Origin: Sorangium aterium
GTDB taxonomy: Bacteria; Myxococcota_A; Polyangia; Polyangiales; Polyangiaceae
Length of the DNA stretch: 64,000 nt
Assembly (NCBI RefSeq): GCF_028368935.1
Contig: NZ_JAQNDK010000001.1
Location: 1,798,001 to 1,862,000, forward strand
Reading direction: 5' to 3'
Shown here: positions 1 through 64,000 of the stretch, piece after piece
How the letters are laid out: each line of letters starts with the position of its first letter
How positions within the stretch are numbered: position 1 is the stretch's first letter
Notes under the pieces: model-generated
Databases searched by the model: none
What the model saw: the letters and a program-made list of their open reading frames with translations, nothing else
What the model was told of the DNA's origin: nothing
Made by a program: the position numbers and the translations under genes

Positions 1-279
1 TTGCTCCTCGGGAGGCGTCAGCAAGATCATCTGATACAAGCCTATGGCAAAGTCAGGCTGCCTGTAAGGCTTGCTTGCACGCTTTACCATACCGCCAAAG
101 TCTTCTTCGACCTCGAACACGGCGTCGTACCATGGGACGCTTAGGCGCTCTAGCTCTGCGGCGAGCGTCTCCCAGTTACACGAGCGGGACACGTCTCGGA
201 ACACCCCCTCGTTTTCGAGAAAGGTGCGTGCACGCAACGATAGGCGGTCGCTGAAGAGATCTGACGAAGGTCGTGACAT
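1..279 (-). CDS. Probable immunity protein of the Rhs toxin (partial, runs off window)
   Basis: The minus strand is open from an ATG at 279 to the left edge, giving the first 93 residues of a protein with no stop in the window. It starts MSRPSSDLFSDRLSLRARTF and contains a VFEVEEDFGGM stretch. The start lies 8 nt after the stop of the Rhs toxin gene, so the two are almost certainly co-transcribed and probably translationally coupled. In polymorphic toxin systems the gene directly downstream of an Rhs toxin normally encodes its cognate immunity protein, so that role is inferred from position. The acidic FGG-containing stretch loosely recalls SMI1/KNR4-type (SUKH) immunity proteins, but I cannot assign the family from 93 residues. 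Codon use is less GC3-rich than the neighbours, as is common for immunity genes. Confidence 0.6.
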   Translation of the reverse strand, partial: MSRPSSDLFSDRLSLRARTFLENEGVFRDVSRSCNWETLAAELERLSVPWYDAVFEVEEDFGGMVKRASKPYRQPDFAIGLYQMILLTPPEEQ

Positions 280-287
280 GGTGTGTG

Positions 288-3200
288 TCATGTCCGCGCA
301 CGGCGCTGCCATCCTCGCTGAGGATCGAGGCGCCACGTGCCTAGATTGTCAACCCCAGGGACGTCGCCCCTGGGGCGTTGGTTGGCTCTCATGTTGAACT
401 CGGCGGACGGGATGGTCGTAGGTGATGTTGGTCCTTTGCCTTGCGAATTATCGAATCCCGGCGCGATGACCCCTGTGGGTGGCATCATTCCGGCGAGTGC
501 GTAGAGTCGCGGTATCGCCTGAGAACAGTTTGGACACGACGCTCGAGGAACATCGCCTTGATGTGAAGAAATGCCCCCTTCGCGTTCGATCTCGTTCATT
601 GCCGCGCGTAGGTTTTGTCGCCACTTCGGGTCACCCGGCCTGCACGTTCGCGGCTGGTTTCGTTGCTCCCAATCGCTCAAGTGAGCAGAAAGTGCGGCTG
701 GTTCAGCGCAGTGCTCAGGATTCACCCTAGAGCCCGTACCCCGAGCATTGGAAGGCGGCAGAGCCGCGAGAACAGCAGGATGAAGAGCATTCGCGTTACC
801 GCTCATCCCAGTCACGACGGTTCGGTCTCGTCGCATGATCGTCGTTACGCAAGGGCGCAAGCCATCCAGGTCGATGAGGTCGCTCGGCCGTCCATCAGCG
901 TACGTATATGCCTTGAGGCTCCCCTCGATCCCGATCGGCTCCGGGCTGAGGTACTCCCCGGTCTCCGGGTCGTAGTACCTGTGCCCATTGTAGTGGAGCC
1001 CGGTCTCCTCGTCGGCGTACTGCCCTGGAAGCCTGAGCGGCGTGATCCTGGCCTGTTCGGCCGGCAGGTCGCCGTAGAGCCCCGCATCGAGCTCCGTCGC
1101 GACGCTCCCGTCGCCTTCGAACAGCGCCTCCGGAGAACCGTTCACGCCATGGACGAAGTACCTGGGCGCCCCCGCGGCACCGTCCCGCTGGGCGAGCGGC
1201 AGCACGCTCTCCGGCAGCGTGACGTAGCTCCGCTCTTCCACCACGGGCGCCTCCCCATCCCGCGCTCGCTCGCTGCGCTCGTGCACCATGACATCGCCGC
1301 GCCAGGCATACCGGGTCACGCTCTCGACCTGCCCTACCCGCGCCACGCGCTTCTCGATCCTGCGGCCGAAGGCGTCATAAGCGAACGAGATCGTCAATCC
1401 CTCCGGGGTCCGCGCTGCCATGAGCCGTCCGTCGCCGCTCCAGTCGTATGTCCATGCGAGCTCACGCCGTACCTCCCCCTGGCCGTCCAGCTCGCTCACG
1501 CGCTTCCGCACCACATCGCCGCGCTCACTGTACTCGTAGTGCACGGTCTCTTGTCCCGCGGTGCGTGCCGTCAACCGCCCCCCAGGCGCGTACGTACGTC
1601 GCTCGCCAGCTCGCTCCATCTCTCCCGCAGCGGTGAAGCGGAACCGCTCCGCGACGCTGCCCGCCTTGCGCCGCTCGACGACGCGGCCGTTCGCATCGCG
1701 AAGCAGCTCTCCTACCTTGCCGCCGAGGTCCTCGTCGGTGCGTAGCAGCCCCGCAGGCGACCAAGCATACGTCCTGCGCCACGTCTCGCGTGACGGCAGC
1801 GGCCCGACCCAGGCGGGCTCTCCCGGACCGACACGCGGCGCCGTCGGCATGCCGAGCACGCGCTGCCGCTCCATCCACCCCTCCGCGTTGACCTCGGTCG
1901 CGATGGCGCCGCCGCCCGGCAAGAGCCGCTCGACCTCGAAGCCGCGCGCATCGTAGGCGAGGCGCAGCGGCGCGCTCTCACCGCCGATCTGCACGGCCAC
2001 AGGTCGCCCCCTGACGTCGCGCTGCACGCTCATCTCGCCGCCCGGTCCGCGGACGGAGGTGGCCTTGCCCATGGCATCGTAGGTCCACGCGAACGCCGCG
2101 AGCACCTGGGCGCCTCGCCGCGTCACCTCGGCCGTCACCCGCCCCCGCCGGTCGTAGGTGTACTCGCACTCGATGTCACCGCTGACCGCGCGCTCGATCC
2201 GGCCGAGCGGATCGTACTCGAACACATCCTCCCGCCCGTCGGCTGTGCTCCGCCTCACGAGCCTCCCGAGCGGATCGTACTCGAGATCGACGCTCTCGGA
2301 GCCAGACTGCCTCCGGACGATCCTGCCCAGCAGATCGAGCCTGTACCGGATCGCCCGCCCATCGAAGGTCCGCTCGCCGGTGATGCGCCCCTCGGCGTCG
2401 CGCTCGATCCGGTGCTCCTCGCCGGCCTCGTTGACGATGCGCACCAGGTCCTGCTCGCGATCGTAGCGGTACCGCACCTTGCTCCCGTCCGGCCGCTCGA
2501 GCTCGGTGACGACATGGAAGCCGCCCCAGCGCAGCGTGGTCGTGCGCCCGTCGGCATCGCTGATCCTGCCCAGGTTGCCGTCGACGTCGAAGTCGTAGCG
2601 CGTCACCGCACCGCTCGGCCCGAACACGGCCGCGAGCCTGCCGCAGGCGTCGTAAGCGAAGCGGGTCTCGTGCCCGCGCTCGTCGATGAACCCCATCACC
2701 CGGCCGAGGAAGTCGTAGCGGATGCGCCGCTCGGCGCCGTCGGGTTCGATGACTCGGATGCGGTTCGCGAGCGCGTCGTACTCCATGCGCGTCTCGCCGC
2801 CGTTCGGCAGGGTCGCGCCGACCAGCAGGCCACGCATGTCGTAGGCGAATCCGACGACGAACCCCATGTCGTCGTAGACGGCCACCACATCGCCGCGCGC
2901 GTCCCGCTCGTAGCGCGCGCCGCCACCGAGCGCGTCGGTCATGGCCGAGACGAGCCCGCGCGCGTCGTGTTCGTACGCGGTCCTGTTCGCCGCCGGATCG
3001 ACCTCGGCCAGAACCCGCCCCTCGGCGTCGCGCTCCCAGCGGAAGACCTGCCCGAGCGCGTCCTGGTACGCGCACAGCGCGCCGGCGTCGTCGTAGCCGA
3101 ACATGTGTACGCCGCCGCCGGCCCCCCAGACCATCCTGTCGAGCTTGCCAAAGGCGTTGCCGTCGACCCTCCGGATGGCGCGCGAGGTGATCACCTCCGT

Positions 3201-4274
3201 GAGCGCGCCGTCGTGGTGGTCGACCTTGACGTGCAGGAATCCCTTCGCCCGCGAGCCGTCGCTCAAGGCCGTCGGCAAGCCGTCGTCGAGCGCGTCGTTG
3301 CCCTCGCGATGGCACCACGCCTCGCTGCAGCGCCCGCCCTTGTAGCGAAGCTCCGCCACGAGCCCGCCGGGCTCCTCCCGCCGCACCAGGCGATGGTCCT
3401 CGTCGTAGGCGAAGCGGTGCGCGTGCCCCGCGGCGTCCTCGGCCGCGACGAGGTCGCCGCGCGCGTCGAATGCATACCGCCGCCGTGTCTCCCATCGACC
3501 GTGCGCGAACGCGTTCTTGACCTCGAACGCGGCGATGCGCCCGTCGCCGTGCCGCCGCACGCGCACCACGCGGCCCACGCTGTCGATGACCTGCGCCAGG
3601 CGGCCGCCGTCGTAGGCGAGCGCGATGGCGTTGTCGTGGATGTCGACGATCCGGCTGAGCAGCCAGCGGCTGCCCCGCGGCTCCGCAAACAGGTACGCCA
3701 GCCCCTCGGCCGCGAGCGCGTAGCCCCAGGGATACCGCGTCAGCACCCCGCACGGCAGCCGCGCCGACTCACCATCATCGAGCTTCCGCGACAGCTCCGT
3801 CGCCGCCGCGTGCGGCTCCAGCACCCGCAGGCCGCGGCGCCGCTCCTCGATCTGCCACGCGAGCGAGTGCGTCCAGCCGAAGCCGAGGCCGCAATCCTCC
3901 TCAATGAGCGCCGAGCTGTAGCTGCGCTTGATCACGAGCGGGACCACGCCGGGCAGCGCGAGGTCGACGACCGCCACGGTGTACACGCGCCCGGTGATCG
4001 GATCGACCGGATCGCCCGCATGCGTGCCGCCGCCACCGCCGTGCGTGGGGTTGGGACAACCGCCGCCGCTGCCGGGCCCGCAGCTCCCCGCGTCCTTGCC
4101 ACCGCCGCGCGCGCCGTTGCCGCCGTTCTTCCCATCGCCGCCTTGACCGTCGCCGCGGCCATTTCCGTTGCGGCCATTGCCCCCTCCGCCGCCCCCGCCG
4201 CCGCCAAGGATGAAGACGCCGGGGTTCATGCCGGGGATCACCGCCGCATTCGGAAACGGGGCCGTTCGCGCCAT
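288..4274 (-). CDS. Rhs-repeat polymorphic toxin with C-terminal YwqJ-like deaminase
   Basis: A 1328-residue Rhs protein. I chose the ATG at 4274 (MARTAPFPNAAVIPGMNPGV) because a GGAG lies 9 nt upstream and the preceding in-frame residues look non-coding. Order: a Gly/Asn-rich stretch (about residues 20-80), a DUF6531-type start (GDPVDPITGRVYT), dozens of YD repeats, then the Rhs core (YYDPETGEYLSPEPIGIEG) ending at the DLDGLRP junction. The variable tip that follows carries HCAEPAAL and, about 60 residues later, ASCPNC. This is the HxE plus CxxC zinc-site pattern of deaminase-fold toxins of the YwqJ type. The expected role is delivery of a nucleic-acid or nucleotide deaminase into competitors, with the Rhs shell enclosing the toxin. 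No PAAR or VgrG domain is visible, so the export route is unknown. The downstream gene is the likely immunity protein. Confidence 0.88.
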   Translation of the reverse strand: MARTAPFPNAAVIPGMNPGVFILGGGGGGGGGNGRNGNGRGDGQGGDGKNGGNGARGGGKDAGSCGPGSGGGCPNPTHGGGGGTHAGDPVDPITGRVYTVAVVDLALPGVVPLVIKRSYSSALIEEDCGLGFGWTHSLAWQIEERRRGLRVLEPHAAATELSRKLDDGESARLPCGVLTRYPWGYALAAEGLAYLFAEPRGSRWLLSRIVDIHDNAIALAYDGGRLAQVIDSVGRVVRVRRHGDGRIAAFEVKNAFAHGRWETRRRYAFDARGDLVAAEDAAGHAHRFAYDEDHRLVRREEPGGLVAELRYKGGRCSEAWCHREGNDALDDGLPTALSDGSRAKGFLHVKVDHHDGALTEVITSRAIRRVDGNAFGKLDRMVWGAGGGVHMFGYDDAGALCAYQDALGQVFRWERDAEGRVLAEVDPAANRTAYEHDARGLVSAMTDALGGGARYERDARGDVVAVYDDMGFVVGFAYDMRGLLVGATLPNGGETRMEYDALANRIRVIEPDGAERRIRYDFLGRVMGFIDERGHETRFAYDACGRLAAVFGPSGAVTRYDFDVDGNLGRISDADGRTTTLRWGGFHVVTELERPDGSKVRYRYDREQDLVRIVNEAGEEHRIERDAEGRITGERTFDGRAIRYRLDLLGRIVRRQSGSESVDLEYDPLGRLVRRSTADGREDVFEYDPLGRIERAVSGDIECEYTYDRRGRVTAEVTRRGAQVLAAFAWTYDAMGKATSVRGPGGEMSVQRDVRGRPVAVQIGGESAPLRLAYDARGFEVERLLPGGGAIATEVNAEGWMERQRVLGMPTAPRVGPGEPAWVGPLPSRETWRRTYAWSPAGLLRTDEDLGGKVGELLRDANGRVVERRKAGSVAERFRFTAAGEMERAGERRTYAPGGRLTARTAGQETVHYEYSERGDVVRKRVSELDGQGEVRRELAWTYDWSGDGRLMAARTPEGLTISFAYDAFGRRIEKRVARVGQVESVTRYAWRGDVMVHERSERARDGEAPVVEERSYVTLPESVLPLAQRDGAAGAPRYFVHGVNGSPEALFEGDGSVATELDAGLYGDLPAEQARITPLRLPGQYADEETGLHYNGHRYYDPETGEYLSPEPIGIEGSLKAYTYADGRPSDLIDLDGLRPCVTTIMRRDRTVVTGMSGNANALHPAVLAALPPSNARGTGSRVNPEHCAEPAALSAHLSDWEQRNQPRTCRPGDPKWRQNLRAAMNEIEREGGISSHQGDVPRASCPNCSQAIPRLYALAGMMPPTGVIAPGFDNSQGKGPTSPTTIPSAEFNMRANQRPRGDVPGVDNLGTWRLDPQRGWQRRART

Positions 4275-4726
4275 GCGGGCATGCTCCGCGAGAGAAGTGC
4301 GGACGGCAACCCGCCCGCAGCTCCTCCACGGTGCTCGACCGCCCCTGACGCGGCGGCGGCAGTCCCCCCACGCGACGCTGCACGCCGGCGCGCGTCTTCC
4401 CGCGCGCGCCAGCTTCCCAGGCAGCGGTGGTGCTGTCATTTGCCCAGAGAGGGTTCACATGAAGGCGGTAAGGCGGGAAGATCATTGAGATTTTCTTCCC
4501 GCCTTACCGCCTTACCGCCTTCATGTTCAAATGACAGCACTACCCAGGCCGCCCCCAAAGGGCCCCCGACACCACGGCCGGCGGCCCCCGCGGTGCGCTT
4601 GGCGCCGAAAACGCCAATCTGGGCTGTCTCCTGTGCGGGAGAGCACCGCTCGGAGACGGTGACGTGGGAGATAGGATGGTAGTCGTCGACCGCTACCGAT
4701 CTCCCGATGTCATCGTGCCATGACCG
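4275..4726. other. Intergenic stretch upstream of Rhs gene
   Basis: This 452-bp stretch lies between the Rhs start and the stop of the copper monooxygenase gene, both on the minus strand. It must hold the Rhs promoter and contains the large inverted repeat listed separately. I see no convincing coding region in it. Confidence 0.5.
4430..4540. repeat. 111-bp imperfect inverted repeat (long hairpin)
   Basis: The outer arms gtgctgtcatttg (4430-4442) and caaatgacagcac (4528-4540) are perfect complements. The inner arms catgaaggcggtaaggcgggaag (4458-4480) and its complement (4495-4524) also match, except that the right arm carries the 9-bp unit cgccttacc twice and the left arm once. An unpaired bulge lies at 4443-4457 and the loop at 4481-4494. 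It could be a strong terminator for the upstream minus-strand gene or a small MITE/REP-type element. It encodes nothing visible. Confidence 0.75.
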
Positions 4727-6118
4727 CTACTGGTTCCTCGTCACGTGGATCACGGCGGCGAGGCACATCTCGTCGAGGGTGCTCTCGCCGAGGTGCACGT
4801 CCACCGGGGCGGGGAGGTGCTGCTCCTTGAGCGCCTTCACGAGGAATGGATTGCTGTTCGAGTTGTCGTAAGTGCAGCGCATCGTCAGCAGATCGCCGCC
4901 GCGGAGCCGCGGGAGCTGCTCGACGGGAGCGTCGTAGTAGAACCCGCGCTGCCACGAGAAGTCCCACCTCGGCGTCTGCACCAGGCACTGCTCCTCAGGC
5001 GCGCCGGCGGCGCCCTCCTCGCGCCCGAGGGTGACCTTCATGTCCGTGCCGACATAGTGCATGTGCGTGCCCGCGCCGTAGAGGTACACCTCCTTGGCAG
5101 ACACCGCCGCGGGCAGCTTGAACTGCATCGTCTCGACATGGTCCTTCGCGCCGGCGGGGATCCGGAACTCGACGCCATCCGCGTCGTCCGGCCCGGGGAG
5201 GAGGCCGCGCCCCTGCGCGAAGGGAGACTCGAAGTTGCCGATCAGCGCGATGCCCATGAGCCACTCCGGCACGCCCTGGGTGAAGCGCAGCTGGAGGCGC
5301 GTCGCGTCGGGCTCGGCGGTCGTCCCGGCCGGGTGATAGTGGACCTGAATCACCAGCCGCGCCCCCGCGGGGAGCTCAGCGCCGATGTTCGGCTCGAGCG
5401 CCAAGGGGACCCCCCCCGGCGCCCACGCGGCGACGAGCTCGCCCGAGAACCCGGGGCCGCCAAAGCAGTCGTATCCGCCGTGCTCATCCACGAGCGCATC
5501 CGATGCGCCGTCCCTGTCGAGGAACACCAGCGCGTGGTGCACCACCTTGCTGTTGCCCGGCATGAGGTGCACGCCGTTGATGTACCGCGCCTCCGTGAGC
5601 CCAGGATCCATCACGAAACACCGGAGCTGATCGGCGTCGCCGCTCGCGACGAACGGCTCCTTCGGCGCGACCTCCAGCTCGACGCCGGGCAGCCCCGCCG
5701 CCTCGGCCACGAACGGGGGCGGCGCGTCCGCCGGATCCCCCTCGGGAGCGCCCGAGGCGGCCCACGCCTCGAGGAGCGCTATCTCCTCCTCCGTCAACCG
5801 GAGATCGTCCTTCCAGCCGTGAGGAGGCTGGCACTCGTCCGTCTCCATCGCACCCCACGGCGGCATCGTGCGCTCTCGCGCCGAGCGCGCGAGCAAGCTG
5901 GCCACGCTGTGCGCGGAACCGTACTCCGTCAGGCTGAACGGGGCGATGTTGCCGGGAGAATGGCAGCTCATGCAGCGCTTCTGCAGCAGCGGCTCGACGT
6001 CTCGATGGAACGTCGGAGATGCCGCCGTGGAGCCGGGCGCATCCTCGCCGGAGCACCCGAGAAGGAACCCCGGAAGGACCGCAAGCAACGTGAGCACGCC
6101 AGATGTCGAATTCTGCAT
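4727..6118 (-). CDS. Lipoprotein copper type II monooxygenase-like protein with cytochrome-c motif
   Basis: A 463-residue lipoprotein with lipobox LLGC and modified Cys22. A haem-binding CMSCH (residues 49-53) sits in a short cytochrome-c-like N-terminal part. The rest resembles the two-domain PHM/dopamine beta-monooxygenase fold: HH at 194-195 and HYH at 260-262 fit the CuH site, and HMH at 352-354 with Met451 fits the CuM site. The family uses copper and an electron donor to hydroxylate a C-H bond. Here the fused haem motif could supply electrons, which is inference. The substrate is unknown. A GAGGGG ribosome site precedes the ATG. Similar cytochrome plus monooxygenase lipoproteins are common in large-genome soil bacteria. 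Confidence 0.82.
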   Translation of the reverse strand: MQNSTSGVLTLLAVLPGFLLGCSGEDAPGSTAASPTFHRDVEPLLQKRCMSCHSPGNIAPFSLTEYGSAHSVASLLARSARERTMPPWGAMETDECQPPHGWKDDLRLTEEEIALLEAWAASGAPEGDPADAPPPFVAEAAGLPGVELEVAPKEPFVASGDADQLRCFVMDPGLTEARYINGVHLMPGNSKVVHHALVFLDRDGASDALVDEHGGYDCFGGPGFSGELVAAWAPGGVPLALEPNIGAELPAGARLVIQVHYHPAGTTAEPDATRLQLRFTQGVPEWLMGIALIGNFESPFAQGRGLLPGPDDADGVEFRIPAGAKDHVETMQFKLPAAVSAKEVYLYGAGTHMHYVGTDMKVTLGREEGAAGAPEEQCLVQTPRWDFSWQRGFYYDAPVEQLPRLRGGDLLTMRCTYDNSNSNPFLVKALKEQHLPAPVDVHLGESTLDEMCLAAVIHVTRNQ

Positions 6119-6524
6119 GGTACCCCTCTTCGATAGCCCGCGTGTTCAATAGTCCCCGTCGCGCCGACGCGGCGCCGAGAGCACGAATGTCCCGCCGCAA
6201 CACGGCTCGCCAGACGCTGACAGCATGAGCACACAGATACAGTAACACGGCTCCCTCTCCAGCACAGGTGTCCGGAGGCGGAGGATCGGCACGTCGGTGT
6301 CGCTCACGGGCAACGTCGTCGCGCGCGGCTGGCACGGTCGGCGCCGCCCTGGGCGACGCCGCCTCGGCGGGCGCCTCGGGCCACGTGTTCTGAGCTGTCG
6401 GGACGGCAGCGCGGCGGCCCAGGCGGGCCCCCACGCGAGCACGGCGGCCCAGGCGGTCCTCCACGCGAGCGCGGCGGCCCAGGCGAGCCGCCGCGCTCCC
6501 GTCGCCGTCAGGGCTCGCCCTGGA
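6119..6524. other. Intergenic stretch with 30-bp tandem repeat
   Basis: This 406-bp stretch lies between two minus-strand lipoprotein genes. It holds about 2.6 copies of a 30-bp GC-rich direct repeat (cggcggcccaggcgg..., 6412-6441, 6442-6471, 6472-6490). A doubtful minus-strand reading frame for a small Cys-rich peptide lies at 6146-6307. The promoter of the monooxygenase gene is expected here. Confidence 0.45.
6412..6490. repeat. 30-bp direct tandem repeat, about 2.6 copies
   Basis: Units begin with cggcggcccaggcgg at 6412, 6442 and 6472, with a few substitutions between copies. They lie just downstream of the stop codon of the disulfide-repeat lipoprotein gene. No function is apparent. Confidence 0.65.
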
Positions 6525-9443
6525 TCAGTGGACCTCGTTGTGGCACGTGGCGCTGCAGCCGTCGCCGCTCGCGGTGTTGCCGTCGTCGCACTCCTCGAAC
6601 GCCGCCTGCCGCACGCCGTCGCCGCAGTGCGGGCCGAACACGCAGCCCGGCGCGCACTCGCCGTAGCCGCCGTCGTTCGCTCCGTCGTCGCACTGCTCGG
6701 GCGGCGCCTGGGTCACGCCGTCGCCGCAGCGCGGGCCGTACACGCAGCCCGGCGCGCACTCGCCGTAGCCGCCGTCGTTCGCTCCGTCGTCGCACTCCTC
6801 GCCGAGCTCCCGCTGCACGCTCCCGTCGCCGCAGACGGCGCCGATCCGGCAGCCGAGGCAGCCCATGCTGCCGTCGTTCACCCCGTCGTCGCACTCCTCG
6901 CCCCACGCGTCCTGGGTGACCCCGTCGCCGCACTTCGCCGCGTCGCCGCACTCCGCTGTGCACCCGCCGTAGCGGCCGTCGTTCACGCCGTCGTCGCACG
7001 TCTCGTTGGGCTTTTGGACGACCGCATCACCGCACCGCGGCCCGATCAGGCACTCCGCCGTGCACCCGCCGTAGCGGCCGTCGTTCACGCCGTCGTCGCA
7101 CTCCTCGCCGAACTGGCTGTCGATCTCCTCGTCCCCGCAGCGGGGGGCCGCCACGCAGCCCGGCGCGCACGCCTCGGAGCCATAGCCCCCCAGGTTCGTG
7201 CCGTCGTCGCAGATCTCGTACGGCGAGGTCGTCACCCCGTCGCCGCAGTAGAGCCCCAGCGTGCAGCTCGTGGAGCACTTCCCGTACCCCGGGCCGTTCT
7301 CGTCCTCGTCGTCGCACTGCTCGTCGGGCGTGACGATGCCGTCGCCGCACACGGGCTCGCAGACGGACGAGGCCGCGTTGAAGCCGCCGAGCGTCAGCTT
7401 GTAGCTCGACGCCGTGGTGTGGCGCTCCGCCTGGAACACGACGACCTCGTAGACGCGCCCCACCGTGAGGCCGAGATCATCCATGAGCACCGTCCCGCGA
7501 TCGTCCTCGACGCCGGCGACCTCGCCGGTCCCCATCGGGGTGTGGATGCCGCCCAGGTCGATGCGGAGCCGGTTGTTGATGAACACCCAGACGTCGTCGT
7601 CCCCGTAGAAATCGAGCCGCTCCCCGCCGCGGTACTCGAACCAATAGCGGACCTCGCTCGTGAAGTAGAAGTTGTGATTGCCCGCCACGGCCCAGTCGTT
7701 GAACGGGTCGCGGGCCTCGCGGCTCGCCTCCCGCTGCGCCGTCGGCACCAACGGGTCCTGCCAGCCCTTGCCGTCGAGCGGGAAGAACAGGTGATCCTCG
7801 AAGAGGAACACGTCCGACGTCCCGACGCGCGCGAGCGGGAGCCAGTCCACGACCGTCTTCGAGAGGGACGAGTCGTAGTACCAGCGGTTGAAATCCGTGG
7901 CGTTCGTGAGGAAGGCGTTCGGTCGCGCCGCGGCGAACTGGGGCTTGTTGTCGGCGCCCAGGAGGGGCTGCACGATGCCCGTGACGATCGCGTCCGGCGG
8001 GTTGGAGTCAGGCTCGAAGTTCGGCGCGTCGTGCTTGAAGTCGCGGTACACGATCGGCACGCGGAGCTCGTCGCCGAGGACCGAGTCGTTCCTGCAGCTG
8101 TACCCCGGCTCGACCGTGCACGCGGCCGAGCAGCCGTCGCCGCTCCTCGTGTTGCCGTCGTCGCACGCCTCGTCGCCGAGGCGCAGGCCGTCGCCGCAGG
8201 CCGACGTGCACCCGCTGTCGCCGCAATCCGGCTCGACCTGGCAGAACGGCGTGCAGCCGTCGCCGAGGTTGGCATTGCCGTCATCACACGGCTCCGAGCC
8301 CTCCCTCTTCCCGTCGTTGCAGACGGTAGCGCGGCAGGTGTAGCCGCCGGGCGCGGGCTGGCACACGAGGCCAGGCTCCCACTTGCAGCTGGCGTCGCAC
8401 CCGTCGCCGTTCCTCGTGTCGCCGTCGTCGCAGTCCTCGCCCGCGACGACGCGCCCGTCGCCGCAGACCGCCGTGCAGCGGCTCCCCGCGCGCGCGCAGT
8501 CGAACCCGGCCTCGAGCGCGCAGGTCGACGAGCAGCCGTCGCCCGAGACCGTGTTGCGGTCGTCGCACGCCTCGCCCACGCCGATCTGGCCGTCGCCGCA
8601 CACGACCGTGAACGTGCAGTGCACGCCGTCCGGGCATTTCCAGCCGGCCTCCACCAGGCAGCTCGGCGAGCAGCCGTCACCCGGCTCCGTGTTCCCGTCG
8701 TCGCACCGCTCGGTCGGCCGCAGGCGGCCGTCGCCGCAGCGCTCCACCGGCTTGCACGGCTGCCCGGGGACAGGGCACGTGACGCTGCCAGGGTCCTCCA
8801 GCGCGCAGACCTCGGAGCACCCGTCTCCGGACACCGCGTTCCCGTCGTCGCAGCTCTCCCCGCCCGAGACGCGCCCGTCGCCGCACGAGTGGAGCCGGTA
8901 ACACGGCTCCCCCGGGGTCCGGCAGACCCAGTCGCCCGGCTCCCTCTGGCAGCGATCGTCGCAGCCGTCGCCCGAGGCGGTGTTCCCGTCCTCGCAGCTC
9001 TCGCCGGGCTCCACCGCCCCGTTGCCGCAGGCGATCGTCGTGTGACAGAGCTCCCCGGGCTCGCAAACGCAGTACGGCTCCACCTTGCAGGCGCCAGAGC
9101 AGCAGTCCCCGGGAAGGCTGTTCCCGTCGTCGCACGCCTCGCTCGCCTGGTTGATCTCGCCGTCGCCGCACGCCGGCTCCACCGCGTCGCACTCCGGCGG
9201 AGGATCCGGCGACTCGCAGGGATCGCCCCCGCCGCCGCTCCCGCCCGATCCGACCGTCATGAACCCGCCGAATCCCCCGCTCGTATCCTCGCCGCCGGTG
9301 CCCGCGGCCCCGCCGCCGCCCGCACCGCCCACGCCGCCGCCCGCGCCGCCCTCGCCGCCGCCCCCGTCGTCGCCGCCACAGGCGACGAGCGGACCGGCGA
9401 GCACGACGAGGAGCACGGAAGTAAGTCTCTTTCCCAAGCCCAT
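6525..9443 (-). CDS. Lipoprotein with 16 DUF4215/myxo disulfide repeats and a fibro-slime domain
   Basis: 972 residues from the ATG at 9443 (MGLGKRLTSVLLVVLAG, lipobox LVAC); an ATG four codons upstream is also possible. A Gly-rich linker is followed by eight cysteine-rich repeats of the form CGDG...CDDGNT..GDGCS..C. Then comes a fibro-slime/PA14-like domain (VPIVYRDFKHDAPNF through DDDVWVFINNRLRIDLGGIH), then eight more repeats, the last running to the C-terminus. I count 16 repeats in total. DUF4215 repeats are a hallmark of myxobacterial surface proteins. The fibro-slime domain occurs in Dictyostelium spore and matrix proteins and in Fibrobacter adhesins and probably binds carbohydrate. 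The likely role is a surface adhesin or matrix protein on the outer membrane. The upstream gap separates it from the divergent ATPase gene. Confidence 0.9.
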   Translation of the reverse strand: MGLGKRLTSVLLVVLAGPLVACGGDDGGGGEGGAGGGVGGAGGGGAAGTGGEDTSGGFGGFMTVGSGGSGGGGDPCESPDPPPECDAVEPACGDGEINQASEACDDGNSLPGDCCSGACKVEPYCVCEPGELCHTTIACGNGAVEPGESCEDGNTASGDGCDDRCQREPGDWVCRTPGEPCYRLHSCGDGRVSGGESCDDGNAVSGDGCSEVCALEDPGSVTCPVPGQPCKPVERCGDGRLRPTERCDDGNTEPGDGCSPSCLVEAGWKCPDGVHCTFTVVCGDGQIGVGEACDDRNTVSGDGCSSTCALEAGFDCARAGSRCTAVCGDGRVVAGEDCDDGDTRNGDGCDASCKWEPGLVCQPAPGGYTCRATVCNDGKREGSEPCDDGNANLGDGCTPFCQVEPDCGDSGCTSACGDGLRLGDEACDDGNTRSGDGCSAACTVEPGYSCRNDSVLGDELRVPIVYRDFKHDAPNFEPDSNPPDAIVTGIVQPLLGADNKPQFAAARPNAFLTNATDFNRWYYDSSLSKTVVDWLPLARVGTSDVFLFEDHLFFPLDGKGWQDPLVPTAQREASREARDPFNDWAVAGNHNFYFTSEVRYWFEYRGGERLDFYGDDDVWVFINNRLRIDLGGIHTPMGTGEVAGVEDDRGTVLMDDLGLTVGRVYEVVVFQAERHTTASSYKLTLGGFNAASSVCEPVCGDGIVTPDEQCDDEDENGPGYGKCSTSCTLGLYCGDGVTTSPYEICDDGTNLGGYGSEACAPGCVAAPRCGDEEIDSQFGEECDDGVNDGRYGGCTAECLIGPRCGDAVVQKPNETCDDGVNDGRYGGCTAECGDAAKCGDGVTQDAWGEECDDGVNDGSMGCLGCRIGAVCGDGSVQRELGEECDDGANDGGYGECAPGCVYGPRCGDGVTQAPPEQCDDGANDGGYGECAPGCVFGPHCGDGVRQAAFEECDDGNTASGDGCSATCHNEVH

Positions 9444-9689
9444 CGACGCCACCATCCCAACTTGCTGCAGAAGGTCGCCACGCTGTCCAAGCCACGCCGC
9501 GAGGCGCCTCGACCGACGAGGTGCGCTGGAGACGGCGTAAGCGCGCGTCGCACAGGCGCGCGCTCGCATCGACATGTGGGTTGTCCTCGTTCCCGCTCAT
9601 CGCAACGCAACCACCCCCGTGGAGCAAGCGGATTTCACGGCATGGCCGGTTCCCGACGCGCCGCCCGCCGAGGCGCGACGGAATCGGCG

Positions 9690-9788
9690 GGCGGCGCGGC
9701 GGCGCGGCGGCGCGGCGGCACGGCGGCACGGCGGCGCGGCGGCACGGCGGCACGGCGGCATGGCGGCACGGCGGCGCGGCGGCGCGGA
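9690..9788. repeat. About 11 copies of a 9-bp GC-rich tandem repeat
   Basis: The unit gcggcgcgg alternates with gcggcacgg, with one gcggcatgg variant. It lies between two divergent genes. Such arrays are prone to slippage, so copy number probably varies between strains. It may separate the two promoters; no direct evidence of function is visible. Confidence 0.8.
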
Positions 9789-9937
9789 AACGACGGCGGC
9801 GTCGCTCGCGCTTGACATCCTCGGAAGACGTCCCGCCGCCAACGCCGAGAACGCCGCCTCGCGGCGGCCCCGCCGCACGGTCGCCATCTCGCCCCCCGGG
9901 CGCGGCGAACGGCTGTAACCTGGCCGCGGGCAGGCCG

Positions 9938-9970
9938 AGGCCCGCGCGGATTCGACGCGGGGGCGGGCCT
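9938..9970 (+). terminator. Hairpin just upstream of the AAA ATPase start
   Basis: AGGCCCGC (9938-9945) pairs with GCGGGCCT (9963-9970), with extra internal GC pairing, and is followed by TTC. It ends about 25 nt before the start codon at 9995. It may be a 5'-UTR stem, an attenuator or chance pairing in GC-rich DNA. Confidence 0.3.
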
Positions 9971-9994
9971 TTCGGCTGACCACACGGAGCATGC

Positions 9995-12900
9995 ATGGTG
10001 TCGACAGGGGCCTTGGACGGCGCGGCCCGGGCGGCGGGGGCGTCCCCGCCGCAGGCGGCGGAGCCGCTGGATGGGGGCAATTACGAGGTCATCCGGCGGA
10101 GGCTCGTCGAGCGCGCCGAGGAGCTCGCCCGCCGCGCCGAGGCGCTCAACGCGCGGCGAAAAGAGGTGTTCGGCGGCACGGACCTCGCGCTCCTCGAGAA
10201 CGCCCGCGTCAGGACCGAGAACAACTGCGTGCCGCGCGACATCGTGAGCATCCGGGGCAAGCTGCTCGTCGGCTACCTCGTGTTCATGGGGCTGAAGGAG
10301 GTCAACGTCGGCGACGTCTTCAGCCTCCACCGCTTCGCGAAGGACGGCGGCGCCTTCGACCTGTCCCCCGCGCCGATCGAGGAGGGCGACGCGCTCCTCG
10401 GCGACCCCAACTTCGTCAAGGAATTCAAGGACCTCCACCGCTACGTCAAGGAGCCCCGGCTGCTCCAGCTGCGGCGCAGCGACACGCGGCTGCTCGCCAT
10501 CTTCCAGGTCGGCGCGACCGAGCGCGACACCAAGGTGTTCCGCTGGAGCATCGACGCGACCGGGCGCGTCCGGTACCTCGACGCGCGCGGCGACGAGGAC
10601 AACGTCCGGCCGCGCGCCCACGACTTCGCCTGGACCCAGGCCACGCGCGACGACCACGTGCAGGGCAAGCACCCGCACGTCGCCGTCCTCGGCGAGATCT
10701 TCGTCGAGACGGTCGGCGGCGATCTCACGGTCAAGATCGAGAACAACACGACCACGGGGCTCGGCATCTACCGCGAGCCGGTCGACGACGCGGGCCAGGC
10801 GCTCGACGACGCCGACATCCAGTACGCCCGGCTCGGGCCGCTCATCCTGCTCAAGATCAAGCCGTTCCGCGAGCCCTCGTACCGCTACCTCGTCTACAAC
10901 GGCCGCACCCGGAAGGTGACGCGCATCGACGCGATCGGCCTCGCCTGCCTGAGCCTCCCCGAGGACCAGGGGATCGTCTTCCCGAACGGCTACTACCTCA
11001 TCACCGGCGAGACGAAGCGCTTCGAGGGCAGCACCGAGAGCCTCGTCTTCGAGCGAGTCATCCGCTCGCCGAACGGGGAAGACGTGCTCTACGTGTTCCA
11101 CCAGGTCGTCGAGGGGCGCTACGTGCTCTTCCCGTACAACCTGATCCGCAAGGAGATCGCGACGCCGATCCAGTGCCACGGCTACAGCCTCTTCGACGAC
11201 GGCAAGATGGTGATCTTCCGGGCGTCGGGCGACGAGGCGACCCGCGTCCACCCGATGCAGATCTGGCAGACGCCGTTCATGACCGCGGAGTTCGCGGCGT
11301 CGGCGCCGACCGACGGCTCGTACCTCGCGAAGGTGGGCAACGCCGACCTCGTGCGGGGGATCTCCGACGCGCTCAGCATGCGGCGCGCGGCGCTGGACGG
11401 GTCGCCGACCCGGCAGACGTACGAGGATCTCATCAAGACCGCCGAGCGGATGACCGACGCCTACTACTGGCTCGGCCACGCCGAGGCGGGCGATCTCCTG
11501 TCGGTCGTGGGCGAGCTCCGGGGCGTCTCCGAGAGCATCGTCGACGAGTTCGAGAAGGTCGAGGGCATCAAGGCGCGCGCCGCGGCCGCGCTCGCCGAGA
11601 CCGAGGCGGCGCAGCGGCAGCTGCTCTCCGGGGTGCGGCCCGAGGACGCGGCGAGCGTCGACGCGTTCCTGCAGGCCCTGACCGCGCTGCGGCGGCAGCG
11701 GGGGCACCTCATCACGCTCCGCGAGCTCAAGTACATGGACCTCGGCCGCGTCGACGCGCTCGAGGCCGAGATCGTCGCGCGCGCCGACGAGGTGAGCCAG
11801 GCGTGCGTGACGTTCCTCCTCGGCGAGCAGGCGTTCCGCCCGCTGGCCGACCGGCTCGCGGGCCTCATCGCGAAGATCGAGGCGGTCGCGAAGTCGCCCG
11901 AGCTCGCGCCGTTCGCCGCGGATCTCGACGCCGTGAACGAGGGGCTCTCGGTGCTCGCCGAGATCGTGGCGAGCCTCAAGGTCGACGACCCCACGGCGCG
12001 GACCCGGATCCTGGAGGGGATCAGCGAGGTCTACGCGCAGCTGAACCGCGCGCGCGCGACGCTGAGCGCCCGCGGCAGGGACCTGCGGGGCGCGGAGGGG
12101 CGCGCCGAGTTCGGCGCGCAGTTCAAGGTGTTCGGCCAGAGCGTCTCCAGCGCGATCGCGGTGTGCGACACGCCCGAGCGCTGCGACGCCGAGCTGTCGA
12201 AGCTGCTCGTCCAGCTCGAGGAGCTCGAGGGGAAGTTCGGCGAGTTCGACGAGTTCCTCGGCGAGCTCGCGGCCAAGCGCGAGGAGGTGAACGACGCGAT
12301 CGCGGCGCGCAGACAGGCGCTGCTCGACGAGCGGCAGCGGCGCGTCTCGAACCTCGTCGCCGCGGCGGACCGGATCGTCCAGGGGGTGGCGCGGCGGGCG
12401 CGCACCTTCGCGGGCGTGGACGAGCTCAACACGTACTTCGCGTCCGACGCCATGGTCGCGAAGCTCCGCGATCTCGCGGCCGATCTCCACGCGCTCGGCG
12501 ACAGCGTGAAGGGGGACGAGGTCGAGGCGCGGCTCAAGTCGGCGCGGCAGGACGCGCTCCGGGCGCTGCGCGACCGCGAGGACCTGTTCGAGGGCGGCGG
12601 CGACGTCATCAAGCTGGGCCGCCACCGCTTCAACGTGAGCACGCAGGCCCTGGAGCTCACGCTGGTCCCGCGCGGCGACGGGCTCGCGCTGCACCTCACC
12701 GGGACCGACTTCTTCGAGCCGATCGAGGACCCGGCGCTCGAGGGCGCGCGCGATCTCTGGGGACAGGAGCTCGCGAGCGAGACCCCCGAGGTCTACCGCG
12801 GCGAGCTCCTCGCGGGCTCGATGCTCGCGGACGCGGAGGCGGGGCGAGGCGGGCTCTCGATCGAGCGGCTGCGCGAGGCGTCGCTCGGCCCTGGCGGCCT

Positions 12901-15742
12901 GCTCGGCGCGGTGCGCGCGTACGCGGAGGGCCGGCACGACGAGGGCTACGAGCGCGGCGTCCACGACGCGGACGCAGCGCTGATCCTCGAGAAGCTGCTC
13001 GCGCTGCGGTCCACGGCGGGGCTCCTGCGCTTCGGCAGCGCGCCGCGGGCCCTCGCCTGCCTGACCTGGGCGGGGCTCGACGCGCGCGCCCGGGACCTCG
13101 CGCACCGGCGGGCGCGGAGCCTCGGCCGGCTCGCGGCGCAGCTCGGCGAGAGCGAGGCGCGGGCGGCGCTCGCGGCCGAGCTCGCGCAGGGCGTGGCCGC
13201 GGCTGCGGCGGCCCACCGGATCGAGGCGAGCGCGGCGGACGTGCGCGTGGCGGCGCGGTACCTCGTGGAGGAGCTCGCGGCGGAGCGCCCCCGGTTCGTG
13301 ACGAGCGACGCGGCGCTCTCGCTGCGGGATGCGCTGCTCGCGCGCCTCGACCTCGCGGGGGGCCGCGCGGCGTTCGAGGAGGACCTGCGGCAGCTCGAGA
13401 AGCACCCGGCCGAGCGCCTGGAGCTCGCGCTCGCGTGGCTGCGCGGGTTCGCCGCGGTCAACGATGGGGGCTCGCCCGGCAAGCCGGGCTCTGCCCCCAA
13501 ACCCTTGGCCAACGATGGGGGCTCGCCCGGCAAGCCGGGCTCTGCCCCCAAACCCTTGGCCAACGATGGGGGCTCGCCCGGCAAGCCGGGCTCTGCCCCC
13601 AAACCCCCGGCCGCGCTTGCCCACCTCGCGCTCGAGGCGGCGGTCGTCGTCGTGACGGAGCGGCACATCGAGCGGGAGCCGAGCGCGGCCGTCACCGAGG
13701 CCCGCGTCGAGGGGCTGCTCGGGCAGCACCCGCGCATCAAGGAGCGCGCGATCGCGCTCCGGCTCGACGAATTCCTGAGCAGGATCGAGGACTTCCTGCA
13801 CGAGAGGGCGCCGCGCTACCGCGCCTACAGGAAGGTGCGGAGCGAGATCGCGGAGCGGGAGCGGAAGCGGCTGCGCCTCGAGGAGTTCGCGCCGCGGGTG
13901 CTCACGTCGTTCGTGCGCAACCGGCTCATCGACGAGGTCTACCTGCCCCTCGTCGGCGCGAACCTGGCGAAGCAGCTCGGCGCCGCGGGCGACGTGAAGC
14001 GCACCGACCTGATGGGCATGCTGCTGCTCATCTCGCCGCCGGGCTACGGCAAGACGACGCTGATGGAGTACGTCGCGAGCAAGCTCGGCCTCGTGTTCAT
14101 GAAGGTGAACGGGCCGTCGCTCGGCCACGAGGTGACGTCGCTCGACCCGGCCGAGGCCCCGAACGCGACGGCGCGCCAGGAGGTCGAGAAGATCAACCTC
14201 GCGTTCGAGATGGGCAACAACGTGATGCTGTACCTGGACGACATCCAGCACACGAACACGGAGCTGCTCCAGAAGTTCATCTCGCTCTGCGACGGGCAGC
14301 GCCGGATCGAGGGCGTGTGGCGGGGCCGGACGCGGACGTACGACCTGCGCGGCAAGAAGTTCTGCGTCGTGATGGCGGGCAACCCGTACACGGAGTCGGG
14401 CGCGCGGTTCCAGATCCCGGACATGCTGTCGAACCGGGCCGACACGTACAACCTCGGCGACGTCCTCGACGGCAAGGAGGCGCTGTTCGCGCTGAGCTAC
14501 CTGGAGAACGCGCTCACGTCGAACCCGACGCTCGCGCCGCTCTCCGGGCGGGCGCCTGGCGACACGCACAAGCTCATCCGGATGGCGCAGGGCGAGGCCA
14601 TCGCCGCGACGGAGCTCGAGCACGCCTACTCCGCGGCGGAGGTCTCGGAGATGGTCGCCGTGTTCGAGCGGCTCTTCCGGGTGCAGAAGGTGCTGCTGTC
14701 CGTGAACCTCGAGTACATCCGGAGCGCGTCGCAGGACGACGCCTTCCGGACGGAGCCGCCGTTCAAGCTGCAGGGCAGCTACCGGAACATGAACAAGCTG
14801 GCCGAGAAGGTCGTGGCGGCGCACACGCACGAGGAGGTCGACCGGCTCATCGACGATCACTACGTGAGCGAGTCGCAGACGCTGACGACGGGCGCCGAGC
14901 AGAACCTCCTCAAGCTCGCCGAGCTGCGCGGCCGGATGACGCCGGAGCAGGCCGCGCGGTGGGACGAGATCAAGAAGGGCTTCGTGCGGATCAAGCGCAT
15001 GGGCGGCAAGGAGGACGACCCGGTCGTGCGCGTGACCGGCACGCTGTCGATGCTGGGCGAGCAGCTGGAGGGCATCCGCGGGGCGATCGGGAAGGCGGCC
15101 GCGGTGGCGCAGGCGGGGGACGCGCGGGCGCGGGAGATGAAGCAGTGGCTCGCGCCCGAGATGGAGCGGCTCTCCGCGGCGCTCAAGGGGGCGGCGCAGC
15201 CGCGGGTCGACGTGAAGGTCGAGACGGATCGCTCGGTGTCGGAGTTCGTGGGGCACCACCTGTCGCTGGTGGAGCGGCTCGTCGCGCCGCTCGCGAAGGC
15301 GACGACGCAGAGCGCGTTCGGCATCCGGGCGATCGAGGCGCAGGTCTCGGAGCTCGCGCAGGCGCTCCGGTCGCTCGAGGAGAAGGTCCGCGCGCCGCGC
15401 CCGCAGAGCCAGCCGCCGCCGCCGCGCTTCGAGGCGCGGGTCGGGGCGGCGTCGCCGGCGAACTTCTACCGGACGGCGCCCGCGGCCGACGTCGTCGACC
15501 ACGGCGGCATCTTCGTGCCGACCTTCCGGCCGCCGCCGGCGCGCGGGACGACGGTGGCGCTCAAGATCCCGTTCGCGGAGGGCGGCGAGATCGACGCGGT
15601 GGGGGTGGTCGAATGGACGCGCGAGGCAGAGGAAGAGGGTCCGCCTGGGTTCGGGGCGCGCTTCGTGCGGCTCTCGGGCGAGCAGCGGGAGCTCGTGGAG
15701 GGGTTCGTGCGGCAGCGGGAGCCGATGCTGCTCGGCATGTGA
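9995..15742 (+). CDS. Giant coiled-coil AAA ATPase ('DNA repair ATPase' family) with C-terminal PilZ-like domain
   Basis: A 1915-residue protein. The first 480 or so residues match the conserved N-terminal region of large 'DNA repair ATPase' proteins of actinobacteria and myxobacteria. A long Ala/Glu/Arg-rich helical, coiled-coil middle follows (about 480-1150). The AAA module lies near 1300-1620, with Walker A PPGYGKTTLM (about residue 1348) and Walker B MLYLDDIQ (about 1411). The last 90 or so residues (GGIFVPTFRPP through GFGARFVRLS) look like the PilZ-related myxobacterial domain TIGR02266, a possible c-di-GMP or protein contact domain. Residues 1156-1206 are three in-frame copies of a 17-residue repeat encoded by palindromic DNA. 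The family name suggests DNA maintenance, but I see no nuclease or helicase motif, so the function is open. An ATG at 9991 in another frame is ignored. Confidence 0.85.
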   Translation: MVSTGALDGAARAAGASPPQAAEPLDGGNYEVIRRRLVERAEELARRAEALNARRKEVFGGTDLALLENARVRTENNCVPRDIVSIRGKLLVGYLVFMGLKEVNVGDVFSLHRFAKDGGAFDLSPAPIEEGDALLGDPNFVKEFKDLHRYVKEPRLLQLRRSDTRLLAIFQVGATERDTKVFRWSIDATGRVRYLDARGDEDNVRPRAHDFAWTQATRDDHVQGKHPHVAVLGEIFVETVGGDLTVKIENNTTTGLGIYREPVDDAGQALDDADIQYARLGPLILLKIKPFREPSYRYLVYNGRTRKVTRIDAIGLACLSLPEDQGIVFPNGYYLITGETKRFEGSTESLVFERVIRSPNGEDVLYVFHQVVEGRYVLFPYNLIRKEIATPIQCHGYSLFDDGKMVIFRASGDEATRVHPMQIWQTPFMTAEFAASAPTDGSYLAKVGNADLVRGISDALSMRRAALDGSPTRQTYEDLIKTAERMTDAYYWLGHAEAGDLLSVVGELRGVSESIVDEFEKVEGIKARAAAALAETEAAQRQLLSGVRPEDAASVDAFLQALTALRRQRGHLITLRELKYMDLGRVDALEAEIVARADEVSQACVTFLLGEQAFRPLADRLAGLIAKIEAVAKSPELAPFAADLDAVNEGLSVLAEIVASLKVDDPTARTRILEGISEVYAQLNRARATLSARGRDLRGAEGRAEFGAQFKVFGQSVSSAIAVCDTPERCDAELSKLLVQLEELEGKFGEFDEFLGELAAKREEVNDAIAARRQALLDERQRRVSNLVAAADRIVQGVARRARTFAGVDELNTYFASDAMVAKLRDLAADLHALGDSVKGDEVEARLKSARQDALRALRDREDLFEGGGDVIKLGRHRFNVSTQALELTLVPRGDGLALHLTGTDFFEPIEDPALEGARDLWGQELASETPEVYRGELLAGSMLADAEAGRGGLSIERLREASLGPGGLLGAVRAYAEGRHDEGYERGVHDADAALILEKLLALRSTAGLLRFGSAPRALACLTWAGLDARARDLAHRRARSLGRLAAQLGESEARAALAAELAQGVAAAAAAHRIEASAADVRVAARYLVEELAAERPRFVTSDAALSLRDALLARLDLAGGRAAFEEDLRQLEKHPAERLELALAWLRGFAAVNDGGSPGKPGSAPKPLANDGGSPGKPGSAPKPLANDGGSPGKPGSAPKPPAALAHLALEAAVVVVTERHIEREPSAAVTEARVEGLLGQHPRIKERAIALRLDEFLSRIEDFLHERAPRYRAYRKVRSEIAERERKRLRLEEFAPRVLTSFVRNRLIDEVYLPLVGANLAKQLGAAGDVKRTDLMGMLLLISPPGYGKTTLMEYVASKLGLVFMKVNGPSLGHEVTSLDPAEAPNATARQEVEKINLAFEMGNNVMLYLDDIQHTNTELLQKFISLCDGQRRIEGVWRGRTRTYDLRGKKFCVVMAGNPYTESGARFQIPDMLSNRADTYNLGDVLDGKEALFALSYLENALTSNPTLAPLSGRAPGDTHKLIRMAQGEAIAATELEHAYSAAEVSEMVAVFERLFRVQKVLLSVNLEYIRSASQDDAFRTEPPFKLQGSYRNMNKLAEKVVAAHTHEEVDRLIDDHYVSESQTLTTGAEQNLLKLAELRGRMTPEQAARWDEIKKGFVRIKRMGGKEDDPVVRVTGTLSMLGEQLEGIRGAIGKAAAVAQAGDARAREMKQWLAPEMERLSAALKGAAQPRVDVKVETDRSVSEFVGHHLSLVERLVAPLAKATTQSAFGIRAIEAQVSELAQALRSLEEKVRAPRPQSQPPPPRFEARVGAASPANFYRTAPAADVVDHGGIFVPTFRPPPARGTTVALKIPFAEGGEIDAVGVVEWTREAEEEGPPGFGARFVRLSGEQRELVEGFVRQREPMLLGM
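13460..13612. repeat. Three in-frame 51-bp palindromic repeats inside the ATPase gene
   Basis: Units lie at 13460-13510, 13511-13561 and 13562-13612. Units 1 and 2 are identical and unit 3 differs only at its 3' end. Each encodes NDGGSPGKPGSAPKPLA. Within a unit, GGGGGC pairs with GCCCCC and GCCCGGC with GCCGGGC, so each copy can fold into a hairpin. The length is a multiple of three, so the reading frame is kept. Confidence 0.92.
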
Positions 15743-16037
15743 GCGCGCTCGCAGAGACGGCGCTCGAGCGCTCGCCTGGTGATGCCGACGCCGCGCTCGC
15801 GCGCGCAGGGCGGAGCAGGGCGCCGTGCGCCGGCGCGGAGGTATGCGGCCCGAACACAGCATCCGAGCTGAGCCGATGCTCGTCCCTCGAACGAGCGGCC
15901 GCGCGCGGCGGGCGCCCATCCATGAGGAGTGGAGAGGCCTCCCTCGTGCGTGATATCACCGTCCGGTCGCGGTTCGTCGGTGATGGCCTGGATCCGAAGC
16001 CCGCGCTCCGGCGCCGGGCACGCAGGAGCTTCAGCGC

Positions 16038-17240
16038 ATGAAGATGATGACCCTCGGACCCTTTGACGGGAACGCGTGGCTGCTCGGCCGGAAGATCGAG
16101 CGGACGGTCGCGGAGTGGAAGGAGCCCGCGCGGCTCGCGATCGTGGCCATGCCGAGCGGGGCGAAGCACGAGGACTACCTCGCCGCGGTCGAGGACGCGA
16201 CGGGCGTTCCGGTGGTCGGAGCCACCACCGGCGGCGCGTCGTTCACGGAGCGCGGCTTCAGCAGGAGCGGGGTGACGTGCGCGTTCCTCGGCGGAGCGAA
16301 CATCGACGTGGCCTGCACGGCGGCGCGCGAGCTGCGCTCGGATCACGCCAAGAGCATCAGGGCGGCGCTGAGCGACATGGACGAGGCCGTCTCGAGCGGC
16401 AGCGGGCGGAGCGGGGCGACGAGCTCGATCCTGGTGCTGGCGGACGCGTTCGCGTGCGACGGCGACGATCTGGTGGCCGCGCTCCGCCAGGGCGTGCCGC
16501 CGCACACGCGCGTCTTCGGCGGGACGGCGGGCGACGGGTGGACGTTCGAGGGGGCGCGGGTGTTCCTGGGCCGCAAGGTGCTGACGGACGCGGCGGTCCT
16601 CGTGCGCCTGACGCACCGGCAGCGGGTGAACATCGACGTGGTGCACGGGTTCCGCGCGGCCGAGGGCGGGCGGGATTTCACGATCACGGACATCGAGCGG
16701 AACGTGCTCAGGACGCTGGACGGACAGCCGGCGGCGCGTGTGTACGAGGAGGAGCTCTCGCGGCTCGGCTTCCGTTCGAGCGGCGAGGGGCTGCTCCAGA
16801 CGATGGCGAAGCACGCGCTCGGGGCGAAGACGCCGTTCGGCGAGGCGCTGAAGATCAGGTCGCCGATCGCGATCCGCGGGGACGGCGCGGTGGTGCTGAC
16901 CGGGGGGCTGGCGCGCGGGCAGGTGGTGCGCGTCGTGAACGCGGCGACCGACGCGGTGCTCCAGGCGGCGAAGAGCCTGTCGACGAAGGTGCTGGGGCCG
17001 CTGCCCGGGGTGGCCGGCTCGCTGGTGTTCGACTGCGCGGCGCGGTTCCGGATGCTGGGTGAGCGGTACCGCGAGGAGGTGCGGGCGTTCCTCTCGCCGA
17101 ACGCGGCGTCGAACCCGATGTTCGGGATGGCGTGCTACGGGCAGATCGCGAAGTTCGGGGGGAGCGTCGAGGGGTTCTACAACACGAGCGCTGTCATGGT
17201 GGCGTGGGGGGAAGCGGACCAGGGGGCTGCTGGCGGGTGA
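16038..17240 (+). CDS. FIST domain sensory protein
   Basis: 400 residues with both FIST_N (about 20-215; GATTGGASFTERGF, VFGGTAGDGW) and FIST_C (about 225-385; FDCAARFRMLG, FGMACYGQIAKFGG, GFYNTSAV). FIST proteins are thought to sense small ligands, probably amino acids, and usually sit beside or inside chemotaxis, GGDEF or kinase proteins. This one is a stand-alone cytosolic protein without a signal peptide, membrane segment or fused output domain. It follows the giant ATPase by about 295 bp on the same strand, so co-transcription is possible but not shown. Start chosen at the ATG after the weak purine tract GGAGC. Confidence 0.9.
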   Translation: MKMMTLGPFDGNAWLLGRKIERTVAEWKEPARLAIVAMPSGAKHEDYLAAVEDATGVPVVGATTGGASFTERGFSRSGVTCAFLGGANIDVACTAARELRSDHAKSIRAALSDMDEAVSSGSGRSGATSSILVLADAFACDGDDLVAALRQGVPPHTRVFGGTAGDGWTFEGARVFLGRKVLTDAAVLVRLTHRQRVNIDVVHGFRAAEGGRDFTITDIERNVLRTLDGQPAARVYEEELSRLGFRSSGEGLLQTMAKHALGAKTPFGEALKIRSPIAIRGDGAVVLTGGLARGQVVRVVNAATDAVLQAAKSLSTKVLGPLPGVAGSLVFDCAARFRMLGERYREEVRAFLSPNAASNPMFGMACYGQIAKFGGSVEGFYNTSAVMVAWGEADQGAAGG

Positions 17241-17613
17241 GCTTGGGAAGAGGCGGGGCGGATCGTTGGGCGGGGCGGGGGCTTTGCTGAGCTGACCGGC
17301 CCGAGGAGAGGCAGCTCGTCGCGCGGAGTGGGGGCCCCGCCGAACTCGCCTGAGCCATCTCTCATCCGGCTTCGCCGGATGAAAGATGGCTATTGGGCTC
17401 GAACATCGGCCCGTCCCCCACTCCGCGCGACGAGCTGCCTCTCCTCGGGCCTACGGCCTTGCCCATGAGGGCGAACGCGCTGGTTTGCCACGGATGAGCA
17501 GACGAGAGGGGTTGGTCGACAGACGGACGATAGACGCCTTCGAGGGGCACGGGCGATTGGGCCCGACGGGAATCACGGGGCGCGATGGCAGTCGCGGCAC
17601 ACCCGGGGTCGCC
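17241..17613. other. Convergent intergenic region
   Basis: This 373-bp region lies between the convergent FIST and lactate dehydrogenase genes. It is dominated by the nested inverted repeat at 17298-17451. I see no gene in it. Confidence 0.5.
17298..17451. terminator. Nested inverted repeat, probable bidirectional terminator
   Basis: A perfect 37-bp inverted repeat (17298-17334 with 17415-17451) encloses a second hairpin at about 17354-17391, where agccatct...tcatccgg pairs with ccggatga...agatggct around a ttcg-type loop. Its position between convergent genes suits a bidirectional terminator. The outer arms are far longer than termination needs, so a mobile or REP-like origin is possible. 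Confidence 0.75.
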
Positions 17614-18576
17614 TCAGAATCCTAGCGATCGGATCGCCTTGCGGATCGTGTCCGCGCTGGCTCGGAGGCCGGCCTCCTCCTCGGGGTTCATCGGTATGGG
17701 CAGCAGCGACTCGACGCCGGACCGGTTCACGATGCACGGCACGCTCAGGCAGACATCGTCGATCCCACGATAGCCGCTCAGCAGGCCGCTGACGGGCAGC
17801 ACGCGGTGCTCGTCGCGGAGCAGGGCCTCCAGGATCTTGGCGGTCGCGAGGCCGATAGCGTAGTTCGTCGCGCCCTTGCCGGAGATCACCTGGGCGGCGG
17901 CGTTCTTCACGTTGGAGAAGATCTCCGCCCGCTCGGTCGCGCCGAGGTGGCCGTGGCCGGGCACGGACCACGCGTCGAGCGGGATGTTCGCCACGTTCGC
18001 GCTGCTCCACAGCGGCACCTCGCTGTCCCCGTGCTCTCCCGCGATGTACGCGTGGACGTTCTGCACGGCCACGTCGAGCTTCCTCGCGATGAGGAACCTG
18101 AAACGGCTGCTGTCGAGCACCGTGCCGCTGCCGATCACACGGGCGGGCGGGAGGCCTGTCAGCTTGAGCGTGACATACGTGATCACGTCGACCGGGTTCG
18201 TGACGAGCAGGTAGAGCGCGTCCGGCGCGACGGCCTGGAGCCTCGGCAGGAGCTCGCGGCATATCGCGACGTTCGCGGTGGCGAGGTCCATCCTGCTCTG
18301 CCCGGGCTTCTGCTTCGCGCCGGCGGTGATCACGACGACGTGCGCCCCGCGGCAGACCTCGACATCGTCGCTGCCATCGAGCGTGGCCACCGGGACGAAC
18401 TGCAGCCCATGGTTGAGGTCGAGCACCTCGGCGTCGACCTTGGCCCGGTTCGTGTCGAACAGGGCGACCTGCTTTGCCACGCCGCGGATCAGGCACGCAT
18501 AGGCGATCGTCGCCCCGACGCTGCCAGCACCCACGATCGCGACCTTGCTGGGAGAGACGGACTGGTGATCAGGCAT
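17614..18576 (-). CDS. ldh: L-lactate dehydrogenase
   Basis: 320 residues, the usual length. The N-terminal Rossmann motif GAGSVGATIAY binds NAD. AGAKQKPGQSR carries the Gln that marks lactate rather than malate dehydrogenases at the substrate-specificity loop, together with the loop Arg. VTNPVD holds the conserved Asn, and AGEHGDSEVPLW contains the catalytic His. The enzyme interconverts pyruvate and lactate in the cytosol with NADH. The ATG at 18576 (MPDHQSVSPSK) is the natural start; the upstream in-frame extension overlaps the next gene and looks non-coding. The gene is last on the minus strand before a strong bidirectional hairpin. The upstream MscS gene is separated by tandem 68-bp repeats, so it is probably transcribed on its own. 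Confidence 0.93.
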   Translation of the reverse strand: MPDHQSVSPSKVAIVGAGSVGATIAYACLIRGVAKQVALFDTNRAKVDAEVLDLNHGLQFVPVATLDGSDDVEVCRGAHVVVITAGAKQKPGQSRMDLATANVAICRELLPRLQAVAPDALYLLVTNPVDVITYVTLKLTGLPPARVIGSGTVLDSSRFRFLIARKLDVAVQNVHAYIAGEHGDSEVPLWSSANVANIPLDAWSVPGHGHLGATERAEIFSNVKNAAAQVISGKGATNYAIGLATAKILEALLRDEHRVLPVSGLLSGYRGIDDVCLSVPCIVNRSGVESLLPIPMNPEEEAGLRASADTIRKAIRSLGF

Positions 18577-18592
18577 GCCGCCGGGGTACCGC

Positions 18593-18728
18593 GGCGAGGC
18601 GGCTGCACCAAGGCAAATCAGGCCGCTGAGCCCGCGCGGACGCGGCGGTGATCGCCCGACGGCGAGGCGGCTGCACCAAGGCAAATCAGGCCGCTGAGCC
18701 CGCGCGGACGCGGCGGTGATCGCCCGAC
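18593..18728. repeat. Two perfect 68-bp tandem repeats
   Basis: Copies at 18593-18660 and 18661-18728 are identical and begin ggcgaggcggctgcac. A partial third start (ggcggggcggcc) follows. They fill the gap between the MscS stop codon and the start of the lactate dehydrogenase gene and so sit in the latter's promoter or leader region. Confidence 0.88.
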
Positions 18729-18767
18729 GGCGGGGCGGCCCGCGCCACGACCTGAGCCCGCGCGGGC

Positions 18768-19961
18768 TCAGAGGTGAGCGTCCGGCGGCGGGGCGGCCGG
18801 CGCCACGACGATCGCCGCCAGGACCGCCGGCGCCGCCCTCGGGTCGGCCGCGGGCCCAACGGCGCCCGCGGCGGCCCCTGCGGCGCCCTCGGCGGGCCCT
18901 GGGGCGCCTGCCGGGGGCCGTATCTCGACGGCGAGGGCCGGCTGCGCCGCGGCGGGGCTGAGCGCCACGCCCTCGTCGCGGCACGCCCGGAAGAACGCCT
19001 TCATGACCTCGGACTCCAGGAGATCGTGGCGCTCGAAGTCGGCGATCCAGAACTTGATGACGTACCGCTGGAAGAGCGGCGTGACGGAGGCGAGCCAGAG
19101 CCTGGGCGCGGGCTCGCGGAGCACCTCGGGCACCTCGCCGCAGGCGCGCTGGGCGGCGCGCTCCACGGCCTCGGGGGAGGCGCCGAGCGCGACGAGCATC
19201 TCGATGTTGCGCGCGCAGTTCCGGTCCGGCGCGCAGAAGTTCTGCACGCGCGCCTTGGCGATGATCGAGTTCGGCAGGATCACGACGTCTCCGGAGAACG
19301 TCCTCAGGCGCGTGGAGCGCCATCCCACGTAGATCACCTGGCCCTCGACCCCGTCGACGAGGATCCAGTCCCCGACGCCGAACGAGCGCTCGGAGTGCAG
19401 GGCGAGCCCGGCGAAGAGGTTGCCCAGGGTGTCCTGCAGCGCGAGGCCGAGGACCACCGTGATGACGGTCGAGGTCGCGAGCAGCGGCACGAGGTCGACC
19501 CCGGTGACCGCGCCGACGATCGAGAGGCCGGCGACCAGGTAGAGGATCGTGAGCAGGAGGTGCCGCACCAGCGCCGGGAGCAGCACCTTCCGGCGCTCGG
19601 CGAGCCAGTAGTCGATGATCAGCGTCTCGGCGATCTCGATGGCGAGGTACGCGGCGAGGGTGAGCTCCAGGAGGAGCACGCCCTTGTGGAGCGTGGGCAG
19701 CTCTCCCCCGCGAAGGGAGATGAACGCGTGCATCGCGAGCAGCGCGACGAGCATGCGCGCCGGCAGCCGCATGCGGCGGACCAGGAGGTCGTCCAGCGAC
19801 GTCTGCGTGGCGCCCGCGAGGCGGGAGAGCGAGGCGAAGACCAGGCGGTAGGCGAAGAAGCCGAGCGCGAGGACGGAGGCCGAGAGCGCCAGCGCGACGG
19901 GCAGCGAGGCGGGAGAGCGGATGAGGTCGGCCCAGAGCGCGGGGAGCCGGTCGAGGTTCAC
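18768..19961 (-). CDS. MscS-type mechanosensitive channel protein
   Basis: 397 residues with about four to five hydrophobic helices in the first 190 residues, then the MscS pore-lining helix and beta domain: VITVVLGLALQDTLGNLFAG followed by GDWILVDGVEGQVIYVGWRS, then VVILPNSIIAKARVQNF. MscS channels sit in the inner membrane and release solutes on hypo-osmotic shock; larger family members like this one can have other gating roles. The last 80 or so residues are an Ala/Pro/Gly-rich tail of low complexity, possibly grown by repeat expansion near the adjacent 68-bp repeats. It is divergent from the CoA-binding gene with an 83-bp gap. Confidence 0.92.
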   Translation of the reverse strand: MNLDRLPALWADLIRSPASLPVALALSASVLALGFFAYRLVFASLSRLAGATQTSLDDLLVRRMRLPARMLVALLAMHAFISLRGGELPTLHKGVLLLELTLAAYLAIEIAETLIIDYWLAERRKVLLPALVRHLLLTILYLVAGLSIVGAVTGVDLVPLLATSTVITVVLGLALQDTLGNLFAGLALHSERSFGVGDWILVDGVEGQVIYVGWRSTRLRTFSGDVVILPNSIIAKARVQNFCAPDRNCARNIEMLVALGASPEAVERAAQRACGEVPEVLREPAPRLWLASVTPLFQRYVIKFWIADFERHDLLESEVMKAFFRACRDEGVALSPAAAQPALAVEIRPPAGAPGPAEGAAGAAAGAVGPAADPRAAPAVLAAIVVAPAAPPPDAHL

Positions 19962-20044
19962 GCGGCCGAGTCTGCCACAACTCTGCCGCGACCCGCGCGC
20001 GGGGATCTGTCGCCGAGCGGCGCCCTGGGGCGTAGACTCCCTCC

Positions 20045-20491
20045 ATGGACGACATTCGCGATATCAGCCACGACGAGGCCCGGGTGGCGGAGCTGGTGCG
20101 CTCGGCGCGGCGCGTCGCCGTGCTCGGCATCAAGACCGAGGCGCAGTCGGATCAGCCTGCCTTCTACGTGCCCAGCTATCTGCAGGGCGCGGGCGTGGAG
20201 GTGATCCCGGTCCCTGTCTATTACCCTGACGTGAAGACCATCCTCGGCCAGCAGGTCTATCGCCGGGTGGCCGACGTGCCGGGCCCCATCGACATCGTCG
20301 ATGTCTTCCGGCGGGGTCAGGACGTCACCGGGCACCTCGACGACCTGCTCGCCGCCCGGCCGCGCGCCGTCTGGCTGCAGAGCGGCATCCGGAACGACAA
20401 GGTGGCCGAGCGGCTGGTCGAGGCAGGCATCCTGGTCGTGCAGGACCGCTGCCTGATGGTGGAGCACCGCCGCCACGCAGGGCGGAGCTGA
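20045..20491 (+). CDS. CoA-binding domain protein (YccU-like)
   Basis: 148 residues forming a single CoA_binding_2 Rossmann domain: VAVLGIKTEAQSDQPAFYVP near the N-terminus, GVEVIPVPVYYP, DIVDVFRRGQDV, AVWLQSGIRND and the C-terminal DRCLMVEH. This family is related to the CoA-binding part of succinyl-CoA synthetase but lacks the ligase modules. Binding of a nucleotide or CoA is expected and the cellular role is unknown. The length is normal for the family. The gene is single and divergent from the MscS gene. Confidence 0.9.
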   Translation: MDDIRDISHDEARVAELVRSARRVAVLGIKTEAQSDQPAFYVPSYLQGAGVEVIPVPVYYPDVKTILGQQVYRRVADVPGPIDIVDVFRRGQDVTGHLDDLLAARPRAVWLQSGIRNDKVAERLVEAGILVVQDRCLMVEHRRHAGRS

Positions 20492-20545
20492 GGCGAAGAA
20501 CGTCGTCGAGGACATCGACCTCCTCCGCGACTCCCATCCACGTCG

Positions 20546-20619
20546 TTCTGCGGCAGCCCGGTGAGGCTCGGCCCCGGAATGTTTCTGCGGCAGCCCGGCA
20601 AGGCGCGGCCCCGGAACGT
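20546..20619. repeat. Two 37-bp direct repeats
   Basis: The copies begin ttctgcggcagcccgg at 20546 and 20583 and match apart from about five substitutions. They lie between the convergent CoA-binding and cupin genes. The second copy contains cccggcaaggcgcgg, similar in style to the palindromic repeats elsewhere in this window. Confidence 0.7.
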
Positions 20620-20644
20620 CGAACTCGGGCTCGCCGCGGGGCGA

Positions 20645-21067
20645 CTACACCGCTCGGTGCTGCGTCCCCTTGCCGTACGTGATCGCCACGAAATCCCCCG
20701 GTTCGTGGACGATCATCCGGTGCCACACCCCTTGCGGCACCGTGCACGCGGTCCCTGCGCGCAGCGCGACGACCCGCTCGCCGCCCTGGTCCTGCAGCAC
20801 CACGTCGATCGAGCCCGAGAGGAGGTACAGGATCTCGTCCCCGGCCGGGTGCATCTCCCACCGGGCCGTGTCCTCGGCCATGTGAAACCTCGTCACGAGC
20901 CAGCCATCCACGCGCTTGACCCGCCGGATGTCGGCGCCCGTCGGCTCGTCGGACATGAGCTCTTGCCAGAACGTCGGCTTCACATCGATCTGCAGCGCGT
21001 CCCCGCCCTCCGCGAGGTGCAGGTAGGTGCTGCGGAGATCGAACCCAGGCTGTCTCGGCTCGGCCAT
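20645..21067 (-). CDS. Small cupin domain protein
   Basis: 140 residues with one cupin barrel: ARWEMHPAGDEILYLLSG (motif 1, with His and Glu) and GTACTVPQGVWHRMIVHEPG (motif 2, with His). Single-domain cupins of this size are often metal-binding isomerases, dioxygenases or sugar-binding proteins; the substrate cannot be read from the sequence. It is divergent from the radical SAM gene across a 242-bp gap that includes a run of ten C residues near 21157. No signal peptide, so cytosolic. Confidence 0.85.
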   Translation of the reverse strand: MAEPRQPGFDLRSTYLHLAEGGDALQIDVKPTFWQELMSDEPTGADIRRVKRVDGWLVTRFHMAEDTARWEMHPAGDEILYLLSGSIDVVLQDQGGERVVALRAGTACTVPQGVWHRMIVHEPGDFVAITYGKGTQHRAV

Positions 21068-21309
21068 ATTTCCCTCCCCCGTCTCGACTGAGGGCGTCCA
21101 TGCCAGCAGGGCTCCCCGACCGCGTCAATCCGCTCTTCCCAGCGTCCCACCGTCGCCCCCCCCCCCGGACGCACGCCCGGCGCAGCCGGTGCGTCCCAGG
21201 CGCCCCGGCGGGGCCCGCCGGGCTCTACTGAACAAACGCTCCCATCCTGACCGGGACGCGCTACACTGCGCTCGCAGCGCTCGCCTCGTCGCCCGGAGCA
21301 CTCCGCACC

Positions 21310-22347
21310 ATGCCGCGCCCCGTGAACAACCCTCCGAACCCGTGGTCGTCCACGCAGGTCGAGTACCTCGAAGAGGCGCCCCCGGCGACGCTGCAGATCT
21401 TCGAGGAGCAGGCCCGCTCCATCGTGGCCGCGAACGACAGCCCCGATCTTCCTTTCCGGTACAGCGTCAACCCGTACCGGGGCTGCCTCCACGCGTGCGC
21501 CTACTGCTATGCCCGGCCGTCGCACCAGTACCTCGGGTGGGGCGCCGGCACGGATTTCGACCGCAAGATCGTGGTCAAGTCGAATGCGCCCGAGCTGCTC
21601 GAGAAGGAGCTCAACAAGCCGAGCTGGCAGGGAGACACGATCGTGTTCTCGGGCAACGTCGATTGCTACCAGCCGCTCGAGGCGAGCTACGAGCTCACCC
21701 GCCGCTGCCTCGAGGTGTGCCTCACGTTCAGGAACCCGGTCGGGCTCATCACGAAGGGCGCGCTCGTGCGGCGCGACGCCGCGTTGCTCGGCGAGCTGGC
21801 GCGCCGGGCCCGCGCTCGGGTCCACTTCAGCATCCCGTTCGCCGACGACGCCGTGGCGCGCAAGATGGAGCCGTATGCGAGCCGCTCGTCGCTGCGCTTC
21901 GCGGCGATGCGGGCGCTCTCCGACGCGGGGGTGCCGACGGGGATCTCGCTGTCGCCGATGATCCCCGGCCTGAACGACAGCGACGTCCCGGAGCTCCTGG
22001 AGCGCGCGCGGGACGCTGGCGCGGAGAGCGCGTTCATGATGCCGCTGCGCCTGCCGCGCGAGGTGCTCCCGGTCTTCGACGAGCGCCTCGAGGAGGCCTT
22101 CCCGGACCGCGCCGCCAAGGTCCGCCGCGGCATCCAGGAGATGCGCGGCGGCAAGATGAACGAGGCCGCCTTCGGCGCGCGCTTCCAGGGAGCGGGCCCG
22201 CGCTGGGCGGCGATCCAGCGGCTCTTCGAGGTCCACTGCCAGCGGCTCGGGCTGAACCGGGCGCGCGTGGGCGACGCGGCCGACGAGGCGGAAGAGCGCT
22301 CGACGTTCCGGCGGCCGAGCCGACAGGGGACGTTGTTCGACCTCTGA
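21310..22347 (+). CDS. Radical SAM protein, PA0069/Rv2578c family
   Basis: 345 residues. The radical SAM cluster is C59-x3-C63-x2-C66 within NPYRGCLHACAYC, preceded by the family's typical YSVNPYRGC. The family is widespread and close in sequence to DNA photoproduct lyase-like enzymes, but its reaction is not established. FSGNVDCYQPLEASYELTR and LSPMIPGLND are further conserved blocks. The last 65 codons (22146-22343) are duplicated at 23452-23649 with about 97 percent identity. Start at the ATG at 21310 (MPRPVNNPPNPW). Confidence 0.92.
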   Translation: MPRPVNNPPNPWSSTQVEYLEEAPPATLQIFEEQARSIVAANDSPDLPFRYSVNPYRGCLHACAYCYARPSHQYLGWGAGTDFDRKIVVKSNAPELLEKELNKPSWQGDTIVFSGNVDCYQPLEASYELTRRCLEVCLTFRNPVGLITKGALVRRDAALLGELARRARARVHFSIPFADDAVARKMEPYASRSSLRFAAMRALSDAGVPTGISLSPMIPGLNDSDVPELLERARDAGAESAFMMPLRLPREVLPVFDERLEEAFPDRAAKVRRGIQEMRGGKMNEAAFGARFQGAGPRWAAIQRLFEVHCQRLGLNRARVGDAADEAEERSTFRRPSRQGTLFDL

Positions 22348-22695
22348 GCGCGGCACGAGCGGCGCGGTGCTTGCCGACGGGCATTGGCGGTTGGCAGTGC
22401 CGGCGCCGAGGTATGCGCGCCACGGCCACGCGCCCGAGGCGGGCACCGCGGCGGCGGACAGCGAACGACAGTGCTCGTCGGCGCCTGCGAGGCCATCGGT
22501 GCCCGAAGGCGAGCGGCGGAAGTCACCGCCGGTCGGCAGGCCAAGGAGCGCTATCCAAACCGGCCAGCCGGAAACGTGCATTGTCTGAGGGTATCTCAAG
22601 GCGGCAGGGCCGGAATCCTCTCTGTCGCCGGCGCCTTGACTTGTCGTGACGTAGCCACCACCCGAGGACGGGTGCTCGCGGCAGCCCTTCGCCGA
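22348..22695. other. Convergent intergenic region, no gene seen
   Basis: This 348-bp gap lies between the convergent radical SAM and zinc-finger genes. Apart from the small hairpin at 22659-22674 I see no structure, and the open frames through it have no recognisable product. Confidence 0.4.
22659..22674 (-). terminator. Small GC hairpin downstream of zinc-finger gene
   Basis: CACCCG pairs with CGGGTG around an AGGA loop, 22 nt beyond the stop codon of the minus-strand gene at 22696. There is no clear U-tract, so termination is only a possibility. Confidence 0.3.
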
Positions 22696-23070
22696 TCACG
22701 ATCCGGGCGGACGGAGCTGCTTGCGGACCTTCTTGATGAATGTCTGGGTGCACTTTCCGTGGGTGGCCTCATGCTCCACGATCTCGAGCGTGAGCTTGGT
22801 CTTCGTCCCGCTGGAGAGATGTGCAGCCGCGTTCACCTCCCTGGCGAGCTGGATGCCTTCCAGCGACGCAGGTCCCTGCTGCTTCTCGACGGCCGCTGCC
22901 TTGTTCGGCTGCCGGTAGTGCGAAGGCTTTGTCTTGGTGACGTCGCGGAAGCCGGTGTCGTCCGAGCGCCGGCCGGTGCCGTGGCAGCCCGGGCAGCTGG
23001 CGGTGGTGCCGGAGAACGAGTTGGCGATGCGGCCGTCGCCGCCACAGATGCCGCAGGATTCAGCAGCCAT
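22696..23070 (-). CDS. Small DnaJ-type zinc-finger protein
   Basis: 124 residues. The N-terminus has two CxxCxGxG-type half sites (CGICGGDG at 6-13 and CPGCHGTG at 26-33), like one pair of zinc-binding modules of DnaJ. A basic, mostly helical C-terminal half follows, with TKTKLTLEIVEHEATHGKC and KKVRKQLRPPGS. Such a protein may bind zinc and contact protein or nucleic acid; no J domain is present, so it is not a DnaJ. Codon use and the clean ATG at 23070 support a real gene. Function unknown. Confidence 0.7.
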   Translation of the reverse strand: MAAESCGICGGDGRIANSFSGTTASCPGCHGTGRRSDDTGFRDVTKTKPSHYRQPNKAAAVEKQQGPASLEGIQLAREVNAAAHLSSGTKTKLTLEIVEHEATHGKCTQTFIKKVRKQLRPPGS

Positions 23071-23451
23071 GAGCCTGGCCCTCGGGTCGGGGCAGGTGCT
23101 TCGGGTCCTTCATGCCCGAGAGCATACAGCCGATCGTGGCTCGTGGAAGCTTCGCCTGGGGCGGTCCTCCATTTTATGCGTCGCGGCTGTCCTCCGCGTC
23201 GCGCGGCGTGAGCGAGATCTGCGTCGCCTGGCTCGTAGACGGGGCGGACGATCTGATCGTGGTCGGCGACGTCGCGCCGCGCCGTCGCGGCGGTGACGCG
23301 CTAGTCCCGCGAAAGAGAAGGGCGCGCACACGCCGTGATCGAGGGGTTCGGCGGGGCTCGGCAGCATCGGCAGCCTGTCGATGCCGACGGTCCCCTCGGC
23401 GAGGTCTACGGCTCGGTGACCGTGGTCGTCGCAAACGAGGGCGGGGCCGAC

Positions 23452-23649
23452 CGGCGGCAAGATGAACGAGGCCGCCTTCGGTGCGCGCTTCCAGGGAGCG
23501 GGCCCGCGCTGGGCGGCGATCCAGCGGCTGTTCGAGGTCCAATGCCAGCGGCTCGGGCTGAACCGGGCGCGCGTGGGCGACGCGGCCGACGAGGCGGAAG
23601 AGCGCTCGACTTTCCGGCGGCCGAGCCGACAGGGAACGCTGTTCGACCT
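23452..23649 (+). pseudogene. Duplicated 3' fragment of the radical SAM gene
   Basis: This 198-bp segment matches 22146-22343 with about six mismatches and no gaps, so it encodes the last 65 or so residues of the radical SAM protein without its catalytic part. The match starts abruptly at cggcggcaagatg and ends at gttcgacct, just before the parent stop codon. The frame then runs on into unrelated sequence. It is most likely a partial segmental duplication and is not functional. Confidence 0.9.
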
Positions 23650-23735
23650 TCGAGGGTGGCGCTCGATGCCGGGAGGCGAGGACCACAACACCGTGATCAT
23701 GGTGCCAGACCGCAGGATCGTGCGAAGCAGACGTT

Positions 23736-23901
23736 AGTACACGCCGTTGCGCTTGAACATGGCCGGCGCCTCACGCCACGAGCCGGCCCAGAGGATCTGG
23801 ACCAGGCTGGTCACGTTCAGGTAATCGGACGTCAGGCGTTAGATGTGCAGATCGGAGTTCTCGCGCGCGGCCGAGATTATGTAGGCCGTGCCGTCATCGG
23901 C
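23736..23901 (-). pseudogene. GH43-like glycosidase remnant
   Basis: The minus strand reads DDGTAYIISAARENSDLHI, then a TAA, then RLTSDYLNVTSLVQILWAGS followed by WREAPAMFKRNGVY and another TAA. From memory this pattern (DDGTAYL, DLHIYRL, REAPAMFKRNGVYFL) is the core of bacterial GH43-type beta-galactanase/xylosidase proteins. Both stops fall where Tyr would be expected. Only about 55 codons survive and no start or C-terminus is present, so this is a decayed fragment. Confidence 0.6.
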
Positions 23902-24052
23902 TGATGAGCGGGTGCGGCGGTTTCGCCTTGACATCCTCGAGTCGGTTCGTCTTTTCTAACGCTGAGCGCGTCCGATCATGGCTGTCGGGTCACGCGAGAT
24001 CCCGTGAAAGGGCGCTGGAGCTCGGGCCATCGAGTCAGGCGTACAACACATC

Positions 24053-24565
24053 ATGAAGCGCACAACCGAGAAGCCGAGCAAGCCGCGCGCGAAGGCGCAG
24101 AAGGCGTCGCCCGAAAGGCGCGAGCCTCGGGAGGCCCCCGGAGCGCCCGCCGCGCGCGCCACGCCCACCGAGCCCGCCGACGCGCAGGAGAGCCCGGCCG
24201 TCGTCGCGTTCCTGCGCGAGCTGGATCATCCGCTGAAGGAGGCGATCATGGCCCTCCGGCAGATCATCCTCGGCGTCAGCCCGGCGATCCGCGAGGAGAT
24301 CAAGTGGAACGCGCCGAGCTTCCGGACAACGGAGCATTTTGCCACGTTCAACTTGCGCGCAAAGGACCGCGTCCGGCTCATCCTTCACCTCGGAGCCAAG
24401 GTGAAGGACACAGCGGCGAAAGGGCTCGAGATCGCGGACCCGGCTGGCTTGCTGGAGTGGCTTGCCAAGGATCGCTGCCTCGTGACGTTCAGCGACGGAG
24501 AGGACGTCCAGGCGAAGCGGGCGGCGCTGGAGTCCGTGCTGCGCGCCTGGCTCCGATGGATCTAA
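24053..24565 (+). CDS. DUF1801 (YdhG-like) protein
   Basis: 170 residues. A basic, disordered Lys/Pro/Ala-rich N-terminal 50 residues precedes a compact DUF1801 domain (about 55-165): VAFLRELDHPLKEAIMALRQ, EEIKWNAPSFRTTEHFATFN, VRLILHLGAK and CLVTFSDGED. This fold is shared with YdhG/Fra/YdeI proteins, small proteins of poorly known function linked in part to iron. The long charged tail could bind nucleic acid, which is inference. It is a single gene flanked by degraded DNA on both sides. Confidence 0.85.
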   Translation: MKRTTEKPSKPRAKAQKASPERREPREAPGAPAARATPTEPADAQESPAVVAFLRELDHPLKEAIMALRQIILGVSPAIREEIKWNAPSFRTTEHFATFNLRAKDRVRLILHLGAKVKDTAAKGLEIADPAGLLEWLAKDRCLVTFSDGEDVQAKRAALESVLRAWLRWI

Positions 24566-25093
24566 CCCCTGCGCTGGTAGCGGGCGAGCGGGGCCGAGCG
24601 TGCCTGTCCGCAGCGGTGCAGCGCGAGAGCACCCTGGATGACTGACGAGCGGCCTCGGCCGCCGCTACTGGCCCAGCGGCGGTGCGCAAACCTGGGTGGG
24701 TCGCGACAGGCTCATCCGACGAGCTCTCGCAGCTCCTCGAGCCCTCCACCTGGAAGTCCTGCATCGACGATCTGCTGCAAGACATGCCCTTTCCCCGAAG
24801 TGCCAGATGAATAGGTGACAGAAGAAGAGCAGGCCGATGCAGGTGTGGCGGGGTACCAGCGTGCGGGATTTGCATCACGGGATTCCGCAGCAGGTTCGAC
24901 GCGTCGCCGGTGTCAAGGCAGATGCCGCACGCTCGGCACCCTGCGCTGTTGAGGCGTGCAGCTGGCGCTCACCACCCGGGGAGAAAGAAACTCCCCCAGG
25001 ACGGCGCCCGGGAGCCGCCATCTTCCTGGCGCTGCTCAGCCCCGGCTCCCCGTCCTGGTACGCGGCCGGGGTCCGGATTACGTTGTGTTCGCG
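24566..25093. other. Intergenic stretch, no gene seen
   Basis: This 528-bp stretch lies between the DUF1801 gene and the broken LysR gene. Short open frames cross it on both strands but none has a recognisable domain, a ribosome site or consistent codon use. It may contain decayed coding DNA. Confidence 0.4.
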
Positions 25094-25978
25094 ATGGACA
25101 GCGTCAGTTCCCTCAACGTCTTCGTTCAGGTTGTCGACAGCGGAAGCTTCGTCGCAGCCGCTCGCGTCCTCGGCATTTCTGCGTCCGCTGTCGGGAAGAG
25201 CATTACGCGCCTCGAGGAGCGCGCGAGCTTCCGGCTGTTTCATCGAACCAGCCGCAGCCTGCGACTCACGCCGGAGGGAGCGCGCTTCGCTGCGCGTTGA
25301 CGGCGTATCCTCGCCGAGATTCAGGCGGCCGAAGCGGAGTTCGCGGCGGCCACGACGGCTCCCACGGGACTGCTGCGGGTAAGCCTTCCACTCGTGGGCG
25401 GTCCCTTCCACTCGGCGGTCGCCGACTTCCACGAAGCGCATCCAGCCATCGATCTCGAGCTGGATTACACCAACCGGAGCGTCGACCTCGTACGTGAGGG
25501 TTTCGACGCGGCGATCCGGTGGGGTCCCCTCCACGACTCGATGCTCAAGGCGCGATCGCTCGGCTCCTACCGGTGCGTTCTCGTCGGCTCGCCCGCTTAC
25601 CTCGCCCAACGCGGGACGCCGCGCCGCCTCCGCGATCTCCGTGAGCACGACCTTCTCCAGCTACGCCTATCGAACAACGGGCAACGAAAACCTCTGGGCT
25701 ATCTCGGCGCACACCGGGAGAAGGTGGAGTGCGCGCGCACGCCGGTCGTCGCCAACAGGGTCGAGGCGCTCGTGGATTTCGCCGTTCGCGGCCGCGGTCT
25801 CGCCTACGTCGCCGACGTCTTGATAAGAGATGAGCGCGCTCGAGGAGCGCTCGTCACGGTTCTCGAGGAGCAGATCGGACACTCGACGCCGGCGCATCTG
25901 ATGTGGGCGCCAGGCAAGCACGTGTCGCCGAAGCTGCGCGTGTTCATCGACTGGATGGCGAAGCACTTCACTCGTTGA
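25094..25978 (+). pseudogene. LysR-type regulator gene with an internal stop codon
   Basis: The frame from ATG 25094 (MDSVSSLNVFVQVVDSGSFV) encodes a complete LysR helix-turn-helix domain (GISASAVGKSITRLEERA). It then hits TGA at 25298-25300 within FAAR-stop-RRILAEIQ, where the family usually has Cys (TGC). The same frame continues without further interruption to 25978 and encodes the whole ligand-binding half (LLRVSLPLVGGPF, FDAAIRWGPLHDS, CVLVGSPAYLAQRG). Its full length of 294 codons is normal for LysR. One substitution therefore separates it from an intact gene, so this is a recent nonsense mutation or a sequencing error. Confidence 0.85.
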
Positions 25979-26179
25979 CGGGAGCTCGACTTTGCAAGGC
26001 GGCGCGTTGAAGACCCACATGCCCCACGGCCCCGATCACGTGAGGAGCCCTGGTCGGCTGGCGCTCGACGCGAAGGCGTCGCGCCGGCGCGGGTTCCTTC
26101 GACACCCGGCGGCAGAGGGTGCCCCTGCGGTCCAGGCCGTTCACCTCGCGTTGGCCGTCGCAGAGTCGATCCCGGAGCG

Positions 26180-26377
26180 GAGAACCTCGCCTTCGCGACA
26201 CGCCTCGTGCGCGCAGGAGTGCCGACGGAGCTGCACGTGTATCCAGGAACGTTCCACGGAGCCGACTTGATTCCTGGGACGCGTGTGGAGGCAGCGTTTG
26301 CGCGTAACGCACATGAGGCCCTCCGTCGTGCTTTGGAACGTCGGAACGAACCCGCCATCGAGGCATCGCCGCGCTGA
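26180..26377 (+). pseudogene. C-terminal remnant of an Aes-type alpha/beta hydrolase
   Basis: The frame reads ENLAFATRLVRAGVPTELHV, then YPGTFHGADLIPGTR, and ends at TGA 26375-26377. AGVPTELHVYPGxFHG is the usual C-terminal block of hormone-sensitive-lipase-like esterases, with the catalytic His in FHG. The N-terminal two thirds (HGGG and GDSAGG motifs) are missing, and no start can be placed upstream. It lies between a broken LysR gene and a frameshifted SDR gene. Confidence 0.72.
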
Positions 26378-26481
26378 CGGGCCACGCAGTACGGTCGCAA
26401 CGTTGATTGCCTGATCTGGGGAGACGACTCGGCCCTGGTTCGCGCCGAGGGGTCGATCCCCAAAGACACAGAAGGATATCT

Positions 26482-27223
26482 ATGAATGAGCTTGAAGGGA
26501 AGGTCGCCCTCGTTACTGGCGGTAACAGCGGCATCGGTCTCGCTTCGGCGAAGGAGCTCGTCGCCCGCGGCGGGCACGTCTTCATCACAGGGCGGCGCCG
26601 CGACGCGCTCGAGGCAGCGGTTACGAGCATAGGCAGGAACGTGACTGCGGTCCAGGGAGACGCGGGAAAGCTCGATGAGCTCGATCGCCTCTTCGCCCAG
26701 ATCAAGGCGGAGAAGGGCCATCTCGACATCCTGTTCGCGAATGCGGGCACCGTCGAAGCTACCCCATTCCCCGAGGTCACCTTCGATCGTCACTTCGACG
26801 TCAATGTCAAGGGCGTCTTCTTCCTGGTGCAGAAGGCGCTTCCACTGTTGCGCGACAGAGGAGCAGTGATCCTGAACGGGTCGGTCGTCGGTTCGAAGGG
26901 CTTCGCAGGCACGAGCGTCTACAGCGCGACGAAGGCCGCGCTCCGCTCGTTCGCGCGTACCTGGACCGCGGACCTCAAGGGGCGCGGCATCCGGGTGAAC
27001 GTCGTCAGCCCCGGTCCGATACAGACGCCGGGCTGGGATGGCCTCACCCCGGACGAGCAGACGCGGAGCGCGATGAAGGCGCAGGCGATTTTCCACCATT
27101 CCGCTTGGCCGGATGGGAGAGCCAGGCGAGGTCGCGAACGTGGTGGCATTCCTCGCATCGTGCGACGCGAGCTTCATCGCGGGCACCGAGATCTTCGTCG
27201 ATGGAGGCTCCGCGCAGGTGTGA
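26482..27223 (+). pseudogene. Short-chain dehydrogenase/reductase gene with a +1 frameshift
   Basis: A GAAGGA ribosome site precedes ATG 26482. The first 200 or so codons give a classical SDR: TGGNSGIGLA (cofactor loop), LFANAG, and Ser/Tyr/Lys of the active site in NGSVVG and YSATKAALRSF, then VSPGPIQTPGW. Near 27089-27092 a run of four T appears to carry one extra base. The +1 frame then continues the family perfectly ([20 protein letters not shown], then [15 protein letters not shown]) to TGA 27221-27223. Repaired, the protein would be about 246 residues, the normal length. The open frame as it stands instead runs on into non-homologous sequence. The cause is a slippage mutation or a sequencing error. 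Confidence 0.87.
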
Positions 27224-27247
27224 CCGCGTCACGCCACGGCGGCCGGC

Positions 27248-28156
27248 TCAGCGCCCCACGTTCAGCAGCGGCTCGCGCGCGAGCTCACGAAGGAGGAACT
27301 GCTCTACCACGCGCACGCGGTCCGGCGGTCGCTTCTGAGCCGGCCGCACGAAGAAGAGAGGAATGGGCTCGGGCTCGTGTCGCCGCAAGACGGCCCTCAC
27401 GGCGCCGGTCGAGAGATCCTGCGCGACGAGCCACCCCGGCACCTGGGCGAGGCCGACGTCGGCGAGCACCGCCGCGCGGATGTCGTCCGCGTTGCTCGAG
27501 AGGAAGGTCACACGTGAAGGGTGGTGGCTCGTCGCCGCCGGCCGTCCGAATCGCCATGCGCGCCGCGCGCCTCGAGTGAAGAACACGACGCACTCGTGCT
27601 CCTGGAGATCGGGCAGCTCACGCGGCTCGCCGTGGCGCGCCAGGTACGCCGCCGAGCCCACGGTGAGCAGCGGCGTCTCCCCCACGCGCCTCGCGACGTG
27701 GCCCGAGTCACCGAGCGCCCCAGCTCGAACGGCGAGGTCGATGTTGTCGGCCACGAGGTCCGCGAGCCGATCGGAGACGGCGAGCTCCACGGAGATGCCC
27801 GGGTGCTCGGCGCGGAGCGCCCGCAGGACCGGCACGACGCAGGCGCGGCCGAAGCCTGGGGCGACCGCGATACGCACGGTGCCGCTCGGCGCGCGATCGC
27901 CGCGCGCGAGCCGCGCGACGCGCTCGTCGAGCGCTCGGACGAGCGGCCCGATCTCGTCGACGAGGCGCTGCCCGGCCGGGGTCGCGCTCACATGTCGCGT
28001 CGTGCGCCCGACCAACCGGAGCCCGAGTTCCTCTTCCAGACGCGCGATCGTCTTGCTCACGGCGGGCTGACCCACGCCGAGCTCGCGCGCCGGCACCGAG
28101 AAGCTCCTCGTCTCGACGACTCGAAGGAGGATCTTGAACGCTTCCAGTCTATCCAT
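27248..28156 (-). CDS. LysR-family transcriptional regulator
   Basis: 302 residues, normal length. The N-terminal winged helix (LEAFKILLRVVETRSFSVPA, VGQPAVSKTIARLEEELG) is followed by the LysR substrate-binding domain (GTVRIAVAPGFGRACVVPVL, NIDLAVRAGALGDSGHVARR, SNADDIRAAVLADVGLAQVP). It belongs to the large group of LysR proteins that control a neighbouring enzyme gene. It is divergent from the esterase/epoxide-hydrolase pair, which it probably regulates, and a LysR-box-like palindrome lies in the shared 113-bp gap. The inducer is unknown. Confidence 0.93.
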   Translation of the reverse strand: MDRLEAFKILLRVVETRSFSVPARELGVGQPAVSKTIARLEEELGLRLVGRTTRHVSATPAGQRLVDEIGPLVRALDERVARLARGDRAPSGTVRIAVAPGFGRACVVPVLRALRAEHPGISVELAVSDRLADLVADNIDLAVRAGALGDSGHVARRVGETPLLTVGSAAYLARHGEPRELPDLQEHECVVFFTRGARRAWRFGRPAATSHHPSRVTFLSSNADDIRAAVLADVGLAQVPGWLVAQDLSTGAVRAVLRRHEPEPIPLFFVRPAQKRPPDRVRVVEQFLLRELAREPLLNVGR

Positions 28157-28170
28157 GCGCTGCTCCGGTT

Positions 28171-28185
28171 ATTCCGACGAGGAAT
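28171..28185. promoter_or_regulatory. Candidate LysR box
   Basis: ATTCC-GACGA-GGAAT is a perfect palindrome with the T-N11-A form expected of LysR operators. It lies 15 bp upstream of the lysR start codon, in the region shared with the divergent esterase operon. Not tested beyond the pattern. Confidence 0.45.
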
Positions 28186-28269
28186 GGATCTTACCCTCCG
28201 CGACGCCGTTCTCAAGCCACGTGGGAGGTCGTATTCGTTCACGACGTCACCCCTTTGCCGAGGTCGCCT

Positions 28270-29142
28270 ATGCCGCAAATCCATCACCCGCTCTCTTCCG
28301 CCGACCGTGACGCGATGATCGCGCTGCGCTCCCAGCTCGCGAAGAGCCGCGCCGCTCCGACGCGAGCGTCGTTCGACCAGCTCATCGAGCTCACGCCGCC
28401 CGGCGCGGGCGCCTCGCACCGCGAGGCTCGCGTCGGCGGGGTGCCGGGCACATGGTGCATCCCGCCGTCGCCGCGGCCCGGTCGAGCGATCCTCTACTTG
28501 CACGGCGGTGCGTTCATCCTCGGCAGCGCTCGCGCGTTCCGCCACTTCGCCGGCCAGCTCGCGGTCCGCGCAGGCATCTCCGTGTTCGTCGCCGACTACC
28601 GCTTGGCGCCGGAGCACCCTTTCCCCGCCGCGTGGGAGGATGCAAGGGATGCGCACCTCGGCCTCGCCAGCGAGCTCGGTGTGGAGCGGGTCGCCATCGC
28701 CGGAGACTCGGCGGGCGGCGGGCTCGCGCTCGCCCTGCTGGTCGCTCAGCGCAAGGCGCCGTGCGGCGTGCTCCTCTCGCCATGGACCGATCTGTCCCTG
28801 ACTGGCGCGAGCATCGAAGCCAAGGCCCTTGAAGATCCTGTGCTCTCCCGCGGGGCGCTCGAGGCCGGCGCGCGTCACTACCTGTGCGGGCACGACCCTC
28901 GCGATCCGCGCGCCTCCGCGCTGTATGGCGCGATGGAGCACCTTCCGCCCGTTCAGGTTCACGTGGGCACGGCCGAGATCCTGCTCGACGACTCCGTTCG
29001 CCTCGATGCGCTCGCCGGCGCTGAGGTCCATGTCTGGGAGGGTATGCCCCACGTGTTCCCGAGGAGCGTCGCGACGTTCGAGGCCGCGCGCGACGCGCTC
29101 GACCTCGCCGGCGCGTTCTTGCGCCAGGGCATCGACCGGTAA
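28270..29142 (+). CDS. HSL-family alpha/beta hydrolase (esterase)
   Basis: 290 residues. The oxyanion-hole motif LYLHGGAFILGSARAFRHFA, the nucleophile elbow GDSAGGGLAL and the C-terminal EVHVWEGMPHVF (catalytic His) place it in the hormone-sensitive lipase/Aes family, with Asp expected near EILLDDSVRL. Such enzymes hydrolyse short-chain esters or act as lactonases in the cytosol. An in-frame TTG at 28255 is less likely than the ATG at 28270, which has GAGG six nt upstream. The next gene starts 18 nt after the stop, so the two form an operon divergent from a LysR regulator. Confidence 0.92.
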   Translation: MPQIHHPLSSADRDAMIALRSQLAKSRAAPTRASFDQLIELTPPGAGASHREARVGGVPGTWCIPPSPRPGRAILYLHGGAFILGSARAFRHFAGQLAVRAGISVFVADYRLAPEHPFPAAWEDARDAHLGLASELGVERVAIAGDSAGGGLALALLVAQRKAPCGVLLSPWTDLSLTGASIEAKALEDPVLSRGALEAGARHYLCGHDPRDPRASALYGAMEHLPPVQVHVGTAEILLDDSVRLDALAGAEVHVWEGMPHVFPRSVATFEAARDALDLAGAFLRQGIDR

Positions 29143-29160
29143 CGGAGGACGGAGGCGACA

Positions 29161-30012
29161 ATGCGACGAGACAGCTTCGATGTCCGAAACGTCGATGTAC
29201 GCGGCATGCGCATGGAGGTCGCGATCGCGGGTGCGGGGCCCGCTGTGCTCCTGGTCCATGGGATTCCACACACGTGGTTCCTATGGCGTCGTGTCATCGC
29301 CGCGCTGGCGGATCGTTATTTCGTCATCGCGCCGGATCTGCGCGGGCTCGGTGGCACCGAGCGCGCTCGAATGGGCTTCGACGTCACCACCGTCGCAGGA
29401 GACCTCGCGGGGCTGCTCGACGTGCTCGGCGTCGCGAGCGTGGCCGCGGTGGGGATCGATCTCGGCGTCCAGACCGCGTTCATGCTTGCCATGACGTCAC
29501 CGGGCCGGGTTCGCTGCGTGGCCCTGATGGAGGGGCTCGTGGGCACGCTGCCCGGCGCCGAGAGCTTCCTCTCGCGTGGCGCTCCATGGTGGTTCGGGTT
29601 CCACGGCGTCCCCGAGCTTCCGGAGACGCTCATCGCAGGCCACGAGGCCGCCTACGTCGACTACTTCCTCGCGATCGGGACCTACGAGCGTCGCGGTGTC
29701 GCGCCGGAGGCGCGCGAGGCCTTCGTTCGAGCCTACTCCGGTCGCGAATCCATTCGTTGCATGTGCGAGCACTACCGCGCGATGCCGGAGAGCGCGCGAC
29801 AGATCGCGAGCATCACGAGCGCGCGGCGCCTCGACATCCCGACGCTCGCGATCGCGGGAGGGGTCATCGACGGGGCGCTGGCCGGGCAGCTCCAAGGCGT
29901 CGCCCCCCACCTGGCGACCGCCACGATCGACAACGCCGCGCACATCCTCCCGGAGGACCAGCCGGAGACGCTGCTCTCGCTCCTCGAGCCCTTCATCGAA
30001 CAGCGCGGCTGA
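29161..30012 (+). CDS. Epoxide-hydrolase-like alpha/beta hydrolase
   Basis: 283 residues. HGIPHTWFLWRRV carries the HGxP motif, and the elbow VGIDLGVQTAF puts Asp rather than Ser at the nucleophile position. Together these fit soluble epoxide hydrolases or haloacetate/haloalkane dehalogenases. The C-terminal NAAHILPEDQPE holds the catalytic His. It is co-transcribed with the upstream esterase, so the pair may degrade or modify an ester- and epoxide-bearing compound; this is inference. Substrate choice between epoxide and halide cannot be read from the sequence. Confidence 0.9.
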   Translation: MRRDSFDVRNVDVRGMRMEVAIAGAGPAVLLVHGIPHTWFLWRRVIAALADRYFVIAPDLRGLGGTERARMGFDVTTVAGDLAGLLDVLGVASVAAVGIDLGVQTAFMLAMTSPGRVRCVALMEGLVGTLPGAESFLSRGAPWWFGFHGVPELPETLIAGHEAAYVDYFLAIGTYERRGVAPEAREAFVRAYSGRESIRCMCEHYRAMPESARQIASITSARRLDIPTLAIAGGVIDGALAGQLQGVAPHLATATIDNAAHILPEDQPETLLSLLEPFIEQRG

Positions 30013-30639
30013 GGCCGATGACGCGAGCCTGAGGCACCTCGAAGGCGCGGTCACGCTGCGCCACCAGCTCTGTTCCCCGCCAGACGCGGACCCCGCGCTC
30101 GCCGACGATCACCGCGCGCCAGTTTGTGGTTGACGCCGAACATGTGAGCGTTCACATTCGGTGCTCCGGAGCTTCTTCTGCCTTGCCCTGGATAGGCCGT
30201 CCTGCGCACCGGGCCCTGACTCCTCCTGCGCGCTCACGTCGACGGTCGCGCCATGGCTCCAGACGAGGCGCACGCAGGGGGAAAGGAGGCGTTGCAGGTG
30301 GGCTCGGCTGGGATGACATCAGGGCGCACTCCGGAAGACGCCCGTCCGCGGCGCGCCTGGCTCGCACCCCCCTTGGGATGGATGCCAACCGATGCCGTCT
30401 CGTGTTGGCTCCGGCGGCCAGGCCTGCTCAGACCACGAGGGCTGCTCGGAGGCGCATCCCACCCGCTGGTGTGATTACGACGGCGGTCATACCCCGTCAC
30501 CGAACGACGCCGGGCAGCACATGTCGTGGATGCCGCAGGAAGTCTGGAACTTGCTGCGGCAATTCTAGATTTATAGCGCGCGAAGCAAAGCGGCGCTGAC
30601 TTGCGTGCCAGGTTGGCGTTGATATAGAATCTCCGTCCG
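30013..30639. other. Intergenic stretch upstream of secreted esterase
   Basis: This 627-bp stretch lies between same-strand genes. The last 70 bases are AT-richer, with tctagatttatag and ttgatatagaatct just before the next start, a plausible promoter. The earlier part has no recognisable gene; a short minus-strand stretch near 30035-30125 looks protein-like but is broken and I cannot name it. Confidence 0.4.
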
Positions 30640-32013
30640 ATGAACCAATCTCAAAATCACGCTCTCGGATTCGCATCGCTCTCGTTGGCGCTGCTCTTCG
30701 CGCTGCCTGCGCGCGGGGCGTCGCTACAAAAAGTCAATCAGAGCGAATGGGGGACGGACGGCCTGCCCAGCTACGTCAACATGTACATTTACGTGCCTGA
30801 CAAGCTGGCGACCAAGCCTCCCATCGTCGTCGCTCCCCATCATTGCCAGGGCAATGGCCAGGGGACGTTCAGCGAGATGTCGAGCCTGGTTTCCATAGCG
30901 AACACCAGCGGCTTCATCATGATCTTCCCGGAGGCCACCGGGCAGAACTGCTGGGACGCGGGATCGACGAGATCGCTCCACCACGGCGGTGGTGGCGATA
31001 CGGGGGCCATCGTCCAGATGGTGAAATACACGCTCGCGAAGTACAACGGCGATGGGGGCCGCGTGTACTCGGTCGGCGGGTCATCGGGCGGCATCATGAC
31101 CGAGGCGCTGCTCGGTGTGTACCCCGACGTGTTCATGGCCGGCGTGTCGCTCATGGGCGTTCCGTGTGGCTGCTGGGCCGAGGGCTACAACGACGTCACC
31201 GGGACGGGGAACTCGGCCCAGTGGAGCGGCCCCTGCGGGGGCGGCAACGTCACGAAGACCGGGCAGCAGTGGGGAGATCTCGTTCGTTCCTACTATCCCG
31301 GTTACACCGGCCATCGCCCGCGCCTGCAGCATTGGCATGGCACCGCCGACACCGTCCTCAACTACAAGAACATGGCTGAGGACGTCAAAGAGTGGACGAA
31401 CCTTCTGGGCTTGAGCGAGACCGCGGATGGGACCGACACGCCAAAGCGTGGAACCACGCGCCAGTTCTGGAAGAGCTCTTGCGGCTACACGGTCTACGAG
31501 ACGTTCGCGATGGACGGCGTCGGGCACGCTGTGCCGTTCGACGGCCCCGCCGTCGCCGCCTATTTCGGCCTCGACAAGGCCGGCGGTCAGGATCCAGAGA
31601 CGGCAGCGTGTCCCGGCGCTGTTCCCGGTGGCGACGGCACCGATGGCGCGGGTGGCGCGGGTGGCGCGGCGGGAACCGGTGGTGCGGGTAGCGCGGCAGG
31701 AACCGGTGGTGCGGCTAACGCGGCAGGAACCGGCGGTGCTGGTGGCACGGCAGGAACCGGTGGCGAGGGCGGGGCCATGGAAAGTGGCTCAGGCGGCAGC
31801 GTAGGCAGCGGCGGCGCGATTGACTCGGGGTCCGCGGGGGCGAATGGACAGGACGCCAGCTCGGGAGCTGGCGACGCGACGGGAGGAGACAGCTCGAGCT
31901 CCGGTTGCAGCTGCGCCCTGGGCAACGACGCGAGAGACTCCGGCGCCCAGGCGGGGTTCCTCCTCGCGGCCCTGGGATTGCTGCTCGGTCGCCCGAAGCG
32001 CCGCCCTCGCTGA
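30640..32013 (+). CDS. Secreted CE1/PHB-depolymerase-like esterase with MYXO-CTERM-like tail
   Basis: 457 residues. An N-terminal signal peptide ends near LPARGAS. The catalytic domain (about 28-320) has the features of esterase family CE1 (feruloyl/acetylxylan esterase, PHB depolymerase): [28 protein letters not shown]-like lid region, nucleophile elbow [34 protein letters not shown] (Asp) and [10 protein letters not shown] (His). A Gly/Ala/Thr-rich repeat linker (about 325-410) leads to [13 protein letters not shown], a hydrophobic helix and RPKRRPR. That is the layout of the MYXO-CTERM surface-sorting tail. The protein is therefore probably exposed on the cell surface and cleaves esters of plant polymers or polyesters. 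Confidence 0.9.
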
Positions 32014-32124
32014 GCGCGTAAGACCCCTGCCTTTTACGGCGCCGCGCCCTCCACGAGCCCTCCACAGCGCGTTTGCCGTCTTCTTCTGCTCCACGTCGCG
32101 CTCAAAGGCCGCGGGCTTCGAGCG

Positions 32125-32465
32125 CTACCAGTCGTTTCCGGCCTCGAACTGCGGGACGCAGGCGCGGGCGAAGGTGTCGGGGTCGTCGGCGCGGCAGGGG
32201 TCGGCGCGGCGGAAGCCGGTGAAGGTGACTGCCAATTCTCGGTGCCGTCGTCGGCTCCCGACACCTCGAGCAGCGGAGCGTCGCAGACGGGGAGCACATC
32301 ATCCGCCGGCGCGAGCACGACTTGCCGACCGCCCGCCGCGCCCCCTTCCCCGCTCAGGCCCGCTTCGCCGCCCGCGCTCCCCACCTGCTCGTGCGCGCCA
32401 TGCGGGCTGTCGCCACATCCCCAGAGCAACGCCGCCCCGAACCACACGAACCTCATCGATGCCAT
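32125..32465 (-). pseudogene. Small lipoprotein gene with a -1 frameshift
   Basis: From ATG 32465 the frame reads MASMRFVWFGAALLWGCGDS, a signal sequence with lipobox LWGC, then a Gly-rich linker and VCDAPLLEVSGADDGTE. At about 32248-32252 one base seems to be missing (gagaattg in place of gaggaattg). The next frame then reads ELAVTFTGFRRADPC and FARACVPQFEAGNDW to a TAG at 32125-32127, with cysteines typical of myxobacterial lipoproteins. Unrepaired, the frame becomes Ser/Pro/Thr-rich nonsense. The corrected product would be about 113 residues, function unknown. Confidence 0.68.
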
Positions 32466-32593
32466 GCCGACGCCGCCTAGCAAAGGGCGTGCTCGTCCTA
32501 CGCAGCCGCGGAAATGCCGCCGGCCGCAGCCAGCAGTGAACGCACCGTCACAACGTGACGCGCCGCAGGCACATCCCTCGTCTACGCCACCCT

Positions 32594-32878
32594 GACGCTC
32601 GCGCGGAGGATCTCGACCACAAGTCGTTGTGGCGTGGCGCGCTCGAGCGCTATCGTTGGTTTGTGCCGGCGACCGGTTGGCGACAGTTCAAGGCCGAGGG
32701 TAAGAAGAAGCAACCGTATCAATTTCGGCTGTCACGGCAGTTGTTCGCGTTTGCCGGCTTGTGGTCGCGCTGGAGGTCGCCGGACGGTGAAGTCGTCGAC
32801 TCGTGCGCGATCGTGACGGCCGCGCCGAACGCCCAATCCGCGGAGGTTCGTGACCGCATGCCGCTGATGATGGAAGAA
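32594..32878 (+). pseudogene. SRAP (YedK/HMCES-type) peptidase remnant
   Basis: The frame reads DARAEDLDHKSLWRGALERY, then FVPATGWRQFKAEGKKKQPY, LFAFAGLWSRWRSPDGEVVD, SCAIVTAAPNAQ and DRMPLMM. This is the middle of SOS-response-associated peptidases (family pattern NARAET, CLVPADGWYEW, FAFAGLW, DGEV, TIVT, DRMP). Those proteins form DNA-protein crosslinks at abasic sites through an N-terminal Cys2, which is absent here along with the whole N-terminal 60 or so residues; the C-terminus is also lost. The reading frame remains open and runs directly into the following lipoprotein gene, which gives a misleading fused frame. Confidence 0.85.
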
Positions 32879-32893
32879 AGCGCCGCGAGCGCG

Positions 32894-34150
32894 ATGAACC
32901 TCCGGTCTTACGCGACCGTCGTCGCGATGGCATGGCTGGCCGCGTGCGGCAGCGGATCGAGCGAGCCGCCTCTGCCAGAGCCATCGGGCGGATCAGGCGG
33001 TACGTCGGCGGCCGGCGCCTCGTCCAATGCAGGAGGCTCGGGCGGGAGCGCAGCACAAGCAGGCGGTGCGGGGGCGAGCGGCGGCGCTGTGCCTGTCGCG
33101 GGCTCGACCGGCGTGGCCGGAACCCCGGACGCCGGCGGCGCCGACGGCGCCGGAGCCGGTGGGGCGAGCGCGGGGGCGGGCGGCGCCGGCGCATGCCCGG
33201 CGGGCTCGACGCAGCTGTCGCCATGGCCCGGTAAGGCCGAGGTTCGCACGCTCGACAGCGAGGACGCGTTCGAGAGCGATCTGAGCGGGCTGACCTACGA
33301 GGCGCCCGGAGTGCTGTGGGCGACCAACAACCTCTCCTCCAAGCTGTTTCGGTTGCTGAAGAGCGGAGGGCGCTACGCGCCGGACACGTCCAATGGCTGG
33401 GCCTCCGGCAAACGGCTGCGTTACCCGAACGGCCAGGGCACGCCCGACGCGGAGGGAGTGACGCTCGCCGCCACGAGCGCCGCGGGCGTCTACGTGTGCG
33501 CCGAGCGCGACACGGACAATCCGTCCGTGAGCCGGCTGTCCGTGCTGCGCTACGATGTGAGGGCCGCCGGAGCGACGCTGACCGCGACTCACGAGTGGAA
33601 CCTCACCGCGCTCTTGCCCGAGGTCGACGCGAACGCGGGTCTGGAAGCTGTCACCTGGGCGGCCGACAGCTTGCTCACGGCGCACCACTTCTTCGACGAG
33701 AGCAAGGCTCGAGCTTACGTCCCGAGCGACTACGGCGAGCATGGCGCCGGCCTGTTTCTGGTGGGCGTGGAAGAGACCGGCAAGGTGTACGCTTTCGCGC
33801 TGAATCACGAGAGCGGCGCGGCCACCCTGGTGGCCAGCATCTCGACGCCGCTCGCGGGCGTGATGGGGCTCGAGCTCGACCGAGATACTGGGAGCTTGTG
33901 GGCTCACTGCGACGACACGTGCGACAACCAAGCCGCCGTGTTCGGTATCGACGACGCGCTCGGGCGCTTCGTGCTGGAGCGGCGTTTCACGCATCCGAGC
34001 GGGCTGCCGGACTCCAACAACGAAGGCATCGCGCTCGCGCCGGACGCGGAGTGCAGCGGCGGCGTCAAACCGTTCTTCTGGACCGACGACGCCGACGCCG
34101 ACGGCTTTTCGGTGCGCGAAGGCTCGCTCGCCTGCGGTTGCCTCAGGTGA
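32894..34150 (+). CDS. Lipoprotein with predicted beta-propeller-like domain
   Basis: 418 residues from ATG 32894 (MNLRSYATVVAMAWLAACGS; lipobox LAAC). The longer upstream open frame belongs to the SRAP remnant. A Gly/Ala/Ser-rich linker of about 80 residues precedes a domain with repeated blocks such as GLTYEAPGVLWATNNLSSKL, DAEGVTLA, VYVCAERDTDN, GLEAVTWAADSLLTAHHFF, VMGLELDRDTGSLWAHCDD and NNEGIALAP. These fit SdiA-regulated or phytase-like beta-propellers that bind calcium or sugar phosphates, but this is a weak guess. Two Cys near the end may form a disulfide. Probably outer-membrane anchored. Confidence 0.8.
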   Translation: MNLRSYATVVAMAWLAACGSGSSEPPLPEPSGGSGGTSAAGASSNAGGSGGSAAQAGGAGASGGAVPVAGSTGVAGTPDAGGADGAGAGGASAGAGGAGACPAGSTQLSPWPGKAEVRTLDSEDAFESDLSGLTYEAPGVLWATNNLSSKLFRLLKSGGRYAPDTSNGWASGKRLRYPNGQGTPDAEGVTLAATSAAGVYVCAERDTDNPSVSRLSVLRYDVRAAGATLTATHEWNLTALLPEVDANAGLEAVTWAADSLLTAHHFFDESKARAYVPSDYGEHGAGLFLVGVEETGKVYAFALNHESGAATLVASISTPLAGVMGLELDRDTGSLWAHCDDTCDNQAAVFGIDDALGRFVLERRFTHPSGLPDSNNEGIALAPDAECSGGVKPFFWTDDADADGFSVREGSLACGCLR

Positions 34151-34630
34151 CTGAAGACCTTGTGGTGGTAGAGCGGCAGCGCCTCGGGCGCCGGAAAGAA
34201 CGCCCCCCGAGCCCGCTCTGGAGCCCGTCGCTCGTGACGATGAGATGGGGAGTGACCGGGGCGCCCGTGCCGCTGCTCTTCCTGAGCTGGGCCGGGCCGA
34301 ACGACGCCTCCCGCGACTCCGACGACCTCCTGTGCCCCGACTGGGCCCGACAGGAGCGCACACGGTGCCCCGGTCGGATGCGCCGCCATCACGTCGCGCC
34401 TCTGTGTCGGTGCCGCGCCGGCCCCGGATAACCAGGACCGCCGTCTCATGGCCCTTACAAGCCGCGAACCGCGTCGGAGCCCCCGCCCGCGGATTGGCCC
34501 TTGCGACCGGCGCACGGAATGCTGTACCACGGAGACCGCAGTGCGTTTTCGTGGGGGGTCGCACCGGCGCGGCCCGCTCCTGGTCTATCCCGGGGACGCG
34601 ACGATACCGCACGCCCGCTGACGAGCCCTC
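34151..34630. other. Intergenic stretch, no gene seen
   Basis: This 480-bp stretch lies between the lipoprotein and the HAMP-domain gene on the same strand. I see no gene with a recognisable product and no clear terminator. The promoter of the HAMP/TerB pair is expected in its right part. Confidence 0.4.
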
Positions 34631-35410
34631 ATGACCTCACCTGCCCAGGATCGCGCCACAGCCCGCCCGGCATCCCGCCGCAAGCTGCTCCTGAACCCGC
34701 GATTCCAGCTCAAATACACAGGGCTCCTGGTCTCGGTGGTGCTCGCCGTGATGGTGGCGCTCGGACTCGTCATCTGGCAGACCGCGAGCGTCGCGAACGA
34801 ACAGGCGCGTTACGCGGCGACCCAGGCGGAGCTCGCGCTCAAGGAGGCGGCGAACAGCGCCAAGATCCTCAAGATGAGCACCGCCGCCATGGGCGGCGAC
34901 GGCGCCGAGCTCGGCAGCACCCTCGACGAGGAGCTCGAGAAGACGAACCGCGAGTACGAGCGCAACCTGGCAGAGGTCGCGAGGCGGCGCGCCGACGTCG
35001 AGGCGCTGCAAGGTCGCCTCCTCGGCATCCTCGTCGGCGGCGGCGCGTTCCTGCTCGCCGTCCTCGGCGTGCTCGGGATCTTCATCACCCAGCGCATCGT
35101 GGGGCCGGTTCACCAGATGAAGCGCCTGTGCCGCCAGGTCGGCACGACGCGGCTCACCATCGGAGAGGGGCTGCGGAAGGGCGATGAGCTCGGAGACCTG
35201 TTCGACACGTTCGTGCAGATGACCTACTCGCTCAAGGCGCTCCAGACAGGCAGGCTCGCCTCGCTCGACGCGGCCATCCAGCGGGCCGAGGCCGAGTCGG
35301 CCTCGGCCGAAGTGCTCGCGGGGCTGCGCGCGCTGCGGGCGCAGCTCTGCCTCGGCCTCAGCGAGTCCGAGACGGTGCGGCGCCGCGCTCCGAAAGGTGG
35401 TGAGTCATGA
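34631..35410 (+). CDS. HAMP-domain membrane protein
   Basis: 259 residues with two membrane helices (about 29-50, TGLLVSVVLAVMVALGLVIW, and about 131-152, GILVGGGAFLLAVLGVLGIF). They flank an 80-residue periplasmic helical segment rich in Glu/Arg that looks like a coiled coil. A HAMP linker (about 153-205; TQRIVGPVHQMKRLCRQV) and a short cytosolic helix follow. No kinase, cyclase or methyl-accepting output domain is present, so it is a truncated-style sensor that may signal through a partner. The TerB-like gene starts 26 nt after its stop and is a good candidate partner. Confidence 0.82.
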   Translation: MTSPAQDRATARPASRRKLLLNPRFQLKYTGLLVSVVLAVMVALGLVIWQTASVANEQARYAATQAELALKEAANSAKILKMSTAAMGGDGAELGSTLDEELEKTNREYERNLAEVARRRADVEALQGRLLGILVGGGAFLLAVLGVLGIFITQRIVGPVHQMKRLCRQVGTTRLTIGEGLRKGDELGDLFDTFVQMTYSLKALQTGRLASLDAAIQRAEAESASAEVLAGLRALRAQLCLGLSESETVRRRAPKGGES

Positions 35411-35435
35411 GGCGAATCGCCGAGGCGGAGGCGAC

Positions 35436-35894
35436 ATGAAGCCTCCCGAGCTGATCCAGCAGGCGGCCGGCTTGCTCCGAGCCCGCTTCGATCTCAACGA
35501 GTACAACCCGACCCCGATCGTCGACCTCGGCGCGCTCGTGGCGAACGCCGACGGCACCGTCGACGCCGAGGAGATCGACGCCCTGCGGCAGCTGATCGAG
35601 CCGATGCTGGGCGCCCAGCTCAACGCCGAGCTCGTCCGCTACCTCATCGAGGCGAGCCTGAAGGTGATCGCGGCGGCGGGCGTCGAGCCCCGGGTGCGCC
35701 TGCTCGCGGAGATCCTCATGGACTGCGACGCGGTGGAGGAGGGCATCCTCATCGCGCTGGCGGTCGCCCACGCGAGCGAGGGGATCTCCGACGCGGAGCG
35801 CGCGGTCATCGAGCTGCTCGCCCGCGCGGCCGAGCTCCCCGCGCGCCGGCTCGATCAGCTGAACGAGCAGGTCCGGGCGGCGTTCGCCGCCTGA
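35436..35894 (+). CDS. TerB-like domain protein
   Basis: 152 residues from ATG 35436 (MKPPELIQQAAGLLRARF), which has GGAG a few bases upstream; an earlier GTG start overlaps the previous gene. The helical domain has the TerB-like acidic pattern: LGALVANADGTVDAEEIDAL and a second copy-like EGILIALAVAHASEGISDAE. These D-x-D/T-E motifs resemble metal-binding sites of the tellurite-resistance TerB family. TerB domains are often tied to membrane stress-response complexes, in keeping with the upstream HAMP membrane protein in the same operon. Cytosolic; role unproven. Confidence 0.85.
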   Translation: MKPPELIQQAAGLLRARFDLNEYNPTPIVDLGALVANADGTVDAEEIDALRQLIEPMLGAQLNAELVRYLIEASLKVIAAAGVEPRVRLLAEILMDCDAVEEGILIALAVAHASEGISDAERAVIELLARAAELPARRLDQLNEQVRAAFAA

Positions 35895-35942
35895 CGGCGG
35901 CATCCGCCGAGGGAAAAAGGCCTTGGAAGACCGTGCGCGGCG

Positions 35943-37556
35943 TCAGCCCTCTTCCTTGGTCGCGAGCAGCCGCGAGAGGCGATCGCCCTCGATGCGGACG
36001 GCGATGACCTTCTCCCGGTCGAAGACCACCGCGCCCGGGGCCGCGCCGCGCGGCTTGCGCACGTAGCGGCGCTGGACGTAGCTCACCTCGCATACCGCCT
36101 CGCCGCGCGCGTCGCTGAAGTGCGCCGCGAGGGTCGCGGCGTCCACGAGCACGTCCGCCGGGCAGCTCGCCCCCTTCGCGAGCGGCACGACGACGTGCGA
36201 GCCCGTGACGCCCTTCGCATGAAGCCAGAGGTCGTGCGGGCGCGCGTGCTTCGTCGTCAGCGCGTCGTTGTCCTCGGCGCCTCGGCCGACGAGGATCGCG
36301 GCGCCGGACGCGCTGCGGTAGGCGTGGAACGGCCGCCTCGGCGCGGGCCGCCCCGCCCCGGGGGCGCGGGCGCCGGACGTCCCGGGCTCGCCGGCGCCCG
36401 CGAGCTCCGCGCGCGAGACGCCGAGGGAGCGGGCGCGCTGCGCGAGCGGATCGAGCGACTCGGGCCGCGCCTCCGCCGCGGCGACGTCCGCCTCGAGCGC
36501 GGCGATCGCCGAGAGGGCGCGCTCGGTCTCGGCGAGGCGCGCGCGCATCACCGCCTCGCCGCGCTGGTAGCGCCGCGCCTTGGCGAAGAAGACCTCGGCC
36601 TGCGCCTTGGCGGGGCGCGACGGGTCGAGCGCGACCTCGATCTTGCCGCCGGTCTCCCAGTCGTCGAGGAGCGCCTTCGCGGCGCCCCGCGGCACGCGGG
36701 CGGCCTGCGCGAGCAGGAGCTGCCCCGTCTTCTGCAGGCGCGCGACGCTGCCCAGCCGCCCGAGATCGCCGCGCACCGCCTCGGCCCTGCGCTCGAGCGC
36801 CGCGCGCCGCGCCTTCACGGCGCGCGCGAGCGCCGCCTTCTCCTGCCCGGCGGCCGCATCGTCGCTCGCCTCGACCAGCGCCGCGCCGGCGGCCAGGGGA
36901 TCCGCCGGGTAGGCGATCGCCGCCGGCGGGGCGCCCCCCTGAGGCGGCCAGCGGAGGATCAGGTGGCCGGCGGCGTCGAGCAGGCGCGCCTCGCCGCGGC
37001 GTCCTGGGGCGAGTTCCAGCCGCGCCCCCGGGGACGATCCCAACCTGGGTGGGGGTACCACCGGCCCCAACCCGGGTTCGGCCGCGGCCAACCCCAACCC
37101 GGGTTCGGGAACTGCCGCCGGCACCAACCCGGGTTCGGCCGCGGCCAACCCCAACCCGGGTTCGGGTGCGGCCACCTCCAACCTGGGTGCGGCCTCCGCA
37201 CTCCCTCGGTCATTTTCCACCATGACCGCATCGCCACCCCCCGCGACGACCACGATCCCGTCGCTCCGCACCTCGATCGCCAGCACGCGGCGGCCGACCA
37301 GGTGCGCCCTCATGGCGGCGACGAGCGGGTGCGACGCGCCGGCGCGGAGCCGGGGCAGCCTCGGCAGGATCCCTGCCCCCGCCACGCGTGGTCCGATGCC
37401 GGCGCCGAGCACGCGCCGCGTCCCGTCGTAGACGGCGAGCGCGACGAGCCCCGTCGCCGGGTTCGCGTGCGCCGCGTCGATCCGCGCCCCCACGCATCGC
37501 GCGAGCGCCTCGGCGAGCGCCCCGCCCTGCGCCGCGCTCCCCGGGTGGTCCTCCAT
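35943..37556 (-). CDS. NFACT-family protein (RqcH/Tae2-like) with repeat insertion
   Basis: 537 residues from ATG 37556 (MEDHPGSAAQGGALAEALAR). The C-terminal NFACT-R domain is clear (about 420-537: FHAYRSASGAAILVGRGAED, NDALTTKHARPHDLWLHAKG, SYVQRRYVRKP). The centre (about 245-400) is a helical coiled-coil arm as in RqcH. RqcH/Tae2 proteins bind stalled large ribosomal subunits and add C-terminal Ala tails. The N-terminal NFACT-N part is divergent: I cannot find the DR motif needed for tRNA-directed tailing. Between it and the middle lies a Pro-Glu-Pro-Gly-Leu repeat insert (nt 37040-37192). Two paralogous lipoprotein genes lie directly upstream, the nearer ending 16 nt before this start. 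Confidence 0.85.
   Translation of the reverse strand: MEDHPGSAAQGGALAEALARCVGARIDAAHANPATGLVALAVYDGTRRVLGAGIGPRVAGAGILPRLPRLRAGASHPLVAAMRAHLVGRRVLAIEVRSDGIVVVAGGGDAVMVENDRGSAEAAPRLEVAAPEPGLGLAAAEPGLVPAAVPEPGLGLAAAEPGLGPVVPPPRLGSSPGARLELAPGRRGEARLLDAAGHLILRWPPQGGAPPAAIAYPADPLAAGAALVEASDDAAAGQEKAALARAVKARRAALERRAEAVRGDLGRLGSVARLQKTGQLLLAQAARVPRGAAKALLDDWETGGKIEVALDPSRPAKAQAEVFFAKARRYQRGEAVMRARLAETERALSAIAALEADVAAAEARPESLDPLAQRARSLGVSRAELAGAGEPGTSGARAPGAGRPAPRRPFHAYRSASGAAILVGRGAEDNDALTTKHARPHDLWLHAKGVTGSHVVVPLAKGASCPADVLVDAATLAAHFSDARGEAVCEVSYVQRRYVRKPRGAAPGAVVFDREKVIAVRIEGDRLSRLLATKEEG
37040..37192. repeat. In-frame palindrome-bearing repeats inside the NFACT gene
   Basis: At least five copies of a unit centred on caacccgggttcg (or caacctgggtg) alternate with gccgcggccaacccc spacers, and a larger period of 57 bp is visible. 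The aacccgggtt core is a perfect palindrome. On the coding (minus) strand they encode repeated PEPGLGLAAAEPGL blocks, without breaking the frame. Confidence 0.85.
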
Positions 37557-37572
37557 GGCGAACGCGGCTCGT

Positions 37573-38406
37573 TCAGCGCAACGCTTCGAAGTACGGCCCG
37601 CAGCAGCGCAGCCCGAGCTCGCACGCCGCGCCGCGGTCCTCGCACGAGGCCACCTCTTCACCGTTGACGAAGCAGGAGCAGACGGTCCTGCCGGCACCCT
37701 GGGCGCGGCACTCGGCCGCGACGACGAAGCCCTGGCACGCTCCCTTGCAACTGCAGGCCCTGTCGCGATCGCCGGCGCACTCGATCCCCGGGCAGCCGTC
37801 GCCGTTCGCGCACACGTCGTACTCGTCCAGGAACCGCTGGCACCGGGGCCCGACGACGTCGCAGTCGAACCTGCCGTTCGTCAGGCAGTCGAAGAACGGG
37901 ATGAGCAGATCGTTGCACTGGGGCGCCTGGGCCAGCTCCGTGTCACACATCGTCCCGCAGCCGCCCGGCTCCGACGCTCCACACGTCTCCGCGTAACGCT
38001 CGCAGAAGCGCACGCACGCCGACCAGGCCTCGCCGCCGCCCGCCCCGCTGGAGGCGCTCCCTGTCCCCGACGTGGCCATCCAGGTCGCGCTGGTGCTGAC
38101 CGCGCTGGAGCCGCTCCCGCCGATGCCGCCCCCACCGGTGCCCACCCCGGTGGAACCGCCCACGCCGACGGTCACCCCGGTGGAACCGCCCACGCCGGAG
38201 CCGCCTACGCCGGCGCTCACCGAGACCGCACCCGTGCTGACCGCGCTGGAGCCGAACGCGCCCGTGCTGATGGCGCTGGAGCTCGTCGCCCCGGCGCCTC
38301 CCGACCCGTCGGGCATCCCATCGACGACGACGTTGCCACCGCACGCGCTCCCCCACGCCAGGGCGGTAAGCGCAGCGGTACGCATCCTGAGCATCGTCAT
38401 TCCCAT
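37573..38406 (-). CDS. Cys-rich lipoprotein, tandem paralogue A
   Basis: 277 residues from ATG 38406 (MGMTMLRMRTAALTALAWGS, lipobox GSAC). A long Gly/Ser/Thr/Val linker (about 25-125) precedes a domain of about 150 residues with roughly 20 cysteines: WSACVRFCERYAETC, CDVVGPRCQRFLDEYDVC, CSCKGACQGF, CSCFVNGEEVASCED and CELGLRCCGPYF. The cysteines are paired at regular spacing, as in disulfide-stabilised extracellular domains. It is about half identical to the next upstream gene, and the two share near-identical leader and upstream DNA, so they arose by tandem duplication. Function unknown; outer surface expected. Confidence 0.85.
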   Translation of the reverse strand: MGMTMLRMRTAALTALAWGSACGGNVVVDGMPDGSGGAGATSSSAISTGAFGSSAVSTGAVSVSAGVGGSGVGGSTGVTVGVGGSTGVGTGGGGIGGSGSSAVSTSATWMATSGTGSASSGAGGGEAWSACVRFCERYAETCGASEPGGCGTMCDTELAQAPQCNDLLIPFFDCLTNGRFDCDVVGPRCQRFLDEYDVCANGDGCPGIECAGDRDRACSCKGACQGFVVAAECRAQGAGRTVCSCFVNGEEVASCEDRGAACELGLRCCGPYFEALR

Positions 38407-38554
38407 GGACAGCGAGAATACCCCAGGTGCGCGCCCGGGCGCGAGCGCCGCGTCGATCCGCGCCCCCCGCAGCGCGCGATCGTCTCGGCGAGCGCTCCGC
38501 CCTGCGCCGCGCTCCCCGGCTGGTCCCCCATGGCGAACGCCGCGCGGGCGTCCC

Positions 38555-39292
38555 TCAGCGAAACTCGTCGAAGAACGGCTCGCAACAGCCATGGGCGAGC
38601 TCGCACGCCGGGCCGACATCCTGGCACGTGGCCAGCTCCTTGCCGTTGACGAAGCAGGAGCAGACGAACCCGTCGCGCATGTCGGGGTGGCACTCGACCC
38701 TCAACGACGCGTTCGGGCACGAGCCATTGCAGAAGCAGGCCCGGTTGAAATCGGTGAAGCACTCGAGCGGCGAGCAGCGGCCGTTGCCCCGGCACTCATC
38801 GTACTTGGCCAGGAACGGCTGGCAGCGCTCCAGGGCGAAGTCGCAGTCGACGCCGCCGTTCGTCGCGCAGTCGAAGAACTGGGAAAGCAGGTAGTTGCAC
38901 TGGGGCGCCTCGCCCAGATACTGCTTACAGAACCCCTCGCACTGACCCGGCTCCACCTGCTCGCAGGTATCCGTATAGGTCTCGCAGAACTTCATGCACA
39001 TCGCCCAGGAATCGCCGCCGCCCGCCCCGGTGGAGGCGCTCCCTGTCCCTGACGTGGCGGTCGCGCTGGTGCTGACCGCGCTGGAGCCGCCAACGCCGGC
39101 GCCGACCGCGGTGGAGCCGCCCACGCCGACGCTGACCGCGAGCGCGCCCGTGCTGACCGCGCTGGAGCTCGTCGCCCCGGCGCCTCCCGATCCGTCGGGC
39201 ATCCCGTCGACCACCACGTTTCCACCGCAAGCGCTTCCCCAGGCCAGGGCGGCGAGCGCAGCGGCGCGCATCCTGAGCAGCGGCATTCCCAT
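38555..39292 (-). CDS. Cys-rich lipoprotein, tandem paralogue B
   Basis: 245 residues. MGMPLLRMRAAALAALAWGS with lipobox GSAC and the following GGNVVVDGMPDGSGGAGATS are almost identical to paralogue A, then the linker is shorter. The Cys-rich domain keeps the same pattern (CMKFCETYTDTC, CDFALERCQPFLAKYDEC, CFCNGSCPNA, CSCFVNGKELATCQD, CELAHGCCEPFF). The high identity of leader and upstream DNA against a more diverged mature domain suggests either gene conversion of the 5' part or diversifying change of the exposed part. It is divergent from the SUMF1-like gene. Confidence 0.86.
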   Translation of the reverse strand: MGMPLLRMRAAALAALAWGSACGGNVVVDGMPDGSGGAGATSSSAVSTGALAVSVGVGGSTAVGAGVGGSSAVSTSATATSGTGSASTGAGGGDSWAMCMKFCETYTDTCEQVEPGQCEGFCKQYLGEAPQCNYLLSQFFDCATNGGVDCDFALERCQPFLAKYDECRGNGRCSPLECFTDFNRACFCNGSCPNASLRVECHPDMRDGFVCSCFVNGKELATCQDVGPACELAHGCCEPFFDEFR

Positions 39293-39417
39293 GGGCCGCG
39301 AGAATAGCCCAGGTGCGCGCCCGAGCGCGAGCGCGGCACAGGCGCGACGGGCGGATCGAGGCGAGCCGCCGCGCGGCCTCTCGTCCGCCGCGCCGCTTTG
39401 CGATAGAGACCCGCCGC

Positions 39418-40161
39418 GTGCTCCTCGACCTCCTGCTCGCCCCGCTGCTCGCCCAGGCTGACGCGCCGCCCCGGCCCGGACCCGCCGCGTCCTGCCCGTC
39501 CGACATGGTGCTCGTCGAGGGCACCCACGCCGAGAACGTGCAGCGGATCTGCACGAGCTACCGCGGCGGCCACTGCTTCGACTTCTTCCCCGGCCTGTTC
39601 GCCGCCGAGCCGCGCTTCACGCCGGTGCGCACGTGCATGGACCGCCACGAGTGGCCGAACCGGGCCGGCGCGCTGCCGGTCGTGATGCTCCGCTTCATCG
39701 AGGCCGAGCGGGAGTGCGCCGCCGTCGGCAAGCGCCTCTGCACCGAGTTCGAGTGGGAGCTCGCGTGCGAGGGGCCGTCCGCGCTCCCCTTCCCCTACGG
39801 CCACGCGCACGATCCGGCCGCCTGCAACGTGAGCAAGCCGTACCGAGGGATCAGCGAGCGGCGGCTCGCGTCCGACGACCCGGCGGTGCGGGCCGCCGAG
39901 ACACAGCGGCTCTGGCAGGGAGAGCCGACGGGCTCGTATCCGGCGTGCGTGAGCCCGTACGGCGTCGTCGACATGGTCGGCAACGTCGAAGAGTGGGTGT
40001 CGACCTCGCGCCCCGAGTGGCCACACCGCTCGTCGCTGAAGGGCGGCTACTGGTCCAAGCCGTGGGCCGGGTGCCGGGGGACCAACGACTCGCATGGACC
40101 GATGTTCCGGTTCTACGAGATCGGGTTTCGCTGCTGCAAGGATCCGCGGCCGGGGCCGTAG
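39418..40161 (+). CDS. SUMF1/formylglycine-generating-enzyme-like secreted protein
   Basis: 247 residues from GTG 39418 (VLLDLLLAPLLAQADAPPRP, a short signal peptide). An ATG further upstream at 39313 would add an Arg-rich segment that looks non-coding. The domain has FGE-sulfatase-type motifs: CPSDMVLVEGTH, CMDRHEWPN, AVGKRLCTEFEWELACEG, YGVVDMVGNVEEWV, LKGGYWSKPW and IGFRCCKD. True formylglycine generators need a pair of copper-binding Cys near the C-terminus; only the CC of FRCC is present, so catalysis is doubtful. Many myxobacterial SUMF1 proteins are surface or iron-related binding proteins. It shares a divergent promoter region with lipoprotein B. Confidence 0.82.
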   Translation: MLLDLLLAPLLAQADAPPRPGPAASCPSDMVLVEGTHAENVQRICTSYRGGHCFDFFPGLFAAEPRFTPVRTCMDRHEWPNRAGALPVVMLRFIEAERECAAVGKRLCTEFEWELACEGPSALPFPYGHAHDPAACNVSKPYRGISERRLASDDPAVRAAETQRLWQGEPTGSYPACVSPYGVVDMVGNVEEWVSTSRPEWPHRSSLKGGYWSKPWAGCRGTNDSHGPMFRFYEIGFRCCKDPRPGP

Positions 40162-40380
40162 CACAGGGTCCCCCGAGGGCGAACCGGCGAGAGGATCGGT
40201 CACCGATTGCACGGAGCGGAGAAGACCGGAATGCCAGGTGATCCTCGATCGGAGCCCCGTTTGCCGTGGAGCGAACGCGGCCCCATGGATGCAGGGATAT
40301 GTGGCGTACTGGCTGCACCGTGGGAGCACATGGCGCCTGATGTGGACAACTGGCCCCATCGCAGGTTGTTGTGCTTGAGG

Positions 40381-40432
40381 TGAAATGTTCGACGGATCTG
40401 CGGGTGCTCTCCGGCCGCAGACGAACATTTCA
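40381..40432. promoter_or_regulatory. Bipartite inverted repeat upstream of the expansin gene
   Basis: TGAAATGTTCG (40381-40391) pairs with CGAACATTTCA (40422-40432), and the inner TCTGCGG (40397-40403) with CCGCAGA (40415-40421). The outer 11-bp arms are AT-rich for this genome. It may be a terminator of the SUMF1-like gene 220 bp upstream or a regulatory site for the expansin gene. Confidence 0.55.
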
Positions 40433-40457
40433 GAGTGATTGTCTCCCAAAACGATCT

Positions 40458-40491
40458 GATTGACCATCAGGCGATGGCCAGATGATCAATC
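40458..40491. promoter_or_regulatory. Operator-like 11-bp inverted repeat
   Basis: GATTGACCATC (40458-40468) and GATGATCAATC (40481-40491) are inverted copies with one mismatch and a 12-bp spacer. The site lies 60 bp before the expansin start, a fit for a regulator-binding site. Confidence 0.4.
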
Positions 40492-40550
40492 CGTGTCTAT
40501 TACATCGCCAGGTGCGCCGCCTCGGCGCCCCGATGACTTGGAGAGTCAGG

Positions 40551-41855
40551 ATGCGTTTGGGAGCTTGTCGTTCCGCTGTTGCGATATCTTTCTTCGGTCT
40601 GGTCGCCGCCGCGTGCACCGTCGCGACAGGGGGCGAGGAAGAGGAGGCGGACGCGCTGTACGGGGCTGTGGTGACGACCGACGGGCTCACGCCCGCAGCG
40701 CTGGCGCTGCCGTCGGACTGGGGGAGCGGCTACTGCGCCGACGTGATCGTCGCCAACGATGGGGCCGCCCCGGTGACGTCGTGGACCGTCGTGATCAACC
40801 TCAATCAGGCCGCCGTGAGCAGTCTGTGGAACGCGGCGTCGAGCCAGAGCGGCTCGACCCTGACGGTGAGCCCGCGCTCCGGCAGCCCCTCGATCCCGGT
40901 GGGAGGCTCTGTCAGCTTCGGATTCTGCGCGAACGCGACCGGAAGCAACTACCGGCCAACGCTGGTGTCGGTGACCAAGACAGGAGGGGGATCGAGCAGT
41001 TCAAGTAGCTCGAGCAGTTCGAGTAGCTCGAGCAGCGCCGGCGGCGCTGGCGGGGCAGGCGCCGGAGGATCGACCGGCAGCGGCGGCACCGGGGCCGGTG
41101 GAAGCGGCGGCAGCGGAGGATCCACGGGCGCCGGCGGAAGCAGCGCTGTCTGCTCAATGCCGCTGCCGAGCTACACGAGCGGCAACGGCTCGACGACCTG
41201 GTACTCCCTCGACCAGGGCAGCGCGCAGGTGAACTGCAGCTTGCCCATCCAGCAGCGCAATCCAGACAAGATCGGCCACGTCGCGACCGGCGGAGGGCGG
41301 TATTTCGCCGCCCTGAACACCGCGGACTACAACACCGCGGCCGCGTGCGGCGCCTGCGTCGAGGTGAGCCGCGACGATGGGCGCAAGGTCGTGGCGACGG
41401 TGGTCGATCAATGCCCGACGGCGAGCAACCCCAAATGCAAGGCCGGGCACATCGATCTGAGCAAGGACGCCTTTGCGCAGATCGGCTCGCTCGACGAGGG
41501 GTATCTGGGGACCGGCAACGGCGGCGTCAAGGGCAAGATCTCGTGGAAGTACGTCCCGTGCCCCGTCGAGGAGAACGTATCCATCGTGTTGAAGGAGCCG
41601 GGCAACGCGTGGTGGAACGAGCTCCGCGTGCAGGGCCATCGCACCCCGGTGCGCAAGCTCGAGGTGTACGTCGGCGGGCGCTGGACGGAGGCCACGCGGC
41701 AGCCGTACAACTACTGGCGCGTCGGCAGCGGCGACATGGGGCAGGCGCCATGGCGTGTCCGTGTGACCGACGTCCTCGGCAAGACGATCGAGACCTCGAT
41801 CAATACCACCACCGCCGAGCAATCCACCTCATCGCAATTCCCGGTTTGCCAGTGA
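40551..41855 (+). CDS. Secreted CBM2-expansin (bacterial expansin-like protein)
   Basis: 434 residues from ATG 40551, which has GGAGAG upstream. The signal sequence ends in lipobox VAAAC. Next comes a CBM2-like domain (about 35-145; LPSDWGSGYCADVIVANDGA, SWTVVINL, SFGFCANATG), a Ser run encoded by agttcaagtagctcgagc-type repeats, and a Gly linker. Then follows an expansin double-psi barrel (AACGACVEVSRDDGRKVVAT, VVDQCP with the key Asp, GHIDLSKDAFAQIG) and a CBM63-like C-terminal domain with exposed aromatics (NAWWNELRV, QPYNYWRVGSG). Expansins loosen cellulose networks without hydrolysis. A cellulose-binding module plus an expansin suggests plant-debris attack or attachment. The downstream DUF5916 gene is 135 bp away. 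Confidence 0.9.
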   Translation: MRLGACRSAVAISFFGLVAAACTVATGGEEEEADALYGAVVTTDGLTPAALALPSDWGSGYCADVIVANDGAAPVTSWTVVINLNQAAVSSLWNAASSQSGSTLTVSPRSGSPSIPVGGSVSFGFCANATGSNYRPTLVSVTKTGGGSSSSSSSSSSSSSSSAGGAGGAGAGGSTGSGGTGAGGSGGSGGSTGAGGSSAVCSMPLPSYTSGNGSTTWYSLDQGSAQVNCSLPIQQRNPDKIGHVATGGGRYFAALNTADYNTAAACGACVEVSRDDGRKVVATVVDQCPTASNPKCKAGHIDLSKDAFAQIGSLDEGYLGTGNGGVKGKISWKYVPCPVEENVSIVLKEPGNAWWNELRVQGHRTPVRKLEVYVGGRWTEATRQPYNYWRVGSGDMGQAPWRVRVTDVLGKTIETSINTTTAEQSTSSQFPVCQ

Positions 41856-41990
41856 TCGGTGCGGCTCGGCAGGCGCGGATCGGCCGACTCGCATGCACCT
41901 CGGCAGGGGGCGACTCGACCCGCAGCCTGCCGCTCCTGCCGACGGCGTTTGCGCTTCCTCCTCCCCGCCGCGCTCGACTATCCTCGGCGC

Positions 41991-44762
41991 GTGATCCTGG
42001 AGACGCGGCTTCGCCGCCGCCCGACGGGCGCCGCCGCCACAATCCTGCTCGCCGTCGCCGCCTCGTGGGGCCCGCGCCCAGCGGCGGCCCAGACCGACTC
42101 GGCGCCCGCGCCGCCGCCAACGCCGTCAGGCATGACCACGACGGACCCTTCCTCCGAGCGACCCCTGACCAACTCGGCGCCGGAGCGCTCCTCGCCGCCC
42201 AGCCCTAGCCCCGCAGCCCCGGCGCCCCTGCCGACCTCGGTCGGGCGCCCCCGCATCGCCGCCGCGCGGGCCCGTACGCCCCCCGCCGTCGATGGCGCCC
42301 TCAACGACGCTGTATGGGCCAGCGCGACGCCGAGCGACGCCTTCGTCCAGAAGTTCCCCGACGAGGGGCGCTCGCCCGTCGAGCGGACCCTCGTGCGCGT
42401 CCTGTACGGGGACGACGCGCTCTACGTCGCCGTGGAATGTGAGCAGCGCTCTGCCCCGCTCCGCGCCCGGCTGACCCGCCGCGATCGGGAGATCGAGTCA
42501 GACTACGTGCGTGTCGCCATCGACAGCCGCTCGACGGGGACGAGCGCCTTCGAGTTCGGCGTCAACGCGGCCGGAGTCCTCTACGACAGCCTTCGCTACA
42601 ACGACACCGAGATCTCCGCGGACTGGGACGAGGCGTGGGAGGCTCGGACCGCCCGCACGGCTCGGGGATGGACGGCCGAGATGCGCATTCCCTACCGCAT
42701 CCTCCGGTTCGACGCGGCGCCCGACATGGCATGGGGGTTTCAGGTCCGGCGCTACGTGTCCGCGCGCCAGGAGACGGACGAATGGGCCTTCATCCCACGA
42801 GCCGTCGGCGGCGAGGTCTCCCATTATGGTCGCCTCACCGGCCTGCGCGACGTGCCCTCGCGCGTCGAGCTCGCGCTGCGCCCGTTCGCGCTGGCGCAGA
42901 TCCGCAAGCGTGATATCGACCCCGCCATCGCTGACAGCGGCGTGGATGGATCCGCGTCGGCGGGGCTCGACCTCGCATGGAACATCACCGAGGACCTCAC
43001 GCTCGACGCCACCCTCAACCCCGACTTCGCCCAGGTCGAGGCGGACCAGCGCGTCCTGAACCTGACGAACTACGAGGTCCTGTTCCCCGAGCTGCGCCCC
43101 TTCTTCCTCTCGGGGATCGACGCGTACTCGACGCCCATCCAGGTGCTCTACACGCGCCGCATCGGGCTCGCGCCGCCGTGGCCCGCCGTGCGCACCGACG
43201 CGCCCTACGGGGAGCGCCTTGCCGACGTGCCCGGCCCGACGACCATCCCGTTCGCCGCCAAGCTCGCCGGCACGCTCGGGCCCTACTGGTCCATGAGCGC
43301 GCTCACCGCGATGACAGCGCCCAACTCGGTCGAGATCGCCCCCGCGACGGGCCCCAGGGAGCTGCGCCTCACGGAGCCATCGGCCCTCTACGGCTTCCTC
43401 CGCGTGAAGCGCGAGCTCGGAGACAACGCGCATGTCGCGCTCCTCGGCACAGCCGCCCTGCGCGGCGAGCCGGGGCACGTCCCCGAGTTCCTTTCGGGCT
43501 CGGCCGCCTATCCCAGCGTGCCCGGGGAGGCCGGCGCGCCGCCCAGCCAGCTGTGCCCCGACGGGTCTGTCACCGAGGTGGGAGCCCGGTGCTTTCGCAA
43601 TGCCTTCGTCGGCGGGGTGGACGGGCGCTGGCGCTCCCGCGGAGGAGATTACACCATCAAGGGCCAGGCCATCGCCACCGCGGTGACCGCAGGACCGGAG
43701 CAGCGCCTCCGAGACGGCACCGTCATCGCGTCGGGAGACGTCGCGCCCGGCGCGCTCCTCGATCTTATCAAGGATGGCGGTGAGCACTGGGTCGGCGAGC
43801 TCTACGGCGACATCTACGCGCCCAAGGTGGCGCTCAACGATCTCGGGTACCTCCAGCGGCAGAACCTCCAGCGCCTGGGCATCAACATCGAATACCGCAC
43901 GCTGAAGCCGTGGTGGGCGACACTCGAGACGCACACGTCCCTCTTCGGCAGCTACAAGAACAACTTCGACGGACTGGCGCTCGCGCGCACGGTCCAGGTC
44001 GAGACATCGTGGAAGCTCCGCGGCTACTGGAGCGTCCTCGCCAACGTCGCGCTGATGGGCGCGTACTTCGATGATCGGGAGGTGGGCGACGGCACCGCGC
44101 TCGAGCGCGCGCCGGCCATCGAGACGGTGCAGACCATCTCGACCGACCCGCGCGCCCCGGTCGCCGGGAAGCTCACCTCCACGCTGCAGTTCCGCGGGAA
44201 CGGGAGGAACGTGGGGTTTGACGGCGAGCTGAACCTGCGCCCCGTCTCTCAGCTCGAGCTCGATCTCCTCTCGAGCGTGTTCCTGACCGACGGGGAGCCA
44301 CGGTACGCCGGATCGGGCCCCGGCCCGGACGATCTGCTGTTCGGCCGCCTCTCGGCGCGCAGCGTCAGCGGGACCGTGCGCTCGACGTTCACCTTCACGC
44401 CACGGATCACGCTGCAGGCCTACGGGCAGCTGTTCCTCGCGTCGGCGCATTTCTCGGACTTCTCCGCGTCCTCGGCGACGCGCGGCGACGGGGCGCCGCG
44501 CGTCGTCACGCTCGAGTCCCTGCAGCCCGCCGCGCCCCCCGCGACGAACCCCGATGTCGAGGAGGTGGCGCTCAACGTGAGCGTGGTGTTCCGGTGGGAG
44601 TACGCCCTGGGATCGACGCTCTATGTCGTGTACACGCGGGCGCAGGCGCCCCTCGTCGAGCTCGCCGAGGGGGCGATCGCGACGCTCCGCCCCTCGCTGC
44701 TCGGCGCGGCCCCGGCGGTGGACGTAGGGCTCGTCAAGCTCTCCTATTTCCTCCCGCTCTGA
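41991..44762 (+). CDS. DUF5916 outer-membrane protein with CBM9-like domain
   Basis: 923 residues from GTG 41991 (VILETRLRRRPTGAAATILL), giving a signal peptide ending in AAAQ; the upstream in-frame ATG at 41859 overlaps no better start signal. A Pro/Ala/Ser-rich spacer leads to a CBM9-like carbohydrate-binding domain (about 90-290; TPPAVDGALNDAVWASATPS, VLYGDDALYVAVEC, MRIPYRILRF). Next comes the DUF5916 region (LDATLNPDFAQVEADQRVLN, LFPELRPFFLSGIDAY) and a C-terminal beta-barrel-like part ending in LSYFLPL. Such proteins are outer-membrane beta-barrels thought to handle oligosaccharides or peptides; the exact role is unknown. It follows the expansin gene on the same strand. Confidence 0.88.
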   Translation: MILETRLRRRPTGAAATILLAVAASWGPRPAAAQTDSAPAPPPTPSGMTTTDPSSERPLTNSAPERSSPPSPSPAAPAPLPTSVGRPRIAAARARTPPAVDGALNDAVWASATPSDAFVQKFPDEGRSPVERTLVRVLYGDDALYVAVECEQRSAPLRARLTRRDREIESDYVRVAIDSRSTGTSAFEFGVNAAGVLYDSLRYNDTEISADWDEAWEARTARTARGWTAEMRIPYRILRFDAAPDMAWGFQVRRYVSARQETDEWAFIPRAVGGEVSHYGRLTGLRDVPSRVELALRPFALAQIRKRDIDPAIADSGVDGSASAGLDLAWNITEDLTLDATLNPDFAQVEADQRVLNLTNYEVLFPELRPFFLSGIDAYSTPIQVLYTRRIGLAPPWPAVRTDAPYGERLADVPGPTTIPFAAKLAGTLGPYWSMSALTAMTAPNSVEIAPATGPRELRLTEPSALYGFLRVKRELGDNAHVALLGTAALRGEPGHVPEFLSGSAAYPSVPGEAGAPPSQLCPDGSVTEVGARCFRNAFVGGVDGRWRSRGGDYTIKGQAIATAVTAGPEQRLRDGTVIASGDVAPGALLDLIKDGGEHWVGELYGDIYAPKVALNDLGYLQRQNLQRLGINIEYRTLKPWWATLETHTSLFGSYKNNFDGLALARTVQVETSWKLRGYWSVLANVALMGAYFDDREVGDGTALERAPAIETVQTISTDPRAPVAGKLTSTLQFRGNGRNVGFDGELNLRPVSQLELDLLSSVFLTDGEPRYAGSGPGPDDLLFGRLSARSVSGTVRSTFTFTPRITLQAYGQLFLASAHFSDFSASSATRGDGAPRVVTLESLQPAAPPATNPDVEEVALNVSVVFRWEYALGSTLYVVYTRAQAPLVELAEGAIATLRPSLLGAAPAVDVGLVKLSYFLPL

Positions 44763-44766
44763 CGGG

Positions 44767-45948
44767 TCACGCGCGGACGAAGCGAACCCTCGCGTGCGCT
44801 GCGGAGGCGCGGGAGATGGCCTCTTCGCGCGAGGCGCCCGTGGCGATCACGTACCCCTGACGCGAGTCGCTGGAGAGGATCGGACCGAGCGCGTCGCCCG
44901 GCTTCGCCGAGCAGGAGACCCGGACCACGCCGGGCATGGCGCGCGCCTCGTCGAGGCCCTCGATGGCCTGAAGCGCGCCCCCGTCGACCGCGAAGAACCG
45001 GACCGCCGCCGCCTCGGCGACGGGACGGCGGGGCTCCTGCGGCAGGCCGACGAGCGCCCGCACGGTCTCTTTCACGAAATCGACCCCGCGCGTGAGGAGC
45101 GCGAGCTCCCAGATGAAGTCGCCGCCAGGGCGCGTGTTCGACTCGATGATCCTGGGCCCCCTGGAGGACAGGCGGAGCTCCGTGTGAGCCGGACCGTGCC
45201 GGTGCCCGATCCGGTCGAGGAAGCGGAGCACGCACGCAGAGATGCGCTCCGCCTCCGAAGGGTCGAAGCGCGCCGGCATCTGGTGCCCCACCTCGACGAA
45301 GCCCGGCTCGCCCGTGGTCAGCTTCTCGGTAATGGCGACGACCTCGTGCCGCCCGTCCACGCTCTGCGTCTCGACGCTGATCTCCTCGCCGTCGATGAAC
45401 TCCTCCGCCATCAGGGGGAGCACCCCCGCGGCCGAGCTCCGGTCCCACGCGGCGCGCAGGCCCTGCCCGTCCCTCACCATCGAGACGCCCTCGCTCCCCG
45501 AGCCGCGCGCGGGCTTGAGGATGAGGGGGCCCGAGATCTCGGCGTGGAAGCGCTCGAGGTGCTCGAACGATGGACACTCGGAGAAGCGCGTCGTGCCGAC
45601 GTCGCCGCCGGCGAGGAGGCGACGCATCTCGACCTTGTCGCGGGTCGCGCGGACGGCGCCCGGCGGGTTGCCCGGGACGCCGAGGGCCTCGCAGACCGCG
45701 GCAGCCGGCTCGAGACCGTACTCCGTGAAGGAGAGGGCCGCCGACACGGGCTCGACGGCGTGGACGGCGCGGGCGAGCTGCAGCGTCTCGTTCAGATCTT
45801 CATAGTTGAAAACAAAGAGCCGAGTCGCCGACTCCACCTGTTGCGGTGTCGCCATGGCGCGACTCTGGAACACGGTCAGCTTGACGCCGGTCGAGGTGAT
45901 CCGCCCGACGGTATCCTCGTGTCCACCCACCAGAAGCACGTGTGCCAT
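44767..45948 (-). CDS. ATP-grasp ligase (L-amino acid ligase type)
   Basis: 393 residues. The ATP-grasp fold is clear: PLILKPARGSGSEGVSMV holds the ATP-binding Lys145, AEEFIDGEEISVE is the adenine loop region, and RIIESNTRPGGDFIW holds the Mg ligands Glu269 and Asn271. The layout resembles BacD/RizA-type L-amino acid ligases and other small ATP-grasp enzymes that activate a carboxylate as acyl phosphate and couple it to an amine. It is the last gene of a minus-strand operon; 30 nt separate it from the GNAT gene. In this context it probably forms an amide in a small secreted product. The substrate cannot be deduced. It ends 4 bp from the convergent DUF5916 stop. Confidence 0.88.
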   Translation of the reverse strand: MAHVLLVGGHEDTVGRITSTGVKLTVFQSRAMATPQQVESATRLFVFNYEDLNETLQLARAVHAVEPVSAALSFTEYGLEPAAAVCEALGVPGNPPGAVRATRDKVEMRRLLAGGDVGTTRFSECPSFEHLERFHAEISGPLILKPARGSGSEGVSMVRDGQGLRAAWDRSSAAGVLPLMAEEFIDGEEISVETQSVDGRHEVVAITEKLTTGEPGFVEVGHQMPARFDPSEAERISACVLRFLDRIGHRHGPAHTELRLSSRGPRIIESNTRPGGDFIWELALLTRGVDFVKETVRALVGLPQEPRRPVAEAAAVRFFAVDGGALQAIEGLDEARAMPGVVRVSCSAKPGDALGPILSSDSRQGYVIATGASREEAISRASAAHARVRFVRA

Positions 45949-45978
45949 TGTGACCTTCTCCCCGCGGCGCGGGGCTCT

Positions 45979-47001
45979 TCACTCGAGCGTGAAATCGCCG
46001 GCCGCGCGCGCCTCGTCGTCGTCCAGGCCGAGCGCCTGGACGGCCGCCGCGCGCAGGGTCGTGAGCTCCGCGCGCGCGGCGGCGGGCGCGTATACCCAGT
46101 TCTCCAGGAGGCGGAAACGGTTCGCGCCGAGCTTGCGCTTGGCCGGGTGGCCACCTCGCCCGAGGTGGACCTCCCGCAGGCCCGCCCGCTCCGCCAGCCG
46201 GTACATCTGGAGCGTCTCGGCGATGTAGAGGTTCTGGCCGCCCGGCACCCTCGCGCGATCGATCCCCTGCACCATCTGGAAGAGCTGGCCCCTCGTCCTG
46301 TCGATGAAGTTCACGGACGCCTGCACCGCCTCGCCGGTCGCGCGCTCGCGACGCAGGCAGAGCAGCAGGTGCGGGCCGAGCGCGGACGCCGCGATCGCCG
46401 CGAGCGTACCTTCGTCGTAGAAGTTCCGCGCGTGCCCGTACTTCTCGATGTTCATGCCGTGCAGCCGCGCCACCTCGCGCATGGCTGCCGGGTCGCGCAG
46501 CGCCTCCTCGCCCTCCAGAAACACGAGATCATAGGTCTCCTCGGCGCGCCGCACGAGGCGCGCGAGCTCCTTGCGCTGGTGCAAGGAGAGGCGCTCGGCG
46601 AGCGCGGCGTCCACCCCATCGCGCAGATCGACGATCGCCTCGATGAACCACGGGAGCGCGAGGAACCCGGCGTCGCGGAGCGCCGCCCTGTCCGAGGTGC
46701 GGCGCACGGTGGGCACGAGCAGCTGCGCGGCCCCCAGCGCGCGCGCCCGCGCGCGCGCCTCGGCGATGGCGTCCGCCGACGGCGCCACGCTCGAGAAGTT
46801 GTAGAAATAACCGCCGAAGACCAGCGTCCGCTCGTGGTCCACGGCAGGGCAATCGACCTGGAACCGACGGACCCAGTGCATGATCTGCTGGAGCGGCAGC
46901 GCCGGCCCGGAGAGCTCGTAGAGGCGCACGAACAGCGCCTCGAAGACCCCGAGCGCTAGCTCGGACTCCAGCAGCGTCGCCGCTCCGGGCTGGCCGGTCA
47001 C
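45979..47001 (-). CDS. FemAB/BioF2-like GNAT acyl- or aminoacyltransferase
   Basis: 340 residues of the GNAT superfamily, closest in appearance to BioF2-like/FemAB-related 'peptidoglycan biosynthesis' proteins: an N-terminal half with FGGYFYNFSS and LVPTVRRTSDRAALRDAGFL, and a C-terminal half with GEAVQASVNFIDRTRGQLFQ, GGQNLYIAETLQMYRL and GRGGHPAKRKLGANRFRL (a Lys-rich motif near the end of the fold). FemX-type relatives transfer amino acids from aminoacyl-tRNA, so peptide-bond formation is possible here; acyl-CoA transfer is the alternative. Its ATG overlaps the stop of the ABC exporter gene by 4 bp, showing translational coupling. Confidence 0.78.
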   Translation of the reverse strand: MTGQPGAATLLESELALGVFEALFVRLYELSGPALPLQQIMHWVRRFQVDCPAVDHERTLVFGGYFYNFSSVAPSADAIAEARARARALGAAQLLVPTVRRTSDRAALRDAGFLALPWFIEAIVDLRDGVDAALAERLSLHQRKELARLVRRAEETYDLVFLEGEEALRDPAAMREVARLHGMNIEKYGHARNFYDEGTLAAIAASALGPHLLLCLRRERATGEAVQASVNFIDRTRGQLFQMVQGIDRARVPGGQNLYIAETLQMYRLAERAGLREVHLGRGGHPAKRKLGANRFRLLENWVYAPAAARAELTTLRAAAVQALGLDDDEARAAGDFTLE

Positions 47002-50000
47002 GCGTCACCTTCGACGAAGGGCGCGAGCGCCGGCAGCACGGCTTGCGCCGCGCCCGCGGCGTTGACGACCTTCACGACCTCGCCGCGATCCATGATGAGG
47101 ACCCGGTCGACGCCGCGGAGCGCCTCGAGGCGATGCGCGATGATGATCACGGTGGTGTCGGACAGCGCGGTATCGAGCGCGTCGAGGAGGCGCCCCTCGC
47201 TCTCGACGTCGACGCTGGCGGTCGCCTCGTCGAGCACCACGACGCGCGAGCCGCGGAGGAGCGCCCGCGCCAGGCACACGAGCTGGCGATGGCCGGCGCC
47301 GAGCCGGGCCGCATGCCCGCCCATGTCGCTGTCGAGCCCGATCCCCTGCGCCGAGAGCGCGTCCCGCACGCCGGCGCTGGAGAGGGCGCGCCAGAGGGCC
47401 TCGTCATCGTGCTGGCCCCGCGGATCGAGGTTCGTACGCAAGGTCCCGCCGAACAGAACCGGGTCCTGCGGCACGACGGTGAGACGCGAGCGCAACGCGC
47501 CGACCGGCACGCTCATGATATCGACTCCTTCCACCAGGATCCGGCCGGCCTGGATGGGCGCGGTCCGCAGCAGCGCCGCCACGAGGCTGCTCTTCCCCGA
47601 GCCCGACCGCCCCACGACGCCGATCTTCTCCCCGGGACGCGCGGTGAACGAGACGCCGCGCAGCGCGGGGACGAGGCCATCTCGATAGGCGAGCTCGACA
47701 CGATCGAACTCGACGCTCCCCTCCATCGGCCAGGTCGTCTCCGCGGCGGATGCCCCGCGAGCCTCGGGGGCGAGCCGCGAGAACTCCCGCACGCGCTCGA
47801 GCGCCGTCATGCTGATCTCCAGCTCCGCGCTGGCATGCACCGCGCGCTGGAGGCTGCTCGTGATGGTGAGCACGTACGTCACGGCCAGGCTCCCCAGCGC
47901 CAGCGACCCCCACCCACGCAGGGCGATGGTGAGCAGCGCCGTGGTCCCCAGGAGCACGGCCCCGAGGGCGTCCAGGTTGAAGGAGAGCCAGCGCTCCAGC
48001 CCGAGCTGCGCGTACGCGGTGCGCTGGGCCATTTCGACGCGCGCGAAGAAGCGCGCGTCGAAATGGCCCTCGCGACGGAGGGTCCGGACGCACGGGAGGC
48101 CCACCCACACCTGCTCGATGCTCGACAGGAGGGGCGCCTGAGCCACCGCGTCGAGGCGCGCGACCTCGCGCGACGCCAGGCGGAAGCGCCGCTGCACGCG
48201 CAGGTACACGGCGAGGAGCGGCGCGAGCACGAGCAGCGCATAAGGCGAGCTCACGACCACGACGGCCAGCGCGGAGGCGAGCGCGAAGAGGACGTTGAGC
48301 GTGTCGAGGGCGGCAGGGACCACGGCCGTGTCCACGGCGCGCTGATCGCGGGTGAAGCGGTTCAACACCCGGCCGATGGGCGTCGCGTCGAAGAACGCGA
48401 AGGGCGCGTGCGCGACGCCGCTCAGCAGCCTGTCGTGCCATCTCCTGGCCGCCTCGACGCCTCCGCGCGCGACGATCAGCGAGCGCGCGAACGTGGCGAT
48501 CGCCGCCAGCGCCCCGAACAGGGCATATCCCTCGACGACGGCGCGCGCGGGCGTGCCGGGGGCGCCGGAGCGGAGCGCCAGCCAGGCGTCGCCGCCGACG
48601 GCGAGCAGCTCGCGCAGGATAAAGAGCACGGCCACCGCGGCCGCGAAGCCCAGGGGTCCCATGGAGCGCAGGTAGTCGCGGTAGACGTCGAACGGCACGG
48701 CGCCCGCCGCCCGCTCCTCGTCGCCCGCGGCCTCCTCGTCCTCACCCGACGGCGGCGGCGCGGCGCGCCCGTCGTCCCCGCTGGCCGGCGGCGCGCCGTC
48801 CTGGGACACGACGCCGCCCCTCGCGGCGCGGACCTCCTCCGCGGGCCCGGCGGACGCGGTGGCCCGCGCGATCTCATCGAGGCGGGCGAACGCTCCCCCG
48901 GCGCGCAGGAGATCGTCCGGGCGGCCTTGCTCCACGATCGCCCCCCCGTCGAGCACCACCACGCGGTCCGCGCGCCGGGCGTAGTGCAGGCGGGTCGTCG
49001 CGAGGACGCGCGTCCGGCCTGCCATCTCGCCCAGCACAGCGCGCTCGAAGACCTGATCGGCGAGCCGCTCGTCGAGCGCGCTCAGCGGGTCGTCGAGGAG
49101 GACGACCTCCGCGTCCGCGTACGCCGCGCGGGCGAAGCTGACGCGCTGGCGCTGCCCGCCCGACAGGCTCGCTCCGGCGTCCGCCACGGCCGTGGTGTCG
49201 CCCCCGGGGCGATCTCGTACGTCGACGTCGAGCCCAGCGGCGGCGAGGACGCGCCTGTACCGCCCGTCGTCCAGGGGCGCTCCGCAGAGGACGTTGTCGC
49301 GGATGGACTCGCCGAGCACCCACGGCTCCTGCGGCGCGAAGGCGATGCGCCCCGAGACCTCCCGCTGGCCGGCGAGCAAGGTGGCCTCGCCCGCGATGGC
49401 CGTGAGCAGCGTCGTCTTGCCGCTGCCGGCCGCCCCGACGACGGCGACGAGCTCTCCCGGCGCGAGGCGGAGGTCGATCTGCCGCAGGACCGGCGCGCCT
49501 GCCCACGACACGTCCGCGCGCTCGAGCCGCACGGTCCCCGGGGGGGCCACCGCGGGCGCCGCGGGCGCGAGCTCCTCGATGGCGAAGAACGCCTCGATCC
49601 GCTGGAGCGCGACGCGGCCTTCGATGACCGACATGAGGAGACGCGGCAGGAAGAGGAGCGGCGGCCGGAGGACGCCGAGGACGGCGATCGTCGACATCAC
49701 GATCGGCACGTCCAGGGCGCCGCCGAGCGCGGCGTGGACGGCGAACGTGACGAGGGCGACCAGGATCGGCCCGGTCTGGAAGACGACGTTGAGCGCCGCG
49801 AGGCCGAACGCCTTGCGATCGAGGAGCCGGAGCTCCCCGCGCCGCGCCTCCTCCACGCGGGCGAGCAGCACGTCCTCCCAGCCGTTCAGCTTCAGCGCGC
49901 GGATCCCGCGGAGCGCGTCCGAGAGGAGCCCCAGCCGATGATCCGTCTTCTGCGCGAGCTCGCTCGACACGCGCTCGAGGGCGCGCGCGAGGCGGTTCGT

Positions 50001-50732
50001 GATGGGCGTCATCGCCGCGAGGGCGAGGATGCCCGCCACGCTCGCGGCGCCGACGAGCGAGTAGAGCAGGAGCGCCGCGAGCACGATGATGCTCAGCGAG
50101 ATGACGATGAGGGCGGCGTCCTCGATCGCCGTGCTGGCCCGGATGACGTCGTTCGATACCAGGTTGACGACCGTGCCCAGAGAGCCGCCGTGACGGGCGC
50201 GCGGGGCCGCCCGGAGGAGCTTGCGGAACGTGATGCCCGTGAGCGCCGCGCGCACGCGGAACGTCATCTTGCCGAGGACGAAGAAGCAGTGGTGGAGCAG
50301 CCCCCAGGCGCAGACGCTCCCGAGGAACAGGGCGGCGGTCAGCAGAAGGCCCTCGCGGACCGGCGCGTCGGGCGTCTCCAGCCACTGGAGGAAGCGCTCG
50401 AGCACGCCCGGGAGCGACACGCTCGACGCCGCGTGGGCGAGCCCGAGGCCGAGCGCCAGCGCGATGGTCGGCCCCGCCGTCGAGAGGAGCGCTCGCCCGA
50501 GGCGCCCGCCGTGCCGGCGGAGCGCCTCCTCGAGGGCGGCCGTCGACCGGCGCGGCGCCTCCTTCTCGTGAAGATCGAAGAGATCTTCAGCGGCGAGCGT
50601 CCTCGACGCCGCGCGGTCGAGGAGCGGCCCGACCCACGCGAACACGAGGCGAGACGCGATCGGGGAGCGCGCGTCGGGGGGCAGGCGCGAGGGCGCCGGG
50701 GAGCGCCGGGCGTCTTCCGCGGCAGCGGTCAT
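46998..50732 (-). CDS. Full-length ABCC/MRP-like ABC exporter (TMD-NBD-TMD-NBD)
   Basis: 1244 residues from ATG 50732. Both halves of an exporter are fused in one chain: TMD1 (about 60-370), NBD1 with Walker A GAAGSGKTTLL (about 430), signature LSGGQRQRVSFARA and Walker B VVLLDDP, a charged Glu/Pro linker (about 620-690), TMD2 (about 690-960), and NBD2 with Walker A GRSGSGKSSL (about 1040), a degenerate signature LGAGHRQLVCLARALL and VVVLDEATASVD. The N-terminal RLVFAWVGPLLDRAASRTLA recalls the opening of eukaryotic ABCC/MRP transporters, as does the asymmetric pair of signatures. In the operon it should export the cluster's product and give self-resistance. It overlaps both neighbouring genes by 4 bp. 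Confidence 0.9.
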   Translation of the reverse strand: MTAAAEDARRSPAPSRLPPDARSPIASRLVFAWVGPLLDRAASRTLAAEDLFDLHEKEAPRRSTAALEEALRRHGGRLGRALLSTAGPTIALALGLGLAHAASSVSLPGVLERFLQWLETPDAPVREGLLLTAALFLGSVCAWGLLHHCFFVLGKMTFRVRAALTGITFRKLLRAAPRARHGGSLGTVVNLVSNDVIRASTAIEDAALIVISLSIIVLAALLLYSLVGAASVAGILALAAMTPITNRLARALERVSSELAQKTDHRLGLLSDALRGIRALKLNGWEDVLLARVEEARRGELRLLDRKAFGLAALNVVFQTGPILVALVTFAVHAALGGALDVPIVMSTIAVLGVLRPPLLFLPRLLMSVIEGRVALQRIEAFFAIEELAPAAPAVAPPGTVRLERADVSWAGAPVLRQIDLRLAPGELVAVVGAAGSGKTTLLTAIAGEATLLAGQREVSGRIAFAPQEPWVLGESIRDNVLCGAPLDDGRYRRVLAAAGLDVDVRDRPGGDTTAVADAGASLSGGQRQRVSFARAAYADAEVVLLDDPLSALDERLADQVFERAVLGEMAGRTRVLATTRLHYARRADRVVVLDGGAIVEQGRPDDLLRAGGAFARLDEIARATASAGPAEEVRAARGGVVSQDGAPPASGDDGRAAPPPSGEDEEAAGDEERAAGAVPFDVYRDYLRSMGPLGFAAAVAVLFILRELLAVGGDAWLALRSGAPGTPARAVVEGYALFGALAAIATFARSLIVARGGVEAARRWHDRLLSGVAHAPFAFFDATPIGRVLNRFTRDQRAVDTAVVPAALDTLNVLFALASALAVVVVSSPYALLVLAPLLAVYLRVQRRFRLASREVARLDAVAQAPLLSSIEQVWVGLPCVRTLRREGHFDARFFARVEMAQRTAYAQLGLERWLSFNLDALGAVLLGTTALLTIALRGWGSLALGSLAVTYVLTITSSLQRAVHASAELEISMTALERVREFSRLAPEARGASAAETTWPMEGSVEFDRVELAYRDGLVPALRGVSFTARPGEKIGVVGRSGSGKSSLVAALLRTAPIQAGRILVEGVDIMSVPVGALRSRLTVVPQDPVLFGGTLRTNLDPRGQHDDEALWRALSSAGVRDALSAQGIGLDSDMGGHAARLGAGHRQLVCLARALLRGSRVVVLDEATASVDVESEGRLLDALDTALSDTTVIIIAHRLEALRGVDRVLIMDRGEVVKVVNAAGAAQAVLPALAPFVEGDA

Positions 50733-51643
50733 AGCTGGAAGGCGGAGCGCTCGTCGTAGAAGCCCCCTCGCACCGCGACGTGCCCTTCGATCGTGTGCTT
50801 TCCCGCGTCCTCGGCGACGAGGCGCTCGTACGCGTCCAGGGGGACCACGCGAAAGTCGATGCTCACGCGGGTCGTGCCCTCGCGGTTCTCCGCCGTCCCG
50901 TGCACCACGCGGGGATCGAACATCAGCAGATCGCCCCACCGCACGGGCACCGGAAGGCACGCAGCGGAGAGCTTGCCGCGGAGCGCGTCGTCCGAGACGA
51001 GCAGCTCATAGAACGCGGTGCGCCCCGTGCGGAAGCGCCCGAAATCGTAACCGACGCTCGCCGCGAAGGCGCGCAGCACCTCGATGCTGGTCTCGAACGG
51101 CGTCGCCAGGAGGGAGGCCGAGCCCGCGGCGTCCGTCAACGGGAGCCACATGTTGATTTGCTCGAAGTAGTCCCCCAGCAGGATGTCCGAGTGGTGGGTG
51201 AGCAGGCTGCCGTCCGGCGCGCGGAAGCGCTGGGGAGCCGGCACGGGGAAGTGAAAGCGGAGCGGCGGATCGCGCTCGAAGACGACGTCGAAGCCGAGCA
51301 CCTCCCGCGCGACGAGCCGCACGAGATCGTGGTATGCGGCGAGCAGGCCGGGCGAGGCGCTGGCGAGCTCGCAGGAAGCGCGACTCAGCCTCTCCGTCGT
51401 CCAGGCCTGGTCCTCCGCCGAGACGTGGTGGTGCAGTTCCTCCAGGGGAAGGGGTCGGCTCGTGAATCCCCGCTCCACGAGGTATTTCGCGGCCTCGTCG
51501 CGAAGCGGCGCGACCGCCTGCTGGAGGGGAACACGCCGGGGCCCACCGTCAAACAGCGCTGGCTGCGCGAGCGCCCGCTGGATCTTGCCGCTCGTATCGC
51601 GCGAGTCCGCCGTGGTGTCGGTCGTCGCCGGTCGTGAGTTCAT
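50729..51643 (-). CDS. PhyH-type Fe(II)/2-oxoglutarate dioxygenase
   Basis: 304 residues. The iron site is H151-x-D153 in LTHHSDILLGDYFEQINMWL and H248 in DPRVVHGTAEN; R259 in GTTRVSIDFRVVP would bind 2-oxoglutarate. The block FHFPVPAPQRFRAPDG and the overall order recall the StrG-like hydroxylases of antibiotic clusters; that likeness is from memory. It should oxidise (hydroxylate, desaturate or epoxidise) the cluster's intermediate in the cytosol. It is the first gene of the four-gene minus-strand operon and overlaps the exporter start by 4 bp. A purine-rich AAGGGA site lies upstream. Confidence 0.88.
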   Translation of the reverse strand: MNSRPATTDTTADSRDTSGKIQRALAQPALFDGGPRRVPLQQAVAPLRDEAAKYLVERGFTSRPLPLEELHHHVSAEDQAWTTERLSRASCELASASPGLLAAYHDLVRLVAREVLGFDVVFERDPPLRFHFPVPAPQRFRAPDGSLLTHHSDILLGDYFEQINMWLPLTDAAGSASLLATPFETSIEVLRAFAASVGYDFGRFRTGRTAFYELLVSDDALRGKLSAACLPVPVRWGDLLMFDPRVVHGTAENREGTTRVSIDFRVVPLDAYERLVAEDAGKHTIEGHVAVRGGFYDERSAFQL

Positions 51644-51770
51644 CGGTCACTTGATCCCTTCCTAGCGCTCTTCTGCCGCGATAACATAAGCGGGGAAGCG
51701 GACGCGCGGCAAGGGTTGCGAGCCAACGCGCACCCAGAACGCAGCGGCGCCCTGAAGAAAGCCAAAGCCC
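51644..51770. promoter_or_regulatory. Divergent promoter region of the biosynthetic cluster
   Basis: The 127-bp gap between the two divergent operons must hold both promoters. It has a lower-GC patch (gcgataacataagcgggg at about 51679-51696) that could contain a -10 element. No clear operator is seen, and no pathway-specific regulator gene lies in the cluster. Confidence 0.45.
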
Positions 51771-52781
51771 ATGCTCCCCAAGCTACCCGACAGAGACGCG
51801 CTCCGTCTCGCTGCCCATGGCTATTATTTCTCGTGTGCGCTCTATGCTGCCGTCAACCTGGGCATCGCGGACGCGCTGGCCGGAGACCCGCGGACGGCGG
51901 CGGAGCTCGCCCAGCAGCTCGGCACCGACGCCGACGCGACCGAGCGCCTCCTTCGGCTGCTCGTGTCCGTCGATCTCTTCGCGCGCGACGCGGAAGGCCG
52001 AGTCTCCCTGACGCCCGTCGGAGCCTACCTGCGCTCCGATCACGAGCAGTCCATGGCGAAGGAGATTCGGATGTTCTCCGGCGGCGAGGTCTACCAGACG
52101 TGGGGGGACCTCCTCGAGTCCGTCCGGACCGGGCGCTGCGCCTTCGATCGGCGACGCGGCAAGCCGCTCTTCGAGTGGCTTCCGGAGCAGCCCGTCACGG
52201 CAGAGCTCTTCCACCAAGGCTGGCATGAGATCACGACCCGCGCAGCGCGTGAGACGGCGGAGGCGTACGATTTCACCGGCGTCTCGACGATCACGGACGT
52301 GGGCGGCGGGTATGGCATCTTCCTCGCGACCATCCTTGCCAAGCTCCCCGGGCTGCGCGGCGTCCTCTTCGACCTGCCCATCTCGGTCCGCGGCGCGCCG
52401 GACAACTTCCGGAGCCTGGGCGTGGCGGACCGGGTGAGCATCGTTCATGGCAACGCGGAGGAGTCCGTTCCCGCCATGGAGCTGTGCACGATGAAGAGCG
52501 TGCTCCACATGTGCACCGACGAGCAGTGCGTCCGGATCCTCTCGCGGTGCGCCGCGGCGCTGCCTCGAGGCGGCAAGCTCCTCGTCCTCGAGCGCGTCAT
52601 CCCGGATCATGACGGGTACCACTGGAGCAAGCTCGTCGACGTGAACATGCTCGTGATGACGGGGGGACGCGAGCGCACGCGGGCCGAATACGCTCGCCTC
52701 TACGAGGCCTCCGGCCTCGAGCTGACCCGCTGCGTGGCGCTCGCGTCCGGCTTCGACATCATCGAGGGTCTGCGCGCTTGA
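51771..52781 (+). CDS. Class I SAM-dependent O-methyltransferase
   Basis: 336 residues with the architecture of plant/actinobacterial small-molecule O-methyltransferases (acetylserotonin/hydroxyneurosporene type). The N-terminal dimerisation and winged-helix part (about 1-160; LGIADALAGDPRTAAELAQQ, RLLRLLVSVDLF) precedes a Rossmann SAM domain with ITDVGGGYGIFLATILAKLP and VLFDLPISV. KSVLHMCTDEQCVRIL takes the place of the usual Lys-x-x-x-His-x-W/M-D segment that bears the catalytic base. Expected substrate is a phenol or other hydroxyl group, for example the hydroxylated aromatic amino acid derivative made by this cluster. First gene of the plus-strand operon. Confidence 0.92.
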   Translation: MLPKLPDRDALRLAAHGYYFSCALYAAVNLGIADALAGDPRTAAELAQQLGTDADATERLLRLLVSVDLFARDAEGRVSLTPVGAYLRSDHEQSMAKEIRMFSGGEVYQTWGDLLESVRTGRCAFDRRRGKPLFEWLPEQPVTAELFHQGWHEITTRAARETAEAYDFTGVSTITDVGGGYGIFLATILAKLPGLRGVLFDLPISVRGAPDNFRSLGVADRVSIVHGNAEESVPAMELCTMKSVLHMCTDEQCVRILSRCAAALPRGGKLLVLERVIPDHDGYHWSKLVDVNMLVMTGGRERTRAEYARLYEASGLELTRCVALASGFDIIEGLRA

Positions 52782-52953
52782 GCCGCGGTCAACGCGTCGC
52801 CCCGCGCGGCGCTGGCCTCGCGAAGGTAGCGGGGCATCGGGGGGAGGTCGAGCACGTTTTCAATCAGCAGGACATCCGCGACCGCCTGTGCACGCCCGCG
52901 ATCGAGGAGCCATCAGGGCAGCTTGTCGAGGGCGTCGCGAGAGAGAAGAACAC

Positions 52954-54018
52954 ATGAGCAAGAGAACGTTGAACAAGGTCACCGTGATCCGGCGCGAGGC
53001 CATCCCGACGCTCCGCTCTGTCATCGTCGATGGAAAGGAGCACGGGCTCGGCCTCCACAAGGACTTCCGCCGGGATCCGGTCCTCTCCCAGTTCATCCCT
53101 GACAGCACACGCCTCTCGATGGCGTGGGTCCACCTCGAGCCCGGCGAGACGCTCGACGCCCATGAGCACCCCATCGAGACGATGATCGTCATGTGTGCCG
53201 GTCAGGGTCGCATGTTCGGGGACGTCACGACCGAGCTCCTCGAGGGCGATGTCGTCGCCATCCCGCGGGGCTGCGCTCACGGCTTCGTGGGTGCGGGCAC
53301 GCACGGCTACTGGGCGCTGTCCATCCAGTTCGAGGCGCGCGGGCTCTACGAGCGCCCCGACGACGCGCTCGTCTCGTTCAAGGACGAGAGCGCATCTCAG
53401 TACGAGGAGCTCTTGCGCCGCAACGACCAGTACATGGAAGAGCACAAGTCCAACGCGATCTTCCGCTTCGTCGAGAGCGAGCGCGTCAACGACGCCGCGC
53501 AACGCGGGCGGCTGATCGACACCATCCAGGTGTGGTCCGGCTACTTCCAGAAGGTCATCATGAGCCGCATGGTGTTCGGCCGCGACGAGCGTTATCTGGC
53601 CCTGGCGCGCCAGCATTTCGCGGGCGAGTACGGCCACGACGAGAACCTCGCCGCGAGCCGGCATGGCAAGGGGACGCCGGTGTGGGATCCGCTGCTCGAG
53701 GCTTGCTCGGCGTGGTTCGCCTCCAAGATGTTGTCGATCGACGACGCGGAGAAGACCGTGCTCGTGCACCTCGTCCTCGAGGGCGCCGCGACGGTCTTTC
53801 ACCGGGTTGCCCACCCCATCATGGCGAAGTTCAACGAGACAGACCACTTCGCCGTACATGACCTCGCGGACGACGGCCACCTCGAGATGGGGCTGGAGGT
53901 GTTGAAAGGGCTCTCGCCGGCTGCCTACGCGCGGTGCCTGCGCATCCAGAAGGAAGGGTGGGACATGCTGAACGCGCTCACCGCGCGGATGGCCGAGCTC
54001 GCCGAGGCGGCCGGTTGA
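52954..54018 (+). CDS. Cupin fused to a heme-oxygenase-like diiron oxidase (HDO) domain
   Basis: 354 residues from ATG 52954 (GAGAGAAGA upstream). Residues about 45-130 form a cupin: H70-x-H72 and E76 in LDAHEHPIETMIVM, then GDVVAIPRGCAHGF with H109, a full metal-ligand set. Residues about 150-350 are all-helical. They carry E225-x2-H228 (GEYGHDENL), E276 (LEGAATVFHRV) and H302-x3-D306-x2-H309 (VHDLADDGHLE), which is the spacing of heme-oxygenase-like diiron oxidases such as UndA and CADD. HDO enzymes do N-oxygenation, C-C cleavage, desaturation and amine chemistry on amino acids and fatty acids. I know of no cupin-HDO fusion with an assigned function. The aminotransferase gene overlaps its stop. 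Confidence 0.75.
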   Translation: MSKRTLNKVTVIRREAIPTLRSVIVDGKEHGLGLHKDFRRDPVLSQFIPDSTRLSMAWVHLEPGETLDAHEHPIETMIVMCAGQGRMFGDVTTELLEGDVVAIPRGCAHGFVGAGTHGYWALSIQFEARGLYERPDDALVSFKDESASQYEELLRRNDQYMEEHKSNAIFRFVESERVNDAAQRGRLIDTIQVWSGYFQKVIMSRMVFGRDERYLALARQHFAGEYGHDENLAASRHGKGTPVWDPLLEACSAWFASKMLSIDDAEKTVLVHLVLEGAATVFHRVAHPIMAKFNETDHFAVHDLADDGHLEMGLEVLKGLSPAAYARCLRIQKEGWDMLNALTARMAELAEAAG

Positions 54019-55136
54019 GCCAGCGCGGCTCACCGCTCGCGCGGAGGACGCTCGCGGACGCCGGCCTGGCGCCCATCATTACAGGCTACCGGCCTGGCAT
54101 CACGGAGCGGCTCTTCACCAACCCACATGGAGGGCAATGGGCACCCTATCCGTGCCCGGTCCCGGTCGAGCTCGCGCGGAGGTACGCCGTGGTCGTCGAC
54201 CTTCTGGAGGAGGCTCGCCCCTCCATGGAGGCTCGCCCCTCCATGGAGGCTGGCCCCTCCATGGAGGCTGGCCCCTCCATGGTGGAGGGCCGAGCCTCCA
54301 TCGACCCGGAGGGGGTCTTGTTCACGGCGGGCTCCATCGCCGGGATCGACCTGCTCGTCCGCTGCTTCTGCGAGCCCGGCGAGGACCGCGTGTGCATCTC
54401 GACGCCGACGTTCCCCGCGTTCGCCCAGTACGCCAGGTTCCACGGCGTCGAGGTCGTGGATGTCCCGCTCGAGGGGCGCGATTTCAACGTGCTCAGGACA
54501 GAGGCGATGTCGGCGCTCGGCGCGAAGCTCACGTTCGTGTGCACGCCCAACAACCCCGTCGGGACGACGGTCGCGGCCGAGCAGGTGCTCGAGCTCGTCC
54601 AGCGCTCGCGCGGGCTCGTCGTGGTCGATGAAGCGTACGTGGAGCTCGCGGATGTCGGCTCGTTCGCGCGGCTCGTCTCCCGGTACCCGAACCTCGTCGT
54701 GCTGAGGACGTTCTCGAAGGCGTGGGGGCTCGCGGGCCTGCGGGCGGGCGTGGTGATCGCCGCCCCAGACGTGGTCCACACGCTGCGCATCGTCCAGGAC
54801 CCGTTCGCCTGCACGGCCCCCGTCCAGGCCGCGCTGGCCCGGGAGCTCCATCGCGTCGGCGAGCTCCGCGCCGTGCTGGCCCGGCTACGGGCCGAGCGAG
54901 CCGCTCTCGTGGCCGCACTCACGCGCTCGCCGGCTGTCGAGTATGTGTATCCCACATCCACCAACTTCGTCCTCGTCCGGCTCCGCCGCCCTGATGCGGT
55001 GTACGCCGCGCTGGAGCGGGAGCCGGACGTCTTCGCTGCGAATGCGCACGCGCATGTCCCGGGAACCCTGAAGATTTCCATGGGTCGGCCGGACAACGAC
55101 GCGCGCCTCCTCTCGTTTCTCCAGGCCCACGGCTGA
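54015..55136 (+). CDS. Fold-type I PLP aminotransferase (HisC-like) with repeat insertion
   Basis: 373 residues from TTG 54015, which overlaps the stop of the cupin-HDO gene (TTGA) and has GAGG seven nt upstream. Conserved blocks: FTAGSIAGIDLLVRCF, TPTFPAFAQYARFHGVEVVD, FVCTPNNPVGTTV, VVVDEAYVEL, LRTFSKAWGLAGLRAG (PLP-binding Lys) and the C-terminal TLKISMGRPDND with the substrate-carboxylate Arg. The family is close to histidinol-phosphate aminotransferase, whose relatives often act on aromatic amino acids. Four tandem hexapeptides (EARPSM or EAGPSM) sit between residues about 66 and 89. Expected job: transaminate an aromatic amino or keto acid in the pathway. Confidence 0.88.
   Translation: MSQRGSPLARRTLADAGLAPIITGYRPGITERLFTNPHGGQWAPYPCPVPVELARRYAVVVDLLEEARPSMEARPSMEAGPSMEAGPSMVEGRASIDPEGVLFTAGSIAGIDLLVRCFCEPGEDRVCISTPTFPAFAQYARFHGVEVVDVPLEGRDFNVLRTEAMSALGAKLTFVCTPNNPVGTTVAAEQVLELVQRSRGLVVVDEAYVELADVGSFARLVSRYPNLVVLRTFSKAWGLAGLRAGVVIAAPDVVHTLRIVQDPFACTAPVQAALARELHRVGELRAVLARLRAERAALVAALTRSPAVEYVYPTSTNFVLVRLRRPDAVYAALEREPDVFAANAHAHVPGTLKISMGRPDNDARLLSFLQAHG
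54210..54281. repeat. Four in-frame 18-bp tandem repeats inside the aminotransferase gene
   Basis: Units gaggctcgcccctccatg (twice) then gaggctggcccctccatg (twice). Each junction makes the perfect palindrome cctccatggagg, and the next 20 bp (gtggagggccgagcctccat) read like an inverted unit. The frame is kept. This insert splits an otherwise conserved enzyme N-terminal region. Confidence 0.93.
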
Positions 55137-55576
55137 CCGCGGCACGCGCCGGCACGAACGGCGGCGTCGGCTGATTCCTGCGGAATCGAGGCCGAGGATG
55201 TGACGCCAACGCCCTGCGTCGTGCCAGCTGCGCCGGCACACAGGACGACCGGCCACTGGCCGGCCAGTCGGTGTCGCATGCGGCGGCCAGCGCGCGTTTC
55301 ACGCGGACTCCAGCGCGCCGGAGCGCACGTCACCTGGGTTCCTCCGTGGACCTCGACCGCCGCGGCGGGCGTACCCGCCGGCGCTCTCCTGGCATGGGGC
55401 GTGCACAACAATCATGCACGCGCCAGCGGCCACCCATCAACTTGCTTCAGCGAGTCCCCAGCTGCGCGACCGAGTCGATCTAGCGGGCGCCTCACGGGCG
55501 CGTCTCTGCTGGTGAGATCGACGCGGTCGTGTGTCTGCGCGGGGTGCCCCACTGGACCGAAAGAGAGCATAGGTCG
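55137..55576. other. Gap between aminotransferase and aromatic hydroxylase genes
   Basis: This 440-bp gap lies between same-strand cluster genes. The start of the hydroxylase gene is uncertain, and its promoter may be here. I see no other gene. Confidence 0.4.
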
Positions 55577-56797
55577 ATGACAACGAAATCACGGATCGGC
55601 ACGCACACCACCGCTCATGTAACCCAGAGTGAGGCTCGCTGTCTCGCTGTGAGGTCGGCATCCGTCAACCATTCTATCGGCCTGACCCGGACCGGCACGA
55701 CCGAACGTCGACTCACCGCTCGTACGCACGGCTCCTGCGGCGAGCTCGCCCGACGCATCGTCGGGTCGGCCGCGCTGTCGCGGTACGACGCGGGGGCGAG
55801 CCGCGCCGCCTCTTCGCTGGCGAGCGACGCGCCCCTCCAGGGGGGCGAGCGCCTCCGGCGGTCGGCGGGGGCGCCCGCTTGGCTCGCCACGCGCCGCGTA
55901 CCAGCGAGCGCGCGCGACTTCGTGATGCCGCAGCGGCACGAACAATATACCGAGACAGAGCACCTCGTCTGGCGCACGCTCGTGCGCAGGAACCTGCAGG
56001 CCGTGGAGCAGTACGCAGAGCGGCTCTACCAGCCGTACATCGCGGGTCTCAAGGACCTCGGGCTCGACCAGGAGCGGATCCCCACGCTCGAGGCCATCAA
56101 TGCGAAGCTCGCGCCGACAGGATGGATGGCCGTGTGCGTCGAGGGCTACATCCCCGCCCCCGTCTACGCGGAGCTCATCGCGAACCGGATATTCCCCATG
56201 TCGCGCAACGTTCGGCACATGGCGCACATCGATTTCTCTCCTACGCCGGATCTCGTGCATGACATCTTTGGTCACCTCCCGCTGCTCTTTCATGCCCCCT
56301 ACCAGCGGTACCTCCAGCGCCTGGCCGCCATGACGGCTCGCGCCGAGGCGTCCCCCTGGGACCACGCGCTCTACCTGGCGAACCGCCGGATGGGCGCGCT
56401 GAAGAGCGACCCCGATGCCCCGCGCGACCTCGTCGCCGCCGCCGAGGCGGAGGTCGACCGCGTGCAGCGCCACCTGCTCGCGAACCCCTCGGAGCTCACG
56501 CAGCTCGCGCGCGTCTTCCTGTGGAGCATCGAGTTCGGGCTCATCGGGACGCGCGATTCGTACCGGGTCCTCGGAGCGGGGCTGCTCTCCTCCCTCTCGG
56601 AGTGCGCCGCCCTGTACGAGCCAGGGGCCGACATCCGCCCGTTCTCGATAGCGGTCATCGAGAAGGACATCCACTTCTCGGATCATCAGGCGCAGTACTA
56701 TCTCTTCGAGTCGTACGAGCAGCTCGATTTCGTGCTCGACGAGTACCAGGCGAAGATGCGCCTGCGGGCCGGGTCAGCTGTCGCTGGGGTGATGTGA
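55577..56797 (+). CDS. Aromatic amino acid hydroxylase (phenylalanine hydroxylase family)
   Basis: Up to 406 residues from ATG 55577. The first 60 or so codons have weaker GC3 bias, and the recognisable domain starts near residue 113 (ARDFVMPQRHEQYTETEHLV), so an internal start as late as ATG 55925 is possible. The iron site is H228 and H233 in TPDLVHDIFGHLPLLF and Glu319 in FLWSIEFGLIG; YRVLGAGLLSSLSEC is also typical. The gap of about 85 residues between the second His and Glu is longer than in animal enzymes and matches the long bacterial (Bacillus-type) forms. These tetrahydropterin-dependent enzymes hydroxylate Phe to Tyr. Some natural-product members (for example PacX) make meta-tyrosine, and Trp is also possible. 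Confidence 0.9.
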   Translation: MTTKSRIGTHTTAHVTQSEARCLAVRSASVNHSIGLTRTGTTERRLTARTHGSCGELARRIVGSAALSRYDAGASRAASSLASDAPLQGGERLRRSAGAPAWLATRRVPASARDFVMPQRHEQYTETEHLVWRTLVRRNLQAVEQYAERLYQPYIAGLKDLGLDQERIPTLEAINAKLAPTGWMAVCVEGYIPAPVYAELIANRIFPMSRNVRHMAHIDFSPTPDLVHDIFGHLPLLFHAPYQRYLQRLAAMTARAEASPWDHALYLANRRMGALKSDPDAPRDLVAAAEAEVDRVQRHLLANPSELTQLARVFLWSIEFGLIGTRDSYRVLGAGLLSSLSECAALYEPGADIRPFSIAVIEKDIHFSDHQAQYYLFESYEQLDFVLDEYQAKMRLRAGSAVAGVM

Positions 56798-56835
56798 CGT
56801 CGTGACAGCGTGACGGCCGCCGCGCCGCGGTCGGC

Positions 56836-57525
56836 TCAGCGGACCCGCCCGACCAGGGTCCAATGACGATCGCTCGTCATGCGGAGATCCACCGACGAGA
56901 ACGGCAGCTCGCGAATCAGCTCGTTCACCTCTTCGACCGTGAGCGCGGCGCGGAGCGAGGCTTCGAAGAGGGCGCGCTGGCGGAGATACACGTTACGCTC
57001 CGGGGCAGGAACGCCATCCGGGACCTCGGCGTGCATCTCGACCAGGCGGAGCACGTCCGCATCCGACGGTGGGCGCGCCAGATCGCGCACGAACACGACA
57101 CCCCCGCTCTCGACGACGCGGACCATCTCGCGCAGCGTCTCGAGGGGCTCCGGGATGTGGTGGACGATGCTGTTGGACAGCGCGAGATCAAACCCGCGCG
57201 GGTAGCCGGTGTCCTTGGCGTCGCGCCGGGCGAGCTCGATGCGGGATGCCAGCCCCGCCCGCTCGACGTTGCGTCGCGCCAGGGCGAGCATCGAATCCGC
57301 CATGTCGATGGCCACGACGTGCACGCCCGCCGCGCGACGGCAGAGCGCGATCGGGATGAGCGCGGTGCCCGTCCCCACGTCGAGGGCTCTCCGCGGAGCA
57401 GGGGCGACCGCGAGCACATCAGCGCAGAACTGCTCGTTCACCTCGCGGTTGTCGATAGCGTCGTAGTCGCCCGCTTCTTGTTCCGAATCCATCACCTCGG
57501 GCTCGAGGACGCGCTGTAATCTCAT
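56836..57525 (-). CDS. Class I SAM-dependent methyltransferase
   Basis: 229 residues from ATG 57525 (MRLQRVLEPEVMDSEQEAGD); a GTG two codons upstream is less likely. SAM-binding motifs: RALDVGTGTALIPIALCRRA, VVAIDMADSMLALARRNV, RRDAKDTGYP and FDLALSNSIVHHIPEPLETL, followed by GGVVFVRDLARP. It is a small stand-alone Rossmann methyltransferase of the UbiE/Methyltransf_25 type. The substrate is unknown. It converges on the aromatic hydroxylase gene with a 38-bp gap, so it may belong to the cluster or simply border it. Confidence 0.9.
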   Translation of the reverse strand: MRLQRVLEPEVMDSEQEAGDYDAIDNREVNEQFCADVLAVAPAPRRALDVGTGTALIPIALCRRAAGVHVVAIDMADSMLALARRNVERAGLASRIELARRDAKDTGYPRGFDLALSNSIVHHIPEPLETLREMVRVVESGGVVFVRDLARPPSDADVLRLVEMHAEVPDGVPAPERNVYLRQRALFEASLRAALTVEEVNELIRELPFSSVDLRMTSDRHWTLVGRVR

Positions 57526-57645
57526 GGCCACGTACGATACACAGTTCGCAGCGCCGGCTCCAGAATCAATTCTTCCACGCAGCTCTGACCGTCGAGCAGC
57601 GCGCGGCGATCGCGGGCGCGCGCCGGCGCTGTGCGGGGGCAGCGC

Positions 57646-58317
57646 TCAGCGGGCGGGAGCGCCCGCGCAGATCCAGTCGTTGATCGTCTTGATATCGGCC
57701 GCGGGCAAGGGTGCGGTCGGCGGCATCCTGCTCTCGTCAGGGTCGCACAGGCCGACCTCCTTCAGCTTGTTCATGAGATAGCTGCTGCTCGGCTTGAATG
57801 GCACGACGAGCGCCTGCTCGCGGGAGCAAGACGCGCTGTCCTGATCGACGAGCTTGCCCACGGCCGCGCTCGCGCGGAGGTCGAGCCCGCCGGACGGTGC
57901 GCCGGCGTTGCCATGGCAGTACTGGTTCGCGCAGCTCCTCGCCAGGATCGGCGCCACGTCAGCGAACGCCGCCGTGTCGGCGCCGCAGGCGGGATCGCTC
58001 GGAGGCGCGCCGCCGCCCTCGCCCCCGGTGCCGGCCGCCGCGCCGCCGCCGCCCTCGCCCCCGGTGCCGGCCGCCGCGCCGCCGCCGCCCTCGCCCCCGG
58101 TGCCGGCCGCCGCGCCGCCGCCGCCCTCGCCAGCGCCGCCGCCGCCCTGGTTGGAGCCGCTGCCGCTGCTGGCCTGGCTCGAGCTGCTGCCGCTGTTGGT
58201 CGTGCTGGAGGCGGCACCGCCGCCGGTGCCCGTGGAATCGTCATCGGAGCAAGCCACCGCCGAGATCCCGAGAGCCAGGCAAACGACCAATCGAAGCGAA
58301 TTGTTGTGATAATACAA
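57646..58317 (-). CDS. Lipoprotein with cytochrome-c-like domain and Gly-rich repeat linker
   Basis: 223 residues. The signal sequence ends in lipobox SAVAC (Cys23). A low-complexity linker follows, with three near-perfect EGGGGAAAGTGG repeats (nt about 58010-58125). The C-terminal domain (about 112-222) has FADVAPILARSCANQYCHGN, a CxxxCH-type haem motif rather than the usual CxxCH, then SRMPPTAPLPAADIKTINDW, typical of the Met-ligand part of PSD1-type or planctomycete-like cytochrome c domains. Haem binding is therefore possible but not certain. Function unknown; probably surface-exposed. It is divergent from the next lipoprotein gene (256-bp gap). Confidence 0.82.
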   Translation of the reverse strand: MYYHNNSLRLVVCLALGISAVACSDDDSTGTGGGAASSTTNSGSSSSQASSGSGSNQGGGGAGEGGGGAAAGTGGEGGGGAAAGTGGEGGGGAAAGTGGEGGGAPPSDPACGADTAAFADVAPILARSCANQYCHGNAGAPSGGLDLRASAAVGKLVDQDSASCSREQALVVPFKPSSSYLMNKLKEVGLCDPDESRMPPTAPLPAADIKTINDWICAGAPAR

Positions 58318-58573
58318 GGTACCTCTTCATCATGGTGTTGGTCACGCGGCGTTCGCCGCGCGAGCGATTCACGAAGAGACTAGAAAGCATGCGGACGCAC
58401 GCGACGCAATCGCGCGATGGTGGACGAGGGGGTCGCCAAATTCCAACCGTGGCAGCGGGGCCGGCGCGTTGACCTTCTTCCTGCCGACGGGAGTCGACGC
58501 GTGTCGATCAGGAAATGACATTGCGCGCGCGTCCGGCTTCTCCACCGCAAGCACGCGGCGGTAGAGTACCGAG

Positions 58574-59848
58574 ATGCGACAAACCTATTGGACCGGCCTG
58601 GCGGCGTGCGCCGCCCTGAGCACGGCGCTTGGCTGCAACGCGATCTGGGGGATCCCCGACGGGGAAGCCAGCGGCGATCCCGCGGCCAGCAGCGCAGGGA
58701 GCTCAGGGGGCGCAGGGGCCACCGCGGGCGCCGGGGCCGGCGGGGGCGGCGCGGCCGGCGGGCCCCTTGCGGAGTGCCCGAGCGAGCCGTTCACAGGGCG
58801 CGCGCCGGGCGCGTGCCAGGCCGCCGACGGCGACCACGATTACCTCTCCGATCGGGAGAATTGCTGTGTTCCCGGCAGGAGCTGCCTCGGCGGCGCCTGC
58901 AAGCAGGGCAGGTGTCTGCCGGTCGTCCTCACCACGACCAACGACGAGGAGCACGAAACGATCGGCCTCGTGGTGGAAGGGGACGGGGACGATGGGCGCG
59001 TGCTCTGGGCGAGCGGCTATGGGAACACGATCTTCGCGACCGAGAAGGCGGCTTCCGGCTCGACCGAGCCGCTGGTGGTGCTCGACTCGCTCGCGACCCT
59101 GCTCGCGCGCACGGAGGGCTCGCTGCTCATCACCGACGAGACCGAGCCGGACGTGTACCGGATGCCGCTCACGGGGAACGTCACCGTCTCGACGGCCGCC
59201 AGCGCCCAGGGAGCGGCGGGCTACCGGCGGCCCGTGGCCGGCGGCGGCTGGGTCTACTGGATCACCGGAATGATCGAGGACCCCGAGCAGGATCCCGACG
59301 CGCGCGAGGTCCCGAAGCGGATCTGGGCGGCGCGGGCCGACGCGACCGCTCAGACAGGCCTCGCCGTCTTCGACCGGGACACGTACGTCGGAGGCCTCGC
59401 GCTGGACGCCACCCATCTCTACTGGACCGAGCTGGAGCCCGGCGGGACGCACAGCACCGTTCGGCGGATGGCGCTCGGGGAGCCCGGCCAGACCGAGATC
59501 GTCGCGTCGATCCCCATCCACGACGGCGATCTCCCCGGAGACATCGCGGTCGGCGACCGGATCTTCTGGATCAGCGGCTACGCCATCCACGCCGCGAACA
59601 AGGACGGCACCGACGCAGGGACGCTCGTGGCGACGGACTTCCCCACGCGCCTGCTGGCGGACTCCACCTTTGTCTACTGGTACAGCCGCGAGGGGCAGCT
59701 CCAGCGGGTGCGCACCTCGGGCGGCGCGCCAGAGCCGCTCGCCGACAGCGCGGACATCCGGGATCTCGCCCAGGACTGCGGCGCCCTCTACTGGACGACC
59801 TGGGCCACCGAGGAGCAGCCGGCGTCGGTGATCAAGCTGGCCAAGTGA
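58574..59848 (+). CDS. Lipoprotein with beta-propeller (DUF5050-like) domain
   Basis: 424 residues. Signal sequence with lipobox ALGC, a Gly/Ala linker (about 30-66), a small Cys-rich segment (CQAADGDHDYLSDRENCCVP, CLGGACKQGRC), then six or so propeller-like repeats with the YW signature of DUF5050 proteins: VYWITGMIED, HLYWTELEPGG, RIFWISGYAIHAAN, FVYWYSREGQLQRV and ALYWTTW. Such proteins are abundant in Sorangium-type genomes and are probably outer-membrane exposed binding proteins. No catalytic motif seen. Confidence 0.85.
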   Translation: MRQTYWTGLAACAALSTALGCNAIWGIPDGEASGDPAASSAGSSGGAGATAGAGAGGGGAAGGPLAECPSEPFTGRAPGACQAADGDHDYLSDRENCCVPGRSCLGGACKQGRCLPVVLTTTNDEEHETIGLVVEGDGDDGRVLWASGYGNTIFATEKAASGSTEPLVVLDSLATLLARTEGSLLITDETEPDVYRMPLTGNVTVSTAASAQGAAGYRRPVAGGGWVYWITGMIEDPEQDPDAREVPKRIWAARADATAQTGLAVFDRDTYVGGLALDATHLYWTELEPGGTHSTVRRMALGEPGQTEIVASIPIHDGDLPGDIAVGDRIFWISGYAIHAANKDGTDAGTLVATDFPTRLLADSTFVYWYSREGQLQRVRTSGGAPEPLADSADIRDLAQDCGALYWTTWATEEQPASVIKLAK

Positions 59849-60370
59849 GCTGCGCCCCGATCGCGCTCCCGGCGAATTTGCTACGATGGTTTTACCACGA
59901 TGTGACGAAATACCCCGTAGCCGCGCCGCGCACCATCCTCTCGCCGACGCGCGCCACGCGAAGCTCCTCAACGGCCTAAGGATCCCACGTACGCAGAACC
60001 ATGCCCTCGGCCGCCGCGCGCGTCGGGGCACACTCCTTGCTAAGTTCAATTACCAATAACGAATAACGACCGCGACCACCGATTCGGCTCGCTCCGAAGC
60101 GCTCGCGCCGGTCGACGCGACGGAATCACCAGCTCTCCATCCCCCGCCGATCACCCCCGGCCCAGCGCGCTCTCCACGGCAGAGGTGGCGATATCGCCCC
60201 TCGAACGGCGTGGAGCGCGCCGAGGCGCATCGAGTCATCACGATCGAGAACGGAACGCACACCCTTCGATGGGGCGGCCTTGCTTTCCTTGCGCCTGCCG
60301 CGCGCAGGCGCGCGTGGCGCTGGTTCACATGCATCTGGCTCGCGTCGTTCGCCAGAGCGAGAGAGGCACC
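59849..60370. other. Intergenic region upstream of the kinase gene
   Basis: This 522-bp region has AT-richer islands (gaatttgctacgatggtttt near 59875 and ttcaattaccaataacgaat near 60045) that may be promoters. Long open frames through it have no recognisable product. Confidence 0.4.
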
Positions 60371-61357
60371 ATGACCCGTAACAGCGTGATTCCAGAGCTC
60401 GTCGCCGGCCGCTACAGGATGGAGCGACGGATCTCGGCAGGCGGCATGGGGACGATCTGGCATGCTCAGGATCTCGCCCTGGAGCGCCCGGTAGCCCTGA
60501 AGTTGATGCTGGACACCTATGCCTCGGACGCAGGCGCGCGCGAGCGCTTCGCGCGCGAGGCGAGGGCGGCGGCTCGGCTCGGCACGGAGACGGACTATGT
60601 CGTACGGATCCTGGATTTCGGCGTCGACGCCGCGACGCCGTACATCGTGATGGAGCTGCTGAACGGGGAAGATCTCGAAGCGCGGCTCGTGCGGCGCGGA
60701 ACGCTGTCCGTTCAGGAGGTCGCCGCGTTCCTTCCTCAGATCGCCTGTGCGCTGCGGAAGGCGCACGCGATCAGGCTCGTGCACCGGGACATCAAGCCGG
60801 CGAACATCTTCATCTCCTCCCAGGATGAGGAGGAGAGGATCAAGCTCCTGGATCTCGGCATCGTGAAGGAGCTCGGGCCGGGGGCGATCTCCACGTCCGG
60901 CAAGATCCTCGGCACGCTCTGGTACATGAGCCCGGAGCAGCTCGACGGCAAGCCGCTGGATCACCGCACCGATCTCTGGTCGCTCGGCCTCGTGATCTAC
61001 CGAGCGCTCACGGGGCGGCTCCCCTTCCAGGGGAAGACCGTGGGAGAGCACCTGATGGTGCTCTTCGAGGGCAAGGCGCCCCGCATCGCCGAGATCGCGC
61101 CGCACCTCCCCGCCGACCTGGATGGCTTCTTCGAGCGCGCGCTGAAGGTGGATCCCGCGCCGAGATTTCAGACGGCCGATGAGCTGGCCCGGGCGTTCGT
61201 GGCGATCGCCAAGGGTTCCTGGCGGCCGCCGCCTCCGCTGGCGGAGGCGCGCGGCGAGCCCGAGGGCGCTCCGCCCCACGCCGTGGCGCCCACCGTGCCG
61301 AACGAGGCGATGGGGTGGCGAGCCGCCGAGCAGCCACAGAGCAGCTCGGCCCGGTGA
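60371..61357 (+). CDS. Ser/Thr protein kinase (PknB-type, cytosolic)
   Basis: 328 residues from ATG 60371, preceded by GAGAGAGG; an upstream in-frame ATG at 60185 adds non-kinase residues. Kinase motifs: glycine loop RISAGGMGTIW, VALKLML (ATP Lys), LVHRDIKPANIFIS (catalytic loop), DLG in LLDLGIVKEL in place of DFG, GTLWYMSPEQL and DLWSLGLVIYRALTGRLPF. It ends with a short Pro/Ala-rich tail and has no membrane helix or sensor domain, unlike PknB itself. DLG is common among myxobacterial kinases and compatible with activity. Targets unknown. Confidence 0.93.
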   Translation: MTRNSVIPELVAGRYRMERRISAGGMGTIWHAQDLALERPVALKLMLDTYASDAGARERFAREARAAARLGTETDYVVRILDFGVDAATPYIVMELLNGEDLEARLVRRGTLSVQEVAAFLPQIACALRKAHAIRLVHRDIKPANIFISSQDEEERIKLLDLGIVKELGPGAISTSGKILGTLWYMSPEQLDGKPLDHRTDLWSLGLVIYRALTGRLPFQGKTVGEHLMVLFEGKAPRIAEIAPHLPADLDGFFERALKVDPAPRFQTADELARAFVAIAKGSWRPPPPLAEARGEPEGAPPHAVAPTVPNEAMGWRAAEQPQSSSAR

Positions 61358-61443
61358 CCCCCCGGACGGCGTACGCCGGGTGCTCGCTCGTCAGCGCGAG
61401 GAAGCCCCTCGATCGCCGAGACCCGCTCCGCCCCCCTCGGCGG

Positions 61444-61992
61444 TCACTGCGCCACGACGCCGAGCTGCTGGAACAGCGTCAGGTTGTCCTCGATGTGCCA
61501 GTTGTCGGTGATGCGACCGTCCTGCACGCGCAGGATGTCTGTGGCGATGAAGTCCACGGCCTGCCCGGCGCCCTTCCTGTCGCCGAAGGCGCCGGTGAAG
61601 CGGCCCCGGAAGCGCAGGTGCGCCACCACGCGATCGCCGGCGACGATCAGCTGCTCCACCTCGCAGCTCAGGTCCGGCACCGCGGCGCGGAAGCTCGTCG
61701 ACGCGAACGCCGGGCCCTCGGGGCCCTGCGGGCGCCCCTTGGGCAAGGTGCGGTCGGTGAACGTCGGCGCGATCGCCGCGTCGAGGTAGCGCGGCTCGCC
61801 GGTGCTCCAGAACGCGTAAAAGCGGCGCGCCGCGAGGATCTCCGCGTCCGCCTGGGCCCTGGGCAGGCTCGCGTCGATGACCATCGACCGCGGCGCGGGC
61901 AGGTCCTCCGCGCCGGCGCCCTGCACGTAGCAGGCGCTCGCGGCGGCGAAGAGCGAGAGGGAGAGGGCGCTTATCGACAAGGGCTTTCTCAT
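61444..61992 (-). CDS. Secreted SnoaL-like (ester cyclase type) protein
   Basis: 182 residues from ATG 61992 (MRKPLSISALSLSLFAAASA). The signal sequence ends near ASAC, so it may be lipidated. The domain has the NTF2/SnoaL fold pattern of the ester-cyclase family: ARRFYAFWSTGEPRYLDAAI, FTDRTLPKGRPQGPEG, VEQLIVAGDRVVAHLRFRGR and DILRVQDGRITDNWHIEDNL. SnoaL-like proteins range from polyketide cyclases to binding proteins; a periplasmic member is not expected to be a cyclase. It is divergent from a LysR regulator that probably controls it. Confidence 0.88.
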   Translation of the reverse strand: MRKPLSISALSLSLFAAASACYVQGAGAEDLPAPRSMVIDASLPRAQADAEILAARRFYAFWSTGEPRYLDAAIAPTFTDRTLPKGRPQGPEGPAFASTSFRAAVPDLSCEVEQLIVAGDRVVAHLRFRGRFTGAFGDRKGAGQAVDFIATDILRVQDGRITDNWHIEDNLTLFQQLGVVAQ

Positions 61993-62243
61993 GACGTGTC
62001 TCCTTCGAACGGCGATCTCGGGCGGCCGGTCGGCGCGCACGAGCCGACCGGTGGCGCCGCCAGCACGGCGGGGCGCAGCGCCGAGCGCGGCGGGCCCCAG
62101 GCCCGCCCCGGCGCGGCGACAGGGACACCTTGATCCTTTCCCCTGCGAAGGAGAACGACCGCATCGACCGAACCAGCTTTTCGATAAAGTTGAAGATGCT
62201 CGCCGGCGCGCCTACCCTTCCGGGGTTCGCCGAGGTGCGCGCG

Positions 62244-63215
62244 ATGGTCGAGCTCGAGGACATGCAGCTGTTCGTGTGCGCCGTCTCGAGCGGCAGCCTG
62301 TCGGCGGCGGGGCGCGAGCTCGGGTTCTCACCGGCGGTGGCGAGCAAGCGCATGACGCGGCTGGAGGCGGCGCTCGGCGTGCGCCTGTTACAGCGCAGCT
62401 CGCGGCGGCTCACGCTCACGGGCGAGGGCGCGACCTACCACGAGCGCTGCATGGCCATCCTCGCCGACGTGAGCGAGGCCGAGCTCGCGGTGACCGCCGG
62501 AAAGGCCGAGGCGCGCGGCCTCCTGCGCGTGGCGGCGCCGGTGGATCTCGGCCGCCAGTGGGTGGGGCCGGCCGCGGCCGACTTCGCGGCGGCGCACCCG
62601 CGGCTCAGCGTGCGCGTCAGCCTGTCGGACCGCGTGGTGGACCTGTTCGAGGCCGGCGTCGACGTGGCCGTGCGCATCGGCGCGCTGGCCGACTCCCGCC
62701 TCGTCTCGCGCCGGCTGGCCCGGAGCCGCCGCGTGGTCTGCGGCGCGCCGGCCTACCTCTCGCGGCGCGGGCGGCCGCGCACGATCGCAGATCTGGCCGA
62801 GCACGAGTGCATCGTGCTGCAGCGCCCGGGCATGCGCGCCCTCTCGTGGACCTTCCGCACCGAGCAGGGGCTCCACACCGTCCGGCCCTCGGGGCGGCTC
62901 GTGGCCGACAGCGGCGACCTGGTGCGCGACTGGGCCGTGGCCGGCCATGGCCTCGCCTTCAAGTCGATCTGGGACGTCGCCGCCGACATCGACGCCGGGC
63001 GCCTCGTCCCGCTGCTCACCGACCTGCCCGCGCCGGGCTCGGCCGTGAACGTCATCTACCCGAGCCGGCGCTTCCTGCCCGCGAGGGCTCGGCTGTTCGT
63101 CGACTTCCTCCAGCGGCGCTTCGCCGCGCACGAGGCCGCGGTGCTGGCCGCGTCGACGCCGCGCGCGGAGCCGTCTTCACCGCCGCAATCGCCTCGCGGC
63201 AAGCGGCGCGCCTGA
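62244..63215 (+). CDS. LysR-family transcriptional regulator
   Basis: 323 residues from ATG 62244 (MVELEDMQLFVCAVSSGSLS); upstream in-frame starts add poorly conserved residues. Helix-turn-helix LSAAGRELGFSPAVASKRMT and the LysR effector domain (LRVAAPVDLGRQWVGPAAAD, GVDVAVRIGALADSRLVSRR, VVCGAPAYLSRRG, HGLAFKSIWDVAADIDAGRL) are clear. A 25-residue Pro/Ser/Arg tail extends beyond the usual end. It belongs to the group of LysR proteins with short-chain or quinone-type effectors and is divergent from the SnoaL-like gene, its likely target. Confidence 0.92.
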   Translation: MVELEDMQLFVCAVSSGSLSAAGRELGFSPAVASKRMTRLEAALGVRLLQRSSRRLTLTGEGATYHERCMAILADVSEAELAVTAGKAEARGLLRVAAPVDLGRQWVGPAAADFAAAHPRLSVRVSLSDRVVDLFEAGVDVAVRIGALADSRLVSRRLARSRRVVCGAPAYLSRRGRPRTIADLAEHECIVLQRPGMRALSWTFRTEQGLHTVRPSGRLVADSGDLVRDWAVAGHGLAFKSIWDVAADIDAGRLVPLLTDLPAPGSAVNVIYPSRRFLPARARLFVDFLQRRFAAHEAAVLAASTPRAEPSSPPQSPRGKRRA

Positions 63216-63269
63216 GGAGCCGCCCCGCGGCGCGCGAGGCGGGGCCGCTGCCGGGACGAGCGGCGCGCC

Positions 63270-63839
63270 TCAGGCGTCGGCCTGAGGCCCCGCGTCGATC
63301 GCCGACAGGAACTGCTCTCTCTCCTCGTCCGTCGGGCGCCGGCCCGAGAGGTAGCGCCGCTGGTGCGCGCGGGCCGCCGCCAGCGACGCCTGATTCAGGA
63401 CCGTTATCGGCACCTTGGGCGCATACAGGCTCGTCACCTCGATCAGCGTCGTGCCGTCCGAGCCCGGCGAGAAGCGGTAAGTCCCGAGCCCCCTCGTCCA
63501 CAGCACGTTCTCCTCGAACGCATCGACGACGATGACGAAGACCTCGGGCGAGACGCGCTCTGCAGAGAAGCGCGACGTCTGCGTGAAGTGACCGACGCCC
63601 GGGAGAGGCACGCTCATCCGGACGACGAAGCGCGGCTCACGGTACGATCCCGACTGCACCTCGCACGCGGTCCCGGGGAAGAGCTCCCGCGCGCAGCCAT
63701 GCTGATCCCACCACACGGCGGCGGCGTCGAGCGGGTCGATGTTCCCGATATCGATGACGAACCGGACCCCGCGCATGCCTCGCGCCTCGTCGTGGACGCT
63801 CTCGGCGTGCGCGATCTCCGTGTCTTCTTGCTGCCACAT
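63270..63839 (-). CDS. SRPBCC-like (START/polyketide cyclase fold) protein
   Basis: 189 residues from ATG 63839, which has a good GAGGAG site; the two in-frame ATGs upstream are less likely. The pattern FVIDIGNIDPLDAAAVWWDQ, ELFPGTACEVQSGSYREPRF, VGHFTQTSRFSAERVSPEVF, IVVDAFEENVLWTRGLGTYR and GTTLIEVTSLYAPKVP suggests a beta-rich SRPBCC-type ligand-binding barrel, but I do not recognise the exact family. Cytosolic and probably monocistronic, convergent with the LysR gene. From 63840 to the window end only GC-rich non-coding DNA is visible. Confidence 0.72.
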   Translation of the reverse strand: MWQQEDTEIAHAESVHDEARGMRGVRFVIDIGNIDPLDAAAVWWDQHGCARELFPGTACEVQSGSYREPRFVVRMSVPLPGVGHFTQTSRFSAERVSPEVFVIVVDAFEENVLWTRGLGTYRFSPGSDGTTLIEVTSLYAPKVPITVLNQASLAAARAHQRRYLSGRRPTDEEREQFLSAIDAGPQADA

Positions 63840-64000
63840 GGTCGTCTCCTCGCCCCGCCGAGCGAGCATAAGTGAAGCTCCGTTGCGCATCAAGGAAGCG
63901 GCCCTTCACGCTGAATCCGCGCCGCCGCCACATCACGACGAGGCCTCCGGCGCGGCGCGCAACGCCTGTCGCGCGCTCGGCGGCGCCGCCGCCGCGCCGG

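Follow-up and report, generated by a model that had tools for sequence, protein, structure and literature searches.

A cupin fused to a heme-oxygenase-like oxidase domain in Sorangium aterium and the gene clusters that surround its relatives

What does a protein that joins a cupin to a domain of the heme-oxygenase-like diiron oxidases (HDOs), a family noted for unusual reactions, do, and on which substrate? The question is raised by a gene of the soil bacterium Sorangium aterium, which lies in a stretch of 64,000 nucleotides (hereafter the window) from a genome of 13.47 Mb and whose product, P0001, had been read from the letters alone as such a fusion. The claimed open reading frame exists: it occupies 52954-54018 on the + strand, begins with an ATG at 52954, ends with a stop codon at 54016-54018, encodes 354 aa and has a third-position GC that matches that of the adjoining genes. 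An AlphaFold2 model made from a 19-row alignment (pLDDT 88.1) consists of beta strands over residues 20-126 followed by helices over residues 146-352, with an inter-domain geometry that is poorly determined (pTM 0.62). That one chain holds a cupin and a separate helical HDO domain, as the sequence-only reading had it, was borne out by the Pfam family Cupin_2, by this model and by structural matches.

The HDO domain was delimited to residues 145-354 (53386-54015, + strand) from the AlphaFold2 model, structural matches and profile alignment. Structural alignment with VIA-align placed residues ~145-354 on CADD with Z 20.2 (rmsd 2.5, 196 residues aligned), AetD with Z 19.9 (2.7, 204), HrmI with Z 19.2 (2.7, 203), BesC with Z 18.6 (2.6, 198), HamA with Z 18.6 (2.9, 196), UndA (6p5q) with Z 18.5 (3.0, 205) and PolF with Z 18.5 (3.1, 209). 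CADD and UndA had both been singled out beforehand for this comparison. The C-terminal fold is heme-oxygenase-like (Z 18.5-20.2), and the fold of another kind that had been named in advance as refuting did not appear. TenA and PqqC structures also align to P0001, with Z 16 to 19.2, and because AetD, CADD, HrmI, UndA, PolF, TenA and PqqC fall within 2-4 Z units the fold does not choose the HDO reaction. When the whole model was searched with Foldseek, cupins made up most of the best 50 matches listed; UndA (4wwj) ranked 20 and a TenA homologue 23. SznF was not among the best 50 listed matches of either VIA search, which has no bearing on membership.

Profile searches with the C-terminal part, proposed earlier as a further check, gave a divided answer: the C-terminal 222 aa of P0001 alone had no match in Pfam, but 11 of the 19 rows of our family alignment (A3) match PF14518, 'Iron-containing redox enzyme' (Haem_oxygenas_2), at E<=0.1 (best 9.3e-7; P0001 itself unmatched). 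The CADD model TIGR04305 matches 5/19 A3 rows, with 1.7e-4 as the best value. In an hhalign comparison with an alignment of five of the eight PF14518 places of the same genome, the ExxH, VLE and HxxxDxxH stretches line up (E 1e-5, probability 82). The source genome has 8 PF14518 matches, 7 of them over the cut-off; two, at G000:C4:1769913-1771811 (L053, L059), lie in an apparent single frame of 776 codons, possibly a tandem double-HDO protein.

The motif E225-x2-H228, E276, H302-x3-D306-x2-H309 is identical in 19/19 A3 rows; on the + strand its six codons span 53626-53880 (E225, 53626-53628; H228, 53635-53637; E276, 53779-53781; H302, 53857-53859; D306, 53869-53871; H309, 53878-53880). Most A3 rows were found by one peptide pattern that holds H221, E225, G227 and H228, so the invariance of these four residues in A3 is partly built in; E276, H302, D306 and H309 lie outside the pattern. 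All six ligands are also kept in a second set of 17 HDO-bearing rows, 13 of them new, picked up by BLAST or HMM searches that did not use the pattern, and four (P0001, L008, L009 and L011) repeating A3 rows. The ExxH, later Glu and HxxxDxxH in HDO spacing that had been claimed are thus present and kept in the 19 A3 rows and 13 further proteins. A chance motif is ruled out by its retention in every relative read, including those found without the pattern. Q199, R205 and H221 are likewise invariant in both sets. H221 lies one helical turn before E225, and A3 has this invariant His221 and no third invariant Glu of the kind that serves as the extra ligand in the SznF-type 3H/4C site. From the fold match and the alignment, E225, H228, E276, H302, D306 and H309 are the predicted 3-His/3-carboxylate metal ligands, and P0001 has the fold and the aligned ligand set that mark the HDO superfamily, with metal binding predicted.

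The cupin domain, residues 1-130 (52954-53343, + strand; model strands 20-126), is supported by both Pfam and the AlphaFold2 model. Cupin_2 (PF07883) matches residues 58-115 with E 3.7e-7 and 30.2 bits (cut-off 27.2), and the domain modelled alone reached pLDDT 87.6 and pTM 0.80. Its structural matches are tied at Z 8.9-10.4 among the best 50 listed, and therefore the cupin reaction is not chosen by fold either. The metal site had been read as H70, H72, E76 and H109. The three histidines stood (codons 53161-53163, 53167-53169 and 53278-53280; span 53161-53280, + strand): all three are kept in 14/18 cupin-bearing A3 rows, in 7/7 later full-length rows that are not paralogues (L033, L071-L076) and in both split-off cupins described below. 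The glutamate did not, since Thr occupies position 76 and the Glu lies one residue earlier, at 75. A canonical 3-His-1-Glu cupin site has its Glu three or four residues after the HxH. Position 75 is variable across A3 (E, K, R, A, H, S, D, G); 12/18 cupin-bearing rows have Ser at position 76 and the others Gly, Ala or Thr, never Glu, and residue 77 is Met in P0001 and Met or Leu in A3, again never Glu. The canonical site is ruled out for P0001 by Thr76, Met77 and the unconserved Glu75. Because position 75 varies and no row has Glu at 76, the predicted site is a 3-His triad, which is SznF-like. The earlier reading as a whole thus held for the fusion, the HDO fold, the HDO ligands by alignment and the amino-acid-related context, and failed at the cupin Glu ligand.

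The genes around P0001 were identified mostly by their Pfam matches. Upstream and on the − strand lie an ATP-grasp L-amino acid ligase (44767-45948; LAL_C2 1.2e-24, ATP-grasp_4 8e-17), a GNAT-type protein (45979-47001), an MRP-type ABC exporter (46998-50735, start near 50735 assumed; ABC_tran 4.3e-45, and TIGR00957 at 6.3e-218, below its cut-off) and a PhyH-like Fe(II)/2-oxoglutarate oxygenase (50729-51643; PF05721 1.7e-5). The GNAT-type protein, which we take to be 'FemAB-like', has no Pfam match and 0 matches among PDB sequences; it has homologues at L034, L036 and L074-L076, the L076 homologue matching Acetyltransf_6 at 8.8e-6. Divergent from the PhyH-like gene, which has no homologue in the compared loci, is an O-methyltransferase on the + strand (51771-52781; Methyltransf_2 4.9e-43) with a homologue at L036 and L037. 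Downstream on the + strand, a class I aminotransferase (54015-55136; Aminotran_1_2 7.7e-46) begins with a TTG at 54015 that overlaps the P0001 stop; it is HisC-like, scoring 225 bits against the hisC cut-off of 276.55 and thus below it. Within this gene an 18-bp tandem repeat at 54209-54282 (4.1 copies, 98%) runs in frame and encodes EARPSM/EAGPSM repeats. About 0.8 kb past the aminotransferase is a biopterin-type aromatic amino acid hydroxylase (55925-56797, + strand, start assumed, the ORF opening at 55529; PF00351 8.9e-29), whose nearest solved structure is 7vgm (2.9e-50). Both neighbours named in the earlier reading are therefore present. No arginine- or lysine-related gene, AurF-type N-oxygenase or prephenate decarboxylase was recognised by Pfam among the window neighbours scanned.

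To place this neighbourhood, the distribution of the family was examined at several taxonomic depths. A scan of GTDB species-genome contigs with the peptide pattern returned 17 loci, from Nocardia, Streptomyces, three Streptosporangium, Microtetraspora, four Sorangium, Xenorhabdus, Shewanella, Pinirhizobacter and four MAGs, two of them alphaproteobacterial (Caedimonas and Odyssella) and two myxobacterial; one further cupin-HDO locus is on an Embleya plasmid. The family is sparse yet spread over three phyla. Five genomes of the same genus (G360-G364) carry P0001 relatives with E below 1e-50 among the matches listed. The family-level search matched 19/108 genomes, 10 of them (own genome included) reaching the HDO part and 9 cupin-only, and the phylum sample matched 4/282, namely the own genome and three cupin-only matches. 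Searches within genera matched 4/16 genomes in Streptosporangium (E<=1e-20), 7/148 in Nocardia (E<=1e-30; one HDO-only) and 3/392 in Streptomyces (E<=1e-30; two HDO-only), the centre genome counted in each case; in the latter two the best-looking candidates per genome were scored, and all three genus names were taken from the loci.

Gene content was then compared across 19 loci, the window and L033-L050; because ORF calls run genes together in some high-GC loci, the neighbour assignments rest on tblastn. In 10/19 loci an aminotransferase homologue is encoded no more than about 3.5 kb from the cupin-HDO, eight of class I (window, L036, L037, L040-L043, L048) and two of class IV (L034, L038); in the other 9/19 the flank examined gave no match to the query aminotransferases. 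Among full-length loci added later, an aminotransferase is present in 5/6 (L071, L072, L074-L076), the contig of the sixth, L073, ending on that side, and among HDO-only or split loci (L049, L060, L061, L077-L079) in 0/6. Class I aminotransferases number 4-31 per genome in eight of these genomes (1.6-13.5 Mb), so that the expected chance of meeting one in a random 10-kb stretch is a few percent. The ATP-grasp ligase of the window has a homologue at L036 and a weaker one at L048. Oxygenases of an aromatic-hydroxylase type occur in the window (AAAH), L034 (styrene-monooxygenase-like), L036 (FAD_binding_3) and L047 (HpaB). The hydroxylase homologous to that of the window was found in none of the other 18 loci, which rules it out as a general conserved partner and, together with its distance of ~0.8 kb from the aminotransferase, makes it weak evidence by itself. 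The amino-acid-related context that the earlier reading had proposed is supported by the aminotransferase of many loci and by the amino acid ligase of the window.

Two cluster types recur. The first (L034, L074, L075, L076) has cupin-HDO, SnoaL-like, GNAT, class IV aminotransferase, styrene-monooxygenase-like and SDR genes; the second (L072, L073) has an aminotransferase (cut off in L073), cupin-HDO, PLP decarboxylase and methyltransferase, and L037 holds the genes of the second type in a different order with an O-methyltransferase added. In Xenorhabdus indica (L047, 3641-11029) the cupin-HDO lies in a PKS-like cluster with an HpaB-type hydroxylase and a 3-dehydroquinate synthase II, a combination that hints at a unit of the aminohydroxybenzoate type. 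Since contexts differ, with a decarboxylase, a PKS-like cluster or a gamma-glutamyltransferase-like gene nearby, substrates may differ between subfamilies.

A third arrangement is found in four of the five Streptosporangiaceae loci (L040-L043), where the order is aminotransferase, cupin-HDO, a gene resembling phenylalanyl-tRNA synthetase (PheRS) and a SnoaL-like gene; the fifth (L071) has the aminotransferase, but its 13 kb contain neither a PheRS-like nor a SnoaL-like gene. The PheRS-like genes, between cupin-HDO and SnoaL-like, are at ~10275-11747 in L040, 11026-12573 in L041, ~11057-12496 in L042 and ~11098-12555 in L043, with translation starts chosen by hand in three of the four. In L041 the protein is a PheS catalytic part fused to a PheT catalytic-like part. 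Each of the four genomes has a separate, higher-scoring PheS match (G370 also a third, weaker one), and the genomes of L034, L036 and L037 have one PheS match each. Set against each genome's separate PheS, the PheRS-like proteins are without the N-terminal arm, which we take to be the tRNA-binding coiled coil, and there is no room for it because in L040, L042 and L043 the PheRS-like match begins just 72, 19 and 99 nt after the cupin-HDO match and in L041 the ORFs overlap. In 4/4 they have FAYT[ED]PS where the genomes' own PheS has FPFTEPS, a stretch that presumably lines the Phe pocket. The fused protein may be a tRNA-independent ligase. A self-resistance copy of PheRS is the less likely reading for these Streptosporangiaceae genes, because the arm is missing and the pocket motif changed in all four. 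The PHENYLALANINE hint formed by the PheRS-like genes, together with the ATP-grasp genes of the window, L036 and L048, suggests that these pathways activate an unusual phenylalanine-like amino acid.

Beside the observed fold, motifs, conservation and co-location of the cupin-HDO we set the proposal, to which we give an even chance, that P0001 works in a small-molecule pathway as a non-heme iron oxygenase with two centres and would act on a phenylalanine-like substrate, the HDO step preceding the cupin step; the metals, step order, substrate class and product are inferred. Its HDO domain would bind a di-iron (or Fe/Mn) cluster through E225, H228, E276, H302, D306 and H309 and activate O2 on a phenylalanine-like amino acid, and the N-terminal cupin would hold a mononuclear metal through H70/H72/H109 and perform a second step, an oxidation or rearrangement, on the HDO product. 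This division of labour would be that of SznF, in which the HDO hydroxylates and the cupin rearranges. The putatively co-translated aminotransferase would make or recycle the amino acid, the ATP-grasp ligase would activate it, with a PheRS-derived enzyme instead in Streptosporangiaceae, and the ABC exporter would secrete the product. P0001 most likely serves a small peptide-like metabolite, and the product of the small gene cluster is probably an aromatic amino acid or dipeptide of an unusual kind. More tentatively, the cupin-HDO might be the signature of an undescribed pathway family in which Phe-type amino acids are turned into an unusual Phe mimic by a two-metal, two-step oxidation and then coupled without tRNA, in some members by a ligase that arose from PheRS as the tRNA arm was lost and the Phe pocket altered.

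A likeness to this logic is found in the bacilysin pathway, which has the cupin BacB, the aminotransferase BacF and the ligase BacD and thus shares with the window a cupin, an aminotransferase and an ATP-grasp amino acid ligase. BacB is among the tied cupin matches (Z 9.2, best 50 matches listed). BacB is a bicupin, however, the bacilysin pathway is not known to have an HDO, and no prephenate decarboxylase is among the window neighbours scanned.

The HDO might instead catalyse alone, by C-C cleavage or desaturation of an aromatic amino acid in the manner of AetD or SktA, and the cupin would then have no reaction of its own and be a substrate gate, an assembly aid or a relic; we consider this somewhat unlikely. 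In its favour is how the two domains vary. The HDO site is unvaried in every row read, and the cupin triad is broken in three Sorangium chromosomal paralogues and the first L038 copy of A3, as well as in L010, a further Sorangium-group paralogue that has lost H70 and H72 and kept H109. Triad loss requires two changes on the best tree; a single one is allowed by 4% of bootstrap trees, and the well-supported branches alone force no second. The Sorangium paralogues L044-L046 share neighbours; those of L045 encode malate dehydrogenase and SAICAR synthetase. HDOs also occur with no family cupin found near them, within 20.6 kb at L049 and nearby at the HDO-only loci L077-L079, which share no neighbour gene with the cupin-HDO clusters apart from a weak SDR match in L079. 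On the other side, the three His are kept in every full-length protein read except the paralogues and the first L038 copy, and in two related genomes (L060, L061) cupin and HDO are separate genes on the same strand ~1.8 kb apart, the cupin with its triad intact. A relic would be unexpected given that the three His are kept elsewhere and that a split cupin with its triad accompanies the HDO. As the HDO ligands are constant and the cupin is in places separate, missing or without its triad, the HDO site is the constant part and the cupin an accessory that stays intact except in the paralogues and the first copy of L038.

The split pairs lie at 2556-5407 in L061 and 4911-7803 in L060, and by eye the gene between HDO and cupin in L061 looks gamma-glutamyltransferase-like. 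In L038 (768-5430) the order is a Pyr_redox_3 flavin-type oxidoreductase, the broken-triad cupin-HDO, a class IV aminotransferase and an intact-triad cupin-HDO.

Fusions of cupin and HDO, a point on which the earlier reading was silent, are already known in SznF, GrbD and ChmM, where the cupin is C-terminal. SznF is like P0001 in joining an HDO and a 3-His cupin in a single chain, has two metal sites and performs two steps, and its cupin likewise needs three His, H407, H409 and H448 (PMC11705231). This likeness favours N-oxygenation or N-N chemistry, in which the HDO would hydroxylate a nitrogen, the 3-His cupin would rearrange or couple the product and the aromatic context would be incidental, a reading that we regard as unlikely. 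The fragin cluster also lends it weight: overlapping hamA and hamB genes encode an HDO and a cupin in a cluster with a predicted polyketide cyclase and an aminotransferase (PMC5878181), and in the Nocardia-type loci L034 and L074-L076 the fused cupin-HDO sits with a SnoaL-like gene and an aminotransferase. Against it, the domain order is the opposite of that of SznF, which has an N-terminal domain, the HDO and a C-terminal cupin, whereas the P0001 cupin is N-terminal with no domain before it. In PDB sequences the A3 and A4 profiles found no HDO chain, SznF included, at E<=10 (HDO profile, 0 matches). The absence, among the window neighbours scanned, of any recognised arginine- or lysine-related gene or AurF-type N-oxygenase also speaks against it. 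HamA and HamB, unlike P0001, are encoded by separate genes and belong to an NRPS-loaded valine pathway with an AurF-type N-oxygenase, and HamB is dispensable for valdiazen and fragin is still detected in a hamB mutant. The HamA match to the P0001 model (Z 18.6, 10% identity) is no better than those of other HDOs. In SznF relatives such as ChmM the HDO ligands are lost and the cupin triad kept (PMC10849742); the P0001 family is the reverse.

It is highly improbable that the helical domain is a non-oxidative member of the fold of the TenA/PqqC type, near as those structures score to HDOs. A sparse, divergent family retains the complete 3-His/3-carboxylate set, which aligns with PF14518 iron enzymes, and a review terms metal-independent the part that the fold plays in PQQ and thiazole synthesis (PMC13108848).

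The preferred reading, two metal centres acting in turn on a phenylalanine-like substrate, can also be set beside AetD and CADD, whose fold (Z 19.9 and 20.2, ~200 residues) and 3H/3C ligand pattern P0001 shares; the AetD substrate is an aromatic amino acid. Identity to P0001 is 12-16%, AetD and CADD have no cupin, and the invariant H221 one helical turn before E225 belongs to the P0001 family, unlike AetD and CADD. In the five substrate-bound diferrous HDO structures covered by PMC13108848 the substrate itself ligates Fe1, and O2 leads to a peroxo-diiron species. The same review counts only about a dozen HDOs with validated function and sets SznF apart from the other characterised HDOs by its C-terminal cupin. 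PMC13061610 and PMC11659414 were also consulted, and a literature search that covered few subscription-journal papers turned up no HDO enzyme with its cupin at the N terminus. The reversed order makes a second cupin-HDO architecture, and its natural relatives, some with a single domain, some split and some lacking the triad, offer a ready comparison set for what the cupin contributes. The adjoining ligase and PheRS-derived genes suggest the first substrate to try, which makes the reaction directly testable.

Two further features of the window were noted. A 36-bp tandem repeat at 58008-58131 (3.4 copies, 100% matches) lies inside a lipoprotein-like gene, and a protein encoded at 35946-37697 has NFACT_N and NFACT-R domains.
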